Under the pieces are notes generated by a model, which had not been told where the DNA came from, searched no databases, and saw nothing but the letters and a program-made list of their open reading frames with translations. 62,963 bases of DNA from Actinomycetota bacterium. Lineage in GTDB: Bacteria > Actinomycetota > Acidimicrobiia > Acidimicrobiales > Ilumatobacteraceae. Of this stretch, positions 1-62,963 are shown in pieces. Made by a program: the position numbers and the translations under genes. Positions within the stretch are counted from its first letter, which is position 1; every line of letters begins with the position of its first letter. The stretch is from contig WLGW01000002.1 in NCBI GenBank assembly GCA_009703055.1, forward strand, positions 1-62,963, written 5' to 3'.

Positions 1-653
1 AAGTTCTCGCTGAAACAGAATTCTTCGCAGAGGCACCTCTCGAATTACTCGCCCCCATTGCTGCTGCAGGCAAAGTGCGCGAGTTAGTGCGCGGAGATGT
101 CCTCTTTGAAGTAGGTGACGAGCCCGACAGTATTTATGTCGTTCTTTCTGGTCGTATTGCAATTGCGATTGGTAATCGTCCGTTCGATCATCGCGAGAGC
201 GTGATTGCACTCATGGATGAAGGCGACCTCTTCGGTGACATGGGCATGCTCGACAAGAGCCCACGATCCGCGGGTGCACGTTCACTCGAAGCATCCACAG
301 TTCTTGAGATTCCGTACTCTGCAGTGATTGAACAGCTCAACAAGTCAAGTGACTTGTTGTGGAATGTCATCCGCATGCTCAGCCGTCGTCTTCGCGCAAT
401 GGACCAAGCACTTGCAGACAGCGTGTTCCTCGATGTCACCGGTCGTACCGCGAAGCGTCTCTTGGAATTGTCAGGCGGCAAGGATGAATTCACATTGCCC
501 GTGACGCAAGAAGAACTCGCCGGCATGGTGGGTGCATCTCGCGAGCGTGTCAACAAAGCAATCGCAAGCTTCATCAAGCTTCACTGGCTCGAGCAGAGCG
601 AGCGCACGTATCACATTATTGATCGTGCAAAATTGGAACAGCGCGCGATTTAG
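1..653 (+). CDS. Crp/Fnr-family transcription regulator (5' truncated by window)
   Basis: A cyclic-nucleotide-binding-type beta-barrel domain (about the first 115 residues) is followed by a C-terminal winged helix (TQEELAGMVGASRERVNKAI), the usual Crp/Fnr order. The ORF track starts at the GTG at 75, but the frame stays open to base 3 and encodes FFAEAPLELLAPIAAAGKV, which is typical Crp N-terminal sequence. The true start therefore lies outside the window. It would bind DNA as a dimer in the cytoplasm. The effector, cAMP or other, cannot be told from sequence. No Fnr-like cysteine cluster is visible in the part present. A hairpin terminator follows the stop codon. I am sure of the family; the regulon is unknown. 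Confidence 0.9.
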   Translation, partial: VLAETEFFAEAPLELLAPIAAAGKVRELVRGDVLFEVGDEPDSIYVVLSGRIAIAIGNRPFDHRESVIALMDEGDLFGDMGMLDKSPRSAGARSLEASTVLEIPYSAVIEQLNKSSDLLWNVIRMLSRRLRAMDQALADSVFLDVTGRTAKRLLELSGGKDEFTLPVTQEELAGMVGASRERVNKAIASFIKLHWLEQSERTYHIIDRAKLEQRAI

Positions 654-658
654 CCTGT

Positions 659-684
659 AAACATTGCGTTTTTGCAATGTTTTT
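659..684. terminator. Hairpin terminator between convergent genes
   Basis: A perfect 9-bp stem (AAACATTGC / GCAATGTTT) with a 6-base loop is followed by a T run on the + strand. It lies six bases after the Crp/Fnr stop and just before the 3' end of the convergent dienelactone hydrolase gene. It fits a rho-independent terminator for the + strand and may act in both directions. Confidence 0.7.
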
Positions 685-689
685 CACAA

Positions 690-1352
690 CTAACGCAGGG
701 CGCTGAGTAGCCAGTCTTTTGTCTTTGCGTATGCATCGTCTGCGTCATTTTTTCTGTATGACGGACGCGACGCATCGTGTGCGAATGCGTGATTCGCTTC
801 AGGGTAGAACGCAATCTGTGCACCTGTTGCGCGCAACTGAGCGATGTCTGCTTCGGGCGTGTACGGATCTTCCCCACCGAGAATTGCAAGAACATTGTCT
901 GCATACCCATTAATCAGACATGCAAGCGGCTCCACGTGCCCAGGGCCTTTCCACGTAGGCGGCATCACAATCATTCCGTAGAAAGATGCAATGCGAACAA
1001 AGCGTTCGTTGATTGCTGCTTTAAAGCAGTACATGCCGCCCATGCAATATCCCATGAGGCCTGTTGTAACCGTGCCCAGTGCATCAGCACCTTCCAATAA
1101 GTCGCGCATGTTGTCGCTGTCGTTGAGTTGGGGAAGAACTGCAACACGACTTTCAATGGACTCATCAACACTCTTGCCCGGGAACGGCTCAACTGCGATG
1201 ACCGACATTTCCCATTCACGTGAAAGCCGTTCGACCATTTCTTCATAAAGCGGACGCAGACCAAAAATGTCGGGCGCAATGACAAGACCCATCTTCGGAT
1301 TCGGGTGCTGAACCATGAATGCTTCTGTTCCGGAGGGCAATGTGATGCGCAT
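690..1352 (-). CDS. Dienelactone hydrolase family protein
   Basis: Alpha/beta hydrolase of the dienelactone hydrolase (carboxymethylenebutenolidase) family. Members hydrolyse lactone or ester bonds with a Cys/Asp/His triad. The nucleophile motif GYCMGG has its Cys near residue 103. The Asp is in GGEDPYTP (about 161) and the His in NHAFAHD (about 188). At about 220 residues it has the normal family length. The track ORF starts at 1445, but its first 31 residues look non-native and would overlap the divergent gene. The ATG at 1352 (MRITLPSGTEAF) gives the family-typical N-terminus. The substrate is not predictable; the gene stands alone. Confidence 0.88.
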   Translation of the reverse strand: MRITLPSGTEAFMVQHPNPKMGLVIAPDIFGLRPLYEEMVERLSREWEMSVIAVEPFPGKSVDESIESRVAVLPQLNDSDNMRDLLEGADALGTVTTGLMGYCMGGMYCFKAAINERFVRIASFYGMIVMPPTWKGPGHVEPLACLINGYADNVLAILGGEDPYTPEADIAQLRATGAQIAFYPEANHAFAHDASRPSYRKNDADDAYAKTKDWLLSALR

Positions 1353-1427
1353 CTGCAAAGTATTGCCCAGCGGTGAGACCCTGGGTGAGACCTCAGAACC
1401 CTTCGTGGGTAAAGGGTTTTCCGCACT

Positions 1428-2234
1428 GTGCCCCGCATGGCACACATACCTACTTCCACTGCACAGCCCACCTCAGCCCCTTCCACATCTCCCCCACCTG
1501 ACCAACTGGTCTGGACAACTGTTGGGGCAGGCCCCAGTCGCCAGATCATCGATGAGTGGACTCGGTACGCCCGCCGACCAGCCATTGTGCGTCACGTGAA
1601 CTCATGGGGCTTCATGCCCCGCCCAATTGAGCATCTTGACGAGGTGTTGGAACTCGCTGGTTTTGGTCGAGCGATTGATGACTCGGACGGTGATCAGTTT
1701 CTCTGGCACCTTGTTCGCGAAGCGGAACACGATGAGATCGCAGCTCGCATCGTCCTTCATCGCATGATGCCGTCCATCATGAACATGGCACGTCGTCGCA
1801 GTCGGGTCTTCCAAGGTGGCCTAGAGATGGCAATCAACGATGCTGTTGGCACGGCGTGGATGATCATTCGAACATTCCCCCATCATCGACGACCTCGAAA
1901 AATTGCAGCCAACATTGCGAAGGACACTGAGTACTACGCGTTTGTTCGCCAACACCGCCTCAAGCGCGTGAGAGAACAACAGGTGGGAGATGAGATGTTG
2001 CAGGGAACCTATGAGTACCAACTCGCTCACGGCGATTCAGAGGACTTTGACAACGCCATGGCTGAAGCCGAAGAGAACGGCGTGAAGGCGCATCACATTG
2101 AATTATTGAATCGCCTTGCCAATGGCGAACACAGCAGAGATATCGCTGCAACTGAAGGAGTCTCAGCGCGCACTGTTCGTCAGTACCGCAAAGATGCAGT
2201 GGAAGAAGTCCGCCGCGTGTTGCTGAATGGCTGA
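1428..2234 (+). CDS. Sigma-70-like / HTH regulator of unknown target
   Basis: The central part (about residues 85-170) resembles a degenerate sigma region 2: a helical stretch with an Arg-rich patch, an AVGTAWMIIRTFP segment, then IAANIAKDTEYY. The C-terminus carries a clear helix-turn-helix, DIAATEGVSARTVRQYRKDA, like sigma region 4 or LuxR. The first 30 residues are Pro/Thr-rich and probably disordered; ATG 1437 is an alternative start. It is probably a cytoplasmic DNA-binding regulator, but no canonical -10/-35 recognition signature is clear. The stop codon lies inside an 8-bp tandem repeat. A distant relative may be the minus-strand protein at 19.6 kb. The function is inferred from fold only. 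Confidence 0.65.
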   Translation: MPRMAHIPTSTAQPTSAPSTSPPPDQLVWTTVGAGPSRQIIDEWTRYARRPAIVRHVNSWGFMPRPIEHLDEVLELAGFGRAIDDSDGDQFLWHLVREAEHDEIAARIVLHRMMPSIMNMARRRSRVFQGGLEMAINDAVGTAWMIIRTFPHHRRPRKIAANIAKDTEYYAFVRQHRLKRVREQQVGDEMLQGTYEYQLAHGDSEDFDNAMAEAEENGVKAHHIELLNRLANGEHSRDIAATEGVSARTVRQYRKDAVEEVRRVLLNG

Positions 2235-2256
2235 ATGGCTGAGTGGCTGAGTGGCT
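2222..2256. repeat. 8-bp tandem repeat spanning the stop codon
   Basis: Four tandem 8-bp units (GCTGAATG twice, then GCTGAGTG twice) plus a partial fifth copy cover the 3' end of the sigma-like gene. Each unit contains TGA, and because 8 is not a multiple of 3 the stops fall in all three frames. The second TGA (2232-2234) ends the gene. Confidence 0.85.
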
Positions 2257-2264
2257 AACGGTGA

Positions 2265-4511
2265 TTAGCGAGCAAGTTTGACGCGACGTAATCGCAAACT
2301 GTTGGTCACCACGAACACTGATGATGATGCCATCGCCAAACCAGCCCACATCGGGTTCAATCGCCCAGTCGCAGCAAGTGGAATCGCTGCAACGTTGTAC
2401 GCAAAAGCCCAGAAGACATTGGTGCGAATCGTGCGCAATGTAGCTCGCGACAAAAGAATTGCATCGGGCACGGAACGAAGGTCTCCGTTGACGATGGTGA
2501 GATCACTGGCCTGCATAGCAACATCGGTGCCGCCACCCATTGCGATTCCCACATCTGCTTGTGCAAGTGCAGCAGCGTCATTTACGCCGTCACCCACCAT
2601 GGCGACGGCATAGCCACGTTCTTGCAAGTCCTTCACGACTGCGACCTTTTCATCGGGCATTACGCCTGCATATAAATGGTGTTCGTCAGTGTCGATGCCG
2701 ACTGACATTGCGATGGCCTCTGCAGTTGCTTTGTTATCACCCGTGAGCAACACCGGTGCAAGGCCCATCAACTTCAGTGCTGCGATTGCTTCAGCACTTG
2801 TGGGCTTTGGCTGATCAGATACGCAGAGAACAGCATTCGCACGGCCGTCCCAACTCACGAGAACTGCGGTTTGCCCATCAGCGCGAGCTGAGGAAAGGGC
2901 TTCCTTCAATGAACTCGGGATGATGACAAGTCGGTTGGTGAACATCTCTTCACGTCCGACCAGCACGATGACGCCACCAATGCGACCAGCAGCACCCACA
3001 CCGGGCATTGCTTCAAACTCATCAAGTTTCGGCAGTTCGCCTAACTCGCCTTCGGCTGCACTCACAATGGCGCGCGCAATCGGGTGCTCACTGCCCTTCT
3101 CCACTGCCGCTGCGTAGCGCAACGCAGATTCACGTGAGACGCCTTCTGCACACACAACGTTGGCAAGTGTCATCACGCCAGTAGTCACCGTTCCGGTTTT
3201 GTCGAGCACCACGGTGTCGATGCGGCGTGTGCTCTGCAGAACATCAATGCCCTTAATCACGATGCCCATCTGTGCAGCTCGACCACTACCGACCATGAGT
3301 GCAGTGGGGGTTGCGAGTCCGAGGGCACATGGACACGCGATGATGAGAACAGCAACTGCAGCAGTGAAAGCTTTCTCAACATCTCCGTCGAGAATGAGCC
3401 ACGCAGCCAAGGTGGCTGCACTAATTGCAAAGACAACCGGCACAAAAATAGAAGCGACCTTGTCGGCGACTTTTTGCACAGGCGCTTTCGTGGCCTGCGC
3501 ATCACGCACCAATTTGGCCATGCGCGCAAAGGTCGTTTCGCCACCCACACGAGTTGCACGCACCAGTAATCGGCCATTTTGGTTCACCGTTGCTGACGTG
3601 ACATTGTCGCCAACAGCGACATCGACAGGAACGCTTTCACCCGTGATCATGCTTGCATCGATGCTGGATGTGCCTTCTTCAACAACACCGTCTGCTGCGA
3701 TTTTTTCACCGGGGCGCACCACCAGAATGTCACCTTCGCGCACCACCGATGCAGGAATAGAGACTTCCTCCCCATCGCGCAATACGGTGGCGTACTTTGC
3801 ACCCATTGCAAGGAGCGACCGCAATGCATCACCCGCAGAGTTTTTCGCGCGCATCTCGAGATAGCGACCGAGGAGAAGAAAAGCCGTGACGGTGGCGCCT
3901 ACTTCGAAGTACACATGGGCAGTGCCTGCGTGCGTCATCGTTAATCCGTCGTGCACCATCGTCTCGTCGAGTGCATTCCCCCATACAAGTACCCAGATGC
4001 TCCAGAGCATCGCTGCAATCACGCCTACAGAGATCAACGTGTCCATTGTGGTGGTGCCATGACGAGCGTTCTTGAATGCGGCTTTATGGAACGGCCACGC
4101 ACCCCACGTTGCAACGGGCAGCGACAACACCATTGCCCACCATTGCCAGCCACTGAATTGCCACGGCATGATCATGCTGAGTGCAACTACAGGAATTGAT
4201 AGTGCTACAGAGAAGTAGAGACGAATACGAGCCTGACGAAGTCGTGCTGCAAGGTCATCATCAAATGGATTGTCATCCACGACGCGTGCACCGTAGCCAG
4301 CATCGAGAACTGCCTGAATGAGAGCGGACTGTTCAAGCGATGTTCCGTCATATGCAACCATCGCGGATTCTGTTGCGTAGTTGACAGCAGCTTCCACACC
4401 GTCAATCCCGTTGAGTGTCTTTTCAATACGTGCCGCACATGCCCCACAGGTCATGCCTTGAAGAGCAAGTTCTACTTCAACAATGGATTCGGGGGGAACC
4501 ACAACACTCAT
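2265..4511 (-). CDS. copA: Copper-translocating P1B-type ATPase
   Basis: Inner-membrane ATPase that exports Cu(I) from the cytoplasm. One N-terminal heavy-metal-associated domain carries GMTCGAC (Cys22, Cys25). It is followed by transmembrane helices, the actuator motif TGES (about 290), the membrane metal site CPC (about 393-395), the phosphorylation motif DKTGT (Asp437), an SEHP motif and the hinge [10 protein letters not shown]. The length of 748 residues is normal. The CPC motif together with the CxxC domain points to monovalent copper or silver. It starts 5 nt after the enoyl-CoA hydratase stop with an AGAGGT ribosome site, so the two are co-transcribed. No CsoR or CueR regulator is adjacent. 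A second copper module lies at 44.6 kb. Confidence 0.93.
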
Positions 4512-4516
4512 ACCTC

Positions 4517-5287
4517 TTACCTACCACCAAAGTCGGGGTGGCGCTTCTCCAGAAACGCTGCAATCCCCTCTTGTGCCACATCTGACACCACAGCCTGCGC
4601 CATGACTGCAGATGCGAATGCATAGGCATCAGATTCATTCATACCTATTTGTTGGTAATACGCCTGCTTGCCGATTGCTTTGCTCTCGCGAGAACCACGA
4701 CACGCGCGCTCAAGGAGTTCCAGTGTTGCGTCGTCAAGCTCACCGTCGTCCACCACGGAGTTGACGAAGCCCCACTCCAAAGCAGTTTGTGCAGAAATGA
4801 CATCGCCAGTCATCGCCATCTCTAGCGCACGCTTTGGTGGCAGAGAACGTGCCACAGCAACGAGAGGTGTGTGACAGAACAGTCCACCCTTGCCGCCCGG
4901 GATAGCGAAACCGGCTGATGATGCTGCAACTGCGAGATCACATGTGGCGACCAATTGACAGCCCGCCGCAGTTGCCAATGCATGCACACGAGCCACGATG
5001 GGCTGCGGGATGGAATGCATCGTCTGCATCAAGTTCGAGCACACAGTAAAGAGGTGCAGTGCATCGGCTTCTGACGCACCCTTCATCTCACCAAAGTTGT
5101 GTCCGGCGGAGAACACCGGGCCTTCTGCTGCAAGGATGACGCCAAGAGCGTCCGAAGAAGCAATCTCTTCAAAAGCCGCTGTGAGTTCGAGAAGGACATC
5201 AAGGGACAAGGCATTGCGCTTGGCCGGATTACTGAGGGTGACGGTGACGAACTCACCGTGGCGTTGCGAACGAACTGAAGTTGACAT
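4517..5287 (-). CDS. Enoyl-CoA hydratase/isomerase family protein
   Basis: Crotonase-fold protein of 256 residues. The oxyanion-hole region reads [11 protein letters not shown] and [17 protein letters not shown], matching the ECHDC3-like branch. Family members hydrate or isomerise enoyl-CoA esters in fatty-acid or aromatic catabolism. The ATG at 5287 follows a strong AGGAGG seven bases upstream, which fixes the start. It lies first in a two-gene unit with copA, an odd pairing that probably reflects compact packing rather than shared function. The exact substrate is not predictable. Confidence 0.85.
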
Positions 5288-5329
5288 GGCCTACCTCCTG
5301 CGGTTGCACCAACAGTACGCCAATCCAAA

Positions 5330-5405
<76 letters not shown>

Positions 5406-5514
5406 GGAGGTGGAACGGAATGCGGAGCGTAAATCGCCCCGGACGCCGAATACATCCATTTCTGAGTGTAGTTCGGAGGAGATGAAACCACCTAGGTACG
5501 TTCAATGCCAGAGG

Positions 5515-6045
5515 CTAGGAAGTCTTGCGAATCTCGTCTGCCCCAACCTGTTGGGCCAGCAAAATGCGTGCTCTCGCCACCCGGCTCTGCACAGTGCCAC
5601 GAGGGCATTGCAAAATGGCAGCCACTTCGTCATATCCAAAACCGAGAATGCGAACCAAGACAAAAGCTTCTCGGAACTGAGATGGCAAGGCATTGATGAG
5701 TTCACGAGTTTCGATGGCGTATCCCGCTTCGACTGAGATTTCCTGTTTCCGTGCTAATCCGTTCACCACCGACTGTTCTTTTGATTTCTTCTCTGCATGA
5801 TCAAGGCACACTCGACGAGCAATCGACATCAACCAGGATTTCGCGGTGGAGTCACCTCGGAATGACTGCAGACCTCGATATGAACGAAGAAAAGTCTCTT
5901 GGGTGATGTCATCAACATCATCGTTGCTCTGCCCGAACCACCGACAGAACCGATGTACGTCTTCCTCGCAGGCACGGATAACGCGTGAGAAAGCCTGATC
6001 ATCGCCGTCTTGGGCGAGAAGAAGGTCTCTTGTCGCGTCGTCCAT
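5515..6045 (-). CDS. ECF RNA polymerase sigma factor (metal-uptake module)
   Basis: Small group-4 (ECF) sigma factor of about 176 residues. Region 2 contains DDVDDITQETFLRSYRGL and SWLMSIARRVCLDHAEK. Region 4 contains LPSQFREAFVLVRILGFGYDEVAAIL followed by GTVQSRVARAR. The track ORF begins at 6147, but the first 34 residues are unlike any sigma N-terminus; the ATG at 6045 (MDDATRDLLL) gives a normal start. No ribosome site is evident, so translation may be leaderless. It is divergent from the metal ABC operon, whose last gene encodes a ZAS-type anti-sigma factor, its likely partner. It resembles the sigma factor at 46.2 kb. Confidence 0.88.
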   Translation of the reverse strand: MDDATRDLLLAQDGDDQAFSRVIRACEEDVHRFCRWFGQSNDDVDDITQETFLRSYRGLQSFRGDSTAKSWLMSIARRVCLDHAEKKSKEQSVVNGLARKQEISVEAGYAIETRELINALPSQFREAFVLVRILGFGYDEVAAILQCPRGTVQSRVARARILLAQQVGADEIRKTS

Positions 6046-6048
6046 GAA

Positions 6049-6072
6049 GAAAATTGTAATCACAGGATTTTC
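6049..6072. promoter_or_regulatory. Inverted repeat GAAAAT-N12-ATTTTC (possible operator)
   Basis: Six-base arms separated by 12 bases lie just beyond the ECF sigma start, in the divergent space before the metal ABC operon. The position and AT-rich arms could suit a metalloregulator site such as Zur, but the spacing does not match the Zur boxes I know. It is only a candidate. Confidence 0.3.
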
Positions 6073-6081
6073 TCCATTATC

Positions 6082-6108
6082 GGGAACAAAAGGTGGCACA
6101 TGACCGTC
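6082..6108 (+). promoter_or_regulatory. Candidate ECF-sigma promoter of the metal ABC operon
   Basis: GGGAAC (6082-6087) and CGTC (6105-6108) are separated by exactly 17 bases, the classic ECF -35/-10 arrangement, directed into the metal transporter operon. Transcription would begin around 6114-6117, which would exclude the upstream ATG codons at 6010 and 6100 as starts. A similar element precedes the copper operon at 44.6 kb. Confidence 0.6.
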
Positions 6109-6165
6109 TGTATTGATATGGAGCCCAAAGATTCCCAATCCCACCAATCATTAGGTGACCCACTG

Positions 6166-7323
6166 ATGGGGGCTAGTCCAGCAGGTCCGGCACAAGAGCA
6201 AACACGTGGACAAGCCCAACGCCCACGCCCAGCGAAGAAAACAAACAATCGAGGATCACTCAATTCCTTTCATTCCGGTCTCACTGGTGGAATCCGGCTG
6301 TCGTTGTGCGTTGCCGCAGTTTTCGCATCGACAGTTGCACTGGCACGACATGATGACGAACCAATACAGGCTGCAACCAGTACTCCCGTCAACCCTGGTG
6401 CTCCTAGTACCGCACCCGTTGTTGCACAGAAAAGAGTTCTTGTTTCGGACCCTGCAAATACAGCAATAGTCCGTGAAATTGCTGGCGACCTTCTCATTGT
6501 CGAAAGCATTATTCCGCCCGGGGCTAATGGACACACATACGAACCAGTCCCTGCAGATGCCATCAAAGCTGCAAGCGCCGATCTCTACATCGAAAATGGG
6601 ATGGAACTCAATATGGCGGTGACCAATTTTGTTCGATCCAACTATCGATCGGGCACCCCCGAAGTCAGCCTTGCTAATGCAATTCCAAAGAACGAAGTCA
6701 TCAGCACAGACTCTGCGGAACAAATTGCTGCTCACGGACATGCGCACTCTTACAACGCTCACTTTTGGACCAACCCTTCGTATGCAATTGTCTATGCGCA
6801 ACAAGTGAGCGCAGCGCTTTCACAAATTGACAGTGCAAATGCAGCGACATACACAACACGAGCAAATGCCTTCATTGAACGATTGCGGGTTCTTGACACT
6901 GCTTTTGCGGCGGCAATTGCTTCCATCCCACCTCAGAACAAAAAACTGGTTGTGTATCACGACAGTTGGTCCTACTTCGGACGCCGTTATGGGATTCCCG
7001 TCGTCGGTGCACTGCAACCTGTTTCCTTCTCGGAACCATCTGCAGATGAAATTCGTAAAATGATTGATCAGATACGACGAGAGGCCGTTCCTGCGTTCTT
7101 CGGTAGTGAAGTGTTTCCCTCAGATGTGCTGAATGCAATCTCAGCAGAAACAAAAGCAAAGTATTACTCAGACCTTTCCGATGAAGTACTGCCTGGTACG
7201 CCAGGTTCGCCAGAACATTCGTACGAGGGAATGATGATTCAAAACGTTCGCATGATGACAACTGCTTTGGGAGGCAATGTAGCTCTCCTTGCAAATCTCA
7301 CACCCGGAGGATCGCCATCATGA
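6166..7323 (+). CDS. Zn/Mn-type ABC transporter substrate-binding protein (ZnuA/MntA-like)
   Basis: Cluster A-I metal-binding protein. It should capture a divalent metal outside the cell and deliver it to the permease encoded downstream. Likely ligands are the His of NAHFWTNP, the His of VVYHDSW, the Glu of FGSEVF and the acidic YSDLSDE segment. A short HGHAH run precedes the first ligand. A membrane segment (LSLCVAAVFASTVALA) follows a 40-residue basic, Pro/Gln-rich N-terminal tail, unusual for this family. ATG 6166 has AGGTGA seven bases upstream and lies after the predicted ECF promoter. ATG 6118 (leaderless) or ATG 6100 are alternatives; the track start at 6010 is unlikely. It overlaps the ATPase gene by 4 nt. 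Zn versus Mn is undecided. Confidence 0.82.
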   Translation: MGASPAGPAQEQTRGQAQRPRPAKKTNNRGSLNSFHSGLTGGIRLSLCVAAVFASTVALARHDDEPIQAATSTPVNPGAPSTAPVVAQKRVLVSDPANTAIVREIAGDLLIVESIIPPGANGHTYEPVPADAIKAASADLYIENGMELNMAVTNFVRSNYRSGTPEVSLANAIPKNEVISTDSAEQIAAHGHAHSYNAHFWTNPSYAIVYAQQVSAALSQIDSANAATYTTRANAFIERLRVLDTAFAAAIASIPPQNKKLVVYHDSWSYFGRRYGIPVVGALQPVSFSEPSADEIRKMIDQIRREAVPAFFGSEVFPSDVLNAISAETKAKYYSDLSDEVLPGTPGSPEHSYEGMMIQNVRMMTTALGGNVALLANLTPGGSPS

Positions 7324-8075
7324 TCACATTGCACGACATCGGCTTTTCCTACGGCAACAATCACGTTCTCCATGACATCACCACTGATTTTCATCCTGGC
7401 GAAATTGTTGGAATCATTGGACCGTCGGGGGCCGGAAAGACAACCCTTCTTCGGATACTCCTTGGTGAGCTGACACCAACTCAGGGACGAATCAACAATT
7501 CATCAAGTGCCAACATCGCTGTTGGGTATGTCCCACAGCTTGATTCTGGCGAACGAACTTTTCCACTCACAGTGGAAGAAATGGTTCTACTCGGTGCAGC
7601 AGCATTCAGTAGGAAGAAGCCGTGGTTTGACCAGTCAGAGAAGCGGGAAGCCTCAAGAATTCTTGAGCGACTGGGCATTCTGCAACTACGAAACAATCGA
7701 CTCAGCGAGTTATCGGGTGGCCAGTTTCAACGAGCCTTGATTGCTCGAGCATTGATGTCACGACCTTCGCTCTTGCTCCTCGACGAACCAACCAGTGGAA
7801 TTGACTTGCACACTCGACAACAAGTGCTCGACCTAGTCCATGAATTACAAACCGACGGATTCACCATCATCCTGACCACTCATGACTTGAACTGGGTCGC
7901 CGCACAACTGCCGCGAATTCTTTGCCTCAATGGAACAGTGACTGGTGATGGTGCACCTTCGGAAGTTCTCACAAGCCAGGTAGTCCGAGAGACCTATGGG
8001 GCAAACATGGATGTCATCTTCCATCAGGGTCGACCCGTTGTTGTCGACTCCGTCAATAACGGAGGTAATCAATGA
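7320..8075 (+). CDS. Zn/Mn-type ABC transporter ATP-binding protein
   Basis: ABC ATPase of 251 residues that powers metal import. Walker A is GPSGAGKT, the signature is LSGGQFQRALIARAL, Walker B is LLLLDEPTSG, and the switch His follows in LTTHDLNW. Its order between the binding protein and the permease, with 4-nt overlaps on both sides, shows a translationally coupled znuACB-like operon. It should act at the inner face of the cytoplasmic membrane as a dimer. The metal cannot be resolved from the ATPase. Confidence 0.93.
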   Translation: MITLHDIGFSYGNNHVLHDITTDFHPGEIVGIIGPSGAGKTTLLRILLGELTPTQGRINNSSSANIAVGYVPQLDSGERTFPLTVEEMVLLGAAAFSRKKPWFDQSEKREASRILERLGILQLRNNRLSELSGGQFQRALIARALMSRPSLLLLDEPTSGIDLHTRQQVLDLVHELQTDGFTIILTTHDLNWVAAQLPRILCLNGTVTGDGAPSEVLTSQVVRETYGANMDVIFHQGRPVVVDSVNNGGNQ

Positions 8076-8893
8076 GTTACTTCACAGATCCGTTTCAATA
8101 TGACTTCTTTAGTCGTGCACTCATCGTTTCCGTCCTAATCGGTGCGCTCGCAGGTGCGATTGGTCCTTTCGTTCTTGTACGAAGAATGGCATATATCGGC
8201 CAAGGAATGTCCCAAAGCATTTTGGGAGGCGTCGCACTAGGAGTTGTGTGGGGACTTGATCTCTACTTCGGCGCGGCTGTTGCGGCCGGCCTCTCAGCTG
8301 CACTCATTTACTTCGTTCGCAACCGCGGCGTTCCTGTTGATACCGCAATCGGCATTGTCGCTTCGACTCTCTTTGCCATTGGTGTTGCGGTTGTTTCCTC
8401 TTCACGAGATCGACGTTTGAATTCTGCAAACCTGCTCTTTGGCAATGTCCTAGGGGTTGACACAGAAGACATCATTCTTGTTGCTCTCGTAACCGTCATT
8501 GCTGCAATCGTTTTATTCCGAAACTACAAAACACTTCTTGCAGTTACACATAACTCGGCAGTCGCAGCAGCACATGGCGTTCGTGCTCGTCTCATGGAAG
8601 TTATCTTCAGCGCACTTCTTGCCATGGTCGTTGTCACCGCATTGCGCGTTCTCGGTGTACTTCTCGTCGCAGCAACACTTCTTATCCCAGCAGCAACTGC
8701 AACCATGACGTTCAGGACATTCCGAAACATCACCATTGCATCCATCTGTCTAGGGACATCATTTGCAATCATCGGACTGTTCTTGTCATTTCATCGCAAT
8801 ATCGCCAGTGGACCAGCAATAGTTCTGGTCGGCGCAACAGTGTTTGCAATGAACATGTTGACAAGCACCACATCTCAACGGAACAGAGCCTGA
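8072..8893 (+). CDS. Zn/Mn-type ABC transporter permease
   Basis: Integral membrane protein of the ABC-3 (ZnuB/MntB) family, 273 residues with about eight hydrophobic segments. The family-typical stretch YIGQGMSQSILGGVALG lies near residue 45 and LLVAATLLIPAATA near residue 210. It forms the membrane channel of the importer with the preceding ATPase and binding protein. Its stop is 5 nt before the anti-sigma start, so the regulator is in the same transcript. Confidence 0.92.
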   Translation: MSYFTDPFQYDFFSRALIVSVLIGALAGAIGPFVLVRRMAYIGQGMSQSILGGVALGVVWGLDLYFGAAVAAGLSAALIYFVRNRGVPVDTAIGIVASTLFAIGVAVVSSSRDRRLNSANLLFGNVLGVDTEDIILVALVTVIAAIVLFRNYKTLLAVTHNSAVAAAHGVRARLMEVIFSALLAMVVVTALRVLGVLLVAATLLIPAATATMTFRTFRNITIASICLGTSFAIIGLFLSFHRNIASGPAIVLVGATVFAMNMLTSTTSQRNRA

Positions 8894-8898
8894 CGGCC

Positions 8899-9501
8899 AT
8901 GGATACTGAGGGAAGGTTTTCGTGCCCGTGGCTAGAACGGGTATCAGCGTTACTCGACGACGAGTTACCAGTTGCTGAACGACAGATGGTTACTTCGCAC
9001 GCACAATCGTGTGAGACCTGCTCTCCGATAATGAGCCAGAGAAATCAAAAGAACGAACCCGCTCATCTCCTGAGCGTGATTCAGCCTCGTTCGATTGTCA
9101 CCTTTCCACAACGCAACACTCCACAGCTGCGAGCACTGCTCGCCATCGTTGGGATAGCAATCATTGTTGGCTCAGTGCCGGGGTTCATCCGAGGCAACAC
9201 TGACGGCAATAGCCTTCATGATCTTCGGCACCTCTCCATTTGGCAAGTTGCACTGGGGATGGGCGCAGTCTCAGCCTCAATTTCATTCAGGCTCTCTCGC
9301 CTGTTGACAGTCATTGTTGCAACGTTTCTCGTTCTCACAGGTCTTGCAACTGTTTACGATCTTTTGACGGGACATAGAGGTCCGTGGACTGACCCGCTTC
9401 ACCTTGTTGAAATTGCAGCAGTTCTCGCAATCTTGCGTCTGGTATATCCATCTCTGAGACTGTCAAGAATTCGTCGAAGTGAGATTTCTACACATCGTTA
9501 A
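8899..9501 (+). CDS. Membrane anti-sigma factor with ZAS motif (metal module)
   Basis: The N-terminal 45 residues are soluble and contain a zinc-finger anti-sigma signature: LLDDELP, then HAQSCETC (HxxxCxxC). About four hydrophobic segments follow. This arrangement suits a membrane-anchored anti-sigma factor that would hold the divergently encoded ECF sigma until a signal is sensed. A membrane part with RHLSIW and HLVEIAAVLAIL blocks aligns by eye with the anti-sigma at 46.6 kb, so the two look paralogous. The signal is unknown; metal state is an inference from the operon. Confidence 0.75.
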   Translation: MDTEGRFSCPWLERVSALLDDELPVAERQMVTSHAQSCETCSPIMSQRNQKNEPAHLLSVIQPRSIVTFPQRNTPQLRALLAIVGIAIIVGSVPGFIRGNTDGNSLHDLRHLSIWQVALGMGAVSASISFRLSRLLTVIVATFLVLTGLATVYDLLTGHRGPWTDPLHLVEIAAVLAILRLVYPSLRLSRIRRSEISTHR

Positions 9502-9550
9502 CAGAAGGCAACTGTTTCCTTCTCTGTAGCTAAAGCCATACGCTGGTCAC

Positions 9551-9703
9551 ATGGGCCGAGTACCTCAGGTGAAAAATGGTCATCCACCAAAAACCTGTGC
9601 GACATGTGGGCGGCCCTTTGAGTGGCGACGCAAGTGGGCACGTGATTGGGAAAACGTGAAGTACTGCAGTGACCGTTGTCGCGCGAATAGTTCACAGCCC
9701 TAA
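9551..9703 (+). CDS. DUF2256-family small Cys-rich protein
   Basis: A 50-residue ORF, too short for the track. It reads [20 protein letters not shown] and continues with [19 protein letters not shown] and DRCR. The pattern CxxC-GRPF.W.RKW...W..V.YCS..CR matches the DUF2256 family, a predicted zinc ribbon often linked in other genomes to DNA-photolyase or cryptochrome genes. None of those is in this window. No strong ribosome site precedes the ATG, so translation may be leaderless. It lies between the anti-sigma and fasciclin genes. Role unknown. Confidence 0.85.
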
Positions 9704-9818
9704 GTACGTGCGTACCGATGTGACAACAAGCCATCGCCATCGGGAATGTCGGCGCCTGCCTCGTGGTTCTACTTCGCAATGCCAACTCTGTTGGCCCCCC
9801 ATTCACAGGAGTGAACAA

Positions 9819-10367
9819 ATGAAAAAAACCATTACAGCAATTGCAGCAGCCTCAGTTCTGCTCTTGTCAGCATGTGGATCCGATGGATCAAGCTCTGACA
9901 CAACTGTCGCAGCATCCGATACAACCGAAATGGCAAAAGAAGCCGGCAACATCGTTGAGGTCGCTCAAGGAAATGCCGACTTCTCAACACTCGTCGCAGC
10001 AGTAGTGGCAGCAGATCTTGCTGAGACACTCTCCGGCGAAGGTCCATTCACAGTGTTCGCACCAACAAATGCAGCATTCGAAGCATTACCAGCCGGACTT
10101 CTCGAGAAGCTTCTCCTTCCAGAAAACAAGGACACCCTTGTCAAGATCTTGACCTACCACGTGGTTCCAGCAAAGGTGATGGCAGCAGATGTCATGGCAG
10201 GCGATGTCACCACTGTTGAAGGTTCAACATTCACAATCGCAACCGAGGGTGGTGTGAAGGTCAACACCTCGAACGTGACTGCAACAGACGTACCAGCATC
10301 AAACGGTGTTATCCACGTCATTGACGCAGTGCTTGTTCCATCATCTGTGGACGTTTCCAAGCTCTAA
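9819..10367 (+). CDS. Fasciclin-domain lipoprotein
   Basis: Secreted lipoprotein with one FAS1 domain. The signal peptide ends in the lipobox LLSAC, followed by a Ser/Thr/Asp-rich linker and then the fasciclin fold with GPFTVFAPTNAAFEALPAG (H1 motif) and ITYHVVP-like and NGVIHVIDAVLVP (H2) segments. The track ORF starts at 9669, but ATG 9819 (MKKTITAIAA) has AGGAG eight bases upstream and opens a proper signal peptide. Related proteins (MPT70/MPB83, Osf2-like) act at the cell surface, often in adhesion. A strong terminator follows. Confidence 0.92.
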   Translation: MKKTITAIAAASVLLLSACGSDGSSSDTTVAASDTTEMAKEAGNIVEVAQGNADFSTLVAAVVAADLAETLSGEGPFTVFAPTNAAFEALPAGLLEKLLLPENKDTLVKILTYHVVPAKVMAADVMAGDVTTVEGSTFTIATEGGVKVNTSNVTATDVPASNGVIHVIDAVLVPSSVDVSKL

Positions 10368-10374
10368 GCATTAA

Positions 10375-10420
10375 ACAAAAAGGACCGGTGAGGGAATTCC
10401 CTTGCCGGTCCTTTTTTATT
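10375..10420. terminator. Bidirectional hairpin terminator
   Basis: AAAAAGGACCGG and CCGGTCCTTTTTT flank a short GC-mixed loop that itself contains GAGGGAATTCCCTT, between the fasciclin stop and the 3' end of the convergent dehydrogenase. A-run and T-run on opposite sides make it suitable for both strands. Confidence 0.85.
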
Positions 10421-10430
10421 GTCTACGTGC

Positions 10431-11390
10431 TTAACGCGTGATGCGCAGATCACACCATTGCAACAGTGCTTCACGCACCTCGGGCGTGTCTGACTTCCGC
10501 GTACGAGGCAAACGATGAATCGATCGGATAGCACGATCACACCAGAATTTTCCTGAGTCGTCGGCGGTACCGCGAGATGCCAACCAGCAAATGGTGTCTG
10601 CACCTTGTTCAGCACTACGCAACAACGGCTTGGTAAGAAGCCGAAAAGCCGGTAGCGACTCTTGCACTCCTGGCGTATCGGCCCAGCCGGGATGCATCGC
10701 TGCGAAAGAAACCTGAGGCTCACGAATCGCCCACATCTCGTTCAGGGTCACTTGAATACGTTTCGCAATGGCGTATTGGCGTGTGCCGTCGTAATACGCA
10801 GGAGTCATCTCCGGAGATTCATCGAGGGACACATTCGGCAACGACGCTGCATACATCCCACCCGACGACACAGTGATCACTCGGCCTGCAGAAGACTTCA
10901 ACAACGGAAGTAGATCTGTTGTCATCTGGTGCGGACCTAACACATGTGTAGCGATTGTTGTTTCGAATCCCTGCGCCGTGACACTGCGTTCTTTGAGTAG
11001 TGCTCCCGCATTATGGATGAGTACATGAAGTGACGACGTGAGACCAAGAATTTCTTGAGATGCAATGCGCACCGCATCAAGATCGCCCATATCAGCAATC
11101 ACAGTGCGGAACTTCTGAGTTTCTGAGTCTCGAACAAGTTCACTCTTCGTGCGTTCAAGTTTCTCGGCTGATCGACCAACAAGAACGAGGTCTGCGCCCA
11201 TCGCTGCAAGTTGATGTGCTGCTGCTCTACCCAGTCCCGATGTTGGACCTGTAATGACAATCGTTTTCCCTGTCAGAGCATTGTGATCAAGTGGCGCAAA
11301 CTGCCCAGCTCGCACGAGGTACCCGATGCGGGAGAATCCCGGAACAACCAAGGCGTCCAGCGCATCATCAAGAATCTTCGGCAATGCCAT
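10431..11390 (-). CDS. Short-chain dehydrogenase/reductase
   Basis: SDR-family oxidoreductase of 319 residues. The Rossmann motif TGPTSGLG is near residue 48, the NAG motif is in LIHNAGALL, and the active site has Ser in VITVSSGG with YAIAK (YxxxK) about 33 residues on. About 40 extra N-terminal residues precede the fold, as in DHRS12-like proteins that act on retinoid- or steroid-like alcohols. The cofactor, probably NADP(H), and the substrate are not determined. Monocistronic between a terminator and a divergent gene. Confidence 0.88.
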   Translation of the reverse strand: MALPKILDDALDALVVPGFSRIGYLVRAGQFAPLDHNALTGKTIVITGPTSGLGRAAAHQLAAMGADLVLVGRSAEKLERTKSELVRDSETQKFRTVIADMGDLDAVRIASQEILGLTSSLHVLIHNAGALLKERSVTAQGFETTIATHVLGPHQMTTDLLPLLKSSAGRVITVSSGGMYAASLPNVSLDESPEMTPAYYDGTRQYAIAKRIQVTLNEMWAIREPQVSFAAMHPGWADTPGVQESLPAFRLLTKPLLRSAEQGADTICWLASRGTADDSGKFWCDRAIRSIHRLPRTRKSDTPEVREALLQWCDLRITR

Positions 11391-11436
11391 ACCCGCACGG
11401 TACAGCCCCTACAGAAAACGTCTATACCCTGTGGCT

Positions 11437-11808
11437 ATGACTTCTAACGTCACCGAGTTCATTGGCGTCTACGACGCGGATTCAACGCTCATCGGTGAGG
11501 CGTCGTATTGGATTGGTGCCCGACTCGGACGCACCCATTGTTCACTCTGCGAACTCACTCATGGTCTCTTCACACAAAAGAGTGAATGGAAAGCATGCGC
11601 CAAAGAGCTTTCAGTTCCATTCCACACTTTTCACAGGAACGATGCGCCCACTGATGTTCTTACTGCAATCAATGGTGCATTCCCCGCAGTCCTTATTCGT
11701 ACAAACGACGGCTTATCCGTCATCTTGACGAAAAACGCTTTGGGCAGTTTCGACGGAAACACCACTGACTTTGCACAGTGGCTTTCCGACTACTTAATCA
11801 ATTATTGA
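11437..11808 (+). CDS. Conserved hypothetical protein with CxxC-T/H motif
   Basis: A 123-residue protein that I cannot assign to a named family. The fold begins with IGVYDADSTLIGE and carries RTHCSLCELTHG, a CxxC pair beside two His residues that could be redox-active or metal-binding. ATG 11437 gives the natural start; the upstream 37 residues in the track ORF overlap the divergent dehydrogenase and look non-coding. Its 3' end overlaps the convergent VOC gene by 11 nt. Cytoplasmic, with no signal peptide or membrane segment. Confidence 0.7.
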   Translation: MTSNVTEFIGVYDADSTLIGEASYWIGARLGRTHCSLCELTHGLFTQKSEWKACAKELSVPFHTFHRNDAPTDVLTAINGAFPAVLIRTNDGLSVILTKNALGSFDGNTTDFAQWLSDYLINY

Positions 11809-12283
11809 GAGCGGCACGGGCTTCTTCGGGGTCCGGTGTGAAACCAGGAGTGTCTCGACAGAACTCCACCATGATTCCGTTGGGGTCGATGTAATAGATG
11901 GAGTGGCACCAGCCGTGATCAACATCCATCAGTGGCTCAACTCCACCAGCTGAAAGCGACGCCTTGGCCTGCTTCTGACGTTCTTCATCTGCCGCAAACG
12001 CAATGTGATTCACCCACACAGGTAGGCCGACTGATTCAGATACATCTGATTTCCAATCCGGCTTCTCGCCCACACCATGCATGTCAAAGAAAGCAATGCA
12101 TGTTCCGTCACCAAGATCAAAGAACAAGTGGCGGAAGAACGCCTCAGAATCAGGAACGGAAGTGACTTCCGTGTGCACTAATGGAAAGCCACACAAGTCT
12201 TCATAGAAATGCCGTGTCGCTTCAGGGTCTTTGCATGCATATGCAACGTGATGCACGCCGTTTCGTTTTGTTTGTCCGCTCAT
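11798..12283 (-). CDS. VOC-family (glyoxalase/dioxygenase fold) protein
   Basis: Vicinal-oxygen-chelate fold with two beta-alpha-beta3 units. Likely metal ligands are the His of GVHHVAYAC (N-terminal), the His of VNHIAFA and the Glu of IMVEFCRDTPG. VOC enzymes include glyoxalase I, extradiol dioxygenases and epimerases. The length of 161 residues fits a single-pair protein that works as a dimer. Its ATG overlaps the stop of the upstream CMD gene by 4 nt (ATGA), so they are translationally coupled and may share a pathway. Confidence 0.85.
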   Translation of the reverse strand: MSGQTKRNGVHHVAYACKDPEATRHFYEDLCGFPLVHTEVTSVPDSEAFFRHLFFDLGDGTCIAFFDMHGVGEKPDWKSDVSESVGLPVWVNHIAFAADEERQKQAKASLSAGGVEPLMDVDHGWCHSIYYIDPNGIMVEFCRDTPGFTPDPEEARAALNN

Positions 12284-12903
12284 CGCACTCTCAATTTCAT
12301 TCCGGGTCCATCAGGACCATCTACTTCCACCATTGGTTCATCTTTATTGTCAAACTCAAGTTTTAACGCCCTCGTCATCACAGCATGCATGTCATACATC
12401 GCAGTGATGTACGTAAATTCAAGAATCTCTTCATCGCTGAGATGTTCCTTCAATGATGCAAACACACCGTCTGCAACTCGACCACCGTCATAGACGAGCG
12501 CATCGGTGTATGCCAACACGGCACGTTCAGCAGATGAAAAACACTCCGCTGTTTGCCAGTGTGGAATTGCTGCAATCTTTTCTTCACTCACACCGGCAGA
12601 ACGTGCTGACTTGATGTGCTGCGAATATACGAATTGACTCGAGCGAGCCCAACCAACACGTGTCTGACCCAACTCACGTAGTTGCTGATCAAGAATGCGA
12701 TCGCGGCTGCGGTAGAGAACAAACCCTCTCATGGCATGGTCAAAGATTTCTGGAACAAGGGCGAACGTTGTCCACCAATCCCCTGGCGTGCCCGTTGCTG
12801 TTCCTGGCTCAGCAACCGGGTCGCGATCACCAAAGAGAAGGTCGTAGGTCGGCAGCACACTCTCGTGTGCTTCAGACCGCGATACCTGACGTAGTCGTGA
12901 CAT
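12280..12903 (-). CDS. Carboxymuconolactone decarboxylase-like protein
   Basis: Helical CMD/AhpD-like protein of 207 residues. Features include SQFVYSQHIKSARSAGVSEEKI and a C-terminal helix with YDMHAVMTRAL. The redox CxxC of AhpD is absent; the equivalent segment reads WARSSQFVYSQH, so peroxidase chemistry is unlikely. The track start is 12930, but the ATG at 12903 has AGGGGG six bases upstream and is preferred. It couples to the VOC gene. The pair resembles aromatic or lactone catabolic genes, but the substrate is unknown. Confidence 0.78.
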   Translation of the reverse strand: MSRLRQVSRSEAHESVLPTYDLLFGDRDPVAEPGTATGTPGDWWTTFALVPEIFDHAMRGFVLYRSRDRILDQQLRELGQTRVGWARSSQFVYSQHIKSARSAGVSEEKIAAIPHWQTAECFSSAERAVLAYTDALVYDGGRVADGVFASLKEHLSDEEILEFTYITAMYDMHAVMTRALKLEFDNKDEPMVEVDGPDGPGMKLRVR

Positions 12904-12966
12904 ATGAACCCCCTGTGGGCATTCTGCCACTTCCGGGAAGAACAGATTTCACTGAGGGGCAACGCC

Positions 12967-14283
12967 CTATTTGACAACCTTCACGGTCAAGCGACGCTCG
13001 GACCAGACATTCTTCTGGGAGCGATACTTGATAGTGACAAGAACTGTACGACTGGTCTTAAAACTGTAACGCTTTGCCGAAAACTTCATCCCGTGCCGCG
13101 TATTGACTGTGATCTTCGCTGCGCCAAATTGCTTGGTTTGAAACACTCCTGCAGCCTTCAGCAATGTGTCAGTTGTCAGCTTCTTATTTTGTTTGACAAC
13201 AAGTGTTCTTTGAACAGAGATTGTTGGAATTGAAAAACCAATACCCGTAGTGGACACCAAGAGACCCTCGGCGCTAGGGATGTATTGCGTCACGGGTGTC
13301 GTTGACCCAGTCCAAGTTGTTCTCTTCACCGGAAGTGTTTGGGCGTTCGCTTCACCGGGCAGAAGACCAAAAGAATTATTCAAGTATTGAGAAGGCAAGA
13401 ACATTCGGAAAAATGCAAGATTCAATTCACTGGTGCCGTTAACAGGTGTCTTGTAATGAGGTCCCGCAATCTTGAGCTGTGCTGCGCCGGTGTATCGATC
13501 AGTTGATGTCAATCCAAAGACCGATGCATCAGTATCGACCCATCCACCACGACTCGCTTCGTCAAAGACATTCGTTAAGCAGGAATTGAGAGATGATTGA
13601 GCTCGACACACCTCATCTATTGATTCGGGTGGAACTACCGAACTTCGCATGGCTGGCAACAGCAACATTGACACTCGGTTCGTCACTTTTGAGTTACCCG
13701 TTTCTCCGATTGCACAGGTATCGATTTCAGTTACCCAGCCGACGCAGTAACCACTTGATGCAGAATGAACCTCCACCGAGTTCACGTTGATAGTCGCTAC
13801 ATCACGAAGGTTCGGAGCAGCAGGAATGAACGATTGAAGAGACCCATTCACAATGGCCGAGTTAATTGCTGAAGTTGGATGAGTGTTCAATTGTCGACGA
13901 AAGTTCACCACCACGTTGCTCAGCGTTGATTGTTGACCAACACCATTCCATGTTGGATAGAGAACCAGGTAGGGGTACTCACATTGAGAGACATCCGAAT
14001 CAACAAAACGACATGGTCCGGAATACAAACCGCCACCAATGCCGTAACTTGAGGCTTCACGCGTCGACACCGGCACTAACTCTTTGCCATCAATCGTGAT
14101 GGATTCGATGCAACCTTTCACCACTCCAGCGCTACAAAACCCAAGGCCTGTGTTGCTTGCAAGTGGCGTATTGAAGATGAACACACCGACAGGCGCAGCC
14201 GAAACAGGTTGAACATTGCTTACCACTGGAACAACTAGTAGCCCTGCGACAAGGGAGACAGCAACAGCCAACAAACGCTTCAT
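12967..14283 (-). CDS. Secreted protein of unknown family
   Basis: 438 residues with a clear Sec signal peptide (MKRLLAVAVSLVAGLLVVPV, cleavage near AAP). The body is Ser/Thr/Asn-rich with scattered Cys residues (GFCSAG, KGCIES, GPCRF, SQCEY, GYCVGW, DTCAIG, VCRA, SCLT), suggesting disulfides in an exported beta-rich protein. The last 90 residues are basic and beta-strand-like. No transmembrane anchor or LPxTG is seen. It lies 90 nt downstream of the repeat adhesin on the same strand, so they are probably co-expressed. I do not recognise the family. Confidence 0.75.
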   Translation of the reverse strand: MKRLLAVAVSLVAGLLVVPVVSNVQPVSAAPVGVFIFNTPLASNTGLGFCSAGVVKGCIESITIDGKELVPVSTREASSYGIGGGLYSGPCRFVDSDVSQCEYPYLVLYPTWNGVGQQSTLSNVVVNFRRQLNTHPTSAINSAIVNGSLQSFIPAAPNLRDVATINVNSVEVHSASSGYCVGWVTEIDTCAIGETGNSKVTNRVSMLLLPAMRSSVVPPESIDEVCRAQSSLNSCLTNVFDEASRGGWVDTDASVFGLTSTDRYTGAAQLKIAGPHYKTPVNGTSELNLAFFRMFLPSQYLNNSFGLLPGEANAQTLPVKRTTWTGSTTPVTQYIPSAEGLLVSTTGIGFSIPTISVQRTLVVKQNKKLTTDTLLKAAGVFQTKQFGAAKITVNTRHGMKFSAKRYSFKTSRTVLVTIKYRSQKNVWSERRLTVKVVK

Positions 14284-14373
14284 AGTTTCACTGTAACCAT
14301 GTCGCGCTAAGCCCTTTTGACCGCATCAGTTGCGCTCCGAAACGAAGGTCTTCCTATGGCGTATGTGCTGCCG

Positions 14374-17300
14374 CTAGTCGACCTTTGGCCGCCGCATGTT
14401 TGTTGTAAAGAATCCTGCAATCATGAGCGCGAGAGCCATCAACAAAAGCTGCTCTGACCCGTAGCCCGTTGCCGGAAGAACTGGCGTAGTCGGTCGCTTC
14501 TTCACTACAACAGTTTTTAGGGGAACCGTTGGGCTGGGAGCTGGAAGTGCACTCACCACCACCGGAGCAGGTGAAGGAGTTGGAGCCGGCGACGGAGCTG
14601 GATTCTGAGTCCACTGTGCGTGCACCACGACATTGCCATCAGATGGAGAGAACGACGAACCGTACTTTGTTCCACCTGTTTGAGCTGAGAACCAACCGTT
14701 GAACGTGTACCCAGCACGAGTCGGTGCAGTGGGAAGGGTGACGGTGCCGCCAGAAACAAAAGTCGAATCAGAGACTGTCGTGCCACCATGTTCCTCGTAC
14801 GTCACAGAGAACGGAGAAGAAGATGGAGCCGGAGCTGGGTTCTGCGTCCACTGTGCATGCACCACCAAATTTCCATCAGACGGAGAGAACGTCGAACTAA
14901 ATCTTGTTCCACCCGTCTGAGCAGTGAACCAACCACTAAATGTGTAACCCGCGCGCGTCGGATCAGCAGGAAGAGTCACCGTGCCACCAGAAACAAAAAC
15001 GTCATCAACAACTGTTGTTCCGCCGTGCTCCTCATAAGTGACCGTGAACGGAATCTGCGTCCACTGTGCATGTACCTCTACATTGCCATCCGGTGGAGAG
15101 AATGACGACCCAAACATTGTTCCGTCCGATGGCTCAGTGAACCAACCGTCGAATGTGTACCCAGCGCGAGTCGGTGCAGTAGGAAGCGTCACCGTGCCAC
15201 CAGACAGAAAGGTTGCATCAGGAACCGTTGTGCCGCCGTACTCCTGATACGTCACCGTAAACAACGTGTTTGCCGAAATCTGAGTCCACTGTGCGTGCAC
15301 CACCAGATTGCCATCCGGCGGTGAGGAAGTTGAGCCGTACTTAGTTCCACCTGATTGCGCGGTGAACCAACCATCGAACGTATAACCAGCACGAGTCGGC
15401 CTCGGAGGAAGTGTGATCGTGCCACCAGAAACGAATGTCGAGTCAGAGACGGTTGTGCCGCCGTACTCCTCATACGTCACCGTGAATGGATTTTGGGTCC
15501 ATTGTGCGTGCACCACAAGATTGCCATCCGGCGGCGAGAACGTCGGGTTGTACATTGTCCCGCCAGTTTGAGCAGTGAACCAGCCATCGAATGTGTAACC
15601 AGCACGCGTCGGATTAGCAGGAAGGGTCACTGTGCCGCCAGAAACGAATGTCGTATCAGGAACCGCCGTACCCCCGTACTCCTGATACGTCACGTTGTGC
15701 AGAACCGGCGACCATTGGGCAAAGAACTCGAGGTCTCCCGTGTGGGGTCCATACGTAGAACCCACTGGAGAACCACCGGTTGGTGTTGTAAACCAACCAT
15801 TGAATGTAAAACCTGCTCGCGTCGGAGCAGGAGGAAGAGTGATCGTTGCATTCGATCCGATAATCCAGCCAGCTACTGCTGTGCCACCTTGCGTATTGAA
15901 AGACACTTCATAGGGAGTCCACTGCGCATAGATCACTTGATCTTTTGCAGTAGGAACATAGGTTGCTCCGTATCTTGTTCCTCCGGTAGGCGCGGTGTAC
16001 CAACCTTCAAATACATATCCCGCTCTCGTCGGAGCAGGGGGAAGTGTGATGGTGTCACAAGTCGTCGGACAGTTGAATGTGGTATCACTCACCGCTGTTC
16101 CGCCACGTTCTTCATACGTCACTGTGTAGGGCAACCACTGCGCATAGATCGTTACATTGCCATCTGGTGGTGTTGCCGTTGAACCATATTGAGTTCCACC
16201 ATCAGGCGCTGTGAACCAACCCTGGAAGGTGAAACCTGCTCGAGTGGGAGCAGGAGGCAGAGTGACTGTGCCACCAGAGATAAACGTCGTATCGGTAACA
16301 GTCGTGCCACCGCGCTCTTCGTAGGTCACGTTGTAAAGAAGCGCCCATCGCGCGATCAATTCAACATTGCAACCTGATGGTGTATGCGGTGAAGTCAATG
16401 GACTTCCGCCAGTAGCCGCAGTGAACCAGCCGACGAACGAATACCCAGCACGTGTTGGTGCTGCAGGCAGCGTTATGGAATCACCTTGTGAGTAGTCAGT
16501 ATTAGCAACTGCGCTACCACCAGCCTCGTCGTAGGTGACGGTACACACGGGACCACCACTAATTGTGACCGTGTACGGTTGTGTTGCGGTGCGGCCGACT
16601 TCTCCCACTACGCGGCTATCGGTTGTCTCGACCGTGAAGTTATATGTACCAGCGGTTGTCGGTGTTCCCGTTATCTGACCCGTGAGTGGGTTCAGGCTCA
16701 GACCCGACGGAAGTGTTCCGCTTGTGACAGCAAATGTGTATGGAGCGATGCCGTTAACTGCAACCGAAGCAGAGTACGCAGTCCCGATTCCTCCATTAGG
16801 AAGAGTTTGTGTTGTGATCACAACTGGCGGAAAGACCGCCTGTGAATCAACACGAAGATTCCACACCTCGTGCCTATTAGTAATGCCACCGGTCGTAGCA
16901 GAAAAGCCGAACCTCACTGTTGGCTCGTTCATTAGTGCCGCTGGTGAGTTCACTGCAAGGTCGGGTGCTCCTGCCGTCGAACACGTGGTGTTTGCTGCAC
17001 AGATCCATATCTTCACTTGGGGAGTTGCAACAGTAGAAGGGTCGATAATGATGCGAATGGCCTTAGCTCGAAGCGTTCGAGCGGTGGTGGAGTGACTAGC
17101 ACCGCTCGCCCAGTTTGTTTTCGTATTCTTCAGTGAACCAAGAATGCAATAACCGGCCTTCAGACTTCCTGGGCCTCGTACCACGAGAGCATTGGCACCA
17201 GGGCGTGGTGACAACGTAGGACAACCAGTTCCATCAAACTGTGTGTTGCCATGGTTGCCGAACATATCAAGACCAATACCAAGCAAACCGTTTCTCAGAC

Positions 17301-17772
17301 CATCGAGGTTCGGAGTTTGGTTGCGGTCGGCGCTGTAGCCGAGTGTTCCTCCTGCAGGAAGAACAGAGGACGTTTCAGTTCCCTTTTGCAGAAAGAAGTT
17401 CATGCCGTCCGCACCTGTTCCTCCCCACATCGAAAATGTGAACGACACATCAAGTCCTGAACTAATTGGGATAGGCCGGTTATAAATCAAGCCGCCAGAT
17501 CGTTGAGTTCCAGCTGGGGTTAAACGAAGCGCAAATCGAGGAGTTTGGGTTGGCTCATCCCAAATCTGTGCTGTGTAATTGGCGCCCGTGGCAAGACTCC
17601 AGGCTGTTCCAGGCGTCCATCCTTGAGCGAAAGGCTCATAGAAGATCTGAGTGTTGGCAGAGACAGGAGACTTCTCAGTCGAGAGCAACGTGAACATCAA
17701 CGTCAGTACGACAAGTAAACGCCTTGACACTTGACCGACCGACAACGAACCTGGCTTCACTCCAACTGACAT
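14374..17772 (-). CDS. LPxTG cell-wall adhesin: lectin-like, Ig-like and nine InlB B-repeats
   Basis: Very large surface protein of 1132 residues. Order (track numbering): signal peptide (about 20-41), a legume-lectin-like domain (about 45-310, with GADGMNFFLQ and LGIGLDMFGNHGNTQ), one putative Ig domain (about 315-407, GIGTAYSASVAVNG and GTPTTAGTYNFTV), nine tandem InlB-type B-repeats (about 411-1065, each with PTRAGY.F.GWF and a closing AQW), a Pro-rich linker, and the sortase signal LPATG (about 1101) with a hydrophobic helix and the RRPK tail. It should be wall-anchored and bind glycans or other cells. ATG 17772 has AAGGA seven bases upstream; the track start is a TTG two codons earlier. 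No sortase gene is in the window. Confidence 0.9.
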   Translation of the reverse strand: MSVGVKPGSLSVGQVSRRLLVVLTLMFTLLSTEKSPVSANTQIFYEPFAQGWTPGTAWSLATGANYTAQIWDEPTQTPRFALRLTPAGTQRSGGLIYNRPIPISSGLDVSFTFSMWGGTGADGMNFFLQKGTETSSVLPAGGTLGYSADRNQTPNLDGLRNGLLGIGLDMFGNHGNTQFDGTGCPTLSPRPGANALVVRGPGSLKAGYCILGSLKNTKTNWASGASHSTTARTLRAKAIRIIIDPSTVATPQVKIWICAANTTCSTAGAPDLAVNSPAALMNEPTVRFGFSATTGGITNRHEVWNLRVDSQAVFPPVVITTQTLPNGGIGTAYSASVAVNGIAPYTFAVTSGTLPSGLSLNPLTGQITGTPTTAGTYNFTVETTDSRVVGEVGRTATQPYTVTISGGPVCTVTYDEAGGSAVANTDYSQGDSITLPAAPTRAGYSFVGWFTAATGGSPLTSPHTPSGCNVELIARWALLYNVTYEERGGTTVTDTTFISGGTVTLPPAPTRAGFTFQGWFTAPDGGTQYGSTATPPDGNVTIYAQWLPYTVTYEERGGTAVSDTTFNCPTTCDTITLPPAPTRAGYVFEGWYTAPTGGTRYGATYVPTAKDQVIYAQWTPYEVSFNTQGGTAVAGWIIGSNATITLPPAPTRAGFTFNGWFTTPTGGSPVGSTYGPHTGDLEFFAQWSPVLHNVTYQEYGGTAVPDTTFVSGGTVTLPANPTRAGYTFDGWFTAQTGGTMYNPTFSPPDGNLVVHAQWTQNPFTVTYEEYGGTTVSDSTFVSGGTITLPPRPTRAGYTFDGWFTAQSGGTKYGSTSSPPDGNLVVHAQWTQISANTLFTVTYQEYGGTTVPDATFLSGGTVTLPTAPTRAGYTFDGWFTEPSDGTMFGSSFSPPDGNVEVHAQWTQIPFTVTYEEHGGTTVVDDVFVSGGTVTLPADPTRAGYTFSGWFTAQTGGTRFSSTFSPSDGNLVVHAQWTQNPAPAPSSSPFSVTYEEHGGTTVSDSTFVSGGTVTLPTAPTRAGYTFNGWFSAQTGGTKYGSSFSPSDGNVVVHAQWTQNPAPSPAPTPSPAPVVVSALPAPSPTVPLKTVVVKKRPTTPVLPATGYGSEQLLLMALALMIAGFFTTNMRRPKVD
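14595..16548 (-). repeat. Nine tandem B-repeat coding units (~200-220 bp each)
   Basis: The adhesin codes nine consecutive copies of a roughly 70-residue unit. The last five (nearest the C-terminus) are closely alike, sharing blocks such as SGGTVTLP, PTRAGYTF.GWF and VVHAQWTQ, while the first four are more diverged. At DNA level the blocks recur almost unchanged, so the array can gain or lose units by recombination. Confidence 0.9.
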
Positions 17773-17947
17773 GGTCAATCCTTTTCACAATGGCAAGTAG
17801 ACGAGACTCCCGATCTGGGGGATCTGGCCTTTTCAGCAATACCTACTAATAATAGACAACTCTGATTATTTGAAAGTAATTCCCTTTAAGAAAAATAGGG
17901 GTCCAGGCCGGAAATGTCATGTCCCCCTCTACATATCCCAAGATTTC

Positions 17948-17966
17948 ACGCCGCTCGCCTCGGCGT
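17948..17966. terminator. Possible terminator hairpin after the deacetylase gene
   Basis: ACGCCG and CGGCGT enclose a 7-base loop, eight bases beyond the deacetylase stop on the minus strand. The following T content is weak, so intrinsic termination is uncertain. Confidence 0.35.
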
Positions 17967-17973
17967 CTATCGG

Positions 17974-18861
17974 TTACACAGCGGCCTGGAGAGTCAACCG
18001 ATGCAGGTCCACTAGCTCAGCTCGGGACAGTTTGCGACCGGAGTATCCACCAGCAAGCACGAACGAGACGGGAATCTCGTGGTCTTTTGCCCAGCCAAAG
18101 ACCGTCTCTTCACGTTGTGCAAGAACGCTTGTCGTAATTCCCTCTGCGCCACCCGTGGTGCAGTCCTCGTGTGGGTCCATCCCTGCGTTGTAGATCACAA
18201 GGTCGACGGAGCTTGGATCAACGACCGACTGCAACATCTGATTGATGTCGTCTAGGTACGACTCACCAGAGGATCGAATGATTCGTGCATTGTCAGTGTC
18301 CTCATAATTGTCAAAGTGATTGACCGAGACATCAATCTGTTCAATCCCCTTCACACCTTCAATGAGACTTGCTGTCCCACCACCGCCATGCGCATCGAGA
18401 TCGACAATCAGAACACGCACTGCACCTTGAATCAACGCATCACGTGCTGCAATTGCTAAACCGTTGAGAGTGCAAAAGCCGGAACCATGCCCTTCACGTG
18501 CATGATGCAATCCACTCGATAATGACCCCGAGTTCACACCGTGCATCAACGAATAGCGCGCTGACTCCACGCAGCCACCAACCATTGAAAAGACCGAACG
18601 ACGCAAGTCAGTTGACCACTCTCCAATGCCGTTCGCGTCGGCCAGTGAATCAGGACGACCAGTGATTAATGCGTTCACATACCGACGTGTGTGCACACGC
18701 GTCACTACAGCCACTTCAGCTGGTGTTGGTTCAATGAGTACGACACCTTCAATAGGATGATCGTGCAATGACGCCGCGATCTCGCCAGCTTTTTCACGAG
18801 TATCTACTCCGTACCCATCACAGAGATAGTCCTGCGAATAATAAACATTGATGTTCTTCAT
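17974..18861 (-). CDS. Histone-deacetylase-family (arginase-deacetylase fold) hydrolase
   Basis: Zinc-dependent deacetylase family, about 295 residues. The catalytic core shows GLHHAREGHGSGFC (paired His), DLDAHGGGGT (Asp and His zinc ligands) and NAGMDPHED (third ligand Asp), with GGYS near the end in the place of the catalytic Tyr loop. Bacterial members deacetylate acetyl-lysine, polyamines or acetoin-related substrates. The target here is unknown. The track starts at a GTG directly after the upstream stop; ATG 18861 has a purine-rich GAAAGAAAAG before it and is preferred. It forms a two-gene unit with the phosphatase, which is an uncommon pairing. Confidence 0.85.
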   Translation of the reverse strand: MKNINVYYSQDYLCDGYGVDTREKAGEIAASLHDHPIEGVVLIEPTPAEVAVVTRVHTRRYVNALITGRPDSLADANGIGEWSTDLRRSVFSMVGGCVESARYSLMHGVNSGSLSSGLHHAREGHGSGFCTLNGLAIAARDALIQGAVRVLIVDLDAHGGGGTASLIEGVKGIEQIDVSVNHFDNYEDTDNARIIRSSGESYLDDINQMLQSVVDPSSVDLVIYNAGMDPHEDCTTGGAEGITTSVLAQREETVFGWAKDHEIPVSFVLAGGYSGRKLSRAELVDLHRLTLQAAV

Positions 18862-18876
18862 AATCTTTTCTTTCAC

Positions 18877-19509
18877 TTAGATACGTGCGATTCGATTGCC
18901 AATGCTGCGAATGACATATGCGAGATCGAGATAGTTGCGGTCCAGCCATTGCTCAACGTCATCCACCATCACTGCAATTTCTTCAACAGACTTCTCTTGA
19001 GCTGTTGCATGCCAGCGCACTGCGTCTGGTGCATAGATGATCCCGGCGATGGGCCGTGCATTTCTGATCGCGCGGAGAGCGTCGAGATGATTCCAACCCA
19101 AGACCAGCATCACTGCGTACAACGCAGATGGTCCTCGATTCACACCCATGTGACAGTGCACCAAAACTTTGCGCTCTGGATCAGCAAGCACCTCTGCGCA
19201 TTTCTCCGTCAGAGAAACAAACCATGCATCGCTGCGCTTTCCGCCATTGTCGTCAACACCAAACCAATGACTGCAAATTCTTGAATTCGCGTGAATGAAA
19301 TCGGTGTCATCACATTCACCACGCATGTCAAACACATCCGTGATACCAGCTGCTTCCCAGAGCGCCAATTGCTCATGTGCAGCATCACGACTCATGGGAA
19401 GGTCGCCACTAACTGCCAACTGCTCCGAGACCCAACACAATTCACGCCATACCTCGTGGGGTGCAGTTGGCCGTGCTGGCCGCGTAATTGAAGAGAGTGA
19501 AGTACTCAT
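18877..19509 (-). CDS. Cys-based dual-specificity-type protein phosphatase
   Basis: The active-site loop reads VLVHCHMGVNRGPS, matching HCx5R of protein tyrosine and dual-specificity phosphatases. The general-acid loop is probably in FDMRGECDDTDF. Such enzymes remove phosphate from Tyr/Ser/Thr or other substrates via a Cys-phosphate intermediate. The 210-residue length with about 60 extra N-terminal residues is plausible. The ATG follows AAAGG with good spacing. Its stop is directly followed by the deacetylase, so both are co-transcribed. A cytoplasmic location is likely, with no signal peptide. Confidence 0.85.
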   Translation of the reverse strand: MSTSLSSITRPARPTAPHEVWRELCWVSEQLAVSGDLPMSRDAAHEQLALWEAAGITDVFDMRGECDDTDFIHANSRICSHWFGVDDNGGKRSDAWFVSLTEKCAEVLADPERKVLVHCHMGVNRGPSALYAVMLVLGWNHLDALRAIRNARPIAGIIYAPDAVRWHATAQEKSVEEIAVMVDDVEQWLDRNYLDLAYVIRSIGNRIARI

Positions 19510-19583
19510 GATTCGCCTTTCGGTACTTGCCCCTGACCCAATGTCAACGGCTATACGTACTCAGCGATTCAGAAACAGAACCT

Positions 19584-20600
19584 TCACTGTTTGGGCGCGT
19601 ACCGCCTCACGACGTCGCTCACAGCCCTTAAAACAGCCACATCATCCTGTAAACCCCTGCCATCTTGGCGGTCATGCCGGCCATCATTCACCTCTAAGAC
19701 ATAGAAGCAGGCTGCATTAATTAGTCGAATCAGCACCTTGTTAGACAGGCCGCGTGCATTGGGCATGTGCCTCTCTAGATATCGCAACCGTGCAATACCG
19801 AGAATCGATTGCTGACGATGATCTTCGGAATAGTGCGCAGCAAACTCCAGATGACCGATTGCAGTCTGAATCGGACTGCTCAGGAGATTTAGATCGTCAT
19901 AGTTCTGGAGGACTTTGACAAAGGCTTCAGCTGTCTTCATCTGCAATCTTCCAACGACAATCGCAGCTGGCTCAACAGCACCAGAGGAGTTCGCCGTGCC
20001 AACAATCTTGGCGAGAAAATTCGCCATCGCTGTTGCACTCCGACCACCAAATTTTATTCCCAATTGTGCCAACGACAGTCCATCGCTCTCGAAGAAGCGA
20101 TGCTCCAAAATCAATTTCTCTTCGCCCTCGGGAAGAACTGAAATCATCGCGGCTGCTTGCAACGAGTGCAGTTGATCCTGTTCTTTACTGATGATCTCAA
20201 GGGAAAGGCCGCGTGTTTGCGCATTACGAGGGAATACTTCGGTGCTTTCAGCCCCACGATTCACACCCTGGATGCGAACACCGTCAGGCAACTCATGTGC
20301 CAATAGTCGTAGCTGTCGATATTGCACCTCACGTCGACGACCAAGATCAATAATTCGATTCTTCATCACACGCGTCATATATCCCGCAGGATTCTCGATG
20401 GGATCTAGTTTCTGTTTGATACGACGTGCATTTGCTGCCAACAAATCTTGTACTGCGATTGCTTGTAAATCGTCTGCATGCAAATTCAACCACGGTTCAC
20501 GTCGTACGAGTGATTGAACGATCTTCTGTGCCGACTGTGAGAACTGTTTTGCTTCTCGTTCTTCTTGGGCGGTGAAAACTCTTTTTGAAGACGAAGCCAT
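19584..20600 (-). CDS. Atypical sigma-70-like regulator with C-terminal extension
   Basis: 338 residues. The N-terminal third holds a sigma region-2-like helix set ending in GYMTRVMKNRIIDLGRRREVQ, the usual sigma-70 core pattern. Residues about 165-215 (LILEHRFFESDGLSLAQLGIKFG) look like a region-4 HTH. The last 130 residues (leucine-rich helices, then KVLIRLINAACFYVLEV) have no assignment I know. ATG 20600 is preferred to the track TTG at 20609. It lies downstream of the phosphatase-deacetylase unit on the same strand but upstream in transcription order, 74 nt away. It may be a sigma factor or a sigma-derived regulator. Confidence 0.65.
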   Translation of the reverse strand: MASSSKRVFTAQEEREAKQFSQSAQKIVQSLVRREPWLNLHADDLQAIAVQDLLAANARRIKQKLDPIENPAGYMTRVMKNRIIDLGRRREVQYRQLRLLAHELPDGVRIQGVNRGAESTEVFPRNAQTRGLSLEIISKEQDQLHSLQAAAMISVLPEGEEKLILEHRFFESDGLSLAQLGIKFGGRSATAMANFLAKIVGTANSSGAVEPAAIVVGRLQMKTAEAFVKVLQNYDDLNLLSSPIQTAIGHLEFAAHYSEDHRQQSILGIARLRYLERHMPNARGLSNKVLIRLINAACFYVLEVNDGRHDRQDGRGLQDDVAVLRAVSDVVRRYAPKQ

Positions 20601-20625
20601 AACAAACAATACAAACTGCAGAGGC

Positions 20626-20643
20626 CTGCCGATTTATCGGCAG
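20626..20643. promoter_or_regulatory. 18-bp palindrome between divergent genes
   Basis: CTGCCGAT-TT-ATCGGCAG has perfect 8-bp arms. It lies 25 bases upstream of the sigma-like ATG and about 110 bases before the divergent coiled-coil gene. It has no T-run, so an operator is more likely than a terminator. Confidence 0.45.
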
Positions 20644-20754
20644 TTCTCAAGCGCTATGAATTGCGATAAACATGAATCATGACGGCACATCAACTGCCCC
20701 TTTTCTTCCCCAAGAACACACATCACAGTCACTATTTGATGAGGGAGAAATTTC

Positions 20755-21087
20755 ATGTCCATGACGGAAGCACGTCGAACAGAGATGCACATTGGCTTAC
20801 GAGAATCATTGGGGCCGCGCGTGGCTGACAGCCTGATGGAACACTTGCCCCCCAACGGCTGGGGCGATGTCGCTCGTCAGTCCGAGATGGTTCTTCGATT
20901 CGACATGGTTCAGATTCAATTCGAGATGATTGAACGACGATTTGAAGAGATCGATCGACGATTCGACGGTATCGACAAACGCCTAGACAAGATTGAATCT
21001 CGCATGAGACTCATGATTGGCACTGGCTTAACAATTGGCTTGGCGCTGTTTGGCCTTCAGGTTCAGATACTTCTGAGCCTTCCTTGA
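20755..21087 (+). CDS. Small membrane-anchored coiled-coil protein
   Basis: 110 residues. The middle (about 45-82) is a strict coiled coil with repeating FEMIERRFEEIDRRFDGIDKR, and the C-terminus (about 88-108) is one hydrophobic helix. The first 40 residues contain ADSLMEHLPPNGW, a motif I associate with small actinobacterial proteins of this type. It probably oligomerises at the membrane with its N-terminus in the cytoplasm. The ATG has GGGAG upstream. Function unknown; possibly a scaffold or stress-related protein. Confidence 0.7.
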   Translation: MSMTEARRTEMHIGLRESLGPRVADSLMEHLPPNGWGDVARQSEMVLRFDMVQIQFEMIERRFEEIDRRFDGIDKRLDKIESRMRLMIGTGLTIGLALFGLQVQILLSLP

Positions 21088-21098
21088 ATCAGAACTAG

Positions 21099-21803
21099 TC
21101 AGTCAAAACCAATGAATGCCGCGGCGGTGTCATTCTGTGCACGATGCGACTGCACATGATTTGCAACAAACTCTTCATCGGGGAAACCCATTGCCACACA
21201 CGTCATAATCACTTGATCTTCCGGAATGTTCGCGTATTCACGCACAACTGAAGACTGCATGATTCCCTGACCATTGATTACAGAGCCAAGACCCTTCGAC
21301 CACGCAGCAAGAACGAGTCCGTATGTTGCAGCACCACAGTCGAAGTGCGCAACGGTGTCATGCTCCAGCGCCTTGTCAATCGTGATCACAATTGAAACCG
21401 GCGCATCAAACTGACGGAAGCCGCGCATGACCCAATCTTGACGACGAGCCTTGTCATCGCGCTCGATTCCCATTGCTTCAAACAACTGCACCGCAATTTC
21501 TACTTGCCGATCACGGTGTACGCCTTCATAGCCGTGGCTCAACTTGATCTCGCGATCAATGCCAGCACCCGCCATCATGCGCTCTGTGTTTCCTTCACGA
21601 ATCTTTTCAAGCGGATCACCTGTCACAACATGAAAATGCCACGGTTGAGTATTCATTGATGACGGCGCGCGCTTGGCAATCTCAATGACTTCTTCAATCA
21701 ACGCCTTCGGCACGGGCTGCTTTTTGTAGCCACGAATACTGCGGCGCTCATTCACGATGGTCGCGTGTTCTTGATTCCCACTATGCAATGACTTACTCGA
21801 CAT
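21099..21803 (-). CDS. Nitroreductase-family FMN oxidoreductase
   Basis: Nitroreductase fold, about 234 residues. The N-terminal FMN-binding segment is ERRSIRGYKKQPVP with RAPSSMNTQPWHF, and the C-terminal part has AAWSKGLGSVINGQ and MTCVAMGFPDEEF, all standard. Members reduce nitro groups, quinones or flavins with NAD(P)H. The track ORF starts at 21830, but ATG 21803 has GGGGGAAAG just before it. It is divergent from the SnoaL-like gene and convergent with the coiled-coil gene. Substrate unknown. A second, distinct nitroreductase lies at 50.8 kb. Confidence 0.9.
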   Translation of the reverse strand: MSSKSLHSGNQEHATIVNERRSIRGYKKQPVPKALIEEVIEIAKRAPSSMNTQPWHFHVVTGDPLEKIREGNTERMMAGAGIDREIKLSHGYEGVHRDRQVEIAVQLFEAMGIERDDKARRQDWVMRGFRQFDAPVSIVITIDKALEHDTVAHFDCGAATYGLVLAAWSKGLGSVINGQGIMQSSVVREYANIPEDQVIMTCVAMGFPDEEFVANHVQSHRAQNDTAAAFIGFD

Positions 21804-21908
21804 GGCTTTCCCCCAATGATGAAACCCCATATTGCCTCAAAGAAGTTTCCGTCTCAGTATCGAAACTCCAAATACCACTGCTCCCCTCAATTTGAATACA
21901 GTGAGTTC

Positions 21909-22343
21909 ATGATTGAGCACGTAGTGGAACAGTGGCACGCCTATATGAAAGGTCAACTGCCCAATGGCCTCGATGACCTTCTCGATGACGACTGCGTCTT
22001 TCTCTCCCCCATCGTTTTCTCTCCTCAGAAGGGCAAGACCCTCACCAAGCTGTACCTGATGGCCGCAAGCCAGACCCTCCCCGGTGAGAAGAACGGTTCA
22101 GCCGATGCAAGTTCACCAAAGGACGACTCAAAGAAGTTCCGGTACACCAAAGAAGTGATGTCGGGCAACAATGCCGTTCTTGAATTCGAAACGTACGTTG
22201 AAGGAAAGTACGTGAATGGTGTTGACATCATCACGTGCAACGACGCCGGAAAAATTATTGAGTTCCGCGTGATGATTCGCCCGCTACAAGCAGTGAATCT
22301 TGTGCATCAACAGATGGGTGCGATGCTCGAGAAGATGAAGTAG
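21909..22343 (+). CDS. SnoaL/NTF2-like protein
   Basis: About 144 residues with the NTF2-like cone fold: an N-terminal helix (VEQWHAYMKG), LDDLLDDDCVFLSPIV, then beta strands with VLEFETYV and DIITCNDAGKIIEFRVMIRP. Similar proteins are enzymes (isomerases, dehydratases) or ligand binders; a catalytic assignment is not possible. The track start at 21816 overlaps the divergent nitroreductase; ATG 21909 (MIEHVVEQW) gives the normal family start. Convergent with the TetR gene 25 nt downstream. Confidence 0.75.
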   Translation: MIEHVVEQWHAYMKGQLPNGLDDLLDDDCVFLSPIVFSPQKGKTLTKLYLMAASQTLPGEKNGSADASSPKDDSKKFRYTKEVMSGNNAVLEFETYVEGKYVNGVDIITCNDAGKIIEFRVMIRPLQAVNLVHQQMGAMLEKMK

Positions 22344-22368
22344 ATCATCTCTCTTTTCGTTAACTGAT

Positions 22369-22965
22369 CTATCCGATAAAGGTCATCACTGCATCGAGTG
22401 AGATCTTGTCCCACTCTTCAATGCGAGAGCGTTCAAGATCCATCTCTGGCAAGTTACGAGAGTTAACTTGGCCCATCAACCAGAGGCTCAGCATCTGTGC
22501 ATCAATGCTCGTCCTGACCCAACCTTTTTCCTGGGCTTCTGCAAAGACTTCTGCTAGTGCTTGTGAAATTTCATAGTTCACATCTGCGACAACTTGTGAT
22601 AAGAACTTGCTGGTTTGCGCACTACCCAAAACATTGATGCGAGTAGAGCGAGATGTTGCACGATCTTGTTGGTACATCACAGAAAAAATCTGAAGGATGA
22701 TGTCTAAGAATTCTTGCTTCGAGGTTGCTCCACTGGCCATCGCCTTAAACGGCAAGATCATCTCGTAGTAACTGCGGCGGTACCGTTCTGCCTGCGCTGC
22801 CTCGACAAGTTCTTTGCGATTCTTGAAGAAGTGATACACCGACGGCTCGCGAACTTCTGCCTGCTCAGCAATGTTGTGTACTCGAACAGAGCCTTCACCA
22901 CCAGCAGCAATTGCTTCAATCGTTGCTTCGATTAGTCGTGAGCGTGTGTCAAGAACCGTGGACAT
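22369..22965 (-). CDS. TetR-family transcription regulator
   Basis: 198 residues. The N-terminal HTH contains EATIEAIAAGGEGSVRVHNI, EQAEVREPSVYHFFKNRKEL, typical of TetR; the rest is an all-helical ligand-binding and dimer domain. A 21-bp palindrome overlaps the region immediately upstream of the ATG, consistent with autoregulation. The neighbouring acyl-CoA dehydrogenase on the same strand, about 100 nt upstream, may be part of its regulon. Ligand unknown, possibly an acyl-CoA. Confidence 0.88.
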   Translation of the reverse strand: MSTVLDTRSRLIEATIEAIAAGGEGSVRVHNIAEQAEVREPSVYHFFKNRKELVEAAQAERYRRSYYEMILPFKAMASGATSKQEFLDIILQIFSVMYQQDRATSRSTRINVLGSAQTSKFLSQVVADVNYEISQALAEVFAEAQEKGWVRTSIDAQMLSLWLMGQVNSRNLPEMDLERSRIEEWDKISLDAVMTFIG

Positions 22966-22966
22966 T

Positions 22967-22987
22967 TACCCAATTTACTATCGGGTA
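22967..22987. promoter_or_regulatory. Palindrome TACCC-N11-GGGTA, candidate TetR operator
   Basis: Perfect 5-base arms with an 11-base AT-rich centre start two bases upstream of the TetR start codon. The position suits autorepression. Confidence 0.45.
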
Positions 22988-23065
22988 GCTCAATGTTTGT
23001 TAATGGCAAGTAAATGGTTTGTACTTTACAAAAACGCGTTTTGACTGTTCGCGAATTGTGCGCAA

Positions 23066-24319
23066 TCAGCCGTGGCCAGGAATTGACTTCCAAGGTCCAC
23101 CGTCTGCACGTGGCTCCTTTGGAAGTCCAAGAACTTGCTCGCCCACAATGCCGCGTTGCACTTGGCTTGTTCCCGCGTAGATAGTTCCGGCACGTGCGTT
23201 CAAGAACACACCCACCCAGTTCGCACTGTCGTTTGGTGAGCCTGGAGAGTCAGTCGTGAACGCCGTGTGTGGTCCTTGACCCACTGGCACCATTGCATCT
23301 GCACCGAGAATGTCAACCGCAAGTTCAGTGACTTCCTTGTGATATTCACTCCACCACAACTTGCCGATTGATGCTTCTGAACCTGGTTGACGACCATTCA
23401 TGAAAGATGTCAGTGCGCGGTATCCGAGGAAGCGCATGATCTCTACTTTTGTGTGAGCCTTTGCAAGACGCTGGCGAATGTATGGATCGCTCGTCATGCC
23501 TTTTTCTTGTGCAAGACCAGTGAGCTTGTCGAGTTCTCCTCGGAAAGAGATGCTGCTCACTGCTGCTGCTGCGCCACGCTCATTGCCGAGAAGTGTCATT
23601 GCAACCATCCAGCCGCCATTCACTTCACCCACAACGTTTTCCTTTGGACAACGTGCATCAGTGAAGAACACTTCGTTGAACTCAGAGTCACCCGACATCA
23701 TCTTGATGGGGCGAATTTCAACACCAGGCTGACGCATGTCGACCAATAAGAACGTGATTCCGCGGTGCTTCACTTCATCCGGAGCAGTACGTGCGAGAAC
23801 GAAAATGTGGTTCGCAAGATGTCCTGCGGATGTCCAGATCTTTTGACCATTGATGATCCATTCATCACCGTCAAGAACTGCACGACAACCCAGGTTGCCA
23901 AGGTCTGAACCTGCAGCGGGTTCTGAGTAACCCTGGCACCAACGATCTTCACCGGAAAGAACGCGAGGCAAGAAGTGACGCTTCTGTTCTTCGGTACCAA
24001 CAGCGATGATGGTGTTACCCAACATGCCAATTCCGAATCCATCATTTGGACCACCTGATGGCACTCCGGCGCGTGCAAATTCTTCTGCAACAACAAGAGA
24101 CTCAATGTGAGAAAGTCCGGCACCGCCGTACTCCTTTGGCCAAGTGATTGCCAAGAGGCCTTCGGCAGACAACTTCTGTCGCCATTCTTCTGTCCACGCA
24201 GCAGCATCGACATGATTCAATGCTCCGATGCCCTTCCAATCTTTTGGCAGGTTCGCATCGAGGAACGCGCGAACTTTCGCACGGAACGGGGCGGCTTCTT
24301 CTGGGTACTCAAAATCCAT
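23066..24319 (-). CDS. Acyl-CoA dehydrogenase
   Basis: 417-residue flavoenzyme with the usual three-domain fold. Signatures are GAGLSHIESLVVAEEFARAG, QGYSEPAAGSDLGNLG (FAD/substrate motif), INGQKIWTSAG, and the C-terminal AGTIYAGTSQVQRGIVGEQVLGLP. It introduces a trans-2 double bond into an acyl-CoA. Sterol side-chain degradation also uses paralogues of this FadE type, so the substrate is open. The catalytic Glu cannot be fixed by eye. The ATG at 24319 gives MDFEYPEEA, a normal start. Divergent from the DUF4395 gene. Confidence 0.92.
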   Translation of the reverse strand: MDFEYPEEAAPFRAKVRAFLDANLPKDWKGIGALNHVDAAAWTEEWRQKLSAEGLLAITWPKEYGGAGLSHIESLVVAEEFARAGVPSGGPNDGFGIGMLGNTIIAVGTEEQKRHFLPRVLSGEDRWCQGYSEPAAGSDLGNLGCRAVLDGDEWIINGQKIWTSAGHLANHIFVLARTAPDEVKHRGITFLLVDMRQPGVEIRPIKMMSGDSEFNEVFFTDARCPKENVVGEVNGGWMVAMTLLGNERGAAAAVSSISFRGELDKLTGLAQEKGMTSDPYIRQRLAKAHTKVEIMRFLGYRALTSFMNGRQPGSEASIGKLWWSEYHKEVTELAVDILGADAMVPVGQGPHTAFTTDSPGSPNDSANWVGVFLNARAGTIYAGTSQVQRGIVGEQVLGLPKEPRADGGPWKSIPGHG

Positions 24320-24419
24320 GCCGTTACCTTATGCCACAAGGGTCCTGCGCCATTCCTCGGAAGTCGGCAACTTGGGTTTCGGCGGTGTAAGCCACCGCTC
24401 GTCTCCCTAGGCTGAAAAG

Positions 24420-24923
24420 GTGACCAAGTTACTCGGCTTTCCAGAAGAGGTGAATGACACCTCAGCACGCATCGTGGCCGCCGGGGCTGTTTCCCTTGCA
24501 GTTCTCTATGCCGTAACAGGCTGGGGATGGGTGCTCATCCCTCTTACATATGGCTTCATCGCCCGAGTCGCCTCTGGCCCTCGCTTCAGCCCTCTCGGCC
24601 TTTTTGCCACCAAGGTTCTGACTCCCCGATTGACCACGATCAACCACCGTATTTTACCTGGACCCCCAAAACGTTTCGCCCAAGGAATCGGTGCCATCTT
24701 CAGTGCGACTGCATCGGTCCTCTTCCTTCTCGAACTCAACACCGCATCCCGTCTTGTTGCCGCCGCTCTCGCTGGCCCAGCATTTCTTGAAGCTGCATTC
24801 GGATATTGCGTCGGTTGCAAGATGTTCAATCTCTTAATGCGAATTGGGATCATTCCTGAGAGTGTGTGCGTTGAGTGCAGCGATATCTCCGCACGACTTG
24901 CTCGCCAGTCCCCTGCTGCATAG
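24420..24923 (+). CDS. DUF4395 membrane protein
   Basis: 167 residues with about four transmembrane segments. The family hallmark FGYCVGCKMF (two Cys) lies near residue 130, preceded by the conserved PRFSPLGLFATKVLTPRL. DUF4395 proteins are often linked to rhodanese or thiosulfate metabolism genes; neither is adjacent here. The start is GTG at 24420. A short palindrome (AGGTCCACAGACCT, 24929-24942) follows the stop. Function unknown; the Cys pair could be redox-active or metal-binding. Confidence 0.83.
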   Translation: MTKLLGFPEEVNDTSARIVAAGAVSLAVLYAVTGWGWVLIPLTYGFIARVASGPRFSPLGLFATKVLTPRLTTINHRILPGPPKRFAQGIGAIFSATASVLFLLELNTASRLVAAALAGPAFLEAAFGYCVGCKMFNLLMRIGIIPESVCVECSDISARLARQSPAA

Positions 24924-24982
24924 TTCGCAGGTCCACAGACCTACATAAATTCTCTACTGTGCGCTACTACTGTTAGCCCCTA

Positions 24983-27304
24983 ATGAATACCAACGGCTTG
25001 TCATCCGCTGAAGTCGCCGAGCGGGTCGCCGCGGGACAAACGAATGTTGCAGAGACAAAAACTTCTCGCAGTTTCAGCGAAATCTTCCGAGCAAATGTGT
25101 TCACACGCTTCAACGCCGTGCTTGGTGCTCTCTTTGTTGTGGTCATCTTTGCCGGCTCCATCGCTGATGGACTTTTTGGTTTCCCTCTTATTGCCAACTC
25201 AGCAATCGGCATCATCCAAGAATGGATTGCAAAAAGAAAACTTGATCGGCTTGCTTTTATGCACGCACCAACAGCAACGGTGATTCGTGATGGTATGCCC
25301 ATTGATATCCATACAAACGATGTCGTGCTCGGTGATCTCATCGTCTTACGCGCTGGAGACCAAATTCCAGCTGATGGCACCGTTGTCGATGGCACTGGTC
25401 TTGAAGTCAACGAAGCGAACCTCACCGGCGAGATGGATGCAGTCCCCAAAGACACCGACGACCAAGTGATGTCCGGGACAATTGTGACAGCCGGCGTTGG
25501 TCGATTCATCGCAGAGTCTGTCGGCACTGATGCATACGTTCATCGCATCTCTGCAGAAGCAAAAGTCTTTACTCGCGCACCATCCGAGATTCAGAACTCC
25601 ATCAACAAACTATTGAAGTACATCACTTGGATTCTTGTTTTTGCTGCTCCACTACAGATCTGGTCACAGTTCCGACTCAATGAAGTTGACAACTGGCGCG
25701 ATTCAGCTATTCGTGCAGTCGGCGGACTTGTCGGTCTGGTTCCTGAAGGTTTAGTCCTCCTCACAACGCTCGCTTTTTTGAGTGCAGCGTTGAAGTTGAC
25801 CCGTGAGCAAGTTCTTGTTCAAGAGCTCCCCGCAGTGGAAGGACTCGCACGAGTCAGTGTTGTCTGCATCGACAAGACAGGAACAATAACCACGGGAAAC
25901 ATTGTCTTTGAAGGCATTGAGATACTTGATGACACCGATGAGTCAACAGTGCGCGCTGCGCTTGGTGCGCTCGCCGATGACCCCGCAGCGAACAACACTC
26001 TCACCACCATCGGCGATGCAGTGCATCCACCAAAAGACTGGATTGCAGGGGCACTCGTTCCATTCGATTCTTCTCGCAAGTGGAAGGCGAACGCTTACGA
26101 AGGACGTGGTACGTGGTACCTCGGAGCGCCCGAGATGTTGGCATCAAATAACGAAGCCCTTCTCGCACAGGTTGCACAGCACGCCGATACCGGTCGTCGC
26201 GTCATGCTCGTTGCGCACTCCTCCATCACAGCACCAACAACGGATCTTCCTTCAGACCTAACCGCTATCGCAATTGTTCTTCTTCGAGAAGAAGTCCGTG
26301 AGGACGCCGCAGAAACTCTCTCGTATTTCCGCGAACAAGGCGTGCGCGTCATTGTGATCTCTGGCGACAATCCACACACCGTGGGCGCAATCGCACGCGT
26401 GGTCGGTCTGGATGGCCGTGAGCCGATTGATGCGCGCACGATGGGCACAACAGTTGAAGAAATTTCTCAGTCGTTACAACGTGGAAATGTCTTTGGTCGT
26501 GTTTCTCCAGAGCAGAAGCGCACAGTCGTGCAAGCATTACAAGAACAAGGTGAAGTCGTTGCAATGACCGGCGACGGCGTCAACGATGCATTGGCACTCA
26601 AGCGTGCAGACATCGGAATTGCAATGAACAACGGAGCACCTGCAACGAAAGCTGTTGCGCAGTTGATTCTTCTTGATGGTCGTTTCTCGCACTTGCCATC
26701 TGTTCTTGCCGAAGGACGTCGCGTGATTGGCAACGTAGAACGCGTTGCCAACCTTTTCCTCGCAAAGAATGCAATGAGCCTTGTAGCAATCATCGGAGCT
26801 GCGGTCGCAGGAATTCAGTTCCCCATTCTTCCCCGACACATGACGTTGATCTCCACGGTGACGATTGGTATCCCTGCATTCATTCTGGCGCTGGGTCCGA
26901 ACCCTCGTCGCTACGTACCTGGCCTCTTGAAGCGAGTGCTTTCATTCGCAGTACCAGCGGGAGCAATTGCAGGCATTGCTGTTGTTGCCGCCAACGCAGT
27001 ATCCGATGACAATTCAGGCACCGGCGCCACAATGGCCGCACTCATGAGTTTCTTCGCCATCTTGTTCATTCTGTCTCGCCCACTCAAGGGCTGGAAGATG
27101 GCGTTACTGCTTTCGATGATCGGACTTGCCGTGACGGCATATGTGACACCGTTGGGCTCCAACTTCTTCGGATTCACTCACGATGTCACTCTGACCACAC
27201 GCTCCGCCATCGTCGGCGGAATCGCAATGGTGTGTATTTCAGGCGTTAACCGCGTGAGGTCACGCTGGCTCGAGGAAAAACCCGAAGGAAGTTCCCCGAA
27301 TTAA
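24983..27304 (+). CDS. Cation P-type ATPase, CtpE-like
   Basis: 773-residue P-type ATPase. It has actuator TGE (148-150), a membrane motif GLVPEGLVLLTTLAF (about 251-265), phosphorylation DKTGT (297-301) and hinge GDGVNDALAL. There is no N-terminal heavy-metal domain and no CPC. The PEGL segment is characteristic of mycobacterial CtpE, described as a calcium transporter, so Ca2+ is the best guess. About ten membrane helices. The ATG lies about 60 nt after the DUF4395 gene. The 3' end overlaps the convergent amidohydrolase by 59 nt. Confidence 0.85.
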   Translation: MNTNGLSSAEVAERVAAGQTNVAETKTSRSFSEIFRANVFTRFNAVLGALFVVVIFAGSIADGLFGFPLIANSAIGIIQEWIAKRKLDRLAFMHAPTATVIRDGMPIDIHTNDVVLGDLIVLRAGDQIPADGTVVDGTGLEVNEANLTGEMDAVPKDTDDQVMSGTIVTAGVGRFIAESVGTDAYVHRISAEAKVFTRAPSEIQNSINKLLKYITWILVFAAPLQIWSQFRLNEVDNWRDSAIRAVGGLVGLVPEGLVLLTTLAFLSAALKLTREQVLVQELPAVEGLARVSVVCIDKTGTITTGNIVFEGIEILDDTDESTVRAALGALADDPAANNTLTTIGDAVHPPKDWIAGALVPFDSSRKWKANAYEGRGTWYLGAPEMLASNNEALLAQVAQHADTGRRVMLVAHSSITAPTTDLPSDLTAIAIVLLREEVREDAAETLSYFREQGVRVIVISGDNPHTVGAIARVVGLDGREPIDARTMGTTVEEISQSLQRGNVFGRVSPEQKRTVVQALQEQGEVVAMTGDGVNDALALKRADIGIAMNNGAPATKAVAQLILLDGRFSHLPSVLAEGRRVIGNVERVANLFLAKNAMSLVAIIGAAVAGIQFPILPRHMTLISTVTIGIPAFILALGPNPRRYVPGLLKRVLSFAVPAGAIAGIAVVAANAVSDDNSGTGATMAALMSFFAILFILSRPLKGWKMALLLSMIGLAVTAYVTPLGSNFFGFTHDVTLTTRSAIVGGIAMVCISGVNRVRSRWLEEKPEGSSPN

Positions 27305-28433
27305 ACTTGTCGACTGACGCCTGCGGCACATTTTGCATGCATGCTTCGAAACGAGCAATTGGGTCGCGACCACCTTCGGTGTGCGGGTAATCACTCGAGA
27401 ACAGATACAACTCGTCGTTTGAATGATCAATCAAGCGAGCAACATCTTCAAAGACGAATGGTGTGAACGCCATCTGCTCGGTGATTTGCTCCGAAGGAAG
27501 ACGAGTAAAGCTCTTCAAGCGCTCATCCACCCGTGAATACGCCTTGTGTGTTTGATCGAGACGCACCAATGTCTCAGGCACCCAACCAGCACCAAGTTCC
27601 ACCGATGCCATCTTCAAACGTGGGAACTCTTCAAGGATGCCGTCCATCACCATCATGCCGATGAAGGTTTCGATTCCTTGATGCAGAACAACCGCATCAC
27701 GCGCCCTGACGTTCTCACCGCCACCCATCCAGTCTTTGGTGGCTGCACGTCCGTTGTTGCTCCAGCCTGGATGCAACTGCAATGGGTTACCACCAACATG
27801 GAACACCAAAGGAACTTGCGCTTCTTGCAACAATGCCCAGATGGGGTTGTAATCAACATGAGTTGGTGAGCGATCTCCGGCAAGACGATGCGGAATCCAC
27901 ATCGCTTCCAGACCGTTGTCGAGGGACCATTTCACTTCTTCCAGTGCAAGCTCTGGATTCTCTAAAGGAATTGCAGCAACACCCATGAGACGGTCATCAA
28001 TGGAACAGAAGTCAGCCATGTGACGGTTATGCGCACGCGCACCGCCATAGCGCAGACGATCTTCAATCTTCTTCGAAGGAGAGAACGGCATATGCAAACT
28101 GTGAGTTGCGAAAACAATCTGCTTCATGAAGCCCAACATGTCGTTGGCGATAACACGATCTTTATTGTCGAATGCACCAAGGGCCTGAATCTCTTTGACT
28201 TCAGTGATCATGCGATCACCCAAAGCAACAAGCGACTGGCGATGATCATCAGAGTGGCGCGATCCGTTATCGACAATGACCGCGACTTCTTCGTCTGTCA
28301 CCAATGAACGGCCGTAGTCAACCAAGGGCAACTCTTCACGAATGTCGGGGTCGGCATACTTCCGAAGGAAATCAGGAAGCTCCATGATGTGAGTATCTGC
28401 GTCATACAGAATGCGATCGCCTGCGTATGTCAT
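27246..28433 (-). CDS. Amidohydrolase-2 family metal-dependent hydrolase
   Basis: 395-residue TIM-barrel protein of the ACMSD/amidohydrolase-2 group. Metal-site segments are DADTHIMELPDFL near the N-terminus, VFHVGGNPLQLH in the middle and FSSDYPHTEGG (catalytic Asp) near the C-terminus. Members decarboxylate or hydrolyse aromatic or cyclic acids. The last 20 codons overlap the convergent ATPase. A 20-bp inverted repeat sits in the divergent space before surE. Substrate unknown. Confidence 0.85.
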   Translation of the reverse strand: MTYAGDRILYDADTHIMELPDFLRKYADPDIREELPLVDYGRSLVTDEEVAVIVDNGSRHSDDHRQSLVALGDRMITEVKEIQALGAFDNKDRVIANDMLGFMKQIVFATHSLHMPFSPSKKIEDRLRYGGARAHNRHMADFCSIDDRLMGVAAIPLENPELALEEVKWSLDNGLEAMWIPHRLAGDRSPTHVDYNPIWALLQEAQVPLVFHVGGNPLQLHPGWSNNGRAATKDWMGGGENVRARDAVVLHQGIETFIGMMVMDGILEEFPRLKMASVELGAGWVPETLVRLDQTHKAYSRVDERLKSFTRLPSEQITEQMAFTPFVFEDVARLIDHSNDELYLFSSDYPHTEGGRDPIARFEACMQNVPQASVDKFNSGNFLRVFPRASVTSRG

Positions 28434-28518
28434 GTGGGTCCCCCTCCACTACCTGCTGGCACTGCGACCAACAGAAACGAACCGTACCACCCACATCTAA
28501 GCGTTGAAAGAGTCCAAA

Positions 28519-28538
28519 ATGTCATCTTCAAATGACAT
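28519..28538. promoter_or_regulatory. Inverted repeat ATGTCAT-N6-ATGACAT
   Basis: Perfect 7-base arms with 6-base spacing in the roughly 150-base divergent region between the amidohydrolase and surE. It could be an operator for either gene. It has no T-run. Confidence 0.5.
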
Positions 28539-28580
28539 CCGCGTAAGTCCCTGTTCATCCAGATGAGGCAAACTGTCCAC

Positions 28581-29423
28581 ATGCGAATTCTGGTGACGAA
28601 CGATGACGGTATTGACTCAGTAGGGCTTCATGTTCTCGCGCGGGCAATGCGTCCCTTCGGAGAAGTCGTGATCGCTGCACCCGACCAGGAGTACTCGGGG
28701 GCCGGTGCAGCAATTGGTGCCCTTCACATCATCCAGCCCGAGGTGCACGAACGCCACGTGGAAGGGATTGACACCTCGTGGGCCATCTCTGGTCCACCCG
28801 CATTGTGTGTGTTCTTTGCCCGACTCGGTGTCTTTGGCGCTCCATTTGATCTCGTCGTCTCTGGCATTAATCCAGGCGCAAACGTTGGCCGCTCGGTGTA
28901 TCACTCCGGAACTGTGGGGGCCGCAATCACAGCGCGTAACGGCGGCATCAGTGGCATCGCCGTGAGCCAGGCCGTCACTGGCTTTGGTGTTGAAGGCCAA
29001 GGCTGGGACGATGCGGTTAAGGGTCAGAAGTGGGACACCGCCGCGACTGTTGCCGCATCAGTGGTGCAGGGCTATCTCGCAAACACTCCAACGGAACCAG
29101 TCGTCATCAATGTCAATGTGCCGAACTGTGATCTTGCCGACATCAAGGGTTGGCGTCGCACCGGAGTGGGCCACATTGTTCCTCGCGCAATGTCAAGTGC
29201 AACTCTCGAAGCTAAAGAGGGATACGTCGGTTCGTATTACGTGCGCATGAACTACGGCGAGCCCACTCAGATGCATGCGGCTACCGATGGCGGCGCCGTT
29301 GAGAACGGTGAAGTGGCAATCACCTATCTCGGACGTCTTGATGATGTTGCCCATCACGGGACTGAAGAGATTCACAGCGAACTCACGGCTCTCGTTGGTG
29401 AGTCGAACACTCTGCACTCTTAA
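28581..29423 (+). CDS. surE: 5'/3'-nucleotidase SurE
   Basis: SurE phosphatase releases phosphate from nucleoside monophosphates in stationary phase or stress. The start MRILVTNDDG and the metal site (NDD, then SGINPGANVG and YHSGTVGAA) are classic. The length (about 280) is normal. The track ORF begins six codons upstream; ATG 28581 matches the family start. Convergent genes are absent; the SCO6745-type gene follows 33 nt on, so they are probably co-transcribed. Confidence 0.92.
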   Translation: MRILVTNDDGIDSVGLHVLARAMRPFGEVVIAAPDQEYSGAGAAIGALHIIQPEVHERHVEGIDTSWAISGPPALCVFFARLGVFGAPFDLVVSGINPGANVGRSVYHSGTVGAAITARNGGISGIAVSQAVTGFGVEGQGWDDAVKGQKWDTAATVAASVVQGYLANTPTEPVVINVNVPNCDLADIKGWRRTGVGHIVPRAMSSATLEAKEGYVGSYYVRMNYGEPTQMHAATDGGAVENGEVAITYLGRLDDVAHHGTEEIHSELTALVGESNTLHS

Positions 29424-29455
29424 TCAAGCAGAAGAACCTGCACTACGGTCTATCC

Positions 29456-30325
29456 ATGACCGATTGGGCTGACCTCACACGACGCGCGTCATTTGCATCG
29501 CATCAATTTCTCGGCTGGATCTTTTGGGATCAACGTGCCAAAGACAATCTCGCAGCGCTCGGTGTCCCTGATGGCCTCGGCCACTACATCACTAACCGAA
29601 GTGCGCCTCTCGCAATTGCTGGCCCTGAAGCAGTCTTTGCCGCTTTCTACACAATCAAGCGGGAGTTCATTCAGTTCTCCCTTGCTCACGCCACACCTCA
29701 CATCAAGAACTGGCACGATGTCACCGTTGCGCGCGATGCCGCAGTGCGCGCCGGTCTTGAAGAGATGACGCCGCAGATTATTGAACCTTTTGGAGCATTG
29801 GCAGAGGACCTATGGAAGACAGTTGATGCAATTCCCGCATCCGGACGCGTCCTCTTTGCCACACACAAAGCCTGGCCGCGGCCAACGGACCCATTGATGT
29901 CTGCATGGAATGCACTGAACTGCATTCGTGAATGGCGCGGTGATTCTCACTTCGGAATCTTGGTGAACGACAACATCGGTCTTGTGGAAGCAGGACTGCT
30001 TCACGATGCATGGATGGGATACCCAAAGGAATGGATTCCGCGCAGCCGAGGTGCAGATGATGCAGAAATTGCAATCGGACTAGAGACCTTGGCTGCACGC
30101 GGTTTCGTGACTGACGGTGTCGTCAACGAGGCAGGTGTTACCTACAGGCAAGAAGTAGAAGAACGCACCGATGCTTTGTGCACGACGGTATGGAAACACT
30201 TCGGTGAACAGAACACTGTGAAACTCTTAGAAATCCTTGAGCCAGTAGGTGAACGCTACGTTCAGCACATTAATGAGATTGCCGGAGAAAACTGGATGCC
30301 CGCGGCGCGACCACGTCGCCGCTAG
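29456..30325 (+). CDS. SCO6745-family protein
   Basis: 289 residues, all-helical. The pattern (FLGWIFWDQRAKDNLAALG, GYFAGRSAPLG-like ITNRSAPLAIAGPE, WNALNCIREWRGDSHF) matches actinobacterial SCO6745 proteins, named after a Streptomyces gene of unknown role and predicted to have an HTH-like region. Its stop TAG is directly followed by the reverse stop of the DUF2071 gene. Cytoplasmic; function unknown. Confidence 0.8.
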   Translation: MTDWADLTRRASFASHQFLGWIFWDQRAKDNLAALGVPDGLGHYITNRSAPLAIAGPEAVFAAFYTIKREFIQFSLAHATPHIKNWHDVTVARDAAVRAGLEEMTPQIIEPFGALAEDLWKTVDAIPASGRVLFATHKAWPRPTDPLMSAWNALNCIREWRGDSHFGILVNDNIGLVEAGLLHDAWMGYPKEWIPRSRGADDAEIAIGLETLAARGFVTDGVVNEAGVTYRQEVEERTDALCTTVWKHFGEQNTVKLLEILEPVGERYVQHINEIAGENWMPAARPRRR

Positions 30326-31036
30326 TTACTTCGATCGGTGTGGCATACCAATGCGCACTGAGACGCCGGGCGAGAACATCACATGAGGCTCACCTGTTGG
30401 TGCCGGAATTCCCGCACGAACAATCAAACTGTCTTCCAGATGCGTTAACGATGCCGAGTGCAAAGTCCACGGTTCATGATCAACGGGCGCATACATCAAA
30501 GATGACCCAATCCCCTTGGAATACAAACCCCAACGCGCTGTGAGAAAGTTCGACAGTTCATCGGGCTGTTCAATCTTTGCACCCACCTGCACTTCAATCT
30601 TCGTTGATGCAACATCGGGCCATCGACGGCGAACCGACGTTGACAACGTGCTGCCCACCAACTCATTCGATGCTTTGCCCCAGCAATACGGCAAGAGATA
30701 CGTGGTCCGCGCAACAAGTGCAGGCGCCAGTCGATTGACATCAAGCGAGAAGAACCACACACCAGGAATGCCATTGCGTTTCACATAAGTGCGCACATTG
30801 ACTTCAGGGAAATCTCCGAAATAAGGAACAGGTGGAAGCTTTGGCACTCCCACATCACGCATGGAGAATGGGATGAGGCCCACATAAGCGCTTCCTTCAA
30901 ATGTGTCCACCTCGAGACCTGCGGGCAACATCGCTTGAATCACAGATGGCTCGTATTTCCAGTGCAGATAGGCAAGATCTGTCCATCGTTGTGTCATCAC
31001 GGCACGCTTCACAGGATTTGGGCACGATGTTTTCAC
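30326..31036 (-). CDS. DUF2071 (YqjF-like) protein
   Basis: 236 residues. The signatures AYLHWKYEPSVIQAMLPAGLEVDTF, GLIPFSMRDV and a middle beta region with VWFFSLDVNRLAPALVARTTYLLPY match DUF2071. The B. subtilis member YqjF is linked to nitroaromatic stress, but the biochemical role is not known. M14 (MTQRWTDLAYLHW) may be the true start, 39 bases in. It abuts the convergent gene with no spacer. Confidence 0.85.
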   Translation of the reverse strand: MKTSCPNPVKRAVMTQRWTDLAYLHWKYEPSVIQAMLPAGLEVDTFEGSAYVGLIPFSMRDVGVPKLPPVPYFGDFPEVNVRTYVKRNGIPGVWFFSLDVNRLAPALVARTTYLLPYCWGKASNELVGSTLSTSVRRRWPDVASTKIEVQVGAKIEQPDELSNFLTARWGLYSKGIGSSLMYAPVDHEPWTLHSASLTHLEDSLIVRAGIPAPTGEPHVMFSPGVSVRIGMPHRSK

Positions 31037-31102
31037 CCCTTCAACCTACGCAAGAAGTATGAAATGGGGAATGGGATGCTTGTCACTGGGGTTAAATGGA
31101 GC

Positions 31103-31534
31103 ATGGCTCATTACGTCGCAACTGTTCCTTCAACAAAGTCAGCCGAGGACGCATTCACGTATATGTCCGACTTGCGCAACTTTGCAGAGTGGGATCGTGG
31201 CATCAAGAAAGTGGTGCAGGTCAAGGGAGATGGTCCGGGTCTAGGAACCGTGTATGACATCACCGTTCGCGGAAAAGGTGGCAAAGATTCTTCACTGCGT
31301 TATGAGACCCTTGAGTTTGAAGCCCCTCGCACCATGTTGGTCAAAGGTCGCAACAGCAAACTCACCTCAATCGATCGCATCACTGTCGTTCCAACAGCAA
31401 CTGGATGCGACGTCATCTACGACGCAGTCTTGAACTTCAACTGGTATCTCGCACCAATGAACTTTGCGTTGAACAAGGTATTTAACAAAGTGGGCGATGC
31501 AGCCATCGTTGGCTTGCGCAAAGTACTCGCGTAG
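31103..31534 (+). CDS. SRPBCC-family protein (polyketide cyclase/lipid-binding fold)
   Basis: 144 residues with START-like helix-grip fold: ATVPSTKSAEDAFTYMSDLRNFAEWDRGI, then strands YDITVRGKG, FEAPRTMLVKG, and a long C-terminal helix FALNKVFNKVGDAAIVGLRKVL. Binds a hydrophobic ligand; catalysis is not evident. The track ORF starts at 30935 and overlaps the DUF2071 gene; ATG 31103 (MAHYVATVPST) is the family-like start. ATG 31076 with GGGGAATGGG upstream is an alternative. Confidence 0.78.
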   Translation: MAHYVATVPSTKSAEDAFTYMSDLRNFAEWDRGIKKVVQVKGDGPGLGTVYDITVRGKGGKDSSLRYETLEFEAPRTMLVKGRNSKLTSIDRITVVPTATGCDVIYDAVLNFNWYLAPMNFALNKVFNKVGDAAIVGLRKVLA

Positions 31535-31537
31535 TTC

Positions 31538-31708
31538 TCACGGACAACCGAGTCCGTGCAAGTTGGCGCACTCGCGACACAACCAAGCAGTTCCGTCTGA
31601 AGTACTCCATGCCGTCGCGAACGGTGATTCACAAGACATGCAATTCTGCTTCTTCTTCAAATCAGGAAGATGCTGAAATTTCTGCTCTTCGTTCTCAGGC
31701 ATGAGCAT
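31538..31708 (-). CDS. Small putative zinc-ribbon protein
   Basis: A 56-residue ORF below the track cut-off. It reads CMSCESPF about residue 23 and WLCRECANLHGLG about 42, giving two CxxC knuckles 18 residues apart that could bind one zinc. No hydrophobic segment. It begins 31 nt after the TetR stop and might be the last gene of the VOC-TetR unit. No clear ribosome site. The paired CxxC motifs are the only evidence. Confidence 0.5.
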   Translation of the reverse strand: MLMPENEEQKFQHLPDLKKKQNCMSCESPFATAWSTSDGTAWLCRECANLHGLGCP

Positions 31709-31738
31709 TGAGAATAGTCGCGATGGACAAATGAGACA

Positions 31739-32341
31739 TCAGGTTTTGCTGTCTGTGATGTTCTGCAGAAAGAGGTATTGCAGATTTCGTACGTACGCCC
31801 GAACAGCTTCCTTCTCTTTTTCGCCTTGGACATCCATAGTTGCGAAGATGAAGGGCTCCAAGGCAGCCCATCCCATTTCCGTTGCCATACCAAGAGAAAA
31901 CCGGGCTTTCGTCTCCAGGTCGGCCTCTGCCATGTTTCGTTGAGTAATTGCATGCTGCAGTGCAGTACGGGGAACAGAAACTCCCGCACGTAATTCAGTT
32001 TCTGCTAGTTCCATCTCATCATCAAGAACTGAACGAACAACAGCACGCAGATAACTCTGGTCTTCTTTGAGTGCAAGCGGCACGGGAATCGGACTTCCAT
32101 GTGATTGTTCACGCACAAAGTCCGCGTGTTGTTCAACAAGTTGTGTCATTGCCGCTTGCAGTAATCCGTCTTTTCCACCGAAGTAGTGATGAACGAGACC
32201 GTGATTCACACCTGCTCGTTCCGCAATACCTCGCACACTCATCGCACGGGGTCCCACTTCACCCAGCATTTCTGCAGCGGCATTGATCAGTTTCTGTTCA
32301 CTGTCCACTCGGCTTCGGGTCGATCGCTCTGCAATGCTCAC
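31739..32341 (-). CDS. TetR-family transcription regulator
   Basis: 200 residues. The N-terminal HTH contains AAAEMLGEVGPRAMSVRGIAERAGVNHGLVHHYFGGKDGLL, the canonical TetR pattern. It is 3 nt downstream of the VOC gene, so both share a transcript. A near-palindromic 16-mer lies in the divergent space between the VOC gene and the FAH-family gene. It likely controls that divergon, with an aromatic or acyl ligand as effector (inference). Confidence 0.88.
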   Translation of the reverse strand: MSIAERSTRSRVDSEQKLINAAAEMLGEVGPRAMSVRGIAERAGVNHGLVHHYFGGKDGLLQAAMTQLVEQHADFVREQSHGSPIPVPLALKEDQSYLRAVVRSVLDDEMELAETELRAGVSVPRTALQHAITQRNMAEADLETKARFSLGMATEMGWAALEPFIFATMDVQGEKEKEAVRAYVRNLQYLFLQNITDSKT

Positions 32342-32344
32342 GCT

Positions 32345-32869
32345 TTACTGTCCCGCAGTTGCGTAATCAGTTATCTCCGCAAATGTCGCACCAGATTTGT
32401 GCTGAGCAACGAGCTTGTCGAAATCAACATTGATACCAATCGGATTGGCAGCAAACAGAGGTCCGGCCATAAATGCATCGGCCTCTTCCATCGTCAATGA
32501 GTCCACCTGCGTCTCCACTTGGTTGCCATCGGGGTCGCGGTAATACGCAGACAGAGTCATTCCGTGGTTGATTGTCCAATACGGATGAATTCCTTTTGCC
32601 TTCATTCGCTCAAACTGGCCGAAGAGATCTTCAAGCGATGCATACGTGAATGCGAAGTGCTCGACGCCACGTGCTTTCGGATTGTTGTCATCAAGATCCG
32701 GGATGTTCGCAATTGCAATGCGGTGATGCTCGTCGTCATACGAGATGAAGGTGATGAAGTCATTCTCATGACGTGCCTCGCCCTGCAGGAAGTCCTTCCA
32801 CCAGGCGACCATCTCTGTGTATTGAGAAGTCTTGAAAACGATGTGTGCGAATTTGACAGGTGAGGCCAT
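32345..32869 (-). CDS. VOC-family extradiol-dioxygenase-like protein
   Basis: 174 residues with VOC signatures: FAHIVFKTSQYTEMVAWW, HFAFTYASLEDL and a metal-ligand Glu in DPDGNQVETQV. His in AHIVFK, His in EHFAFT and this Glu would form the 2-His-1-Glu site. Divergent from a fumarylacetoacetate-hydrolase-family gene and followed by TetR, consistent with aromatic ring cleavage and downstream processing. An alternative is a non-catalytic VOC binder. Confidence 0.85.
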   Translation of the reverse strand: MASPVKFAHIVFKTSQYTEMVAWWKDFLQGEARHENDFITFISYDDEHHRIAIANIPDLDDNNPKARGVEHFAFTYASLEDLFGQFERMKAKGIHPYWTINHGMTLSAYYRDPDGNQVETQVDSLTMEEADAFMAGPLFAANPIGINVDFDKLVAQHKSGATFAEITDYATAGQ

Positions 32870-32890
32870 GAGAATCTCCGTATTGCCGTA

Positions 32891-32906
32891 TTAGACAGAT
32901 GACTAA
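32891..32906. promoter_or_regulatory. Near-palindrome TTAGACAGATGACTAA, candidate TetR operator
   Basis: Twelve of the sixteen positions pair about the centre. It lies 22 bases upstream of the VOC start and 21 bases upstream of the ATG of the divergent hydrolase, matching a shared operator. Confidence 0.45.
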
Positions 32907-32926
32907 ATAGGACTATAGTGCTGATT

Positions 32927-33775
32927 ATGAGCTTTCGTTTTGCCTGTCTGAATGGTCGCGCCCAACTTGTCGTGGGCCCTAACAACAATGTGGTCGACTT
33001 GGCCGAGGCGAGCGGTGGAAAGTTCTCTGCCGAGCCCATCGAGGCCTTCCGCCGTTGGGATGAAGTGCGCACATTTGCTGCCACTGTCACCGACCCCGGC
33101 ACACCCATCGATGTCACCACACTTGATGCACCATCACCATGGCCGTTGCAGTCATTCGGTATTGGCCTCAACTACAAGTCGCATGCAGAAGAAAGCGGAA
33201 TGGAGCCACCAAAGACTCCACTCACTTTTGCGAAGTTCTCCTCATCTATCGCTGGTGGCTACGCAGATGTTCCCGTCGTTGGCGGTGCTATCGACTGGGA
33301 AGTGGAACTCGTTGTCGTCATTGGTAGCGGTGGTCGCAATATCTCCAAGAAAGACGCATGGGATCACATCGCAGGTGTTGCCGTGGGCCAAGACATTTCC
33401 GACCGCGCGTTGCAGTTCGCAGCCTCACCACCACACTTCGACCTCGGTAAGAGCCGCAAAAACTACTCCCCCTTCGGCCCATGGCTTGTCGATGCAAAAG
33501 GCCTCGCGAATCGCGATGCCTTGCACATGACATGCACACTGAACGGCGAAGTCGTGCAGGACTCACTCACTGATGACCTCATCTTTGATGTTGGCGACAT
33601 CGTGGAGTATCTCTCGGGCATCGTGCAACTATTGCCAGGCGATGTCATCTTTACTGGTACACCAGGTGGTGTTGGCGTCAGCCGCAAGCCACCCGTTTTC
33701 CTCAAAGCTGGGGATGTCCTTGTCTCGACCATCGATGGAATCGGCACCACCACAAACCATTGCATCCAGGGATGA
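32927..33775 (+). CDS. Fumarylacetoacetate hydrolase-family protein
   Basis: FAH-fold enzyme, about 282 residues, cleaving C-C bonds or isomerising 2-keto acids (fumarylpyruvate, 2-hydroxyhepta-2,4-diene-dioate types). Core: GLNYKSHAEESGMEPP, DWEVELVVVIG (Glu metal ligand), AVGQDISDRALQ, and TGTPGGVGVSRKPPVFLKAGD. ATG 32927 is preferred over the GTG at 32918 used in the track. Divergent from the VOC dioxygenase, so both may act in one ring-cleavage route. Confidence 0.9.
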   Translation: MSFRFACLNGRAQLVVGPNNNVVDLAEASGGKFSAEPIEAFRRWDEVRTFAATVTDPGTPIDVTTLDAPSPWPLQSFGIGLNYKSHAEESGMEPPKTPLTFAKFSSSIAGGYADVPVVGGAIDWEVELVVVIGSGGRNISKKDAWDHIAGVAVGQDISDRALQFAASPPHFDLGKSRKNYSPFGPWLVDAKGLANRDALHMTCTLNGEVVQDSLTDDLIFDVGDIVEYLSGIVQLLPGDVIFTGTPGGVGVSRKPPVFLKAGDVLVSTIDGIGTTTNHCIQG

Positions 33776-33860
33776 GCCCCATTTCCTAAATGGGCTCTAC
33801 TCATTGAGGAATTCCTAAACAGAACTAAGTTGAGACAAACTTCAACTTAAGGGTGTGGTC

Positions 33861-36143
33861 ATGGGACTCAGCAAAAATTTCGAAGGCGTTACTGGTCGTT
33901 ACTTTGAGGACTCCACTCCGTGGTGGCCACCCTTGCAAACCCCAGGCGATGACGCACCGAACGTTGTTGTCGTTCTTCTTGACGATGTGGGATACGCGCA
34001 ATTTGGTTCGTACGGCTCCGATCTTCAGACACCTACGTTTGACGGGCTTGCAGCAAAAGGTTTGCGTTACGCGAACTATCACACCACTGCGCTGTGCTCC
34101 CCCACGCGCGCGTGTTTGATGACAGGTCGCAACCATCATGCTTCTGGCTTGGCATGTGTTGTTGAGTTTGCACAAGGCTTCCCCGGCTACGACGCCAACA
34201 TTCCACCTGAGAACGGTTTTGTTTCAGAGGTGCTGAATGAAAATGGATACGCAACGTTTGCCCTCGGCAAATGGCACCTTGCACCTGCGTACGAGAACAA
34301 CGATGGTGGACCACGCACACATTGGCCGTTGAGCAAAGGTTTTGATCGCTTCTACGGATTCCTTGCCGGCGAAACAGACCAGTACCACCCCGACCTCATC
34401 CACGACAATCATCAAGTGGATCCACCAAAGACTCCGGCAGAGGGGTATCACATCACCGAAGACATGACAGATCGTGCGATTCAGTACATCAAAGATCTTC
34501 GTGCGTTCTCTCCCGTGAAGCCATTCTTCATGTACTACGCACCGGGCGCATGCCATGCTCCGCACCAAGCACCGAAGTCGTACATCGATGCGTATCGCGG
34601 CAAGTTCGACATGGGCTGGGACGCATGGCGCGATGATGTGTTCAAACGTCAAGTTGCATCTGGCTTGTTGCCCGAAGGAACCGAACTCTCCGAGCGCCCA
34701 TCGTGGGTTCCTGCTTGGGATTCACTCAGTGATGATCAGAAGCGTTTATACACGCGACTCATGGAAGCATTCGCAGGCTTCATGACACACACCGACGCAC
34801 AAGTCGGTCGCTTATTGGAATTCATTGATTCCTTGGGCGAACTCGACAACACCATCGTGGTCATCATGAGCGACAACGGTGCATCTGCAGAAGGTGGCCC
34901 CACCGGCAGCCACAACGAGAAGTACTTCTACAACTTTGTTCCCGAGAGTCTTGAAGAAAACTTGAAGCACATTGACGACATCGGTACGGAGCATTCCAAC
35001 AACCACTATCCGTGGGGCTGGGCATGGGCCGGCAATACGCCACTCAAGCGATTCAAACGCGATACCAATGAGGGTGGCGTGTGCGACCCAATGATTGTGC
35101 ATTGGCCAAAAGGCATCGGAACTCCTGGTGAAACTCGTCATCAATACGTGCATGCCATTGACCTCAAGCCCACACTTCTTGAACTGATCGGCATCCAGGC
35201 ACCACGCGTGATGAAGGGTGTTGAACAAGCACCTATCGAGGGAACGAGTTTTGCGTACTCACTGAAAGATGGTGCTGCTCCTTCGCAACACACGACGCAG
35301 TACTACGAGATGATGGGTTCACGTGCGATTTACAGCAATGGCTGGAAGGCCGTGGTGTACCACCCACCGATGATGTCGAACTATGAAGACCGAGCAATTT
35401 CTCAACGTTCATTTGAAGAAGACATCTGGGAGCTGTATCACGTCGCGAAAGACTTCTCGGAATGTCATGACGTCTCTGCGCAGTTTCCTGACAAGTTGCA
35501 AGAACTCAAGGAACTCTGGTGGGTAGAAGCACAGCGCAACCAAGTGCTGCCTCTGAACAACCAGCCAGGTCGTTATGGCGATCGTCGTTGGTTGCGTGAT
35601 CGCTACGTTTATCACGCAGGCATTGCATCAATCCCAGAATCAACAGCACCGAACTTGCGCAACCGCTCATTCCATATCAATGCGGAGCTCACCATTCCTG
35701 CAACAGGTAATTGCGACGGCATCATTGTCTGTCACGGCGGCCACGCAGGTGGGTATGCGTTGTATCTCAAGGGACGTCGTTTGCACTACGTGTACAACTT
35801 CCTTGGTTCCTTCTCCACTGTGATCTCTGCAAGTGAAGAACTGCCCGTCGGCGATGTATTGGTACGCGCCGTCTTCAACGCCACCGGACGTTTCCGTGGT
35901 GACATGAACTTGTACTACGGAGATGTCCCAATGGGTAGTGGATCACTTCCAATCACCGTGCCATTGACATACGGTGTCGACCCATTCTCCGTGGGGTACC
36001 AACGCATGGGCGCGATTCATACAGACTTGCCTGGCAAGTTTGAGATGCCCGAAGGTGTGCTCCACCGAGTCATCATTGATGCAATCGGTCGGGCGTATCG
36101 CGACCCTGAAGGTGAAGCGCGCGCAGCTCTCGCCAAGCAGTAA
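33861..36143 (+). CDS. Arylsulfatase (type I, FGly-dependent), long form
   Basis: About 760 residues. The N-terminal part is a formylglycine sulfatase: metal site VVVVLLDDVGYAQFGSYG and the modification motif CSPTR (Cys79 after the ATG), then SDNGASAEGG. The last 180 residues (from about 555) form an extra beta-rich domain with GNCDGIIVCHGGHAGGYALY. Such long sulfatases remove sulfate from aryl esters or sulfated glycans. The Cys must be converted to formylglycine by an FGE enzyme not seen here. ATG 33861 follows AAGGG with proper spacing. No signal peptide is visible, so it appears cytoplasmic. Confidence 0.9.
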   Translation: MGLSKNFEGVTGRYFEDSTPWWPPLQTPGDDAPNVVVVLLDDVGYAQFGSYGSDLQTPTFDGLAAKGLRYANYHTTALCSPTRACLMTGRNHHASGLACVVEFAQGFPGYDANIPPENGFVSEVLNENGYATFALGKWHLAPAYENNDGGPRTHWPLSKGFDRFYGFLAGETDQYHPDLIHDNHQVDPPKTPAEGYHITEDMTDRAIQYIKDLRAFSPVKPFFMYYAPGACHAPHQAPKSYIDAYRGKFDMGWDAWRDDVFKRQVASGLLPEGTELSERPSWVPAWDSLSDDQKRLYTRLMEAFAGFMTHTDAQVGRLLEFIDSLGELDNTIVVIMSDNGASAEGGPTGSHNEKYFYNFVPESLEENLKHIDDIGTEHSNNHYPWGWAWAGNTPLKRFKRDTNEGGVCDPMIVHWPKGIGTPGETRHQYVHAIDLKPTLLELIGIQAPRVMKGVEQAPIEGTSFAYSLKDGAAPSQHTTQYYEMMGSRAIYSNGWKAVVYHPPMMSNYEDRAISQRSFEEDIWELYHVAKDFSECHDVSAQFPDKLQELKELWWVEAQRNQVLPLNNQPGRYGDRRWLRDRYVYHAGIASIPESTAPNLRNRSFHINAELTIPATGNCDGIIVCHGGHAGGYALYLKGRRLHYVYNFLGSFSTVISASEELPVGDVLVRAVFNATGRFRGDMNLYYGDVPMGSGSLPITVPLTYGVDPFSVGYQRMGAIHTDLPGKFEMPEGVLHRVIIDAIGRAYRDPEGEARAALAKQ

Positions 36144-36578
36144 CTACAGGGCTACAAACATCATGTACGCGAGGATGATTCCTCGTGCTGTCCACGCAAT
36201 TGTTCGTGGCCAGTTTGTGAGTACCAACTCTCGTCCAAGGCTTGGAGTCGGATTCGATGCCATGCGTTCATGACGAGGCACCGAGAGAAACACTGTGCAC
36301 CCAAGGGCAACTGCCAAGAGAAGTGCGTTTATCCAAGGCAACCACCATGCGACACTGTCCGGCACCCACTTCAACAATGCGAGTGTGCTGAACCCTTCGA
36401 CAGTCATCGGAATCATCACAACCCAAGCCGTGCGTTGTTGGTGTTGCACTGCGACTGACGAGGCGCTTTCCACTGGCACAACTGCCAACAAGGGGTAATG
36501 CACAATCTGCACGAACCAGATGACTCCCACCATCATCCACGTAGCAAGAAGATTCAGGATGAGAGCAGTGTTATTCAC
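36144..36578 (-). CDS. Small four-helix membrane protein (DUF1772-like)
   Basis: 144 residues with four hydrophobic segments: about 8-30, 50-68, 80-98 and 125-143. It has the arrangement HYPLLAVVPV...HQQRTAWVVMIPMTVEG seen in small membrane proteins related to DUF1772. Function unknown. Its stop directly abuts the sulfatase stop. The next gene upstream is the Gfo/Idh/MocA enzyme, 42 nt away on the same strand. Confidence 0.68.
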   Translation of the reverse strand: MNNTALILNLLATWMMVGVIWFVQIVHYPLLAVVPVESASSVAVQHQQRTAWVVMIPMTVEGFSTLALLKWVPDSVAWWLPWINALLLAVALGCTVFLSVPRHERMASNPTPSLGRELVLTNWPRTIAWTARGIILAYMMFVAL

Positions 36579-36619
36579 GAAACGAACCGTATCCGTGAGA
36601 CCTCATGTTCAAACACGAC

Positions 36620-37699
36620 TCAGACGATTCCATACTCAGAGATATCAACCATTCGCTTCTCATCAATAGAACGATGTGCAGCTGCGCCGATAACAACACT
36701 CCACAGACCATCTTCAACGGTGACCTCCGGAGCCACTCCGGAAGCGACCGCATCAATGAACCGCTTGCACTCGATGAAACTTGCACCAAAGTGAAAACCG
36801 ACGTGAGCAACGTCTGGGTCAATCCCGACTTCCACCTCACGAGTTTTTCGTGTGGCACGTTCACCGATCACGATGTGGCCATCGCCTGGGACAAACGCTT
36901 CAACTTTGCCAGTTGTGCCCACCGCAGAAATTTCCTGCTCGTGCCGAGAGCCTTCAGCAAACATGCTGAGGTCCAACATGGCTCGAACACCATTCGCATA
37001 CTCAACGATCACATACGCATTGTCCAAGATGTCAGAACGCTCGCCGTTATAGACCTCGTCGAGATGGTTGACATCTTGGCCACCACTCGCCATCACGCGC
37101 ACTGGTCGCGATTGCACCACAAGATTCATCAGGTCAAAGAAGTGGCAACACTTCTCCACCAACGTGCCTCCTGTGTTGCGCGAGAAACGATTCCAGTTGT
37201 CCACTTTCACTAGGAATGGAAACCGATGCTCGCGAATAGCGAGCATCTTCAGCTCACCCACTACACCGCTATGTACTTGACGAATAAGTTCCGCAATCGG
37301 TGCCATGTACCGATACTCAAGTCCCACCCACGTGAGCGCATGACGCGTCTTCTGAGCATTCACAATTGCAATGCAGTCCTCGACTGTCGTGCACATTGGC
37401 TTCTCGACAAGTACAGGCAGATCTGTGGCGAAAATGTCATCAAGAATCGCTTTATGCGTGAAGTTCGGAGAGGCAAGAAGAACTGCATCAACGAGACCAG
37501 AAGAAAGAAGCTCACGATGATCAGAGAAATACTGCACTCCATCGGCTGCATCTCCGAGTGTTATTCGTGCCCACGTCAATGGCTCTTCGTTTGGGTCACT
37601 CACAGCCGTGATAGAGACATTTGGTAGTCCCAACAAGTTCTTGAGGTGCTCGCAACCCATCATCCCTGTACCAATGACACCAACGCGTACTTGCTTCAT
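36620..37699 (-). CDS. Gfo/Idh/MocA-family oxidoreductase
   Basis: NAD(P)-binding Rossmann domain (VGVIGTGMMGCEHLKNLL near the start) followed by the conserved EKPMCTTVEDC (catalytic Lys) and a C-terminal alpha/beta domain with GGTLVEKCCHFFDLMNLV. The family oxidises sugars, inositols and related polyols. The substrate is unknown. The track starts at 37735; ATG 37699 (MKQVRVGVIGTG) has GTGGGAAAG before it and is preferred. Divergent from the phosphotransferase gene. Confidence 0.9.
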   Translation of the reverse strand: MKQVRVGVIGTGMMGCEHLKNLLGLPNVSITAVSDPNEEPLTWARITLGDAADGVQYFSDHRELLSSGLVDAVLLASPNFTHKAILDDIFATDLPVLVEKPMCTTVEDCIAIVNAQKTRHALTWVGLEYRYMAPIAELIRQVHSGVVGELKMLAIREHRFPFLVKVDNWNRFSRNTGGTLVEKCCHFFDLMNLVVQSRPVRVMASGGQDVNHLDEVYNGERSDILDNAYVIVEYANGVRAMLDLSMFAEGSRHEQEISAVGTTGKVEAFVPGDGHIVIGERATRKTREVEVGIDPDVAHVGFHFGASFIECKRFIDAVASGVAPEVTVEDGLWSVVIGAAAHRSIDEKRMVDISEYGIV

Positions 37700-37802
37700 C
37701 TTTCCCACATTAGAGCGGTGGCTATTTGCAGACACCCAATAGACAACTAGAGTTCATTTCACTCGCACCGGGGGGCGCGACGTTTCATAGGGGGATATCC
37801 AC

Positions 37803-38909
37803 ATGGCAATCGTTGATCTCATCGAATCTGGTCTTGGCCTACTCAAGTCAGAAGCCGACATCACTCCACAGTGGGTCGAAGGTGTTCTTAAGGGCAGCAA
37901 GAGCCTTGAAGACAATGTCTCCGTGACCGCCGTGACAACCGAACGTGTCGGCGAAGGTGTTGGCATTCTCAGCATTTTGCAGCGCGTGACTCCTTCCTAC
38001 TCCGGTGCCACAAAAGCGCCAAAGTCCTTCGTGGTGAAGTACCCCACCGACGACCCGACCCAGCGCTTCACCGCTGATGCATTAGTTCTTTATATTCGCG
38101 AGCTTGTCTTCTATAAGGACTGTGCACCAGACGCACCTTTCAAGACCGCTAAGTGTTACGCCCAAGCAATTGCCGGCGACAACACAGATTTCACCATCGC
38201 CATGGAAGACATCAGCCATTACCAACAACTCAATCAGTTGGACGGCGCATCGCTAGACCAGGCAAAGACCTTCCTTGAAATCCTCGCCGACTTCCACGCC
38301 ATGTGGTGGGGCAGCCCAAAGCTTGCAAATTACACAGAGATTTTTCAACCACTAGACAACCCCACATACAACGCAGTTCTCCCAATGCTGTGGACTGCTG
38401 GATGGCCAGCTGCTGCCGAGCATGCCGGTGACCTCATCTCTGACAACGTTCGCGACATCGGTGATATGTGGGCAGGCAAGGTTCCTTGGATGCTGCAGAA
38501 TCTCTCAACTCCGACCACCATGTGCCACGGCGACTTCCGCGCTGACAACCTCATGCTTGACGGTGATCGTCCTGTTGCCATTGACTTCCAGATTGTCGGA
38601 ACAGGTTCAGGCATGTATGACGTGGGCTACTTCATCAGCCAGTCGATTACTACTGCTGTTCGTCGCGGACACGACAAGGAACTAGTTGACACCTACCTTG
38701 ATCGTTTGGAATCTCACGGTATCGACGTTGACCGCGACGAAGCATGGCGCCAGTACCTCGTCGCCATTACCTTCTGCGTCACCTACGGCGTTACATCATT
38801 CGCTAGTTACACAGAACAGAATGAACGTGGTCAAGATCTCATCCGCGAGATGTTCATTCGAGCACTGTCGTGCGTCGAAGACAACAACGCCCTCAGCGTT
38901 ATTCGGTAA
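37803..38909 (+). CDS. Phosphotransferase (APH/EcKinase-like) family protein
   Basis: 368-residue kinase-fold protein. The catalytic loop HGDFRADNLM and the metal-binding IDFQIVG are clear, and an N-terminal Lys in KSFVVKYP may bind ATP. It is closest to the ecdysteroid-kinase-like/aminoglycoside phosphotransferase group that phosphorylates small molecules, and bacterial homologues are common near acyl-CoA catabolic genes. GGGGG lies upstream of the ATG. A strong terminator follows. Substrate unknown. Confidence 0.85.
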   Translation: MAIVDLIESGLGLLKSEADITPQWVEGVLKGSKSLEDNVSVTAVTTERVGEGVGILSILQRVTPSYSGATKAPKSFVVKYPTDDPTQRFTADALVLYIRELVFYKDCAPDAPFKTAKCYAQAIAGDNTDFTIAMEDISHYQQLNQLDGASLDQAKTFLEILADFHAMWWGSPKLANYTEIFQPLDNPTYNAVLPMLWTAGWPAAAEHAGDLISDNVRDIGDMWAGKVPWMLQNLSTPTTMCHGDFRADNLMLDGDRPVAIDFQIVGTGSGMYDVGYFISQSITTAVRRGHDKELVDTYLDRLESHGIDVDRDEAWRQYLVAITFCVTYGVTSFASYTEQNERGQDLIREMFIRALSCVEDNNALSVIR

Positions 38910-38914
38910 GTTCC

Positions 38915-38957
38915 AAACAAAGAGGCCCGCGGCATTTGCCGCGGGCCTCTTTGTTTT
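38915..38957. terminator. Strong bidirectional terminator (19-bp perfect stem)
   Basis: AAACAAAGAGGCCCGCGGC and its exact complement form a 19-bp stem with a 4-base ATTT loop. A-runs and T-runs flank both ends. It lies between the convergent phosphotransferase and P450 genes. Confidence 0.92.
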
Positions 38958-38973
38958 ATCGGAGAGTATCTCC

Positions 38974-40188
38974 TTAGTGGCCGATTGACTTGTTGATGCG
39001 TACCGGAATGGTGCGAGGTCCGCGAACCTGACCGCCAGCCCACGTGACTTCTGCATCTTCACGAAGTTCAAAATCAGGAACACGCGCGAGGAATTCTTCA
39101 ATCGCAACACGCATTTCCATGCGTGCAAGGTTTGAACCAACGCAACGGTGAATACCTGCACCAAATGCAACATGGCGGTTGTGCTCACGGTCGATAATTA
39201 CCTCATCGGGGCGTTCGAAATGCTTCGGATCACGGTTGGCTGCAGGGAAAGCCATCAGAATGCGATCTCCTGCCTTCATCGGGCAGCCTTCATATTCCAT
39301 GTCTTCATTCACAAGGCGAGCCATCGTCACTGGTGAATACGCACGAAGGAATTCTTCAACAGCACTTGGAATGAGTTCTGGTTCTTGTACCAAGCGAATG
39401 CGATCTTCTGGGTGTGTCGCAAGATGCCACAACGCAGAACCGATACCGCTCCATGTTGTGTCAACACCGGCAATCAACAACAGACCACACATACCGAGGA
39501 TGAGACCATCGGGGTATGGCTCGCCGTCATGCTCTGCATGAACAAGTTCACCGATGAGGTCGCTTGTGCTTCCCGTTTCACGACGATTACGAATCTCACC
39601 AATGAAGAAATCTTGAAGTTCAGCGCGTGTCTTGATACGAAGTTCTGGATTCGTCAGACCAGCTTCCAAAGTGTTGCGCACCCACGTTGTGAATTGATCT
39701 TTCATCGTGGTGGGAACACCCAACATCGTTGCAATCACTTGTGCAGGAATTTGTTGTGCGTATTCAACAGCAATGTCGGCATCGGGACGACCGGCAATTG
39801 AGTCCATCAACTCACGACACCATGCGCGTGTAAACACTTCCAACTCATCGACTGCCTTCGGAGAAAAATCTGGCAAGAGCTGACGACGAGTCCATGTGTG
39901 CATCGGTGCATCTACCGAAATTGGTGCCGCAGGAGCAGGGCCGTATGCTCCTGAACCTGGTGCCTCTGCAGGAGGCACAACAATGATTTCGCGCGACGAG
40001 AACTTCTCTGGCTCTCGAGCCATCTTTGTGACGATGTCGTATGTGGTGGGCAACCAAGAGCCACCCCACTTGTCTGTATGCGCAATGGGGCACTGTTCGC
40101 GAAGGTCATCCCAGATCTCAAACGGATTCTCGATGTATTCCTTGCTGAAAATGTCGTACTCGCTGGTCCAGTCGATCATCTCGCTCAT
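38974..40188 (-). CDS. Cytochrome P450
   Basis: 404-residue soluble bacterial P450. The heme Cys motif is FGAGIHRCVG (Cys349), the I-helix oxygen-binding motif is AGVDTT (240-245), and the K-helix ExxR is in EEFLRAYSP. It hydroxylates or otherwise oxidises an organic substrate and needs a ferredoxin and reductase, neither adjacent. No gene in the window identifies the substrate. The ATG at 40188 has AGGGGC upstream. Confidence 0.95.
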   Translation of the reverse strand: MSEMIDWTSEYDIFSKEYIENPFEIWDDLREQCPIAHTDKWGGSWLPTTYDIVTKMAREPEKFSSREIIVVPPAEAPGSGAYGPAPAAPISVDAPMHTWTRRQLLPDFSPKAVDELEVFTRAWCRELMDSIAGRPDADIAVEYAQQIPAQVIATMLGVPTTMKDQFTTWVRNTLEAGLTNPELRIKTRAELQDFFIGEIRNRRETGSTSDLIGELVHAEHDGEPYPDGLILGMCGLLLIAGVDTTWSGIGSALWHLATHPEDRIRLVQEPELIPSAVEEFLRAYSPVTMARLVNEDMEYEGCPMKAGDRILMAFPAANRDPKHFERPDEVIIDREHNRHVAFGAGIHRCVGSNLARMEMRVAIEEFLARVPDFELREDAEVTWAGGQVRGPRTIPVRINKSIGH

Positions 40189-40271
40189 GGCTGCCCCTTT
40201 TGTTGGTTTCCCTTATGGTGAGAATAACTCTCCACTGGGAGTGACGCTAGCCACAGGCATACGATTCCCCC

Positions 40272-41507
40272 ATGTCAAACCTTGAAGTTGTCCAGGATCC
40301 CGCGTCTTTGGGCCTTGACCCCCTCCGTCTGGACCGCATTCAGACCCATTTCGCCAAATATGTCGATGAGGGAAAGCTTCCGAGCTTCCACATCACCGTT
40401 TCTCGTGCTGGCCAGCTGGCATACAGCACCAAGTACGGCCACGCCGATGTTGAGAACGGCAAGCCCATTGCGGACGACACGATCTACCGCATCTATTCGA
40501 TGACCAAACCCATCTGTGCTGTGGCCGCCATGATCTTGTGGGAAGAGGGTCTGTTTGAGATGCATGACCAGGTGAAGTGGTTCATCCCATCATTCGCCAA
40601 TCAGAAGGTTTTCCGCTCCGGCACTCTTACGGCACCGCGCTACGAACCAGTGACCGAGCCCATGGAGATGTGGCACCTCTTCACTCACACCGCTGGTCTC
40701 ACATACGGCTTTGTCTATTCCAATCCTGTTGATCAGATGTATCGCAACGCAGGTTTCGAGTGGGGCGTGCCACGTGATGCATCACTCGCCGACATCTGCG
40801 ATCAGTTGGCAGAGCTTCCACTGATGTTCCAACCTGGCACTGAATGGGCCTATTCGATGTCGATCGACATCATTGGACGTGTTGTTGAAGTTCTTTCAGG
40901 CATGTCACTCGGCGAGTTCATGAAGAAGCGCATCTTCGACCCCTTGGGTATGACCGACACCGCATTCCATTGCGATGCTGACAAAGCTGATCGACTCGCA
41001 GCACTCTACGTACCGAATCCTGCAGACAAGAAGATTCTCCGTAACGATGCTACGGGTGCAGGCGCACTGCACGAACCAAAGGCACACCTCGGTGGTGGCG
41101 GACTTGTGTCAACAACATCTGATTATCTGAAGTTCGCAGAGATGCTTCGCAACGGCGGTGAATACAACGGCGTTCAAATACTTTCTCCACGCACTGTTGC
41201 ATTCATGGCGTCAAATCATTTGCCAGACAATGCAGACCTCACGGCGTTTGGTCGTCCGCTCTTTGCCGAGACTGCATTCGATGGAGTGGGGTTCGGTTTG
41301 AGCATGAGCGTCACCATTGACCCTGTAAAGGCAAAAGTGCCTGGCAGTGTGGGCGATTACGGCTGGGGCGGCGCTGCAAGCACCAACTTCACTGTTGATC
41401 CGAAAGAAGATCTTGTGTACATGATCATGACGCAGCTCATGCCATCGAGTACGTGGCCGTTACGACCACAACTTAAGCAGCTTGTACACCAGGCTCTCGT
41501 CGATTAG
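40272..41507 (+). CDS. Beta-lactamase-fold serine hydrolase
   Basis: 411 residues of the class C beta-lactamase/esterase family. The nucleophile Ser lies in SMTK (76-79); a Tyr in WAYSMS (about 192) and a later HLGGGG-like loop complete the pattern. Family members include esterases, transesterases and D-aminopeptidases. Lacking a signal peptide, it is probably a cytoplasmic esterase rather than an antibiotic-degrading lactamase. The 3' end overlaps the convergent membrane gene by 35 nt. Confidence 0.87.
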   Translation: MSNLEVVQDPASLGLDPLRLDRIQTHFAKYVDEGKLPSFHITVSRAGQLAYSTKYGHADVENGKPIADDTIYRIYSMTKPICAVAAMILWEEGLFEMHDQVKWFIPSFANQKVFRSGTLTAPRYEPVTEPMEMWHLFTHTAGLTYGFVYSNPVDQMYRNAGFEWGVPRDASLADICDQLAELPLMFQPGTEWAYSMSIDIIGRVVEVLSGMSLGEFMKKRIFDPLGMTDTAFHCDADKADRLAALYVPNPADKKILRNDATGAGALHEPKAHLGGGGLVSTTSDYLKFAEMLRNGGEYNGVQILSPRTVAFMASNHLPDNADLTAFGRPLFAETAFDGVGFGLSMSVTIDPVKAKVPGSVGDYGWGGAASTNFTVDPKEDLVYMIMTQLMPSSTWPLRPQLKQLVHQALVD

Positions 41508-42402
41508 AGATTCGCTTCATCTGTGCTGACAGAACAATCAGCATCACGACGCCTGTGCCGATAATGACAAGTCCTTGAGCCATGTCGTTGTCAATTGATT
41601 GATTGACAGTCATTACGACTCCGGTCACGATGCAAAAAGCCCCTGCAACCAAAGTCTCTGAGGCAAGGAACTTTGTTCCGATAGCGAAGAGGGCGATTCC
41701 CGTCACGATTGGTATCACTCGTCCATTAGAGATGTCGGTTCCCAGCGTGATTGAACCAATGACAACGAATAGCGAACCCACCGCGCGTGCAAAGTACGGT
41801 GCGCCAATTTTTTTGGTACCCACTAATGCGAGAGAAAGGCCTGAGAGCACCATCAAGACTCCTGCGGCCCACCCTCTATCAGGCTCAATCCATGCCCCCA
41901 GCGAGAGCGCCACTCCATTCGCGCCAACACAGAGTGCAACAGTGCCTGCAAACCGCGATGTCCGACAGCGATACATGCCCCAACCAAGAGCCGTACTCGT
42001 CAACATGAGTCCGATGAACTCGCCGCGCAACTCGGTATTGCTTAACAACACCGCCGTTGCACCCCCCGCACAACCCAATGCAGCAAGTTCAAGTACCTCA
42101 GAGAAACGATCACGAATGTCCGATCCCGATGACAATTTCCAAGAGCCGAATCCTGCCGCTACCGCAACGATGTATAACGAAGTCACAATTGCGCCTTCAG
42201 ATGCATCTTGAAGTGCAATCGCAAGAATGCGAATCACGCCTACACCGATAATGAGTGACGCGAGATACGTGATCAATTCACGAGCTGAGAAAGACCACTG
42301 TGGGGCATCTGCAATGTCACATGCTTGCTCTTCGGTCAGAACTCCTTGTGCAACAAATTCGTCGAGAACTTCATTACGAGATTTACGCTGATCCATATGC
42401 AT
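41473..42402 (-). CDS. Polytopic membrane protein (DUF2157-like)
   Basis: 309 residues. A cytoplasmic N-terminal helix-turn (VLDEFVAQGVLTEEQACDIADA) precedes about eight hydrophobic helices, which matches DUF2157-like proteins. Function unknown. The last 12 codons overlap the serine hydrolase gene. The preceding gene on the same strand, the acyltransferase, ends 13 nt upstream, so they could be co-transcribed. Confidence 0.7.
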   Translation of the reverse strand: MHMDQRKSRNEVLDEFVAQGVLTEEQACDIADAPQWSFSARELITYLASLIIGVGVIRILAIALQDASEGAIVTSLYIVAVAAGFGSWKLSSGSDIRDRFSEVLELAALGCAGGATAVLLSNTELRGEFIGLMLTSTALGWGMYRCRTSRFAGTVALCVGANGVALSLGAWIEPDRGWAAGVLMVLSGLSLALVGTKKIGAPYFARAVGSLFVVIGSITLGTDISNGRVIPIVTGIALFAIGTKFLASETLVAGAFCIVTGVVMTVNQSIDNDMAQGLVIIGTGVVMLIVLSAQMKRISNRREPGVQAA

Positions 42403-42415
42403 ACTTTCTCACAAT

Positions 42416-44524
42416 TTATGGGGTACGTGAGTACCAATCGACAAATTCAAAAGTTGCAGCATCGAGTAACGGCGCAATCAAAGAAGCAAAAGAGACCGTC
42501 ATATGGTTGTCGTCTCGGTACACCAGAACATTTCCCACAACTGTTGGACACGACGTCGCGATACAGAACCAGTTCCTTACCCACAGCACTTGTTGACCGG
42601 TTCGATCAAAATCAACCAACATCGCGTTCATATCATCGCGATATGCGACTCTGACACTTGGTGAGCATTGCTGAATGTTTGTATAGCTCCGGCTTAAGCA
42701 GGTGGGCACATTTTGACCCGGGTACGGAGTGTCTTCCATCAGAACTGGTTTGATTCCGCGGCTTTCAAGTTCTGTCACTGTCCCTTGCAGGCCTTCTCGC
42801 CATTCCTTCTGCCACATCGGTTTGCGTGTTGCAGCAGACAGCAATCTCTCAAAATGTGCGACAAACACAACTCGCACACCGTCGGCGACCATTTGATCAA
42901 GAACATTGCGTCGCCATGGCGCACATTCTTTGTACACCTTGCCGAGCACACTGCTAAAAGTAGGGATTTCTGCAGGAGGACATCCGCGCTTTGTGTAAGT
43001 AATGAGTTTCCAGTTGCGTTTGATTGCAACTTTCTCAAATGCCGGGAACCATTGAGCAGCGTGAGAGTCGCCATAAAGACCAACAACAACGGGTGAAGTT
43101 TCATTGCCGAAGACACATTTCTTCGGACGAATCGCAGAGAAACCTACATGGCAGTTGTTTCTGTAAATACTCGGCATATCGGACAATGCGCCTTGCAAAC
43201 TGGGCTCGAGATTGCCCGGCAGTCCTGTCATTGTCGCTGCTTCCACAATCGCTTGTACCGGCTCTCCCCGTGATGGAAGGTTGGGAGCAGTGGGCACCAA
43301 CGTGGTGGTCGTAGCGGCAAGTCCTGTAGGCAACGTTGTGTCGCCAATGACATTCGGAGTTGTCGCATCAGGACCCACCGACATTGCAGGCGGATTGTTG
43401 CGCGCTACGAGGCCTGCTCCGGCAACTAAGGCGATGATCGCAGTGGCCAGTGCAACCGCGCGAAGCCCTCGAAGCCTGATGTTGTAACGAATTGGATTTT
43501 CGATGAATCGGAACGAGAACTCCGAAAGTCCAAGAGCGATTGCAGTACATACCAATCCATCAATGACCGATAACTCACGATTGAAAGCTGCCGCAACAAC
43601 AATCAAGATTGGCCAGTGCCATAGATAAGCAGAATATGAGCGAGAGCCCAGCCATTGAAACGGCGACAGACGCAGAAGCGCAACAGGCGCCCACGATGTT
43701 GCGTTTCCACCACGGAGCACAACTGCTGTTGCTAACACTGGTGCCAAAGCCCATGGGCCAGGGAACCGTGTTCTTTCGTCAAACTGCACAACAGTCACAA
43801 TGATGCCGATCAACCCACACCATGCTGCGATTGCACTTGCAGAACGAGCCCACTTCATTGTCATCATCGGCACCACTGCAACGAGAGCACCCGCAGCAAG
43901 TTCAAACGCACGCGTATGCGGCGAGAAGAACGCCCATGGCTGAGATGAATCCATCATCCTCATGCAAAGAACAAAAGATGCAACTCCGACGACAGCAGAG
44001 AGCAATCCGATACGGACGCGCACATTGACTCGACCCGTTGCAGTTGCACCAAGACAGATCAGTGCAATGAGAACAGGCCACACCACATAAAACTGCTCTT
44101 CGACAGCCAGGCTCCAGTAATGCTGCAAAGGAGACGGTGGCAACGTTGATTGCAGATAGTCGGCGCCTCTGCTTGCGAAGACAAAGTTGGAAGAAAACGT
44201 TGCAACAGCCAGAACATCATTCGCAACAGAACGCAGACGAAGTGGCTCTAGCCAAATCCACGATGCACCAAGGGTTGCAACCGCAACGACGGCCGAAACG
44301 GGAAGAAGGCGTCGGACCCGACGGGCATAGAAGGATGAGAGAGAAATACCCCCACTGGATTCCTTCTCAGTAACCAATAAAGAGGTAATGAGGAACCCCG
44401 AGACCACAAAGAAGACATCAACGCCGACATAGCCACCCGCGAGGCCTGGGACCCCTGCGTGAAAGAGAAGGACGGCGAGAACCGCAATGGCGCGAAGGCC
44501 TTCTATGTCCGCTCGCCGTTGCAT
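42416..44524 (-). CDS. Acyltransferase-3 with SGNH domain (OafA-like)
   Basis: About 700 residues. The N-terminal half is an acyltransferase-3 membrane module (ADIEGLRAIAVLAVLLFHAG and PGLAGGYVGVDVFFVVSGFLIT), roughly ten helices. A linker rich in Pro/Thr follows, and the C-terminal half is an SGNH-type domain with VGLYGDSHAAQW. This architecture transfers acyl groups to surface sugars or peptidoglycan. The track starts at 44626; ATG 44524 (MQRRADIEGLRA) is the family start. The SGNH part has the nucleophile Ser in GDSH. Polymer target unknown. Confidence 0.9.
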   Translation of the reverse strand: MQRRADIEGLRAIAVLAVLLFHAGVPGLAGGYVGVDVFFVVSGFLITSLLVTEKESSGGISLSSFYARRVRRLLPVSAVVAVATLGASWIWLEPLRLRSVANDVLAVATFSSNFVFASRGADYLQSTLPPSPLQHYWSLAVEEQFYVVWPVLIALICLGATATGRVNVRVRIGLLSAVVGVASFVLCMRMMDSSQPWAFFSPHTRAFELAAGALVAVVPMMTMKWARSASAIAAWCGLIGIIVTVVQFDERTRFPGPWALAPVLATAVVLRGGNATSWAPVALLRLSPFQWLGSRSYSAYLWHWPILIVVAAAFNRELSVIDGLVCTAIALGLSEFSFRFIENPIRYNIRLRGLRAVALATAIIALVAGAGLVARNNPPAMSVGPDATTPNVIGDTTLPTGLAATTTTLVPTAPNLPSRGEPVQAIVEAATMTGLPGNLEPSLQGALSDMPSIYRNNCHVGFSAIRPKKCVFGNETSPVVVGLYGDSHAAQWFPAFEKVAIKRNWKLITYTKRGCPPAEIPTFSSVLGKVYKECAPWRRNVLDQMVADGVRVVFVAHFERLLSAATRKPMWQKEWREGLQGTVTELESRGIKPVLMEDTPYPGQNVPTCLSRSYTNIQQCSPSVRVAYRDDMNAMLVDFDRTGQQVLWVRNWFCIATSCPTVVGNVLVYRDDNHMTVSFASLIAPLLDAATFEFVDWYSRTP

Positions 44525-44592
44525 CCCTACGAGTATGGCTTGCCTGTTCACCCAAGATGAGCCACGAGTCACAGGGACTGTGTCACAGCGAT

Positions 44593-44618
44593 GGAACTTT
44601 TCCCTTCTTCTTGATGTC
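44593..44618 (+). promoter_or_regulatory. Candidate ECF-sigma promoter of the copper operon
   Basis: GGAAC (44593-44597) and TGTC (44615-44618) are 17 bases apart, the same layout as upstream of the metal ABC operon at 6.1 kb (GGAAC, N17, CGTC). It points into the SCO1 gene, whose operon encodes its own ECF sigma, so positive autoregulation is likely. Confidence 0.5.
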
Positions 44619-44633
44619 TTCATCAAGTTAGGT

Positions 44634-45251
44634 ATGAGAAATCTAAGACAAACAATTCTTGCTGTTCTGGCAATCAGCAGCCTGGCTCTCCCCCTTAGTG
44701 CATGCTCCCAAGAATCAACCTCATCTCTTCTCGGCTATGTACCACCTTCACAACTGAGTTCTTCTGGCGTCTCGGTAACGGAACAACCAGGAGGGAAAGC
44801 ATTCGAGTTAAAGGCTCAAGAAGGTGAAGTTCTCATTGTGTACTTCGGCTACACCAACTGCCCTGATGTCTGCCCCACGACATTGGTCGCCATTAAAAAT
44901 GCAAAGAAGAAGATTGGGGCACTTGCAGAGCGAGTTGATCTGGCCATGATCACCGTTGACCCTCAACGTGACACCGCCAATATTCTCCCCCGCTATCTCT
45001 CCTCATTCACCGATCGCTTTCACGCACTCATTCCCGCAAATGACGCAGAGTTGCGCTCTGCAGAAAATGCATTCGGAGCCACCTCCTCAGTCATAACAGT
45101 GGACGGGAAAATCGAAGTAGTCCATGGGGGCACGGCGTACCTCGTCGATGACACCGGCATGGTCGTCGTTCAATGGCCATTCGGGCTTGATTCGAATTCG
45201 ATGGCAAACGATCTCACAATTCTCCTCAATGAAAGGACACAAACAAAATGA
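44634..45251 (+). CDS. SCO1/SenC-family copper chaperone lipoprotein
   Basis: About 205 residues. A signal peptide with lipobox LPLSAC anchors it outside the membrane. The thioredoxin-like core has FGYTNCPDVCPTT (CxxxC, copper-binding Cys pair) and a distal His in VVHGGTAYLV. It delivers copper to the CuA site of cytochrome oxidase or acts as a redox sensor. The track ORF begins at 44487 inside the divergent acyltransferase region; ATG 44634 gives a proper signal peptide. Translationally coupled to the next gene (4 nt overlap). Confidence 0.92.
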   Translation: MRNLRQTILAVLAISSLALPLSACSQESTSSLLGYVPPSQLSSSGVSVTEQPGGKAFELKAQEGEVLIVYFGYTNCPDVCPTTLVAIKNAKKKIGALAERVDLAMITVDPQRDTANILPRYLSSFTDRFHALIPANDAELRSAENAFGATSSVITVDGKIEVVHGGTAYLVDDTGMVVVQWPFGLDSNSMANDLTILLNERTQTK

Positions 45252-45751
45252 AGAAGACAACAAAGGCCATTGTGGTCTCAGCGTTAAGCATTGTCAGCAT
45301 CAGCGGACTTGCAGCATGCGGTAGCGACACTGAGAGTGCCGACACCACCGTTGCTGCAAATTCCACTGCCCCTGCCACGCCAGAAATCACTGTCACTGGA
45401 CAGTGGGCACGTCAGAGCCCAATGGCGACCGACATGGGTGCTGCATACATGACAATCAATTCCAACGTCGACGATGAACTCGTCGGTGCAATGGTTGATA
45501 CATCTGTTGCCGAGATGACTCAGGTACACGAAACAATCATGGGCGAAGGCGACTCCATGAAGATGCAAGAAGTTAAGAAGATCGATGTCATTGCGGGAAC
45601 ACCAACAGAACTGAAAGCTGGCGGCTATCACGTGATGCTGATGAAATTGGTAAAGCCTCTTGAACTCGGCACTGAAATTTCCGTTACATTGAAATTTGCT
45701 AAGGCCGGTGACGTCGTTGTCACGGTTCCTATTCTGGAGGAAGCTCCTTAA
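45248..45751 (+). CDS. PCu(A)C copper-chaperone lipoprotein (DUF461)
   Basis: 167 residues. A lipobox (GLAAC) anchors it outside the membrane. The core has the copper-site pattern with Met and His in MTQVHETIM, MKM and GGYHVMLM, typical of PCu(A)C. It supplies Cu(I) to cytochrome oxidase together with SCO1. Start overlaps the SCO1 stop by 4 nt (ATGA). Next is the cupredoxin-like gene 2 nt downstream. Confidence 0.92.
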   Translation: MKKTTKAIVVSALSIVSISGLAACGSDTESADTTVAANSTAPATPEITVTGQWARQSPMATDMGAAYMTINSNVDDELVGAMVDTSVAEMTQVHETIMGEGDSMKMQEVKKIDVIAGTPTELKAGGYHVMLMKLVKPLELGTEISVTLKFAKAGDVVVTVPILEEAP

Positions 45752-45753
45752 AG

Positions 45754-46143
45754 ATGACTGATGAGGAAACCGTTGCCCCCAAGAAGGGCAGCAATGCAGG
45801 GATGATGACGGCGATACTTCTCGTCGTCCTCATCCCCCTCATCGTTTTTTTGGTCGTCATGATTCGACCAGACCCCACTACCTATCGCTTCACGATTGCT
45901 AACGGCACAAGAGCAACGATGGATGCAGGACAAACAGTCGCAAACCCACTCCCCCCTGCACTCACGGTCAAAGTGGGCGACTCCATTGAAGTCATCAACA
46001 ATGACACTGCGCCCCATACCTACGCTTTTTTGGTTCTGCGGCCCGGCGAAACTGGAAGGTATACCTTCAGAAACATCGGTGTGTTTAGTGGGACATGCAC
46101 TGTGGGCGACCATAAAGATGTGTCAATCACCGTTGTTGGGTGA
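45754..46143 (+). CDS. Membrane-anchored cupredoxin-like protein
   Basis: 129 residues. A short charged N-terminus and one transmembrane segment (about 16-36) precede a cupredoxin-like beta domain. The copper-type ligands are His in APHTYAF and Cys/His in GTCTVGDHKD. The usual axial Met is not visible: the position after the His is HKDVSITV. That would make an unusual or catalytically different copper site. Its place between PCu(A)C and the ECF genes ties it to copper handling. Unknown partner. Confidence 0.7.
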   Translation: MTDEETVAPKKGSNAGMMTAILLVVLIPLIVFLVVMIRPDPTTYRFTIANGTRATMDAGQTVANPLPPALTVKVGDSIEVINNDTAPHTYAFLVLRPGETGRYTFRNIGVFSGTCTVGDHKDVSITVVG

Positions 46144-46155
46144 CACACTGGAGGT

Positions 46156-46635
46156 GTGAGAAAGAAGAAGGAAGACTCCTTTGACGTCATGATGCGGGAA
46201 AACATCCGCAGCGTCACAGCGTTTGCTCTTTCCATCACATCGAATCCACACATTGCTGAAGAAGCTGTGCAGGAAACTTTTATTCGAGCATGGCGCTACT
46301 GGCCTACGTTCCGCCACGAGTCATCGGCAGTCTCATGGCTGATAACAATCTGTCGTCGTGTTGTCATCGACATGGCAAAGAAAAATCGTGTCCATGAGCA
46401 ACTGCCCGAGAATGTCATCGATATTCGCGACCACTTTGCATCCACAGCCATTTATGACATGGTGCGAGAACTTCCATTGCCACAACGTGAAGTAGTCGTT
46501 CTCTGTGCAGTGTTGGGCTTTGACTACGACTCAGCTGCCACTACGTTGAACATTCCCATCGGAACAGTTCGATCTCGCTTAGCGCGTGCCCGAGAACAGC
46601 TCGGTCGTCAACTCGATGAAGTGATTGCTATCTGA
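46156..46635 (+). CDS. ECF RNA polymerase sigma factor (copper module)
   Basis: 159-residue ECF sigma. Region 2: NPHIAEEAVQETFIRAWRYWPTF and WLITICRRVVIDMAKKN. Region 4: LPLPQREVVVLCAVLGFDYDSAATTLNIPIGTVRSRLARAR. The GTG start has GGAG upstream, which is a rare start here. It overlaps no gene, and the anti-sigma follows immediately (ATG 2 bases after the stop). By eye it resembles the sigma factor at 5.5 kb. It probably drives its own operon from the candidate promoter at 44.6 kb. Confidence 0.9.
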   Translation: MRKKKEDSFDVMMRENIRSVTAFALSITSNPHIAEEAVQETFIRAWRYWPTFRHESSAVSWLITICRRVVIDMAKKNRVHEQLPENVIDIRDHFASTAIYDMVRELPLPQREVVVLCAVLGFDYDSAATTLNIPIGTVRSRLARAREQLGRQLDEVIAI

Positions 46636-46636
46636 C

Positions 46637-47176
46637 ATGACACAAATACCATGCAAGCGTGCACGAGCACTTATTTTGCAGCCACTTGCAGACGCTCACG
46701 ATGTTGCAGTTGCTCGCCAGCATCTTCTTGAGTGCCCCCTTTGTGCATCAGACACCGCAGATGACATGGTCGAATCCATCAGTTCCCGTCTCGACATCCT
46801 TCGAGAACCTGGCGGGACACTTCGCATCAGTCTCCTCATCGTCGGAAGCCTCCAGGTCTTTCTTGCTTTGCCATGGATCTTTGGAGCCACACCACTGTGG
46901 GGACCACGATCAGACACCTCTGTTGCTCATCTCACTCGCGATGGCGTCATTGGCCTCGTTCTCGGACTTGCAGGAGCTGCAGTTGCCATCACTCCCCGAC
47001 TGGCCTATTTCGCCCTATCAATCTGTGGTCTCCTCGTGACCTTGCAGGCGGTTGCTTTCATCACCGACCGCGTAAACGGCACAGCCCACCCCGTTTTTGA
47101 GACGATTCACGTTCTTGCCGTCATCATCACGGTTCTTGTCGCAATCATCGCGTTCCCACGCCGTACTCGGCGGTAG
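46637..47176 (+). CDS. Membrane anti-sigma factor with ZAS motif (copper module)
   Basis: About 179 residues. The N-terminal domain has HLLECPLC (HxxxCxxC zinc anti-sigma motif), and four hydrophobic helices follow. The layout and blocks such as AHLTRDGVIGLVLGLAGAAVAITPR align by eye with the anti-sigma at 8.9 kb. The track uses a TTG at 46625; the ATG at 46637, right after the sigma stop, is better. It should hold the ECF sigma at the membrane, and the pair likely senses copper or redox state (inference). Confidence 0.78.
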   Translation: MTQIPCKRARALILQPLADAHDVAVARQHLLECPLCASDTADDMVESISSRLDILREPGGTLRISLLIVGSLQVFLALPWIFGATPLWGPRSDTSVAHLTRDGVIGLVLGLAGAAVAITPRLAYFALSICGLLVTLQAVAFITDRVNGTAHPVFETIHVLAVIITVLVAIIAFPRRTRR

Positions 47177-47241
47177 GTCAACGCCTCACATTCGTCTAGG
47201 GTTTGTCACACCATTTACTAAGACATTCTCAAGGAGTCACA

Positions 47242-48024
47242 ATGGCACGTAAAACCCGTGTGTTTGCAGCAATTGCAGCACTTTCACTCGTCGTCGCAGC
47301 TTGCGGCGGCAGCAGCGACACATCAGAAGGCGGGCTCGATCTCGTCAAAGACGGTGCACTCACTGTCTGTTCCGATGTTCCGTACGAACCCTTTGAATTC
47401 AAGGCAGAAGACGGCACCTACACCGGTTTCGACATGGACCTCATGCGAGCCATCGCCGAATTAAATGATCTGGAACTCGAAGTTTCAGAACAGGGATTTG
47501 ATGGCATCTGGTTGGCACCTGCTGCTGGCAAATGCGATGTGGTTGCATCTTCGATGACAATTACTGAACAGCGCACACAAGCAGCGGACTTCACCGACGG
47601 TTATTTTGATTCCTATCAATCACTTCTCGTACTCAACGAGAACAAGGACACGCTGAATTCAATTGAGTCGTTGACTGGAAAGACAATTGCAGTTCAAACC
47701 GGCACCACTGGCGAAGAGTACGCAAAGAAAAACGCACCTGAGGCAAAGATTCAGTCCTTCGACGAAGCATCTGCCATGTTCCTCGCTTTCGAGGCCGGAC
47801 AAGTTGATGCAATTCTGCAGGACTTCCCCATCAACGCATATCGTGCGGTGAAGCAGGGGACTTCAACTGTTTCCATTAAGTTCAACACCGAACCAGAACA
47901 GTACGGTTTCGCAGTACAAAAAGGTGATACCAATCTGCTGAAGATCCTGAACGAAGGTCTTGCAACTCTCAAGACAAATGGTTCATATGACTCAATCTTT
48001 GCCAAGTATTTCGGCAAGGATTAA
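47242..48024 (+). CDS. Polar amino-acid ABC transporter substrate-binding lipoprotein
   Basis: 260-residue SBP_bac_3 protein. The lipobox VVAACGG anchors it outside the membrane, then LTVCSDVPYEPFEF and GFDMDLMRAIAELNDLELE are the standard start of family 3. It captures a polar amino acid (Glu/Asp, Gln, His or Arg-type); exact ligand unresolved. The track starts 13 codons early; ATG 47242 has AAGGAG with proper spacing. The permease and ATPase follow in the same operon. Confidence 0.93.
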   Translation: MARKTRVFAAIAALSLVVAACGGSSDTSEGGLDLVKDGALTVCSDVPYEPFEFKAEDGTYTGFDMDLMRAIAELNDLELEVSEQGFDGIWLAPAAGKCDVVASSMTITEQRTQAADFTDGYFDSYQSLLVLNENKDTLNSIESLTGKTIAVQTGTTGEEYAKKNAPEAKIQSFDEASAMFLAFEAGQVDAILQDFPINAYRAVKQGTSTVSIKFNTEPEQYGFAVQKGDTNLLKILNEGLATLKTNGSYDSIFAKYFGKD

Positions 48025-48051
48025 CTCATCCTTCTAGGGACGGGAAGGGTC

Positions 48052-48843
48052 ATGGCACTTAGCAAGCGACAGCGAGCCACGTATGCGCGATACGCGATAT
48101 ACACGCTCAGCGTTCTTGCCGTTGCTGCTATGGCCCTTCTCGTTGACTGGACACGCCTTAGTAATGCGATGTTCAAATGGGAAATTGTTAAGGAACAGTT
48201 CCCCAGCATCCTCACGAGTGCAGCAAAAAACACCGTCGTCTTTACGATTCTTGGTTTTGCTGGTGGACTCTCGTTTGGTCTTCTCTTTGCGTTGATGCGT
48301 CTCAGCAGCATCCGCCCGTACCGGTGGATTGCTGCGACCTACATCGAAATCTTCCGAGGAATTCCACTCCTCGTCACCCTTCTTGCATTGGGTTTTGGCA
48401 TTCCCATCGCCACTGGCTGGCAATGGCCTAACCCTTACTTGCAGGGCGCCATTCCCCTTTCGCTCGTTGCAAGCGCGTACATGGCGGAAACCATTCGAGC
48501 AGGCATTGAAGCTGTGCCCAAAGGGCAAATGGAAGCCGCGCGCTCGCTGGGCATGTCGTACCCACGCGCCATGATCACCATCGTTATCCCACAAGCATTG
48601 CGCATCATTGTCCCGCCTCTCACTAATGAATTTGTTCTTCTGATTAAGGACACCTCACTCATTTCAGTTCTTGGTGTCACCGACGCAACGAGAGACCTTG
48701 CTCGTTTCGGACGCGATGGCGTCACAGATTCCGCTAACGCCACACCACTGATTGTTGCTGGCTTGGTGTATCTCGCAATGACACTTCCACTCACGCAATT
48801 GGTTGCATACATGGAACGTCGTGCGAAGGCGGTTGGCAAATGA
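48052..48843 (+). CDS. Polar amino-acid ABC transporter permease
   Basis: 263-residue HisM/GlnP-family permease. The family signature [20 protein letters not shown] is near residue 100, and the EAA loop appears as [24 protein letters not shown]. About five to six helices. GGGAAGGGTC before the ATG gives a good ribosome site. The 4-nt overlap with the ATPase gene shows one operon. As only one permease exists it probably forms a homodimer channel. Confidence 0.94.
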
Positions 48844-49601
48844 GCAACGAAACCATTTTGATTGATGACTACGTCGTCAATATCAACGATCTCAATAAGT
48901 CCTTCGGATCCAATCATGTCTTGCGGGGAATTGATCTCCATGTGCAACGCGGTGAAGTCGTGTGCATCATCGGACCATCGGGTTCCGGCAAGAGCACATT
49001 GCTCCGTTGTATCAACATGCTCGAGCAACCATCAAGCGGCAACATTGTTGTTCTCGGACGTGAACTCACGCATATCGACTGCGATATTGACGAAGCTCGC
49101 ACCAGAATTGGCATGGTCTTCCAGCAATTCAATTTGTTCCCCCACATGACAGCACTCGAAAACATATGTGTTGCACAACGCAAGGTGCTCCGTCGTAGTA
49201 AAGCAGAAGCCGAGATGAAGGGCTTGCAATTGCTCGCACGTGTTGGCCTGACAGAGAAAGCCGATGCATATCCAGGACAACTGTCTGGTGGCCAGCAGCA
49301 ACGTGTGGCAATTGCTCGTGCACTTGCAATGGACCCCGATGTCATGTTGTTTGATGAAGCCACCAGTGCTCTTGACCCTGAACTTGTCGGCGATGTTCTC
49401 AACGTGATGAAAGCTCTTGCTGAGGACGGAATGACCATGTTGGTTGTGACACACGAGATGGGTTTTGCGTCAAATGTCGCGACTCGCGTGGTGTTCATGG
49501 ATGGTGGTGTCATTGTTGAACAAGGACCACCTTCACAGGTAATCAACGCGCCGCAAGAGGATCGCACCAAGTCCTTCCTGTCCAGCGTTCTCAACCACTA
49601 G
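48840..49601 (+). CDS. Polar amino-acid ABC transporter ATP-binding protein
   Basis: 253-residue GlnQ/HisP-type ATPase. Walker [10 protein letters not shown], signature [17 protein letters not shown], Walker [17 protein letters not shown], and the switch His in VVTHEMGF. It powers import by the preceding permease. The start overlaps the permease stop by 4 nt. Ends the operon about 25 nt before the DUF2786 gene. Confidence 0.95.
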
Positions 49602-49626
49602 ACACCCACTGCCTAATCTGCGCCCT

Positions 49627-50304
49627 ATGAGCACCCAGCGCGACAAAATCCAGGCACTTCTCACCCTCGCTCAACACCCCAACACCCCTCAGGCAGAAGC
49701 CGAAACTGCTCTTGCTCTGGCATCAAAACTGATGCAGAAACATGGCCTCTCCCATGATGATGTGGCTGATGCAAAAAAGCCCGAAGACACCGCCGTTGTC
49801 GTTCGTCGTTTTGCTGTGCACGGCCCATATCGAGTGCGTCGCCAAAACATCCTGTATGCAATCGGACTTGCTCATTCATGCGCCGGATACCGAGCAGATG
49901 ACGAAGACGGCGCGTGCATCGTTGTCTTCTATGGTCGCGATGCCGACATCACTGCTGCCTACACACTCTTTGGCGCAGCCGACATGATGGGTCTTCGCTT
50001 ATTGCCGAAGGGCGATCGCTCGTGGCGCACATCATGGTGGCAGGGTTTTCAGCGCGGAATCACCGAAGCACTTGCTGGGGCAAAGAAGGAATTCATTGCG
50101 GAGACACCCGGATCAGGCCTCGTACTCGCCGACCGTATGAAGCGCGCCGAATCTGAACTTCGTGCAAAAGGTCCTCGTCTCACCGGAGGCTATTCCTATT
50201 CCGACACATCTTCTGGCGCATACAGCAGCGGACACTCGGCTGGTCGCGGATTCTCCTCGGGCAGTCGTTCGTTCACCAGTGGAGTTCGCGGAGAAATCGG
50301 ATGA
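49627..50304 (+). CDS. DUF2786 domain protein
   Basis: 225 residues. The N-terminal DUF2786 unit (DKIQALLTLAQHPNTPQAEAETALALASKLMQKHGL) is followed by a second, alpha/beta region (VVFYGRDADITAAYTLFGAADMMG) and a Ser/Gly-rich tail (SDTSSGAYSSGHSAGRGF). Related phage and bacterial proteins have unknown roles. Its last codons overlap the start of the HExxH gene by 4 nt, so the two are probably one functional pair. No enzyme motif is seen. Confidence 0.78.
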   Translation: MSTQRDKIQALLTLAQHPNTPQAEAETALALASKLMQKHGLSHDDVADAKKPEDTAVVVRRFAVHGPYRVRRQNILYAIGLAHSCAGYRADDEDGACIVVFYGRDADITAAYTLFGAADMMGLRLLPKGDRSWRTSWWQGFQRGITEALAGAKKEFIAETPGSGLVLADRMKRAESELRAKGPRLTGGYSYSDTSSGAYSSGHSAGRGFSSGSRSFTSGVRGEIG

Positions 50305-50780
50305 CATCTCTGCAGCCCTTCATCGAGGCAGCACACACCCGAGCCGGCGACTACAGCCGTTGCACACCCGAGCAAGCACTTGTCTATGCATGCGAAGACG
50401 TAGTGGAACTTGAATTCGGCTCACGCGAAATTCCTTCCACCGATGCGGAAGCTCTTCTCAAAGAGATTTGCCACGCAGAAGATATTGAGATTCCCACCAT
50501 TCTCATCGCGCGCAAAAGTAAGTCTGCCCTTGCACTCACGTACATCGAAGAAAACGTCATCTGTATTCGTGGCAAGTCCACCACGATGTCCACCCTGTTG
50601 CATGAGCTTGCCCACGCCGTCGTGGGTGCGGAATCACACGGGGTTCTCTTTCGCGATGAACTCGCTCGTCTGGCCCGGAAGTACATCTCGGTCTCCTATG
50701 CAGCCCTTCTGCATGCGGTCTATTCGGGGGTCGGACTTGAAATGTCGCCCTGGCCGGCGACTGCCGCACGACGCAATTAA
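50301..50780 (+). CDS. Putative zinc metallopeptidase (HExxH)
   Basis: 159 residues with the zinc motif LLHELAHAVVG (HELAH) about residue 101, then SHGVLFRDELARLARKY, a SprT-like or DUF-type peptidase arrangement. The third ligand may be the His of ESHG. Coupled by 4-nt overlap to the DUF2786 gene. Cytoplasmic. The target is unknown; a role as a proteolytic partner for a substrate marked by the DUF2786 protein is speculation. Confidence 0.72.
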   Translation: MTSLQPFIEAAHTRAGDYSRCTPEQALVYACEDVVELEFGSREIPSTDAEALLKEICHAEDIEIPTILIARKSKSALALTYIEENVICIRGKSTTMSTLLHELAHAVVGAESHGVLFRDELARLARKYISVSYAALLHAVYSGVGLEMSPWPATAARRN

Positions 50781-50822
50781 GCAACGTTCACAGCCCCTTC
50801 TCATCAGTGGCAGACTTCGTGT

Positions 50823-51482
50823 ATGACCACTGCACCTTCCGCGGATGACCTCTACGCATTTCTCTCCACCACGCGCTCCATTCGACGCATCACCGACGCA
50901 CCTGTGAGTGATGAAGTGCTCAACCGAATCATGCAGGCCGCAGTGTGGGCGCCTAGTGGCGGTAATCGTCAGCCGTGGCGCATCATCGCTGTGCGTGACC
51001 GCACAATCAAAGAACGTATTGGCCGCCTGTACTCAGCAGAGTGGGACAAGTACGTGGAATACAACGTGTCCAAGTTTGAAGGCCATCCTCCCGCTGTTGT
51101 TGCACAGGTGCGCGAGGCATATACGGGTGGAACACGTCTCGCAGAAACATTGGCTGATGTTCCAGTGCTCGCAATGTTTATTCACGATCCGTCAGCGCTC
51201 TATGTCACCGACGCCGATCTCGGTCGCCATCCAGTTGTCGGAGGCGCATCGTTGTATCCCGCAGTGCAGAACTTTTTGCTTGCCGCACGCGCAGAAGGTT
51301 TAGGTGGCGTTCTCACCACGCTGGTCTGCAATAGAGAAACTGAATTACGAGACATTCTGAAGTTCCCCACCGGATGGGGTGTCCATGCGATGGTGCCCAT
51401 CGGTTATCCGCGCGGCAATCATGGCCCACTTACACGTGCATCAATGGAAGAGATGACATCCATCGATCAGTGGCGTGACTAG
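50823..51482 (+). CDS. Nitroreductase-family protein
   Basis: 219-residue FMN oxidoreductase. RSIRRITDAPVSDEVLNRI and AAVWAPSGGNRQPWRI at the N-terminus and a C-terminal AARAEGLGGVLTTLVC are typical. It reduces nitro compounds or acts on quinones with NAD(P)H. It differs from the 21 kb paralogue in length and active-site loops. Convergent with the sulfatase, 4 nt apart. Substrate unknown. Confidence 0.9.
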   Translation: MTTAPSADDLYAFLSTTRSIRRITDAPVSDEVLNRIMQAAVWAPSGGNRQPWRIIAVRDRTIKERIGRLYSAEWDKYVEYNVSKFEGHPPAVVAQVREAYTGGTRLAETLADVPVLAMFIHDPSALYVTDADLGRHPVVGGASLYPAVQNFLLAARAEGLGGVLTTLVCNRETELRDILKFPTGWGVHAMVPIGYPRGNHGPLTRASMEEMTSIDQWRD

Positions 51483-51486
51483 ATAA

Positions 51487-52956
51487 TTACTCGTTCGTGG
51501 TCGTGCGCCACGAAACATTTTCTGGCCAACGGCCAGTGCCGCCATCTTCCACAAGAAAACCAGTCAACGTTCTATTTGTATTCTTCATTCGCCATTGCAA
51601 CATTGCTTGTGCTTGAGCAAGCACAATTGATGGATCCGTTGTCATTGTGCGCCACGTTGGATCCGCTGCAATGTCAAAACACAACCAATCGCCATCAGCA
51701 AACTGCACATAGGCGTGCGTATCGCTTCGACGCACGGCCAAACTCATGCTGTCAAGATGACGCTTCCAGGGAGTGTCGTGTGGATACACGGGAATCAAAG
51801 TGGAACGCCAGTCATATTCCCAATGTGCAGCGTCACGCCAGAAGGGTGGTTCCTCACCGGCGAGGTATGGCGTTAACGGCAGACCATCGCATTGTGCAGG
51901 AACCGGCTGGTCCAACATTTCACACAACGTCGGCATGATGTCGACGTTCTCTGTGAACGCATGCACCACTGTCCCCTGTGCACGCGCATGACGAGGGTCT
52001 CTAATGATCGACACGATGTGTTGGCTGGTTTCCCAGTAACCCACCTTCTCTTTCAATCCGTGATCACCAAGTAACTCCGCATGATCTGCGGCAACAACGA
52101 TGACTGTGTTCTCCCACTGACCTGATTCTTCAAGCGCATCCCACACGCGACCCAGTTGTGCATCTACTTCGCTGATCATGCCGAAGTATTGGGCACGCAT
52201 GTGTGCGAGTTCTGCTGGGTCAGTAGGAGCCTTTGTGTTGTCCAAAGCCAGCATGATTTCGTGGAACGGATGAACAGACTCAGCAGGTGCAATAGGTAAT
52301 CCCACTGTTGCGGGGTCATACATCGTGCTGAAATGACCAGCGGCTGAGTACGGCGGATGAGGACGAATGAAACTTGCGTGTGCAAACCACCCTTGCTCTT
52401 GTTTCTCAATCCAAGACAACAACTCGTTTGTCAGGAAAGTCGAGACGCTTGCCTCTGCTGGTCGTTCGTTTTCGGTGAGGAGCAACCTTCCAATACCCAT
52501 ATTGGTGTTGAACCCTTGCGCCTGCAGCCATTCACGCCACGGACCAAATTGCTGAGTGAGATCTACTTCGCTATCGAAGCCTGGCAAGACCCCTTCATAA
52601 GTAGACAAACGAGGATCATCGGCACTATCTGTCACACGCGGATCAATTGATTGATCTGTGTACCCAAAGAGTGCAGGTGCATACCCGGCACGACGAGCCA
52701 TCAGAGCCACATTGTCAAACGATGCATCAAGTGGGGTGCCGTTGGCAACAACGCGGTGATTCATTTGATACATGCCGGTATACAACGATGCACGTCCAGG
52801 CGCGCACGGCGATGTCTGACTGTAATGACGTGCAAAACGCACACCGTGTTGTGCCAATCGGTCAAGGTTCGGCGTCTTGACGACAGGATGATCAGCAACA
52901 GAAAGACAGTCACCGCGGAACTGATCAAGAGTGATGAAGAGAACATTCAGAGTCAT
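51487..52956 (-). CDS. Sulfatase-family hydrolase
   Basis: 489 residues of the alkaline phosphatase/sulfatase superfamily. Metal site NVLFITLDQFRGD and the candidate modification motif SPCAPGRASLYTG, where Cys51 fits CxPxR. If the Cys is matured to formylglycine it acts on sulfate esters. It is shorter than the first sulfatase and lacks the extra C-terminal domain. Its ATG overlaps the alpha/beta hydrolase stop by 4 nt. Confidence 0.87.
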   Translation of the reverse strand: MTLNVLFITLDQFRGDCLSVADHPVVKTPNLDRLAQHGVRFARHYSQTSPCAPGRASLYTGMYQMNHRVVANGTPLDASFDNVALMARRAGYAPALFGYTDQSIDPRVTDSADDPRLSTYEGVLPGFDSEVDLTQQFGPWREWLQAQGFNTNMGIGRLLLTENERPAEASVSTFLTNELLSWIEKQEQGWFAHASFIRPHPPYSAAGHFSTMYDPATVGLPIAPAESVHPFHEIMLALDNTKAPTDPAELAHMRAQYFGMISEVDAQLGRVWDALEESGQWENTVIVVAADHAELLGDHGLKEKVGYWETSQHIVSIIRDPRHARAQGTVVHAFTENVDIMPTLCEMLDQPVPAQCDGLPLTPYLAGEEPPFWRDAAHWEYDWRSTLIPVYPHDTPWKRHLDSMSLAVRRSDTHAYVQFADGDWLCFDIAADPTWRTMTTDPSIVLAQAQAMLQWRMKNTNRTLTGFLVEDGGTGRWPENVSWRTTTNE

Positions 52957-53780
52957 GGCCGCTGCCCAGTGGTGAGGAAGTTTCGAATATCAACAATTGC
53001 CTGACGATCTTGCGCGGTGAAGATATGGCCGCCTTCGTAGATCGACAAGGTCGCATCAGGAAGTCGCTTCACGATTTCTTCAGAGTTCGACACGGGCGCA
53101 ATGCCATCAAAGCGACCAGCTGTGACAAACACTGGAGCCGTCACCAGATGCAAGCGATCACTCACATCGTGACCGATTCGAGCGCCGAGTTGCAGCATCT
53201 CTCCCTTGATGGTGTCTTTTGATTTCGGCACTGCAGCTTGTTCATTCCGCATCGCCACCATTGCAGCATCATCAGGATGAGTGGCTAACCACTCAGGCGT
53301 AAACCGTGTATCAGTCAAAGTAGTTATACGCGCGGCACGCTCATCAGCAGGCAATGCGCCCAACTCATGCAACGGATACGACGCACCAGCATCTCCACCA
53401 GCGGACGTACACAACAGCACCAATTTCTCAACACGCTGTGGATAACTCACTGCAAACTCTTGTGCGACCATGCCACCAAAGCTGATGCCTACAACCGCGC
53501 ACGTCTCCCAACCAACATGATCAAGCAGTGCAGCGCCATCTTGTGCGTATTGAGCCATGGTGTACGGGCCTTCAGGAATACTCGTTTCACCAAGCCCACG
53601 TTGATCATGAGCCAACACTGTGCATGTTTTTGCCAATGCACCAATCAGTAATGCAGTCGACTTCAAAGTGGCGCCCGACCCATTGAAGAACAACACTCGT
53701 GGTCCACTTCCACTCACCTCATAGTTGATGGAAATTTCAGAGCGTTCGAACTTCGGCACGTCAACATTCTTCCATCTCAT
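52953..53780 (-). CDS. Alpha/beta hydrolase
   Basis: 275-residue alpha/beta hydrolase. The nucleophile elbow is GISFGG (Ser near residue 101); the oxyanion region reads LFFNGSGATLKS, the acid is probably in AGRFDGIAP and the His in EGGHIF. Similar to esterases and meta-cleavage-type hydrolases. It shares a transcript with the sulfatase through the 4-nt overlap, suggesting a two-step hydrolysis of a sulfated ester (inference). Divergent from the unknown gene at 53.8 kb. Confidence 0.88.
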   Translation of the reverse strand: MRWKNVDVPKFERSEISINYEVSGSGPRVLFFNGSGATLKSTALLIGALAKTCTVLAHDQRGLGETSIPEGPYTMAQYAQDGAALLDHVGWETCAVVGISFGGMVAQEFAVSYPQRVEKLVLLCTSAGGDAGASYPLHELGALPADERAARITTLTDTRFTPEWLATHPDDAAMVAMRNEQAAVPKSKDTIKGEMLQLGARIGHDVSDRLHLVTAPVFVTAGRFDGIAPVSNSEEIVKRLPDATLSIYEGGHIFTAQDRQAIVDIRNFLTTGQRP

Positions 53781-53798
53781 GGGTATCCACCATTCACG

Positions 53799-54437
53799 GT
53801 GCTACACAAGCCACTATCAATACCCGTGCAAACGTTTGTTGATGGAGTCAAACGCTCACTCGCTGAGCAACTTGATGTACTCCCTTGGCGACGAGTCACA
53901 CTTCCAGGTCTCGATGTGGCTTGGGTCGGCATGAACGTTCCTTCCATCGATACTGGTGGTCGACCTTGGGTCTGGGAAGTTGTGACACCGACTCAATATG
54001 AGGCATCCCACCGCATGCAAGACGACCCCATGGTTCTTTCCGTTGCACAAGACACTGTGATCGCAGAGGTGAACCACCGCGACCATTCCGGACCCATCAT
54101 GCGGATGCAGGTTCCCGTGAAGGACACCCCTGACAGCGTGTCCGTCACGGGCGGCATTGACCCCGACGGCCCATGGTCTGTTCGTCTGGAGACCGGCTGG
54201 ACAGTCCAAGCCATCGGCAGTGCAGCCCAGTGTTGGATTGACCGGGAAGCCCCTGGCAGCACTCGCCTCGATACCCCCGCACCCCAGCTTTCTCCCCACC
54301 AGCGCTACAAGTTGCACCCTGCCATTGACATCGAGTCGGCAGCCTTTGATCGCTTGCTTACACTCGACCCTGATGATGCGGCCATGGTCACCACCCTCCT
54401 TGCTCGGGTTCACGAGGCACTGCGGCCCTACCGCTAA
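53799..54437 (+). CDS. Protein of unknown family
   Basis: 212 residues with no signal peptide or membrane segment. Mixed alpha/beta, with VAWVGMNVPSIDTGGRPWVWEVVTPTQY and LSPHQRYKLHPAIDIESAAFDRL as the most distinctive parts. I do not recognise it. The start is GTG 53799 in the track, only 18 nt from the divergent ATG; GTG 53826 is an alternative. The next gene, 31 nt downstream, encodes a long unknown protein, so the two may be functionally linked. Confidence 0.6.
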   Translation: MLHKPLSIPVQTFVDGVKRSLAEQLDVLPWRRVTLPGLDVAWVGMNVPSIDTGGRPWVWEVVTPTQYEASHRMQDDPMVLSVAQDTVIAEVNHRDHSGPIMRMQVPVKDTPDSVSVTGGIDPDGPWSVRLETGWTVQAIGSAAQCWIDREAPGSTRLDTPAPQLSPHQRYKLHPAIDIESAAFDRLLTLDPDDAAMVTTLLARVHEALRPYR

Positions 54438-54467
54438 GCCCTGGCGCTGCCCACAGGTGGTGGCTCT

Positions 54468-55952
54468 GTGATCACGACCTACGCCCTGTCATTACCCACG
54501 GTGGACTGCACCGAGGAACAACGCATTGCCGTCATCGACATCGTGAGCGACTGGCTCGTCGAGCATTATCCACTCGACACTCGCGGCCCTGGCACCACAG
54601 TCCGCACCCGCGAATCCACTGACGATCCGGTGTTTCGTCTCACGATTACGGAAAGTGCACCGGGTAACTCCCATGTTGAGACACTGACAATCAGCGTGGT
54701 GATGATCGCTGATGTGCTCACCTTCGACATTCGCATCTCCTCCACCCCCACTGCATCGCGCGTCATTCCTTTTTCATCTCCCATGCTTCCCGTTCGTGTC
54801 GCGCACCTTGTGAAGAAGGTTCTCACCGCCGTTCCGTCTGAAGACGCAAATCGCTACATCACCGATGCGCCCACTGTTGTTCGTGATGAATTGGGCGGAC
54901 AAGAAATCGCTGCATTCGTTCTCGCACCAAGCCGTCGCTTGCCAGTTCTTGTTGAAGTCCTCGATTTTGAGCGAAACACTCCCCTGTTAATTGCAATGGG
55001 AGCAGGACCTCTTGTCGGACTCGTCCATGTGGTGCAAATCACCACCGCAGATGCACTGCGCGGGTTTCTTTCCCTCACTGGCTACGCCTTGGTGGGACCT
55101 GGTTGTGTTGTTGTCAACTGGGCGGGCAACACAGAACCTGAAATTGTTCACCGACGTGAGTTGCCGAGTGCATCTGAAAACAGAGAACGCGCTCGCCTCG
55201 TACAGTTGATTCTCGAAACTGCAGCTCGCTCGATTGCAGCTCCTCGTGTGCCAGCGCCTCCACGTCGTGATGAAGATTTGGTCGAACTCGTATCACGCGA
55301 AGTCACCGTCACAAATGAAATCGTGAGCGAAGACCAAGCAATTCACATTGAACAACTCGAGTCTTCCATTGATGAACTAGAGGCTGCTCTTGCCGATGCC
55401 GACCGACGCCTGGCTGAACAGCGCGCGCAACTCGAACAAAAGGGTGGCCAGCTTGATGAGTTGATTCTGCGCAATGTCTCCCTTGAGATGCAGGCGGGAA
55501 ACACCGCCAACACTCGCGCAGTTGCATCGATGACTGAGGCGCTCCGATTAGCCCAAGAACATTGCCCTTTCTTGGTCTTTCACGCTCGCGCCATTGAGTC
55601 TGGCGAAGGCCTTGAGGGACCCGAGCCTGTAAGTGTCTTGCAAGATCTTGTGCGACTGAATGAGGTTGCCCGCGCATGGATGTCGGGCGAAATCACCGGC
55701 ACAAGTATCAAGTTGGCATGTCGTCAAATGGGCCTCGACTTTGCCCCGGATATCTCTGCCACTGCTCGTCAGAAATACGAAGAGGACTACCTCATTGATT
55801 GGCGAGGAAAAATAGTTCGCGCAGAAGCCCATCTTCGCCGCGGCAGAAAAGCACACCTTGTGCGTATCCATTTGTATTTTGATTCTGAAACGCAACAGGT
55901 CGTCGTTGCATACATTGGCCGTCACCTTCGTGACAAGGGCTCGTCCTCGTAG
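54468..55952 (+). CDS. Unknown protein with coiled coil and C-terminal IGRHL domain
   Basis: 494 residues in several parts. The N-terminal 120 residues are alpha/beta with no assignment. The segment about 130-225 carries RRLPVLVEVLD, GLVHVVQIT and CVVVNWAG, a spaced pattern I associate with large uncharacterised bacterial proteins. Residues 285-345 are a coiled coil (ESSIDELEAALADADRRL). The last 70 residues (HLVRIHLYFDSETQQ, then VVVAYIGRHL) look like a small RelE/ParE-like beta-rich unit. No enzyme motif. It pairs with the unknown gene upstream; it may belong to a stress or defence context, which is inference only. Confidence 0.7.
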   Translation: MITTYALSLPTVDCTEEQRIAVIDIVSDWLVEHYPLDTRGPGTTVRTRESTDDPVFRLTITESAPGNSHVETLTISVVMIADVLTFDIRISSTPTASRVIPFSSPMLPVRVAHLVKKVLTAVPSEDANRYITDAPTVVRDELGGQEIAAFVLAPSRRLPVLVEVLDFERNTPLLIAMGAGPLVGLVHVVQITTADALRGFLSLTGYALVGPGCVVVNWAGNTEPEIVHRRELPSASENRERARLVQLILETAARSIAAPRVPAPPRRDEDLVELVSREVTVTNEIVSEDQAIHIEQLESSIDELEAALADADRRLAEQRAQLEQKGGQLDELILRNVSLEMQAGNTANTRAVASMTEALRLAQEHCPFLVFHARAIESGEGLEGPEPVSVLQDLVRLNEVARAWMSGEITGTSIKLACRQMGLDFAPDISATARQKYEEDYLIDWRGKIVRAEAHLRRGRKAHLVRIHLYFDSETQQVVVAYIGRHLRDKGSSS

Positions 55953-55970
55953 CGCGCCTAATCTACTGAT

Positions 55971-57302
55971 GTGAACCGACGCAAGATTCTCAGAGGTGTT
56001 GCCCTTGTCATCGTCGGCTTTTCACTGATCACTGCATTCTCTGTCACTCGTTATGTCTTGGCACATCCCAATGAGCCACTGCAGCAGAACATTGCATCAT
56101 GGGCCCGCAACAAAGGAATGGGTGCGATCGTTGACCAGTTAGAGGTGTGGCTACATAACGAGCCGCCCGCTGTCGCGCCTGTTGACACACTCGCACTTGT
56201 CCCTTTGGATACCGATCCACCACAGGCAAGCACCACTCTCCCAGCAGGCAGTTCCACAACAACTACTCGTGTTCCAGAGAACACATCTCCTGCAGTTCGA
56301 CGCCCAATGAAGGCAACCCAGTCGTGCCCCGCCCCGACCAACATCGTGACCACCACTCTTGCCCCGGGTGAAACAACGACAACCACCACAACTACGACAA
56401 CAACGACCAGCAGCACACTGCCTGGTGAGACGACCACGACAACCACCACCACCCTTCCTGCTCGACCAACCGATGTTGAAGCGGTGATCTCACCTGCCAT
56501 CAAGGGTGAGGGCGCGTGGCGTGCAATTGCAAAAGTTCGTAAAGAGCCAATCATCTATGCAACGTCAATACGTCCGTTGTGGTGTTACGGCTCCGTTGTT
56601 GCCACGATGGCGACCTACGACCCAACAAAAGTCCGAGCAGCACTCTTTAACGGCACGGAAATTCCTGGTGGAAAAGGCTGGAAGAACACTTCAAGCATTC
56701 GCGGATCTGCCGTGCGATCTCTGATTGCAAGTTTCAACGGCGGATTTCGTTTCGAACATGAGCCAGGCGGATACATTACCGAAGGCCGCACAGTTCGAAA
56801 GATGCGAAAGGGCTACGCAACATTCGGTATTCGCCCTGATGGCACCAGCACCATTGGTATTTGGGGCGAAGATATGAAGGCCGACCAAGAGTGGGCATCA
56901 CTTCGTCAGAATCTTCCGCCACTTGTTGCAGAGAATAAATCTGTGTACGCCTCTTACAAAGAGGTCGACTGGGGTCAGGACTTCGATAACAAGGTCTTTA
57001 GTTTCCGTTCTGCAGCCTGTATTCGCATGGACGGATTGATGATGTTTATTGCAGTGGGCAAAGTCAACATCGGAATGCTTGCAGACACGCTCGTCATTCT
57101 CGGCTGTCGAACAGCTATGGAATTAGACATCAACGGCACCTGGCCATTCTTTTCCACATATTCCAACTTCGGGAAAACCAATCGACAAGGCAGAACAATC
57201 GATACTCGCATGGGCGACCCCGACCGTCATCTCAATGGCGCCACGAAGGATTTCATTGGGCTTTTTGACCCTCAGACGCTGAATCCTGGTGCGGTCAAAT
57301 AA
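55971..57302 (+). CDS. Exported phosphodiester-glycosidase-like (NAGPA) protein
   Basis: 443 residues. One N-terminal transmembrane/signal helix (about 8-30), a long low-complexity Thr-rich linker (about 105-165), then a globular domain whose core (SLIASFNGGFRF, and VGKVNIGMLADTLVILGC) resembles the NAGPA/phosphodiester glycosidase family that removes sugar phosphates or degrades wall polymers. It should sit outside the membrane. The GTG start is 18 nt after the upstream stop. Its stop abuts the MBL gene stop. Confidence 0.78.
   Translation: MNRRKILRGVALVIVGFSLITAFSVTRYVLAHPNEPLQQNIASWARNKGMGAIVDQLEVWLHNEPPAVAPVDTLALVPLDTDPPQASTTLPAGSSTTTTRVPENTSPAVRRPMKATQSCPAPTNIVTTTLAPGETTTTTTTTTTTTSSTLPGETTTTTTTTLPARPTDVEAVISPAIKGEGAWRAIAKVRKEPIIYATSIRPLWCYGSVVATMATYDPTKVRAALFNGTEIPGGKGWKNTSSIRGSAVRSLIASFNGGFRFEHEPGGYITEGRTVRKMRKGYATFGIRPDGTSTIGIWGEDMKADQEWASLRQNLPPLVAENKSVYASYKEVDWGQDFDNKVFSFRSAACIRMDGLMMFIAVGKVNIGMLADTLVILGCRTAMELDINGTWPFFSTYSNFGKTNRQGRTIDTRMGDPDRHLNGATKDFIGLFDPQTLNPGAVK
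56371..56454 (+). repeat. Thr-codon low-complexity tract (ACN repeats)
   Basis: Runs of ACA/ACC/ACG/ACT Thr codons, broken by SSTLPGE, code the linker of the exported glycosidase-like protein. Probably a flexible wall-spanning spacer, possibly glycosylated. Tract length can vary by slippage. Confidence 0.8.
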
Positions 57303-58271
57303 CTACTGAGGGGTCAATTGATACTGGCCGAGCAAACGCGGTGCCCCACCATCAGTCGTTTTCACCACGCCATCGTCAACAAGCTTGCGTAAATGCGACC
57401 ACACACTGCGACGCGCCGGACGATGCAAACGCTTATCAATGTTTGCGTAGAGAACTTTCACAATTCCTGGGATCGTGTCATTGCCAAGAGCAATCTGTTC
57501 CACAATCTGTTTCTCGCGCTCGACGCGATGTGCAAGATACGCATGCAAGAAAGGCTGGGGGTCTGTAACAGGCCCACCATGAGTAGGCCAGAGAATCGCA
57601 TCGTTTCGTGCAATCACCTTTTCCATTGACGCAAAGTACTGACGCATGTCGCCATCGGGTGGCGAAACAACTGTGGTTGACCACCCCATCACGTGGTCAC
57701 CCGTAAACAATGCCCGATCAATATCCATCGCAACACTGAGATGGTTAGAGGTATGACCTGGAGTCGCCACTGCAGTCAGTGAGAACTCCGATGTCGTGAG
57801 GAAATTCTCACCATCTTTTACCGCAACATCAGGTGCGAATGCCAGGTCAATGGTTTCGCGTTCTTCATCGCTTTCGTTTTTCTTCTCTTCCGGGTCATCT
57901 TCAGAAGGGTCATGGTCGTCTTCTTCAATGAATCCCTCGTACACCTGATGCGGACCAATGGCATACCGCGTCGCATTCGTTTCAGCATGCAGCCATGCAG
58001 TGAGTGGTGAATGATCTGAGTGGCAGTGAGTGACCACGATGCCCACAACATTGCGGCCCGACAGTGCCTCATGTAACGCATCGCGATGTGAATCAAGTTC
58101 AGGACCCGGATCAATCACGACAACATCTTTTGTGCCGAGGATGTACGTGCCGGTGCCGTGATACGAAAACTTCGATGGGTTCTTTGCGATGACGCGCTGG
58201 ATGAGTGGCGTCATCTGCTCGGCAACGGCATACGGAGCATCGTCGATACGGGGAACAAAGGGAATTGCCAC
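57303..58271 (-). CDS. MBL-fold metallohydrolase (LACTB2-like)
   Basis: 322 residues. The metallo-beta-lactamase motif THCHSDH (HxHxDH, 82-87) and downstream PGHTSNH and LFTGDH complete the di-zinc site. The last 75 residues form a winged-helix-like C-terminal domain (LHRPARRSVWSHLRKLVDDGVV), as in LACTB2/RNase-Z-like endoribonucleases. Residues 118-140 are an unusual acidic insert (EEDDHDPSEDDPEEKKN). It may hydrolyse RNA or thioesters. The 3' end abuts the glycosidase stop. Confidence 0.87.
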   Translation of the reverse strand: MAIPFVPRIDDAPYAVAEQMTPLIQRVIAKNPSKFSYHGTGTYILGTKDVVVIDPGPELDSHRDALHEALSGRNVVGIVVTHCHSDHSPLTAWLHAETNATRYAIGPHQVYEGFIEEDDHDPSEDDPEEKKNESDEERETIDLAFAPDVAVKDGENFLTTSEFSLTAVATPGHTSNHLSVAMDIDRALFTGDHVMGWSTTVVSPPDGDMRQYFASMEKVIARNDAILWPTHGGPVTDPQPFLHAYLAHRVEREKQIVEQIALGNDTIPGIVKVLYANIDKRLHRPARRSVWSHLRKLVDDGVVKTTDGGAPRLLGQYQLTPQ

Positions 58272-58280
58272 AAGCAGAAC

Positions 58281-59243
58281 CTAGATGTTCACCGCGCGAA
58301 CGCCACCCACGGGCTTGCCATGACCCAGCACCACCTCTGTGACTGAGCCTGGAACTGCAGACACATCAACACCCAGGCGCTGCAAAGCCGCCAGCAAAAC
58401 AGTGGCAGTTCCACGACCCGAGCCATCCGAGAGCTTCAGCGCCACGGCCCGACCATCGTCCATGGCAGCAACATAAATCGATTCTGCGCCATCCTTTGCA
58501 GCCAGGCCAGGAATAGCAGATGCGATGGCAGTCGTGTGTCGATCATCGCCCGCAACCAAATGTGGGTGCCTTTCCATCGCCGCGAACACCGCACGACCTT
58601 CAAGGCCGGCGTCACCAACAGCGAGAGCGCGCATTGCACGTGCCAGACGATGAAGTTCAATGACATGTGCGGGAGCACCACACCCATCTGTACTGATGGC
58701 AATGGGTGGAGCACCCGTGACTTCAGCGATTGTCTCTGTGATGGCAATCTGTAATGGATGGTCTGTATTCAGGTAGTCATTCGTCGACCACCCATTAATC
58801 ACACACGTTGCCAACATGCCTGCATGCTTCCCGCTGCAGTCCATCTGCAATGCAGTCTTTCCACGTCCAGATCGAATTGATTCATGTGCTGACGGAACAT
58901 GAACGCAGAATCCAGGTGTGTTCATGAGAGCTGATTCATTGAGGCCCACGCTGGCAAGAATGCTCAGCGCCATTTCTTGATGAATGTCTTGTCCGCTATG
59001 ACTTGCGCAGACCAACGCTAATTGTTCTGCCGGTAGAGAAAGCCCCGCACGAACCATGGCTAGCGCTTGAAATGGCTTTGTCGCCGAGCGCGGAAAGATT
59101 GTGGCCTGCGGATCACCAACACTGAATGCAATCTCACCATGCGAATCAAGAGCAACTAACGCACCAAAGTGAACGCTTTCGTCAATTCCACCACGCGACA
59201 CAATTGCAAGTGGTGCAAATTGCGTCGGCGCAACACCTGTCAT
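58281..59243 (-). CDS. L-asparaginase II-like protein
   Basis: 320 residues of the asparaginase II/AnsA-like family of Rhizobium and actinobacteria. Core motifs are RSATKPFQALAMVRAG, CASHSGQDIHQEMAL, MDCSGKHAGMLATCV and GCGAPAHVIEL. It releases ammonia from asparagine (or a related amide). The start ATG overlaps the AI-2E gene stop by 4 nt. Cytoplasmic. Confidence 0.9.
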   Translation of the reverse strand: MTGVAPTQFAPLAIVSRGGIDESVHFGALVALDSHGEIAFSVGDPQATIFPRSATKPFQALAMVRAGLSLPAEQLALVCASHSGQDIHQEMALSILASVGLNESALMNTPGFCVHVPSAHESIRSGRGKTALQMDCSGKHAGMLATCVINGWSTNDYLNTDHPLQIAITETIAEVTGAPPIAISTDGCGAPAHVIELHRLARAMRALAVGDAGLEGRAVFAAMERHPHLVAGDDRHTTAIASAIPGLAAKDGAESIYVAAMDDGRAVALKLSDGSGRGTATVLLAALQRLGVDVSAVPGSVTEVVLGHGKPVGGVRAVNI

Positions 59244-60382
59244 GACTTTTTGATTTTCTTTGGCTTCTTTTCTCGAACTTTTGCCGGTGGAAGATGCGTC
59301 AAAGGATCATCAATAACATCGTGTCTCACGCCCCATGCAGAGATCAGCGCCTGTCCCATCGCAACGCCAGGCAACGCCAGCAGTGCGCCGATTGGTCCGA
59401 GCACTGCAGCACCTGCAAGTGCTCCACCAAAAGCTAATGCTGGGTGCAATTCGAGGGTGCGCGCTGTGATGCGCGGCGAGAAGAGATAGTTCTCTAACTG
59501 CTGATAGAAGAAGATGAATCCGAGAATGATCAGTGCCTTTGTCGGAGACTCAATGAAGGCCAATAGAACAGGCAGAACTCCAGCGAGATACGTACCAATT
59601 ACTGGAATGAACTGCGAAATCAGTCCCACCCAAAGAGCCATTGCAATGGGTGCGGGAGCGCCAACAGATTGGAAGAGTATCCAGTGGAAAAGTGCTGACA
59701 ACACAGCTAGCAATGCGCGTGAGTACAAGAATCCACCAGTTTTTGTGATGGCAAGTTCCCATGCGTCAAGAACTCCGCGTTGACGCTCTGGCTTCAAGCG
59801 GGAACAAATCACACGGCGAAGGCGTGGGCCATCAGCGATAAAGTAGAACGCAAACAAAAGAACAGAGAAGCCTTGGAAAAGTACGCCCACAGCTTGTACT
59901 GACACTTTGAAGGCATTGTCTCGTTGGTCGAGAATAAACTTCTGAACCGGACCGTTCGGATCGGAAATTGTTGCGTTGACATCTGCAGGATCAATGCGTG
60001 TGTTACCAACATCATTGATGATCTGGACTATGTCGTTCACATATCGCTCACTGTTTGCGAGCAAGTCAGCAACCTGTTGAGCCACAATGGTGCCCATCGC
60101 GGCAACAAAGCCCAGGGTTGCAACGACCAAAGACACCAATAGCAATGCAGTGGCGGATCCACGTTTCATGCCCCGAGCCGAGAGTCGATTCACCGCAGGC
60201 TCTAGCGCCAGAGTGATGAAAGTCGCTACTAGCAATAGAAGTGCCAACGAACTCAGTTTCTGAACCGTGTTGCGCACCAAGAAGGTTGCAAGAAAACCCA
60301 GCCAGAAAAGGGCAATAGCCCGAGGCAACCATTTTGGCATCTTGCCGCTGACGTCTACTGAGGTGCTTTGTATGTCGCTCAC
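59240..60382 (-). CDS. AI-2E/PerM-family transporter
   Basis: 380-residue membrane protein with about seven helices. Signatures: ALEPAVNRLSARGMKRGSATAL near residue 55, ALFHWILFQSVGAPAPIAMALWVGLISQFIPVIGTYLAG, and QQLENYLFSPRITARTLELHPALAFGGALAGAAVLG. The family includes autoinducer-2 and Na/H exporters, so the substrate is undefined. A Lys-rich tail (REKKPKKIKKS) ends the protein. GTG start at 60382. A short inverted repeat (CGAAT-N6-ATTCG, 60387-60402) lies just upstream. Confidence 0.9.
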   Translation of the reverse strand: MSDIQSTSVDVSGKMPKWLPRAIALFWLGFLATFLVRNTVQKLSSLALLLLVATFITLALEPAVNRLSARGMKRGSATALLLVSLVVATLGFVAAMGTIVAQQVADLLANSERYVNDIVQIINDVGNTRIDPADVNATISDPNGPVQKFILDQRDNAFKVSVQAVGVLFQGFSVLLFAFYFIADGPRLRRVICSRLKPERQRGVLDAWELAITKTGGFLYSRALLAVLSALFHWILFQSVGAPAPIAMALWVGLISQFIPVIGTYLAGVLPVLLAFIESPTKALIILGFIFFYQQLENYLFSPRITARTLELHPALAFGGALAGAAVLGPIGALLALPGVAMGQALISAWGVRHDVIDDPLTHLPPAKVREKKPKKIKKS

Positions 60383-60459
60383 CTAACGAATCGTAGTATT
60401 CGCCGAGAGGTGACACATTCGCAGGTGCAATGGGCCCTCGTTAATGGCACGATGAAGGC

Positions 60460-61386
60460 ATGGCAGGTCTTCAGGATTCCTTCAATGAACGCGTGGAATC
60501 GGTGCGTACTGCTTTGGCAGATGCATTACGAGACCGAGTCATTGGCGACAATGCCGACGACAAGCAGGCCGCTGTCATGCTCGCGCCAGGGCCCCGTTGG
60601 TTCGCACCAGACCGCCCCATCCATAAGGTGCACACCGATGCATCCATGTTCATTGGCGGCATGAGGGCTCTTCTCTTTCAGTCACTGCACCCACTAGCAA
60701 TGGCCGGTGTTGCTCAACATTCCGATTACCGAAATGATCCGTGGGGTCGTTTACAGCGCACGGCTGACTTTCTTGCTGCGACTACCTTCGGTCCAGCCGA
60801 CCTCGCACAGCAAACCATCGATCGCATTCGCACAGTGCATACCCGCGTTGTCGGCACTGCATCTGACGGACGTGCATATTCGGCAAATGACCCCCATCTC
60901 CTTCGATGGGTGCACGTTGCAGAGGTTGACAGTTTCCTTCGTGCGTATCAGGCATATGGCGCCGACACGCTCACTGCAGAAGAAGCAGACGGGTACGTCG
61001 AAGACATGGCCGTCATTGCGCGTGCACTTGGGGTACCTGCACCACCAACATCTGTACAAGGACTTCGCGATCAACTTGCGATGTACCGCTATGAATTGAA
61101 GGGCACCACAGAATCTGCCGACGTCGCGAAGTACCTCTTGCTTGAACCGCCACTCCCCTTCACGTCAAAGATCCCGTACTCACTCATCAGTGCGGCTGCA
61201 ATTGCTCTACTTCCAGTGTGGGCCCGCGTGGAGCTAAGGCTTCCCTACTTGCCCGTTGCTGAAAAAATTGTCGTCAAGCCGATCGGACAATTTGTTGCAT
61301 CAACAATTCGTTGGGCAACAGCTGTCAATCAGCCAGAGACAACAGCAGATGCAGTTACCGACACAGTCGAGACAGCCTCGAACTGA
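60460..61386 (+). CDS. MpaB-like oxygenase (DUF2236)
   Basis: 308 residues. MpaB-family heme/non-heme-type oxygenase. Core blocks are HTDASMFIGGMRALLFQSLHPLAMAGVAQHSDYRNDPWGRL and LLRWVHVAEVDSFLRAY. The family in actinobacteria includes Lcp-like rubber oxygenase relatives and MpaB. The ATG at 60460 is followed by AGLQDSFNER. Its 3' end overlaps the YcaQ-like gene by 32 nt. Substrate unknown. Confidence 0.82.
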   Translation: MAGLQDSFNERVESVRTALADALRDRVIGDNADDKQAAVMLAPGPRWFAPDRPIHKVHTDASMFIGGMRALLFQSLHPLAMAGVAQHSDYRNDPWGRLQRTADFLAATTFGPADLAQQTIDRIRTVHTRVVGTASDGRAYSANDPHLLRWVHVAEVDSFLRAYQAYGADTLTAEEADGYVEDMAVIARALGVPAPPTSVQGLRDQLAMYRYELKGTTESADVAKYLLLEPPLPFTSKIPYSLISAAAIALLPVWARVELRLPYLPVAEKIVVKPIGQFVASTIRWATAVNQPETTADAVTDTVETASN

Positions 61387-62566
61387 GATCACCATTGTCG
61401 CCAACTTTCACGGCGTCTAATCCCAGCCACTGAGCCATCAACTTCAGTTCTGCCGCGAGTTCGGTCACGACATGCTTGAGATCAATATCTGGCTCGCTGT
61501 ATGCACCTGGAACAAGCAATACACCCGCTTGACGATCTGCTTTGAGATCGACACGCGCAACAATCCGGTCACCTAATACAAACGGCAATACGTAGTAGCC
61601 ATACACACGCTTTGCCTGTGGCGTGTAAATCTCAATGCGGTAATGGAAATCCCAGAGGCGCTCAATACGCGGCCGACACCACACCAGTGAATCAAATGGC
61701 GACACCAAAGCGCGCGTATTTACACTGCGTGGCTTTGCAACACCGGGCACCATGTACGCAACATCGCGCCACCCTTCAACGCGTACTTGTTCAAGCTCAC
61801 CACTCTGCAATAATTCCGCCAACACTGGCTTTGCAACGCCCGGGCGCTGACGGTGGTAATCAAGCAAGTCACTAGCTGTCGCAATTCCTAAACTTTTCGC
61901 AGCAAGCAACAACAATTCGCTTCGCGCCTCACGTTCTGTCGGAGTCTTCGCCTTCAGAACTTCAGCAGGCAACACATGGTGTGGTGCGAAATACATGCGT
62001 GCGAAATCATTCGTTCTGCGTTGCGCAGTGATTTCGCCAGTCCAGAACAAATACTCCAGCGCAGCCTTACCGTCGTCCCAGTCCCACCACGAACCTTTGG
62101 GGCCAGTGCGGGTCTTCACGTCACCGGCAACAAGAGGTCCGTCGTTGTAGACACGATCACGCACTTCTTGCACGAACTGTGGCTTTGACTTCGCAAATTT
62201 CCGCAGACCAGGCCACATTGTCCCGTTCCGCGCATCTTCCATTCGCCAACGAATAAGTCGATGCATTGACGATGGAAGGTGCGATGCCTCATGGCACCAG
62301 TACTCAAAGAGTTCACCGTCAGCCGTTGCATCAGGAATCAACGTGCGAGGGTGATTGCCCAATCGCGAAAACAACGGAAGTTCTTGACTTCGTACGAGCA
62401 CATTGACTGAATCAATCTGAATCAGTCCGACGTGATCGAGAACTTTTCGGAGGTGCCGTCGATCCACACGACCCGTGGGACGTGGTGATGCGAAACCTTG
62501 TGCAGCAAGTGCAATACGCCTTGCCGAAGCAAGACTGACCTCAGTCGGCGACAGTGATGGTGACAC
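61355..62566 (-). CDS. Winged-helix YcaQ-like protein (crosslink-repair glycosylase family)
   Basis: 403 residues. The DUF1006/AlkX/YcaQ family is a DNA glycosylase that unhooks interstrand crosslinks. Family segments: [58 protein letters not shown], and [44 protein letters not shown]. Activity is inferred by family. GTG start overlapping the cyclophilin stop by 26 nt on the same strand. Confidence 0.87.
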
Positions 62567-62963
62567 TGTTGATCACCACATCGTCGATAGGACGATCGCC
62601 GCGTGCGGTCTGCACTTTCTGCATCGCATCGACAACGTCAAGGCCCTTCACGACCTGACCGAAGTGTGAATACAAAGGCTGCAATTGGCTTGGACCATTT
62701 GGTGAACTCACAACGAAAAACTGGGAGCCATTGGTATTCGGACCAGCATTTGCCATCGCCACTGCACCCAGCTGATACGCAGCCGCAGACTTAGGGCGTT
62801 CATCAGCAAACTTGTAGCCAGGGCCACCAGTGCCGGTACCTGTTGGGTCTCCGCCTTGGCACATGAAGCCATTGATGATGCGATGGAAGATGATGCCGTC
62901 GTAGTAGTGGTATCCAGCGAGATACACAAAGTTGTTCACGGTGCGAGGCGCGTTGATTGCATC
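62541..62963 (-). CDS. Cyclophilin-type peptidyl-prolyl isomerase (5' truncated by window)
   Basis: The catalytic block [31 protein letters not shown] and [19 protein letters not shown] are classic cyclophilin. It catalyses cis-trans prolyl isomerisation. The track ORF uses GTG 62939 as start, but the upstream codons DAINAPRT continue the domain without a stop, so the gene extends beyond the window. Residues (Phe/Arg) of the active site are present. Its 3' end overlaps the YcaQ-like gene. Confidence 0.93.

Follow-up and report, generated by a model that had tools for sequence, protein, structure and literature searches.

The window, the whole stretch of 62,963 nucleotides that was analysed, belongs to an incomplete MAG (1.58 Mb in 119 contigs, 78.5% complete) and carries two ECF sigma/anti-sigma pairs, each next to genes for metal handling (Table 1). 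Among the nearest loci with named records are some from Ilumatobacteraceae and Acidimicrobiaceae MAGs. The first-pass annotation had placed genes for SCO1, PCu(A)C, a cupredoxin-like protein, an ECF sigma (sigB) and a membrane ZAS anti-sigma (asB) in a single operon, and all five were confirmed there. Successive genes from SCO1 to asB are separated by -4, 2, 12 and 1 bases, and because the gaps range only from -4 to 12 bases the region 44634-47176 was taken as one operon (module B). The SCO1/SenC and PCu(A)C assignments lie well above the profile cut-offs (93.3 bits against 22.8 for PF02630, and 102.8 against 29.4 for PF04314). For the cupredoxin-like protein the best profile was plastocyanin TIGR02656 (E 0.005, 17.3 bits against a cut-off of 87.9) and comparison with the PDB gave weak plastocyanin and amicyanin matches (plastocyanins at E 0.012); relatives have a homologue of this gene at the equivalent place. 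The most likely start codon of asB is the ATG at 46637, not the TTG at 46625. Two features that mark a ZAS protein, an N-terminal Hx3Cx2C motif and a gene adjoining that of an ECF sigma, were both found for asB. The proposal that this copper-delivery operon has a sigma/anti-sigma pair of its own is supported. On the other side of the promoter lies a divergent acyltransferase gene which probably starts at 44524, and the candidate promoter is therefore intergenic. Its -35 element GGAAC begins at 44593, 41 bases before the SCO1 ATG.

Table 1. Features of the copper operon and of the metal-uptake module, by position in the window.
Feature	Position	Strand	Basis
sigA, ECF sigma of the metal-uptake module	5515..6045	-	PF04542 E 1.9e-15
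Predicted ECF promoter, uptake module	6083..6109	+	GGAAC-N17-CGTCT
ZnuA-type metal-binding protein	6118..7323	+	PF01297 E 1.7e-61
ZnuC-type ABC ATPase	7320..8075	+	PF00005 E 4.5e-32
ZnuB-type permease	8072..8893	+	PF00950 E 6e-55
asA, membrane anti-sigma	8899..9501	+	PF13490 zf-HC2 above cut-off
Predicted ECF promoter, copper operon	44593..44619	+	GGAAC-N17-TGTCT
SCO1/SenC copper chaperone	44634..45251	+	PF02630 E 1.6e-26
PCu(A)C copper chaperone	45248..45751	+	PF04314 E 1.2e-29
Cupredoxin-like protein, membrane-anchored, Cx4H motif near C terminus	45754..46143	+	weak matches
sigB, ECF sigma factor	46156..46635	+	PF04542 (region 2) E 9e-16, PF08281 (region 4) E 4e-15
asB, membrane anti-sigma	46637..47176	+	N-terminal C-x22-Hx3Cx2C domain, then four helices

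The second pair, which had been described as paralogous to the first and wired to metal uptake, was found as annotated at 5.5-9.5 kb (module A): sigA, genes for a ZnuABC-type ABC transporter and asA are all present. The best NCBIfam model for the ATPase was AztA, below its cut-off, and AztABC zinc uptake was not supported by the NCBIfam models for any of the three proteins (AztA, AztB and AztC at 178, 185 and 163 bits, against cut-offs of 220, 280 and 350). The ZnuABC arrangement is preserved in three relatives (L058, L063, L064). A CopA-like P-type ATPase gene lies near this module (2265-4511).

To compare the two modules, we aligned the proteins pairwise. Between the sigma factors, identity was 40% across 129 aa (E 2e-26). 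The anti-sigma proteins, which had been judged alike by eye, showed no detectable similarity in pairwise BLASTP (E 4.4), and they were therefore compared as profiles. In hhalign they matched with a probability of 97.9 (E 3.9e-13, 154 columns, 19% identity). Searches also crossed between the two types, asB retrieving the asA-type gene of G058 (E 1.7e-7), a genome that carries both modules, and asA retrieving the asB-type gene of G082 (E 7e-4). The profile match and these cross-clade matches together indicate that the modules are paralogous. In a tree of 82 anti-sigma proteins, asA joined three other ZnuABC-linked anti-sigmas (support 100/100) in a clade nested among copper-type anti-sigmas of the same bacterial family (93/99). 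The asB clade was separate (100/99), on a long branch whose position is less certain (90/49). Constraining the asA and asB clades to join lowered the log-likelihood by 26.4 and was rejected (AU p = 0.009); likewise, sigA and sigB were not joined in the sigma tree. Recent local duplication of the modules is thus ruled out by the trees, and they are best described as ancient paralogues rather than a recent duplicate circuit. The first-pass annotation had proposed a duplicated circuit and had named separate grouping of the anti-sigmas in a tree as evidence against it; since the forced grouping was rejected, close pairing falls by that test, but the homology of the pairs stands.

A search with the joint alignment found full-length homologues beyond both clades, some in further families of the order and some in other parts of the phylum. 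On this homology, asA and asB are assigned to a widespread actinobacterial anti-sigma family that extends from freshwater actinobacteria to mycobacteria. The sigma and anti-sigma genes are divergent or in tandem in most relatives. The zinc motif of asB (residues 29-36) precedes the membrane part, and H29, C33 and C36 are invariant in every row of the 82-member alignment that covers them; C6 is retained in 77 of 78 rows. The membrane part carries a second conserved set, which in asB consists of H98 (present in 80 of the 82 members), R101 (69/82), D144 (78/82), E155 (E or D in 75/82) and H158 (82/82). The asA counterparts are H107, R110, D154, D165 and H168. An AlphaFold2 model of asB, of medium confidence (mean pLDDT 78, pTM 0.58), has helices at 60-81, 96-118, 120-147 and 152-172, and hydropathy agrees with the helices for both asA and asB. 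If the zinc domain is cytoplasmic, the model would put all five H-R-D-E-H residues on the same face, where helices 2, 3 and 4 have their outer ends, a natural place for an extracytoplasmic site at which metal may be bound. A fold search with the asB model found no match below E 0.6 among PDB structures, and no Pfam or NCBIfam family beyond zf-HC2 matched the four-helix membrane domain.

The gene neighbourhoods of the 82 family loci were then compared. A metal gene lies within 6 kb of 48 loci and a copper gene within 6 kb of 40; no copper gene was recognised at that distance in the other 42. The neighbours include SCO1, PCu(A)C, CopC-CopD, DUF1775/YcnI, ZnuABC and CbiMNQ. In the layout usual in the order, the anti-sigma gene is divergent from the sigma gene, which is followed by genes for cytochrome c, SCO1, a cupredoxin and a protein of about 347 aa that matches no Pfam family, and TlpA-like and PCu(A)C genes are found nearby. 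Nine loci have most or all of this layout (L067, L069, L073, L074, L078, L079, L080, L084, L085), and five have the same genes in a different order (L162, L164, L165, L170, L171). The anti-sigma gene is followed by CopC-CopD in L172, L178 and L184 and by DUF1775/YcnI in L178 and L187, and the protein of about 347 aa also follows it in some loci of these types. Cobalt-transport genes adjoin the family anti-sigma in L149 and L151 (CbiM and CbiQ were tested for L151). Downstream of the asB-type pair in G129 are PepSY_TM and ZnuABC genes instead of copper genes. A close relative, G093, has sigB-asB between the same neighbours as in the window, without SCO1, PCu(A)C and cupredoxin genes there, and neither SCO1 nor PCu(A)C was found elsewhere in its genome. 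L093, which is more distantly related, has the complete copper operon in the same position; an insertion of these genes in the lineage of the window is therefore disfavoured, and their loss from G093 is the simpler reading.

Some 9 bases separate the promoter of module A from the probable start codon of ZnuA, the ATG at 6118, and both window promoters have the form GGAAC-N17-nGTC, with a first -10 base of C in module A and T in module B. Related sites with the same element were found in front of the corresponding genes of relatives. In L093, GGAAC-N17-TGTC lies 38 bases before the start of the SCO1 ORF, with the same spacing in a sequence other than the window's. GGAAC-N17-CGTT occurs at the same place and spacing before ZnuA of L058, and GGAAC-N17-GGTC at the same place in L055, where PepSY_TM-ZnuABC genes lie beside an asB-type pair. 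GGAAC-N17-CGAC faces the anti-sigma gene in 43 of 50 divergent sigma/anti-sigma regions and faces the sigma gene in none of the 50, and other spacings are rare. Mononucleotide shuffles of these regions gave a mean of 0.03 such sites and a maximum of 1; as the rows are related, the 43 represent conservation and not 43 independent events. A search of the divergent regions for GGAAC-N-GTC found little, the -10 element there being CGAC. The same CGAC motif is found in relatives ahead of the cytochrome c-SCO1-cupredoxin operon and the PCu(A)C-TlpA operon, some 10 bases from the likely start codons (for example at positions 7485 and 11107 in L074, 4621 and 2548 in L078, 5528 and 1999 in L085). The two window modules carry variants, CGTC and TGTC, of a family motif GGAAC-N17-CGAC.

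Genome-wide searches were less specific. A search for the motif followed by an ATG in four relatives recovered the same copper genes together with many coding-looking matches. In the complete genome of one relative, G019, a further good site was found 700 kb away, before the gene for a lipoprotein that looks cupredoxin-like by eye and has only weak matches to copper proteins. In the window's own genome GGAAC-N18-GTCT, a pattern partly defined from the window's own two sites, gave 14 matches against 23 in a reversed control and so was not enriched; just two of the 14, at 44593 and 6083, are intergenic and directly before an operon. Within the window, GGAAC-N15..18-CGTC occurs 4 times against 2.6 expected by chance. 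Because this frequency is near chance, placement and conservation of the motif were used as evidence and its density was not. A motif near a CopC-like gene of the same genome (L223) falls within the gene upstream, some 240-300 bases ahead of the likely start, and was left uncounted.

A connection with SigC emerged from the sigma factors. The NCBIfam SigC model was the best or second best for sigA and for the sigmas of the relatives scored, though not for sigB, and against the equivalog PRK09649 sigA (102.6 bits) and sigB (70.9 bits) both fell below the cut-off of 219. At four loci (L152, L153, L154, L265) a single open frame encodes first the anti-sigma domain and then a sigma domain, and in the two that were scored the sigma part is SigC, with 360-363 bits against the same cut-off. 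These loci are from four genomes of one distant genus of the same phylum, probably Mycobacterium judging from its SigC, PPE and MmpL genes. The shared frame is a candidate fusion, and the anti-sigma domain occurs in 67 of 119 genomes of this mycobacterial-type genus, within long frames or alone. SigC of M. tuberculosis prevents copper starvation, its sensor is a stated open question (PMC7924339), no anti-SigC factor is known in that species (PMC7924339; PMC8999054), and a review suggests control of SigC by conformation (PMC8999054). Like the module described here, Mycobacterium SigC (group ECF36, copper acquisition under limitation) has a copper-supply regulon; its targets are ctpB and nrp, those here SCO1, PCu(A)C and ZnuABC.

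Taken together, we favour, with a probability of roughly 0.6, a reading in which the operon is a self-regulated copper-supply module and asB senses a shortage of extracytoplasmic metal. The cytoplasmic zinc-motif domain of asB would sequester sigB, and the H98, R101, D144, E155 and H158 cluster would read extracytoplasmic metal, most likely copper. With metal bound at the outer site sigB would stay sequestered; when metal is scarce it would be released, bind GGAAC-N17-TGTC and transcribe the operon that encodes it. Cytochrome oxidase would then be loaded with copper by increased amounts of SCO1, PCu(A)C and cupredoxin, and more sigB and asB would be made as well. The module at 5.5-9.5 kb, an older paralogue, would apply the same logic to a ZnuABC-type uptake transporter. 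The reading builds on sequence data, namely the operon and its domains, the homology, the conserved residues, and a promoter motif that recurs before the copper genes of relatives; from these we infer the binding of asB to sigB and of metal to the cluster, the identity of the metal, and shortage as the signal. Indirect support for this direction of the response comes from the presence of delivery and uptake genes rather than exporters and from the experimental role of SigC. Counted against the mechanism were the 42 of 82 loci without a recognised copper gene, the lack of copper genes beside the pair in G093 and G129, the many genomes of the genus that have an oxidase but neither SCO1 nor PCu(A)C, the sub-cut-off SigC scores of sigB and sigA, the unenriched promoter pattern, the model pTM of 0.58 and the failure of the model to match a PDB structure.

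Control of sigB by redox or respiratory state, through the ZAS cysteines (as in RsrA) or the state of the oxidase that the copper genes would serve, would account for the near invariance of C6, H29, C33 and C36 and for a family regulon that includes cytochrome c and a TlpA-like thioredoxin. It leaves unexplained the H-D-E-H set of the membrane domain and the ZnuABC and CbiMNQ links, and the zinc of membrane-bound ZAS domains is thought to be often structural (PMC7406223); we consider it unlikely. Quite unlikely, in our judgement, is a sensor of copper excess, in which extracytoplasmic copper would release sigB and the induced proteins would bind the surplus in detoxification. CopC and CopD, neighbours in relatives, do bear the names of resistance proteins, but the occurrence of DUF1775/YcnI together with CopCD recalls the ycn locus of Bacillus, which serves copper acquisition. 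The CopA-like gene near module A would also fit a response to excess, but it is not kept beside the module in L058, and no copper exporter was found with the motif or inside the module. The functions of SCO1 and PCu(A)C lie in delivery and that of ZnuABC in uptake, and SigC, which can share a frame with this anti-sigma family, responds to copper starvation (PMC7924339). Cross-talk, which the first-pass annotation had raised and in which sigA and sigB would serve both promoters and co-regulate copper delivery and metal uptake, is very unlikely: the two promoters share GGAAC-N17-nGTCT and are the sole two of the 14 genome matches placed as promoters, but the start of the -10 element differs in the few known sites (it is CGT at the promoters of module A and L058 and TGTC at those of module B and L093), the clades are ancient and separately conserved, and GGAAC is common to many ECF promoters.

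The shortage-sensing reading was compared with known systems. RsiW, ChrR and RsrA (class I ZAS) resemble asB in having an N-terminal Hx3Cx2C domain beside an ECF sigma; the asB family differs from them in its four-helix membrane domain with conserved H-R-D-E-H. CnrYXH of Cupriavidus (nickel/cobalt) is a metal-responsive membrane anti-sigma system, but no CnrX-like periplasmic sensor gene is present in the copper operon described here. CorE of Myxococcus is, like sigB, an ECF sigma over copper genes, but it senses through its own Cys-rich tail and an anti-sigma was not found for it (PMC3107203), whereas sigB ends 10 residues after region 4 in a tail without cysteine. ECF/anti-sigma pairs and copper chaperone operons are already known kinds. 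In a search of the literature outside subscription journals we found no published description of the family, nor of a four-helix ZAS family with H-R-D-E-H, its copper regulon, its re-use with ZnuABC and a frame shared with SigC.

More tentatively, at a little short of even odds, a single membrane anti-sigma family with an extracytoplasmic metal site may control SigC-like sigmas broadly across Actinomycetota, re-wired among copper, zinc/manganese and cobalt supply, and may include the missing regulator of SigC, with which it would share one reading frame in part of the mycobacteria. Sensors of copper excess are well known in bacteria, but the sensing of extracytoplasmic copper shortage is much less clear, and the asB system offers a compact candidate for such a sensor, with named residues and a promoter motif that predicts targets. 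As natural versions appear to be wired to different metals, metal specificity can be compared between relatives. Finally, the distribution of oxidase genes was examined. COX1 was present in all but one of 17 genomes checked, and in most genomes of the genus the oxidase occurs with neither SCO1 nor PCu(A)C. The module is therefore accessory and dispensable for oxidase assembly as such.

In four loci from one distant genus of the same phylum, taken to be Mycobacterium by inference, a single open frame encodes both a four-helix membrane anti-sigma of the asA/asB family and a SigC-type sigma. In L152 and L154 the sigma part matches the SigC model with 360-363 bits. The family promoter, GGAAC-N17-CGAC, is also found upstream of three of these frames (L152, L153 and L154), oriented away from them. 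The in-frame anti-sigma is a candidate for the missing regulator of SigC.

Close relative L092 has lost SCO1, PCu(A)C and cupredoxin together with their promoter (L092:5429-5999 compared with window 44524-46156) and retains the ECF sigma sigB and its anti-sigma asB, with 87% and 77% identity to those of the window. Thus the sigB-asB pair may have targets other than the copper genes. In L055 (3619-8945) a PepSY_TM gene and then ZnuA/C/B come after an asB-type pair, with GGAAC-N17-GGTC 28 bases upstream of the PepSY_TM frame. This is a second link of this sigma/anti-sigma switch to metal uptake, apparently independent of the first.

Stand-alone family anti-sigmas adjoin the cobalt-transport genes CbiM and CbiQ in L149 and L151, and no sigma gene was found near them within the retrieved stretch. 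The CopA-like ATPase near the metal-uptake module A is absent beside the module A-type locus in L058. In 27 of the 82 loci compared, a conserved membrane protein (about 340 aa) that matches no Pfam family occurs alongside SCO1-cupredoxin and CopCD-YcnI genes; it is probably an undescribed copper-handling protein.

Coordinates of features in the window and related loci
Feature	Locus	Position	Strand	Remark
Anti-sigma/SigC-type frame	L152	5756-7876	-	
Anti-sigma/SigC-type frame	L153	5387-7111	-	
Anti-sigma/SigC-type frame	L154	6232-7605	+	
Anti-sigma/SigC-type frame	L265			
GGAAC-N17-CGAC	L152	7166	+	
GGAAC-N17-CGAC	L153	6800	+	
GGAAC-N17-CGAC	L154	6179	-	faces PPE-like gene
Stand-alone anti-sigma, cobalt-transport genes	L149	7440-9317		
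Stand-alone anti-sigma, cobalt-transport genes	L151	7276-9222		also ArsR-like regulator
CopA-like copper P-type ATPase	window	2265-4511	-	one gene away from module A
Membrane protein, ~340 aa	L074	8919-9959		
Membrane protein, ~340 aa	L172	9212-10237
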